DNA of 10,759 nucleotides, taken from Planctomycetota bacterium. Its GTDB lineage: Bacteria > Planctomycetota > Planctomycetia > Pirellulales > Pirellulaceae. The notes below the pieces were generated by a model. That model was not told the DNA's origin and searched no databases. It was given only the letters and a program-made list of their open reading frames with translations. The stretch is taken from positions 1 through 10,759 of the forward strand of contig JAPLNJ010000275.1 of the NCBI GenBank assembly GCA_026692885.1, given 5' to 3'. Below, piece by piece: positions 1-10,759 of this stretch. Each line of letters opens with the position of its first letter. Positions within the stretch are counted from its first letter, which is position 1. The translations under genes and the position numbers were made by a program.

Positions 1-187
1 CTCAAAGAAGGGCCGTTTCCGTTCACCCACTGGATGAACCTCCATGCTCGAAGTGGGACAGTCAGAAAACCCAGTGAACAGCGGCCAAATTAGCAGAATT
101 CCTCCAATGCGCAAGGGGGTAGCGTGAATAATGCGGGTTGATTGTCTGGCCGGACGGCGTTTTGATAGAGATGGTCATGGATCTATC

Positions 188-407
188 CTACGGGGGGGGT
201 AACGGTGGCGGACCTTTCTTGCCGACTGGCGGCGGTGGCAGATCGTCACTTGGCGGCAGCGGGGGTGGCATCCTGGGTGTGGGATCGGTCGTGCTGTCAT
301 CGGGAACTTTCTGAACAGCCACCGTGTTCTCCCGAATCCGCTGGTTCCAGTCCTATGGCGGCGTGCGTCAGTCTCTCTCGGAACCAAAAGCGAAAGGGAA
401 AGAACAC
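188..407 (-). other. Possible broken small reading frame with polyproline tail
   Basis: Downstream of the GYF_2 gene on the same strand, an AGGAGG sequence (411-416) is followed by an open frame from GTG at 407 to a stop at 297 (36 codons). A second minus-strand frame is open from 352 to a stop at 188. It has no start of its own and ends in a proline-rich tail with three PPP(L/P) blocks and a GKK motif. The two overlap in different frames, so they could be one small gene split by a frameshift. The three-base gap between AGGAGG and GTG is too short for good initiation. Proline-rich peptides are classic ligands of GYF domains and the neighbour has two, but that link is only suggestive. GC-rich DNA gives such frames by chance. 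Confidence 0.2.
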
Positions 408-433
408 TGCCCTCCTGGTTTAGCGAATGCTTG

Positions 434-2116
434 TTATGGGATGATGCTTTCAGCATCAAACTTCTTCGACTCGACCTCCTTCCCGTGTTCATAACGAGTC
501 TTCTTGTATACTCGGCCATTCAGATCCAGAGCATAGTGGGTTGTCCACCCGTGTTTTTTCCCATTCAGCCAGTCCGATTCGGATTGCTTGTAAGTACTTA
601 GCCACACCACGAGATGACGTTGGTCACCATTGTGGTAGGTAGTTTCAGAGATCGGCTGAGGCGTGTTAGGAACATATTCGATCTTCTTCCCGTGTAATCG
701 TCCGTACACATAGTTGGTTTCCGCCCTTACTGGAAAACGACAGCCTTTGACAAAAGAAGGAACCTGAAGCAGTTGTCTTCCGTGTTCGTAGAGTTTCCCA
801 TCCTGACCACGATATTTCCGATTCACTTCTTGGCCAGACATTTCTTCAACTTCGTAAACTTTCTGCCCTTGCGGTCCAGTGCTATAGTCGATGTTGTTGA
901 AGTCTAGTGTGTCAAACTTCACAGTCGGATCGCCCGACAATTGTTTGTTCGGCTCGGACGCCATACCTTTTGCAGCCTTTTGCTCCACGCTCTTGGTGTC
1001 TTGCTGCTCTGAAACGGAGCTATTCTTGCCGCTTGTCGCTTCAACGAGCAACGTCGGTGCAGGGTCGGACGTGACAACATCCGACTCAGATGCTTGATTA
1101 GCAACCTCGGTGGGTCTATCTTCAAGAGATGAGAGGATTCGTTGAGCTTCTTCGGAGCGAACATCGGGAACTGCCTTGAATTTTTCAGCCTGCTTGATCC
1201 ACTTCGTGGCACTGGCGACATTCCCTAAAGAAGCCTCGTGATCGATAAGTCGTCCATAGACGGTGGGCTTCATTGAATCAGGTAACATGCCACCGCTTTC
1301 TCCAGCGACGAGGCTCTTATAGATGGCGACGGCATCCTCGTGCTTGCCTTCTTCCCAGAGGGCATTAGCTTGGTGGGCCTGTTTGTAGGCGACAGTTGTG
1401 CGGATTCCTGCGATGATCAGCGTAATCAGGAGGAAGGCAGCGAAGCATCCGAAGACGATACGTTTCGTCTTGCGGCTAATTCGAGGATGAATGCCGACCA
1501 GCACGAGCCCCACGGGCCAACAGCACAGGAAAGAGAGGCCAATCGCCAGAGGGTTCTGGAGTAGATGTCGCCAATCCACAGAGGATTGAGCAGGTTGATT
1601 CGTTTGGGTCAACTTCGGCTGCGATGAATAGGTCCGTTGTATCGCCTCAGCTTTCTGCCACTCGGCCGTTCCCTCTTGCCACACCAAGTCGGTCGGCCGA
1701 ATCTGGCCAGTCGTCACAAGCTGGCTCAACTGACCGAAATCTACGGGGCCGAACTGCGTGCCGGACTTGGTGTAGTACCATTTCTTGACCGGGGACGGCC
1801 CAACCGACGTAACGCCGGTGGGCGTCGCTTCAGCAGGGGGAGTGGTCTGCGTGGGCTGTTGGGGGGCTGCGGTTGGCGTGACCGGCGTGGAGGGTTGTGA
1901 TGGCTTGGACGCTGGCGGTGGCGGCGGTGGTGGGAGTGCCGATTTCACTGGGAATAGCTCTTTGATCATCCCCGCCTTCGTCCATTCGCCCATCCCGTCA
2001 TGCCAAACGAGGTCATTTGGCAGGAGTTGCCCCAAGGGAATCAGAGCCTTCAGTTGCGACTCAGTGACTGGGCCTTTTTGCACGCCGCCGTGAGCGTAGT
2101 ACCATTCCTGCGACAT
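434..2116 (-). CDS. Double GYF_2-domain membrane protein with MORN-like C-terminus
   Basis: This 560-residue protein starts at an ATG with a full AGGAGG eight bases upstream. Residues 4-55 and 111-160 are two GYF_2 (DUF4339-like) domains, each showing WYY, a GPV turn, a QL helix, DLVW and a closing EW. They are joined by a Pro/Thr/Ser linker (57-110) containing seven consecutive prolines. Two hydrophobic segments (about 187-209 and 219-239), separated by a short basic loop, should span the membrane. Residues 245-310 resemble a TPR-like helical hairpin (ANALWEEGKHEDAVAIY). A polar low-complexity stretch (335-400) leads to MORN-like or YwqK-like repeats at 469-551 (YGRLHGKK, WLNGKKHGW, YEHGKE). 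GYF_2 domains are common in planctomycete membrane proteins and probably bind proline-rich partners. No enzyme motif is visible, so a role in envelope scaffolding or signalling is inference. It is monocistronic as far as can be seen. Confidence 0.9.
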   Translation of the reverse strand: MSQEWYYAHGGVQKGPVTESQLKALIPLGQLLPNDLVWHDGMGEWTKAGMIKELFPVKSALPPPPPPPASKPSQPSTPVTPTAAPQQPTQTTPPAEATPTGVTSVGPSPVKKWYYTKSGTQFGPVDFGQLSQLVTTGQIRPTDLVWQEGTAEWQKAEAIQRTYSSQPKLTQTNQPAQSSVDWRHLLQNPLAIGLSFLCCWPVGLVLVGIHPRISRKTKRIVFGCFAAFLLITLIIAGIRTTVAYKQAHQANALWEEGKHEDAVAIYKSLVAGESGGMLPDSMKPTVYGRLIDHEASLGNVASATKWIKQAEKFKAVPDVRSEEAQRILSSLEDRPTEVANQASESDVVTSDPAPTLLVEATSGKNSSVSEQQDTKSVEQKAAKGMASEPNKQLSGDPTVKFDTLDFNNIDYSTGPQGQKVYEVEEMSGQEVNRKYRGQDGKLYEHGRQLLQVPSFVKGCRFPVRAETNYVYGRLHGKKIEYVPNTPQPISETTYHNGDQRHLVVWLSTYKQSESDWLNGKKHGWTTHYALDLNGRVYKKTRYEHGKEVESKKFDAESIIP

Positions 2117-2216
2117 TTGGTGGTCCTCCTGGCTTCACGCCCGAACTACCGGGCTCTCCATTGTTTTCTCGCTGTCCTGCTACTGTCCGTGGTTTCCCGG
2201 CATACCAGTAAGCGAG

Positions 2217-2240
2217 ACCTGCTCACAAACCTGCTCACAA
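2217..2240. repeat. Tandem 12-mer, two copies
   Basis: ACCTGCTCACAA is present twice without a gap, about 100 bases upstream of the GYF_2 start. Two perfect copies could be an operator repeat or replication slippage. No function is assigned. Confidence 0.7.
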
Positions 2241-2332
2241 AAATCGAACTAGGCGGTGTCAGCAGCCGTGGCGGGCGCAATAGAAAAGGGAGCGTCCGCA
2301 CCATGACCGCTCCTTACACCCCCGCCAAGGGG

Positions 2333-2399
2333 CACACGAAACAGCGCATGGCCGACGCCCCCCTTGCGGGAGGCGATCAGCCAGCACTGCTTTCGTGTG
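2333..2399. repeat. Large imperfect hairpin (cruciform or structured RNA element)
   Basis: A perfect 9-bp outer stem pairs CACACGAAA (2333-2341) with TTTCGTGTG (2391-2399). It is extended inward by CAG/CTG and GGC/GCC. The apex is a GC-rich stem (2356-2363 with 2368-2375, one C-A mismatch) with a TTGC loop. No T tract follows on either strand, so it is not a standard terminator. It could be a palindromic mobile-element remnant, a recombination site or a structured RNA. The R-type core motifs of an integron attC site are absent. Confidence 0.6.
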
Positions 2400-3000
2400 T
2401 TCAAGGACCCGGAGGCCCAGGTTGGCGGTTTGTAAGGAAACAGAACTGACGTTCGCACGTCGTCGAGTTGTAATTTCGTGGTCCTGGCGGACCAGTTCGT
2501 TTGGTTTTCCTCCTACTGCTTTTGTCAAAACGTCCGCCTGCTCATGCAGGACAGATGCTCCGATGGTATCCGAGCGACAATCGGCCTGCAAGCTAAGTAC
2601 CGCAGGTTTGCCGGTTTCCGTTCGGTCTGACAACCCGTGAGTCGGTCACGTCCAATTCCGGCTTTTCGCTAGTGGCCACGGAAAGGCCCGTCAAGCCGGG
2701 AGAAACCGGCTCAATTAGGGGCACCGGGCATCAGCAGTCGGGCTGGCGGCGACAGGGGCCGTGTGACACCGGCTTTCGCAGCCAGATGAACTCGACAGTA
2801 GGGCACTTTACACTGGGAAAGTTGCCCTCACGGCGGATTGGATGCGGCAAGACGGCTGTGGGCGGCAAGCATGAAGACCGCTGGGAATGGCGAATTATCT
2901 GGCCGAAACCCGGCCTGGGTGAGCGTGGTGGTTGCGGAGTAGGATCGATCAGTTGTGGTGAAGCGGCCTCACCCACCCCAGCACCACGCCCGACACATCC

Positions 3001-3319
3001 CGGATGCTTTCCAGCATTGGTGATGTTCGTCAGCAGCTTTTCCAGCGTGATCGGCCCGGCTTCGGAGTGGATGCCCTTACGTTGGAAATACTCCGTTTGG
3101 GTCGCCGCTGAACAGCGTGGGTTCGTTTTCGGCGATAACCCGCTTCATGCGATCCAGGTACACCGGCTCAAAATCGGCGATGTGGCAGATCACCTGCTTG
3201 GTTGACCACTTGCCGGGGATTGGCCGGGCGTCGAGTTGTTCGGCGTTCATTCCGGCCACGGCGGCACGGAGCTTCTTTGGACCGGCAAGGTAGTCGTCGA
3301 TTAGCTGGGCGTAGTCCAT
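3001..3319 (-). pseudogene. DinB-family protein, internally deleted and frameshifted
   Basis: From ATG at 3319 (GGGAG about eight bases upstream) the frame encodes a good DinB/YfiT-like N-terminus: [18 protein letters not shown], then [16 protein letters not shown] with the characteristic histidine, then EPTLFSGDP. It stops at 3077 after 80 residues, about half the usual 150 or so. The neighbouring frame from about 3090 to 3016 encodes the family's C-terminal signature, [19 protein letters not shown] followed by TNITN. Roughly 35-40 codons of the middle are therefore missing and the two parts are in different frames. The normal ending with further histidines is also lost after TNITN. Intact relatives are metal-binding four-helix-bundle proteins of the DinB/YfiT superfamily, often thiol transferases. 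This copy is almost certainly non-functional, unless the short product has some residual role. Confidence 0.8.
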
Positions 3320-3340
3320 GTCTGTTCTCCCGTTAGCGTC

Positions 3341-3382
3341 ATCATACCGTGTTGGCGGTGGGGTGGCGGGGGCCGGTATGAT
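3341..3382. repeat. Inverted repeat upstream of the DinB remnant
   Basis: ATCATACCG (3341-3349) and CGGTATGAT (3374-3382) are a perfect 9-bp inverted repeat around a GC-rich 24-base spacer. Each arm contains TATGAT, a fair -10 hexamer. The one pointing toward the DinB remnant lies about 22-30 bases before its ATG. It may be an operator or a pair of divergent promoter elements; no matching -35 is evident. Confidence 0.5.
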
Positions 3383-3471
3383 CGGCAAGTGAATTTTGAT
3401 CGGCGGTGGCTTTGGCACGCAGCCGATGTCGATTGATGATGAGCGAGCCCGAGGAAGGTGTGACCGCTGGT

Positions 3472-5307
3472 CTAGCTCGGTTCGGAACGGCCTTTCGCAT
3501 CGCTGCTGGGTTGCGTCTGTTTGGGCTTACCCTTCACGAACCAGAATCGATCAAGGGTCCGAACGATAGTCATCCTCGACAGGCCCGTCTCTGCCATGAT
3601 CTCGGTAACGTTCTTGTCCTGGCGTTTCAGTTCTATGATCTGCTCCCGCTTGCTGAGCGGAGTGTACTGCTGCATCGGTTGCTCGACAACGCCCTGAGGC
3701 ACGGCGTAAAACATTGGCTTCAGCATCTCCTGCATGACACGGAGGGCGTCGAATACCCTGCCAAAGGGCCGGTTACTGTAGATGTCCAACAGGTCGTCTT
3801 CCTTCACAGGTTTGCCGTGCATCAGGAAGACCGAGGCGATTTCTCCACCGGCAATCGGTCGGATCATGTCTGCTGCCGTGTCACGAAGCGACGTAAAGGA
3901 GTAATCGGGAAAGTCCTTGTGATCCTCGTCTTTGCGGATGCGTTTTATCAGGGCGTCCCACTTGTTGCCGAAGATCTGGCTCTGGTTTTTCTTGCCCGAG
4001 GTCAAGCGGTAGAAGAGCGTGCCTCGCTCGGTAACCAGTAGAGTCCGAACCGAAAGGCCGATCTTCTCGCAGATTTGATTACGTCTCTCGATAGCCCATT
4101 GGAGGATCTCGACGGTTTGCGGCCAGAGGAGAAACTCCCCGTACACCTTGGTCTTGTTGCGTTTGTACAGGATGAACCGATCCGCAGGTTGGCACTCGTA
4201 CTTCTGCGTCTCCTTCAGGTACTTGGCGTTTGGATGCGGCCGGTCGAGAAAAATGTGGTCGAGCAGCAGCGTGCCCTGCTCCGCACCCTTGAAGCCGCAG
4301 TTCAGCCCGAGAAGCAGCAGGAGTCTTTCGAGAGGCGTGGCGTACTTATTCAGGACAGCGAGTTCTTCCGGCAAATAGACGGGGACTCGGTTGTGAGCGA
4401 TATCGGTGCGTTCCTCCTGGATGTCCTTGACGTTGGTCCGTAGCTCGTCGAAATCATCGGGTTTGCGCCAGCCAAACTGTTTGCTCCTGTGAAGCCACTT
4501 AAGGAACCGCTTGAGTTCAGAAACGTGGTTCTCGCAGGTCTTCTTCTTCATCGGACGAGGTGGACTGATCCGCTTGTCGGTTGTCAGCGGGCGCATCCGC
4601 CAAAGATCGAGAAGATCCTGGCAGCCATCCTGGTCCAGTGTCGAGAGGGGACAGTCGGGGTGGCGCTGCTTGAGTCGCTTCGCCTGCTCGATTTTCGACG
4701 CTCCGAATTGAGTCAGCGTCGGTCCCTCAGGCGTCGGTTCCATGTCGTTTTTCATGATGTCAGTGACGTAAGCGTCCAAGGCAACGTGCAGGGTTTCGGT
4801 GACTTCTGGCAAGACGTTGGGGGCCATCTGGCGGATCTCTTTGAGGCGGAACTCCGTCCCCCGCTTCAAGAAGTCCGACCCTGCCGAAAAAGCCTCGGGG
4901 TCATCGGGAACGAAATGAAGAAAGGGATACTCCCTCGCTAGATGCTGAATCTTCTGACAATACGGCTGAGGAAGTTCCGTCGTACTTCGTTCGACCACAA
5001 TCTGTACCCGGCCAGCGGCGAGTTGGCGGGCTAAGCCGAGCGTCTGGGTGTTCCAAGCGGGCTCTTTCGGCTCCTCTGGCTGCCAACGAAACTCCCCCTC
5101 TCCCAAGGGCAGTGGCTTCGACTTCTCCTCGACCGAAGCCCAGAGTTCCTTCACCCGCATGTAACGGGCGCAGGCTTGATCCTTGTTCGTCCCAAAATGA
5201 AAGGGGTATTGCTTCCGAGTCCCGTGGTCATCGATCCACCACCCGACCTTTCGCCGATACCGTCCCCGTTCATCTGAAAGCCATTCATCGGTGAGTTTTC
5301 GAGGCAT
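3472..5307 (-). CDS. Tyrosine recombinase (phage-type integrase) with C-terminal HTH
   Basis: I chose the ATG at 5307 (611 residues) because GGAG lies nine bases upstream. An upstream ATG at 5322 is possible, and a start at 5406 would run through the repeat array. Residues about 172-274 form a helical core-binding region. The catalytic region spans about 312-512. Candidate active-site residues are a Lys in [10 protein letters not shown] (K385 or K387), R475 in TSLR, H497 in FLMHGK, and the tyrosine nucleophile Y510 in DIYSNR. The first conserved arginine position reads GFKGAEQ, so Arg I seems replaced by K340 or displaced, and the HxxR histidine is a threonine. Residues 552-587 ([19 protein letters not shown], then [12 protein letters not shown]) form a resolvase-like helix-turn-helix, an unusual addition for an integrase. 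The gene reads away from a candidate attachment site 210 bases upstream, as is usual for integrases at their element's end. Family confidence is high; activity is uncertain. Confidence 0.88.
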
Positions 5308-5369
5308 TGCCGATTGCTCCATATTAGATTTGGAGTATTGGGTGTCATTGCAGGAAATATATCCGCTTC

Positions 5370-5422
5370 GGCACCCACCGACAAGCCCCAAGGCACCCAA
5401 AAACACCTGAAAAAGGCACCCA
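5370..5422. repeat. Three 8-bp direct repeats at 22-23 bp spacing (candidate arm-type sites)
   Basis: GGCACCCA occurs at 5370-5377, 5392-5399 and 5415-5422, with start spacings of 22 and 23 bp, about two helical turns, so the copies face the same side of the DNA. On the minus strand two copies read TTGGGTGCC and the third GTGGGTGCC. They lie between the integrase start and the candidate core site at 5516, where arm-type integrase sites or an integrase operator would be expected. That role is inferred. Confidence 0.7.
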
Positions 5423-5478
5423 AATCTGTTTTACGTGCGTTTTGCACTCACGAGCAACATAGCTTAAGTGCAATAAAA

Positions 5479-5511
5479 AAGGCCACTTACGATCATGTCG
5501 TAAGTGGCCTT
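5479..5511 (-). terminator. Rho-independent terminator
   Basis: A perfect 14-bp stem (5479-5492 with 5498-5511) has a five-base loop. On the minus strand the stem is followed by a run of T (5480 down to 5475, read as A on the plus strand). It directly follows the 14-bp tmRNA 3'-end-like sequence, as a native ssrA terminator would. It now also closes minus-strand transcription coming from the toxin-antitoxin genes before the integrase. Confidence 0.85.
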
Positions 5512-5515
5512 CTAG

Positions 5516-5529
5516 TGGAGGCGGCGGGA
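5516..5529 (-). other. Candidate attachment core: tmRNA (ssrA) 3'-end fragment
   Basis: On the minus strand this reads TCCCGCCGCCTCCA, which matches from memory the 3' strand of the T stem plus acceptor of many bacterial tmRNAs, just before the terminal CCA. The TTCGA T-loop that should precede it is absent, so identity ends sharply at 5530. A 14-base fragment followed at once by a terminator, with an integrase gene alongside, is the expected remains of integration into the 3' end of ssrA. No complete ssrA is in the window. Confidence 0.5.
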
Positions 5530-5734
5530 AGGGCCGTAGGCTCCCGTCAGGTCGTCATAAGTAGCTTTCCTGAAACGACATGCGACGCGAAAAATATCTT
5601 GGAATTTTTTCGGACCCCAAAAATCAGACACGCGATAGGACATTCCCCCTTTGGTTCAGACACGTGTCTGATTTCGCGGAGCAGCCGCCGCGGGCCTCCG
5701 CCGTAAGTCGAAAGGACCCATTCCCCGTCGAAGT
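5530..5734. repeat. Intergenic gap with CAGACACG half-sites and a perfect 16-bp palindrome
   Basis: The sequence TCAGACACGTGTCTGA at 5656-5671 is its own reverse complement over 16 bp. A third copy of the half-site (TCAGACACG) lies at 5624-5632 in direct orientation, 32 bp from the palindrome's left half. The cluster sits between the antitoxin 3' end and the candidate attachment core. It may bind a dimeric regulator, an excisionase or the integrase on the other side of the core. No gene is seen in this gap. Confidence 0.75.
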
Positions 5735-6406
5735 CTATGCCGGGACAAGTTCACCCTCCTCCTCTGTCGCAAGATCGCAATCGCTACCAAGGGCGAGTTG
5801 CTCTGCCCCGCTGTTGGCAATTTCTATCCGAATGTACGGCGAATCGCTGTCAGGCGGCAGTGGCAACTTGCTCGCCGAATCCTGGATGATCTTTACCAGA
5901 TTGAAGAACGCCTCGCCAAAGAAGGCCGACACGGCCTGGGCAATCCCCTCGTCGCGGCCCGCCAAATGAGCCAAACGGTCCATCAATTGCTTGATGCAGA
6001 ACGCATGATGCTTGACCTCTTCCACGGTCGTCATCTTGCGATCACTGAAGAGGAACCCCGTGCTGTATCCCAAGGCATTGGCGTAAGCTCGCAAGTCGCC
6101 GAGCCGCATGTCATCGTCTGTGCCATTTTCGAGCTTCGAGACTCGACTCTGAGAACACTTCATCTGATCTGCGATGTCCTTTTGTGACAGGCCCTTCGCC
6201 GCTCGAAGTGCAATCAACTGCTTCACAACCCTGCGGGTTGCGATCTGAGCTTCAAATTCTTTCCGAAACTTGTCGCTCGGAGCGTTATGAGCAAGCATAT
6301 CTGAGACGCTAGAATACTTCTTTTCGGCCATCGCGATTTCCCCACAATCGTTATTCGTACTCATACGATCATTCACAGCTTCCCTGCCGCCTTTCGCGTG
6401 TGACAT
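5735..6406 (-). CDS. Xre-family HTH antitoxin (HigA-like)
   Basis: The 223-residue frame starts at ATG 6406 with GGAG five bases ahead, 30 bases after the toxin stop. A second plausible start at 6331 (198 residues, GGGGA upstream) cannot be excluded. Residues 62-117 form a clear lambda-repressor/Xre helix-turn-helix (LIALRAAKGLSQKDIADQM, then CSQSRVSKLENG, then LGDLRAYANALGY). The preceding 40-60 is a charged helical segment. The 100-residue C-terminal extension (about 125-223), ending in an acidic tail, is longer than in minimal HigA proteins. The order toxin first, antitoxin second is that of higBA modules, in which the antitoxin neutralises the toxin and represses the shared promoter. Function is inferred from domain and pairing. 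Confidence 0.85.
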   Translation of the reverse strand: MSHAKGGREAVNDRMSTNNDCGEIAMAEKKYSSVSDMLAHNAPSDKFRKEFEAQIATRRVVKQLIALRAAKGLSQKDIADQMKCSQSRVSKLENGTDDDMRLGDLRAYANALGYSTGFLFSDRKMTTVEEVKHHAFCIKQLMDRLAHLAGRDEGIAQAVSAFFGEAFFNLVKIIQDSASKLPLPPDSDSPYIRIEIANSGAEQLALGSDCDLATEEEGELVPA

Positions 6407-6436
6407 CCCTTCTCCACCACGTGCACATTCAGGCTC

Positions 6437-6829
6437 TCAACCTCCCTCCGAATCCGACTTCCTTTCTCCTTCCTCTTGCTTCAAGAGCCCTGCTACGAAT
6501 TCCCGGCTGAACTTGATATCCGCTCCCTGCGAACTCTTGTCGCCAACGGTGATCAGATGAAGCGTCCGCGAATCAACGTCGGGATAGACGTACAGCCTGG
6601 TCTGTTTGAGCCCGGCACCAGGACCGGACTGATCCACCGCCACCACGCCCGAGGGCTCCGGATGAACGAAGCCCGCCTGAGCCGCGGACTGAGGAGTGCC
6701 TCCCATACACAAAGACCTGTGGAACGTGCTCAAGTTGTCGAGCATGTTCTTGAGTTCCCGATGGTACTTCTTTGGCCACTTCCTCTGTTTCTTGTCGAAC
6801 TCGCCAGTCGGTTGTAAGGCCCACATCAT
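6437..6829 (-). CDS. RelE/HigB-like toxin of a type II toxin-antitoxin pair
   Basis: The 130-residue product has a basic N-terminal helix region (KKQRKWPKKYHRELKNMLDN, residues 13-32). A C-terminal core (78-115) reads RLYVYPD, then LHLITVGDKSSQGADIKFS. The R-L-Y strand followed by a hydrophobic strand and GDK-Q-DI is the usual end of RelE/HigB-fold mRNA interferases, and size fits. R78, K98 and D105 are conserved-looking positions. A Ser/Lys/Glu-rich tail overhangs the core. The start is uncertain: ATG ATG at 6829-6824 overlaps a perfect TATAAT (6833-6828, minus strand), with TTGCTT 19 bases further upstream, so either the promoter match is accidental, the message is essentially leaderless, or translation begins further in. 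It is followed by the Xre gene after 30 bases. Confidence 0.78.
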   Translation of the reverse strand: MMWALQPTGEFDKKQRKWPKKYHRELKNMLDNLSTFHRSLCMGGTPQSAAQAGFVHPEPSGVVAVDQSGPGAGLKQTRLYVYPDVDSRTLHLITVGDKSSQGADIKFSREFVAGLLKQEEGERKSDSEGG

Positions 6830-6930
6830 TATACCGTTCTGGAATATTCGGGAAGCAAAACACCGGAGTTTATTCCAAATCGGAATTTAGTCAAGCCTGG
6901 GAACGTGCCCCATCTAGCAACTGAGCACTG

Positions 6931-6966
6931 ACTTAAGCACTTAAGTTGTTGGAGTAAAGCAACTTA
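6931..6966. repeat. Short repeats upstream of the toxin-antitoxin pair
   Basis: ACTTAAG is directly repeated at 6931-6937 and 6939-6945. TAAGTTG (6942-6948) pairs with CAACTTA (6960-6966) as a 7-bp inverted repeat. The cluster lies about 100-140 bases upstream of the toxin start. It could be part of an operator bound by the Xre protein, or another remnant of element ends. Confidence 0.45.
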
Positions 6967-7019
6967 CATCAATGCTCATGCGTCGAGTGGCGATTGTTCG
7001 GTTTTACTGGCCGTGGAAG

Positions 7020-7047
7020 TGGAGGTGCTGCAAATCGAACCCGCGTC
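7020..7047 (-). other. Degenerate tmRNA/tRNA 3'-end-like segment
   Basis: On the minus strand, GACGCGGGTTCGAT (7047-7034) is an exact-looking tmRNA/tRNA T-arm 5' strand and T-loop. It is followed by ten altered bases and then CCTCCA, the acceptor end. The T stem cannot pair (GCGGG opposite TGCAG), and no anticodon arm, tag reading frame or 5' domain is visible upstream. It is therefore not a working tRNA or ssrA. It aligns with the fragment at 5516-5529 in the same orientation, so it may be another scar of the same attachment site. Chance similarity is possible. Confidence 0.35.
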
Positions 7048-7458
7048 GTGATACTTCCGGTACGGAGCCCGCACCCCTCGACCCCGCCAGCCGCTCGCAG
7101 CCTGCGTCCTGGACCAAGGGGCCATCGTCGGCCGCCAGGTACCTGAGGAAGCGAGGGGGCCACGCCTGTGCCTGATCCACGCCAACGCAGTCGGGAACGC
7201 CCCGTGCCTCGCCGTTGCCGCCCCCTCTATGCCCGTGTCATCGCCGCGAACTGGCCCTCGGCTGCCGAAATGCCGGCCGTTGCCCCTGGACGTTGCAGAT
7301 TTGCAGATTTGCAGTTTGACGGAGCGGTGCTTGCCACGACGGCCTGAAAAATCTTTGGCTGCGGCATCTTGACTAAGCGTCGGCAGGCGATAAAATTTCC
7401 ACTGTCATTGTTGATCTTCTTTACGGTCAGATGACGTGTTTCTGGTCCTCGTCGGATT
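7048..7458. other. GC-rich stretch without a supported gene
   Basis: The first 240 bases are notably GC-rich and open in several frames on the minus strand, but none has a recognisable motif, good start or ribosome binding site. The rest is lower in GC and contains a short tandem repeat at 7295-7317. I see no RNA gene or promoter I can defend. Confidence 0.5.
7295..7317. repeat. Tandem GCAGATTT repeat
   Basis: GCAGATTT occurs at 7295-7302 and 7303-7310, followed by a partial third copy (GCAGTTT) at 7311-7317, giving an exact 8-bp period. A different 8-bp-period array lies after the AAA+ gene at 9015-9036. Function unknown. Confidence 0.7.
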
Positions 7459-7832
7459 GGATTAGTGTGTCTGGTTTCGGTGAGCCACTACTAGTGGAGA
7501 CCGAGATCTAAATGTGATGGTATGGGGCAATGGAATGCCCTAGTGGCTTGGTTCGGTTAGACGCCGGACTTGGCCGTAGCACACTAATTTAGGAGGGTGG
7601 CGGGAGGTTGAGAACCTTGCGTGGAACGCATGCGGTTCTTGAACTCCTTAGGCCAACCAAATGGACGATTCGACGTATCGAAATTTGCGACATGTGTTCG
7701 CCTACGGTCTGCTGTTCTGCGGTGGCTCCGCATGGAGCCTCGACATAGCGGCTTCTTTGACCTCGATACGTCCCGCAGTGAGTCGCCTGTGCGGCATGAA
7801 TGAGCCGCCCCAAATTCTATGGGGTGGCATGC
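7459..7832 (+). ncRNA. Candidate structured non-coding RNA upstream of the AAA+ gene
   Basis: The region folds by eye into several domains. A long-range helix, ATTAGTGTG (7461-7469) with CACACTAAT (7580-7588), extends by G-U pairs to about 12 bp and encloses hairpins at 7473-7508 and 7523-7542. A hairpin at 7602-7648 has 14 pairs with one mismatch, plus an inner 5-bp stem with a GGA loop. A perfect 10-bp long-range helix joins 7672-7681 and 7763-7772 and encloses a GGCTCC/GGAGCC stem (7724-7739). Further stems are 7773-7777 with 7790-7794 and a 9-bp stem 7804-7812 with 7820-7828. The wobble pairs I used are G-U only on the plus strand, matching the direction of the AAA+ gene, though I looked for them that way. 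It lacks the conserved cores of RNase P RNA, tmRNA, SRP RNA or group II domain V. An in-frame extension of the AAA+ gene through this region has no conserved motif. Confidence 0.45.
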
Positions 7833-7921
7833 ACCCGCCCGAATGCGGCGTGAGTGACACACCCAATCGACAAACAGGCAGCGAAATATCTGCCTCCTCG
7901 TCGAGGTGTGGAAAAACTTTC

Positions 7922-7936
7922 GGCCGAATTTCGGCC
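7922..7936 (+). promoter_or_regulatory. Hairpin just before the AAA+ ribosome binding site
   Basis: GGCCGA (7922-7927) pairs perfectly with TCGGCC (7931-7936) around an ATT loop. The stem ends three bases before the GGAGA Shine-Dalgarno sequence (7940-7944). It could tune ribosome access or be the last helix of the candidate RNA upstream. Confidence 0.5.
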
Positions 7937-7951
7937 AATGGAGAATTTACG

Positions 7952-8995
7952 ATGTTTGTTGAATCTTGTGTTTCGAATGTTGTTGAAGTTGAAACGATTG
8001 AAGGTCTGTCGTTGTCGGCGGAGGGCCTGGAATACGCCGAAAAGATCGAGGAACAAGGAATTGTGAAGAAGGCCGGCGAGTTGGGCTTATCGGCCGAGGA
8101 TCAGGGGCACCTCGACGCGTTCGAGCTGCAACTCGATTTTATCCGCGACCGAACCACGGAGGCGACAAAGAAAGTCCTGAACGGAGTGCTCATATTTGGA
8201 CGCCCGGGCACTGCCAAAACCCATACGGTCGAGGCAACTTTGAACGAGATGAAGGCGTCCTGGAAGGGATGGAACTCCCGAATCAGCCCGATGGGGCTGC
8301 ATTGCATGATGAAGGAAAACGCGGACGGCGTGATCGTGGTCGACGACGTGGCCACGCTCTGTAGCAATAAGGCCGCAGTCCAGGTGCTTCTCGCCGGCTT
8401 GGGCGGTGAGCCGGGGAAACCGCGGATGGTGACCTACGCGACCAAGACCGACCGGTCCGCGTTCGAGTTCACGGGGTCCTTTATCATCATCGCTAACCTG
8501 CTGCCGCGACGCGACCCAATCACGGACGCGTTGATCAGCAGGGTGCGGCTCCTGGAACACGAGCCCACCGACGAAATGGTCGCGGCCTTCATGCGTGCGA
8601 AAGCGTTAAGGGGGTACAAGGACGTCACCCCTGCGGAAGCACTGGAGGTGGTGGAGTTCGTGATCACCGAGGCCCGAAACGCCGAGCACCGGCTTGACCT
8701 CCGGCACATGACGGCCGGGTGGGAGGACTACGCCTACTGGAAGTCGGGCGAGAGTCGGCACATTTGGCAGACACTGGTCAGGTCCGGCATGAGAAAAACC
8801 GCCAACGACAATCAAAGCGTTCCGGTACGACGTGCCGACCGCAAACAGTGGGAACAGGACATCGCCGAGGGCCTATTCAATCAATTTCCCGATGACCGGA
8901 CTCAGCGAGAACAACAGTGGGTCTCGCTGACGGGAAAGGCTTCCGCCTCGCTTTACCGACGTCGGCGAGAACTGGAGGTAGCGGGGCAGGTTTAG
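7952..8995 (+). CDS. Stand-alone AAA+ family ATPase
   Basis: The ATG at 7952, seven bases after GGAGA, gives 347 residues. The frame is open a further 97 codons upstream, but that part is the hairpin-rich region and has no conserved character. Visible motifs are Walker A GRPGTAKT (83-90), Walker B GVIVVDD (126-132), a sensor-1 strand FIIIANLLP with N182, and LISRVRLL (195-201) as a likely arginine-finger or second-region motif. LRHMTAGWED (250-259) resembles sensor 2. The lysine, threonine and acidic residues needed for ATP binding and hydrolysis are present. A basic C-terminal segment (about 293-347) ends in SLYRRRRELEVAG, a winged-helix-like DNA-binding tail. Such proteins occur in phages and mobile elements as helicase loaders or DNA-remodelling ATPases; I cannot tell which. 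The next gene is 386 bases away beyond a terminator, so it appears transcribed alone or with the upstream RNA. Confidence 0.88.
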   Translation: MFVESCVSNVVEVETIEGLSLSAEGLEYAEKIEEQGIVKKAGELGLSAEDQGHLDAFELQLDFIRDRTTEATKKVLNGVLIFGRPGTAKTHTVEATLNEMKASWKGWNSRISPMGLHCMMKENADGVIVVDDVATLCSNKAAVQVLLAGLGGEPGKPRMVTYATKTDRSAFEFTGSFIIIANLLPRRDPITDALISRVRLLEHEPTDEMVAAFMRAKALRGYKDVTPAEALEVVEFVITEARNAEHRLDLRHMTAGWEDYAYWKSGESRHIWQTLVRSGMRKTANDNQSVPVRRADRKQWEQDIAEGLFNQFPDDRTQREQQWVSLTGKASASLYRRRRELEVAGQV

Positions 8996-9014
8996 CCGCA
9001 GATTCTCAGTTTTT

Positions 9015-9036
9015 CACTTTTGCACTTTCTCACTTT
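9015..9036. repeat. CACTTT repeated three times at 8-bp period
   Basis: CACTTT begins at 9015, 9023 and 9031. GCACTTT (9022-9028) can also pair with AAAGTGC (9042-9048). The array lies between the AAA+ stop codon and its terminator. Function unknown; its 8-bp period matches that of the array at 7295-7317. Confidence 0.6.
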
Positions 9037-9049
9037 GCTGGAAAGTGCC

Positions 9050-9091
9050 AAACGCCCCCGGCTCCCGACCACGGGACCGGGGGCGTTTCTT
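9050..9091 (+). terminator. Strong Rho-independent terminator after the AAA+ gene
   Basis: A 12-bp stem pairs 9050-9061 with 9077-9088, very GC-rich with A/T ends. Inside it an inner TCCCG/CGGGA stem has an ACCA loop and one bulged C. It is followed by a short T-rich tract. Because A residues also precede the stem, it may work in both directions. It lies about 55 bases after the AAA+ stop and separates that gene from the next operon. Confidence 0.85.
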
Positions 9092-9095
9092 TTGG

Positions 9096-9381
9096 CCCAC
9101 CTTCGCCCTGCTGTTTCGCCGTCCGCCCATGGCCGCGATGGGCGAGCCACTCCGATCAAGTCCCCGTCTCGGCTGGCGACGGCGAGCCTACCGCGGGGCC
9201 GAATCCGGCAGTACTGGACCCGCGGCATATCGCCGATGCGGTAGGGCGATCCTGGCGGGCAGGCCGGTTGCCAAGCGGGCGTTTTCGGCCCATCATGGTG
9301 ATCGGCGTCCCGGCACCAGACGGCGACCGGCCGATGTGCCCCCGGTTTCCCAGAATCCCAACCAGCACTGGAGAACACACC
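9096..9381. other. Gap holding the upstream region of the second plus-strand operon
   Basis: No gene is supported. The frame of the following gene stays open through it but has no start with a ribosome binding site and no motif. A 6-bp inverted repeat, GCCCAT with ATGGGC, lies at about 9125-9143. The promoter of the downstream genes is expected here but I cannot point to clear -35 and -10 hexamers. Confidence 0.4.
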
Positions 9382-9750
9382 ATGACACAGTTCAAGCGAA
9401 ACCCAAAGGCAGATGACGTGTACACGTTCCGCCACTACAAATGGTCCAAGTCGGGGCCACGACCGTCAGCACCTGCGACACTGGAAGGTCGCCTGGATCA
9501 GCTGCTGAATGAAAGCGAGGCATGGCTTCGCAAGTTCTCCCAGGTTTGGTTCCGGGCGAACGATCCGGTCATCGAGATCGCCAAGGGAACCGCAGACAAC
9601 CCCGAAGAACTGGCCGAGCGGTACGACGAGGCCGTCGCCAGGATGCAGTGGCTTGCGGCGTGTGCCAAGGCGGCTCAGCCGATCCTGAAGGCCGGCAAGG
9701 AAAAGGTGCTGGCGAGGAAGGCCAAGCCCAAGGCGAAGAAGGCTCCGTGA
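9382..9750 (+). CDS. Small Lys-rich protein of unknown function
   Basis: The 122-residue product starts at an ATG with GGAG eight bases upstream. I do not recognise the family. The N-terminus (1-30) is basic and aromatic (FKRNPKADDVYTFRHYKWSK). Residues 32-105 are predicted mostly helical (LEGRLDQLLNESEAWLRKF, then PEELAERYDEAVARMQWLA). The end is a Lys/Ala/Pro tail (KVLARKAKPKAKKAP), which looks like a nonspecific nucleic-acid-binding tail. There is no signal peptide or membrane segment. It heads a tight three-gene group, with the next start 42 bases after its stop. A DNA- or RNA-binding role is inference from charge only. Confidence 0.75.
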   Translation: MTQFKRNPKADDVYTFRHYKWSKSGPRPSAPATLEGRLDQLLNESEAWLRKFSQVWFRANDPVIEIAKGTADNPEELAERYDEAVARMQWLAACAKAAQPILKAGKEKVLARKAKPKAKKAP

Positions 9751-9792
9751 CGGAGTGCTGCGTCGACGTGCCCATGCCACGGAGAGCCAACA

Positions 9793-10398
9793 ATGCGAAA
9801 ACAGCCCAGAATCCCTTGCGGTTCACGGCCTACGCCCATATCCAGGCCCTGCTCTCGGCCGACCAGTGCTGGCGGCACGCTGGCGGATTTGGTCCAGCAG
9901 TACAAACGGGACCACGAGCACGACCCCAGCGTGGCCGTCGCCGATTGCCGGGATTTAGCCGACGCCATCCGACATGCCACGGGATCGGTCGGCAAAGTGC
10001 CTGGGCATCAGCGTCGAGTGGGACGGAGAATTCTTCAAGAAGCGTGCGAACGGCTGCTTCGGCACCGGGACGAAATCCGGGGCTGCAGGTCATTTGCCGA
10101 TCTGATTGCGTTGGTCGGTCGGGCGACCGAGGGGATTTACCGTTTCGGCGAGCTGGCGGTGTACGACACAGCCTTTCGGCTGGGCGTCTGGCTGAAGCTG
10201 TGGCCGAAGGCGGTCTACCTCCACGCGGGCACCAGAGCCGGTGCCAGGGCCCTGGGCCTGGACCTTCGCCGGGGCCGCGTGGACATGGCCGAATTGCCCG
10301 TGGAAGTGCGGGTCCTGAAGCCGTGGCAAGTCGAGGACTTCCTGTGCATCTTCAAGCGGGAACTGGCCGTGGTTCAGCAGCATGGCCCAGAGCGTTGA
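9793..10398 (+). CDS. Conserved-looking protein of unknown function
   Basis: The 201-residue frame starts at ATG 9793 with GGAG eight bases upstream. Residues 1-28 are basic and probably disordered. Residues 46-115 are helical, with charged repeats (ADCRDLADAIRHATG, then RRILQEACERLLRHRDEI). The most distinctive part is 114-157, GIYRFGELAVYDTAFRLG, then KAVYLHAGTRAGARALGLD, followed by ELPVEVRVLKPWQVEDFLCIFK (167-188). The mix of short helices and a GTRAGARALGL turn suggests a helix-hairpin-helix-like DNA-binding fold, but I cannot name a family. It is the middle gene of the likely operon, with the metallopeptidase start 28 bases after its stop. Confidence 0.78.
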   Translation: MRKQPRIPCGSRPTPISRPCSRPTSAGGTLADLVQQYKRDHEHDPSVAVADCRDLADAIRHATGSVGKVPGHQRRVGRRILQEACERLLRHRDEIRGCRSFADLIALVGRATEGIYRFGELAVYDTAFRLGVWLKLWPKAVYLHAGTRAGARALGLDLRRGRVDMAELPVEVRVLKPWQVEDFLCIFKRELAVVQQHGPER

Positions 10399-10426
10399 CC
10401 GTCTCCATCGTTGCGGAGTCCATCCC

Positions 10427-10759
10427 ATGAACTGTCATCCCAAACTTGAAGACGTGAGTCGGGTCGAGCAGGCCACATACGACCTGCTTCTGGAAATCGG
10501 CTTACCGTTCAAGAGGGTGTTGCGGTACGAGTGGGTGGACCAAGTGGGCACGGCGGTCTGGACGGGTGAGAGCGAGGACGCCGGTTTCGTCGAGATCCTT
10601 CTGGGTTGCGAAGCTGGTGCCGTGGCTCACGAGATCGGGCACGGATTCCACGAGGCACTGAACCACAACAGCGTAGCCGTGTTGCCGTTCCCTGTCCGAT
10701 GGCCCGAAGATGGGGAGGCAGTTGGCGAAGCCCTCCGTTATTTCGTCGAGAGACGCCTG
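10427..10759 (+). CDS. Putative zinc metallopeptidase (HEIGH motif), 3' end outside the window
   Basis: The ATG at 10427 has GGAG eight bases upstream. The frame is open for 111 codons to the last base of the window, so the gene is incomplete. Residues 65-76 read AVAHEIGHGFHE, containing the HExxH zinc-binding and catalytic motif (H68, E69, H72). A possible third ligand lies in GEAVGEALRYF (E97 or E101), which would suit a gluzincin-like arrangement. Residues 54-60 (FVEILLG) may be the edge strand next to the active-site helix. There is no signal peptide, so it probably acts in the cytoplasm. Cytoplasmic HExxH proteins in accessory regions include ImmA/IrrE-like proteases that cleave repressors, but HEIGH alone does not establish that. 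The tight spacing places it in an operon with the two preceding genes. Confidence 0.72.
   Translation, partial: MNCHPKLEDVSRVEQATYDLLLEIGLPFKRVLRYEWVDQVGTAVWTGESEDAGFVEILLGCEAGAVAHEIGHGFHEALNHNSVAVLPFPVRWPEDGEAVGEALRYFVERRL

Follow-up and report, generated by a model that had tools for sequence, protein, structure and literature searches.

The window analysed here, 10,759 nucleotides of planctomycete DNA, is probably a whole contig, the length listed for the contig of its own ATPase being identical, and the region discussed below probably lies on a planctomycete mobile element. The genes that frame the region of interest are these:

434–2116, minus strand: gene for a GYF_2-domain protein (Pfam)
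3077–3418, minus strand: DinB-like ORF, matching only positions 6–58 of a 128-position Pfam model
Between the DinB-like ORF and the HTH gene, minus strand: ORF of 644 aa, a tyrosine recombinase by eye, for which the libraries give a weak HTH match only
5735–6406, minus strand: HTH regulator gene (library matches)
6437–6829, minus strand: ORF of 130 aa, toxin-like by gene order alone, with no family match
7952–8995, plus strand: gene for a phage-type AAA+ ATPase of 347 aa (homologues, AlphaFold model, Foldseek)

The 130-aa ORF followed by the HTH gene has the gene order of a toxin–antitoxin pair, which no library confirms. The DinB-like ORF adjoins the recombinase-like gene and was possibly cut by insertion of the element, and 3′ of the ATPase gene there are further ORFs without assignment. 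A perfect 14-bp hairpin (AAGGCCACTTACGA/TCGTAAGTGGCCTT, 5-nt gap) at 5479–5511, in the stretch separating the HTH gene from the recombinase-like gene, is possibly a bidirectional terminator, and a strong GC-rich hairpin at about 9050–9088, directly 3′ of the ATPase gene and followed by a T-rich stretch, is likely the terminator of that gene. The leftward HTH and toxin-like ORFs are separated from the ATPase gene by a 1.1-kb gap, within which sits the structured region at 7459–7832.

The initial annotation had described this region as a possible structured RNA containing two perfect long-range inverted repeats and two substantial hairpins, and all four are present. The repeats are ATTAGTGTG/CACACTAAT (9 bp; 7461–7469/7580–7588, span 128) and GACGTATCGA/TCGATACGTC (10 bp; 7672–7681/7763–7772, span 101), and the fold contains both the hairpin with 14 pairs and one mismatch, within 7598–7655, and, on the plus strand, the 9-bp hairpin GCCGCCCCA/TGGGGTGGC at 7804–7828. 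The structural observation is therefore confirmed, and the fold and repeats divide the region into four domains, preceded by a promoter-like site:

7369–7396, plus strand: promoter-like site TTGACT-16-TAAAAT (consensus scan, 10 of 12 positions)
7457–7592, plus strand: domain I, a 14-bp closing helix (10 Watson-Crick and 4 G-U pairs) enclosing three hairpins (fold)
7473–7508, 7523–7542 and 7545–7575, plus strand: the hairpins of domain I (fold)
7598–7655, plus strand: domain II, a long hairpin of 14 pairs and one mismatch with additional outer and inner pairs (fold)
7672–7772, plus strand: domain III, a perfect 10-bp closing helix with smaller stems within (repeat and fold)
7804–7828, plus strand: domain IV, a 9-bp hairpin (fold)

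Domain I includes the perfect repeat at 7461–7469/7580–7588, and the pair probabilities of the two long helices, when folded in the whole putative leader, are 0.89–0.99 and 0.80–0.89. An alternative 8-bp pairing (7483–7490/7541–7548) is 11 kcal/mol worse than the fold. A 19-nt near-repeat (6431–6449/7599–7617) is one among 17 similar pairs in the window.

Two repeats of this kind (at least 9 bp, span up to 130) arise in just 6 of 2000 dinucleotide shuffles (mean 0.06). The plus-strand fold of 7440–7850 has an energy of −175.9 kcal/mol (z −4.6), which none of 100 shuffles equals, and four sets of 20 shuffles put 7459–7832 at z values between −5.0 and −5.8; equal-length control stretches reach −4.0 or lower in 4 of 225 cases and −4.5 or lower in 2 of 225. 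Domain I by itself has a z of −5.7, a value that is inflated because its borders (7454–7594) were picked once the fold had been seen. A blind 141-nt slide across the region gives a best z of −4.0, a level of −4 or lower being found in 11 of 746 control windows, and windows with equally low or lower values lie within 2251–2450, 5401–5550, 7801–7950 and 8951–9200, of which 5401–5550 and 8951–9200 contain plain palindromic hairpins. From the blind slide and these other places we conclude that 7459–7832 is unusual but not unique; the view that its density of stems exceeds chance thus stands for the repeats and for the region taken whole, and less strikingly for the blind slide.

We find no recognisable homologue of the region in the collections searched, and because of this no covariation score can be given. 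BlastN against plasmids and phages yields no match, a DNA search of nine genomes with ATPase relatives gives matches at E ≥ 0.08 only, and a search of 130 Planctomycetia genomes reaches E ≤ 0.1 in 13 of them, with matches of 19–47 nt and a best E-value (0.008) at chance level. Two single-sequence covariance models were also used, R1 for domain I and R2 for domains II–III. R1 matches 4 of 397 genomes of the class at E ≤ 1 and 1 of 392 genomes of the phylum at E ≤ 0.1, which is no more than chance since there is one E-value per genome, and R2 matches none of the 397 at E ≤ 0.1; with no positive control outside the window for either model, these empty results carry little weight. The individual R1 matches include one with many broken pairs that by eye resembles coding DNA (L050), two that lack whole hairpins (L075, L051) and two that are partial (L052, L053); over 32 loci of a second RNA, described below, R1 gives a single weak match of 61 nt (L118, E 0.055). 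Patterns built from stem pairs find three and three stretches in viral contigs, whose likeness on folding ends at the stem, and an 18-base pattern has no match in the search. Two IMG/VR contigs, L070 (2347–2481) and L071 (76–211), contain common ATTAGTGTGGT...ACCACACTAAT repeats about 135 nt apart, and these stretches resemble each other but share with the window only the stem. Another locus, L013, aligns with the domain II hairpin at 72% over 68 nt; since by eye this part of L013 is the minus-strand end of an IS3-type transposase, while the window ORF has no match in Pfam, we take the similarity as chance. Short matches also cluster at 7694–7722, and the alignment of three loci there shows what looks like unrelated sequence.

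These results bear on the simplest alternative, that the region is palindromic debris left by chance or decay in an unselected intergenic stretch. It accords with the lack of a homologue in the collections searched, with the other stretches of the window that fold equally well, and with the control windows that reach the blind-slide score; against it stand the rarity in shuffles of two perfect 9–10 bp repeats and the whole-region z values, which lie below what nearly all control stretches attain. We regard this explanation as unlikely, though it is a genuine contender.

The ATPase encoded downstream has a Pfam AAA match below the cut-off only, and a protein search finds at least 89 homologues besides itself; of ten named records holding relatives, all but one, which carries the label Bacteroidales, are planctomycete. 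Its AlphaFold model (mean pLDDT 88.5) matches AAA+ proteins, the solved structures matched being RuvB, clamp loaders and NorQ with TM-scores of about 0.3–0.45 by query length; a sequence search of solved structures gives one meaningless match, to dynein (E 0.096). The best viral-model matches are uncultured Caudovirales phage proteins, with an nrdC.10 protein at rank 6, and the only PADLOC results are HTH-type matches and, for the ATPase, a weak hit to mad8 (E 0.002). Searches of plasmids and phages find no relatives, and in viral contigs none is found with the single sequence and one with an alignment. Matches occur in 52 of 397, 2 of 45 and 5 of 102 genomes, all of them sharing 49% or less with the window protein. 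The relatives compared at the locus level have identities of at most 49%; the nearest listed (58%) lies outside that set.

It had been suggested that the RNA could be a partner of this ATPase, and the relatives' loci speak against this. Over 34 related-ATPase loci R1 finds no credible copy, since it hits only 38 nt of L045 (22 bits, E 0.004), by appearance an ordinary hairpin, and R2 has no match over 22 such loci, some of them overlapping. Of 102 windows upstream of relatives, three have z values of −4 or lower (L045, L043 and L003), and that of L043 overlies a tRNA-Ser gene. The absence of a recognisable copy from 34 loci therefore counts against a partner RNA, and at the divergence sampled, where a diverged copy could be missed, the RNA would appear to be no general companion of this ATPase family.

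To assess the strand, the region was folded without G-U pairs and the mismatches flanking the helices were counted. There are 14 G·T and 1 A·C mismatches, and 4 of 400 shuffles are at least equally skewed; because the shuffles themselves lean to G·T (mean 7.3 versus 2.3, or 76% of G·T plus A·C), the signal amounts to only about 1 in 100. The G·T excess thus gives modest support to a plus-strand RNA over a DNA structure, and bears out to that extent the lean to the plus strand noted at the outset. Good folding is seen on the minus strand as well (z −4.0; domain I −4.5). As for coding content, of which the initial annotation saw none that was credible, nine ORFs within and around the region have no Pfam match, and protein searches find no homologue for the minus-strand 92-aa ORF (7584–7862) or for a 97-aa in-frame extension of the ATPase ORF (7661–7951). 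An Rfam search had been proposed as a check; at the gathering cut-off Rfam 15 has no match in the window, and over 7300–8000 none of its families matches even at E ≤ 5. There is no tRNA signal for the region. No plus-strand terminator-like site occurs within 7000–8000, and the region thus lacks the intrinsic terminator that a transcription attenuator would combine with a mutually exclusive antiterminator. The promoter-like site is the only one in 7000–8000 against a mean of 0.3 in shuffles, and hence weak.

Given the significance of the fold, the G·T excess, the ORFs without Pfam match or homologue and the lack of an Rfam match, 7459–7832 is likeliest a plus-strand structured RNA. Of the roles first proposed for such an RNA, that of ATPase partner is not supported and that of a cis-regulatory leader reads best. 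Specifically, we tentatively favour a four-domain RNA that would serve the ATPase operon of an integrative phage-like element as a long 5′ leader of about 550 nt, a reading that we put somewhat short of an even chance. It is the simplest model because there is a promoter-like site upstream, no plus-strand terminator-like site follows and the orientation is that of the ATPase gene. Transcription would start near 7400, and the transcript would pass through the domains and, since no terminator-like site intervenes on that strand, run on into the ATPase gene; the domains may regulate or shield the message, for instance through a bound protein or a second RNA. The analysis shows a fold beyond chance, a modest lean to the plus strand, no sign of coding, no terminator-like site on that strand and the order of the genes; that the region is transcribed, joined to the ATPase message or regulatory is inferred. 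The neighbours, a phage-type AAA+ fold and an HTH regulator, favour a leader on a phage-like element; the lack of homologues and covariation, the well-folding minus strand, the weak promoter-like site and the ATPase relatives without a copy weigh against it. If it is real, a planctomycete mobile element carries a structured RNA of considerable size, and such elements are, to our knowledge, a setting little explored for RNA.

The same fold could instead belong to an independent noncoding RNA of the mobile element, whose 3′ end, formed by processing or termination, would lie before the ATPase gene and which would act in trans or as part of a ribonucleoprotein. A multi-domain fold lying in a 1.1-kb gap, and showing no tie to the ATPase family as sampled, is what such an RNA might look like, but the absence of a terminator-like site on its strand and of any relative makes this doubtful. 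Improbable is a new multi-domain RNA class of planctomycete integrative elements that would team up with proteins of the element itself (the phage-type AAA+ ATPase or other products of the operon), acting as a riboregulator or a ribonucleoprotein. It is also improbable that the fold is that of single-stranded DNA in a DNA element, such as a replication origin or a site of transfer or recombination: both strands fold significantly and the contig has an ATPase and an ORF that is by eye a tyrosine recombinase, but a DNA hairpin does not require the G·T excess, direct repeats within 7300–8000 are two-copy families only, the recombinase-like gene is about 2 kb away, and no Rep or relaxase family is among the matches of the proteins scanned. 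That the region encodes protein, in either of the two frames searched, is very hard to credit, for although both are open they lack Pfam matches and homologues, and tblastn matches to relatives begin at residues 32–77 of the 347-aa ATPase, well inside it.

Returning to the preferred reading of 7459–7832 as a leader RNA, it is instructive to set beside it another region of the same contig. The scan of low-energy places flagged 2251–2450, and minus-strand 2280–2445 folds with a z of −5.9. With a cut-off of E ≤ 0.01, a DNA search finds the RNA at 2276–2467 on the minus strand at 53 places, which belong to 35 of the 128 Planctomycetia genomes searched (four places in one genome); the strongest match is 82% over 191 nt. 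The 35 strongest places (22 genomes) were taken as loci and 18 weaker ones left out; an alignment of 34 rows, A4 (the window and 33 loci), was the source of covariance model R3. R3 matches all 35 loci and the window at 122–201 bits, giving 36 aligned copies, scores that are no independent test because 34 of the 36 were its training set. With the structure taken from the window fold, 30 of 51 pairs in A4 change on both sides, and covariation amounts to 164 cells against 53.5 in shuffled alignments, with none of 500 shuffles as high. In A5, an alignment fitted to the structure, the figures are 208 and 60.3, and shifting the partners by 1–3 columns cuts the paired cells from 89.5% to 35–53%; of the nine helices, two are a poor fit, with 53% and 75.5% of their cells paired. 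With this strong covariation, 2276–2467 is a conserved structured RNA that is better supported than 7459–7832.

RNAalifold on A5 extends the closing helix by a strongly covarying segment, in which, for example, columns 39 and 184 pair as 11 GC, 11 CG, 9 AU and 5 UA with none broken, and continues it into a pairing of 5′ CTGCTTC with GGAGCGG. GGAGCG is at once the 5′ arm of a terminator-like hairpin (GGAGCG...CGCTCC, with a T run after it), which makes the two pairings mutually exclusive: the closing helix is predicted to take this arm from the terminator of the same RNA, as in an antiterminator/terminator pair. The CTGCTTC arm hardly varies, so that compensatory changes scarcely back its pairing (2 cells in one of its pairs), and on A4 RNAalifold pairs CTGCTTC with GAAGCAG instead, a third competing partner. 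By a mechanical ORF test, 31 of the 36 copies are followed by an ORF of at least 80 aa starting within 200 nt, and 14 have an ATG 11–36 nt past the match. GYF_2 scores above the cut-off in 5 of 21 downstream proteins scanned (those of the window, L094, L097, L104 and L114), the L104 protein having a PrsW protease domain beside it; the others have weak zinc-ribbon, TPR-like or other weak matches, or nothing. The RNA thus looks like a candidate transcription attenuator or riboswitch.

Rfam has no match over 2276–2467 in the window and none at the gathering cut-off in 8 of the 35 loci. In the part of the literature surveyed, one paper bears on this RNA (Weinberg et al. 2010, PMC2864571), a table of which lists 'Rhodopirellula-1', from Proteobacteria and Planctomycetes, as ambiguous in RNA status, probably cis-regulatory and without an Rfam accession. 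The RNA at 2276–2467 might be 'Rhodopirellula-1', and 7459–7832 could in principle likewise be an already listed motif. With its many copies, strong covariation and predicted competition between closing helix and terminator, the RNA at 2276–2467 matters more than the region at 7459–7832, and it is a directly testable candidate cis-regulatory RNA of Planctomycetia.

GOLLD, ROOL and HEARO are large ornate RNAs of phages and mobile elements. The region at 7459–7832 resembles them as a multi-domain RNA beside phage-like genes, and differs in having neither an Rfam match nor relatives that we could find. Like the structured 5′ leaders and attenuators found in bacterial operons, the region precedes a gene of the same orientation and has a promoter-like site ahead; unlike them, it lacks a plus-strand terminator-like site, and its alternative pairing is costly. 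The minus-strand RNA at 2276–2467 is distinct from it, R3 scoring at most 2.1 bits over 7000–8000 with filters off, but the two are alike in being structured and in preceding a gene of this contig.
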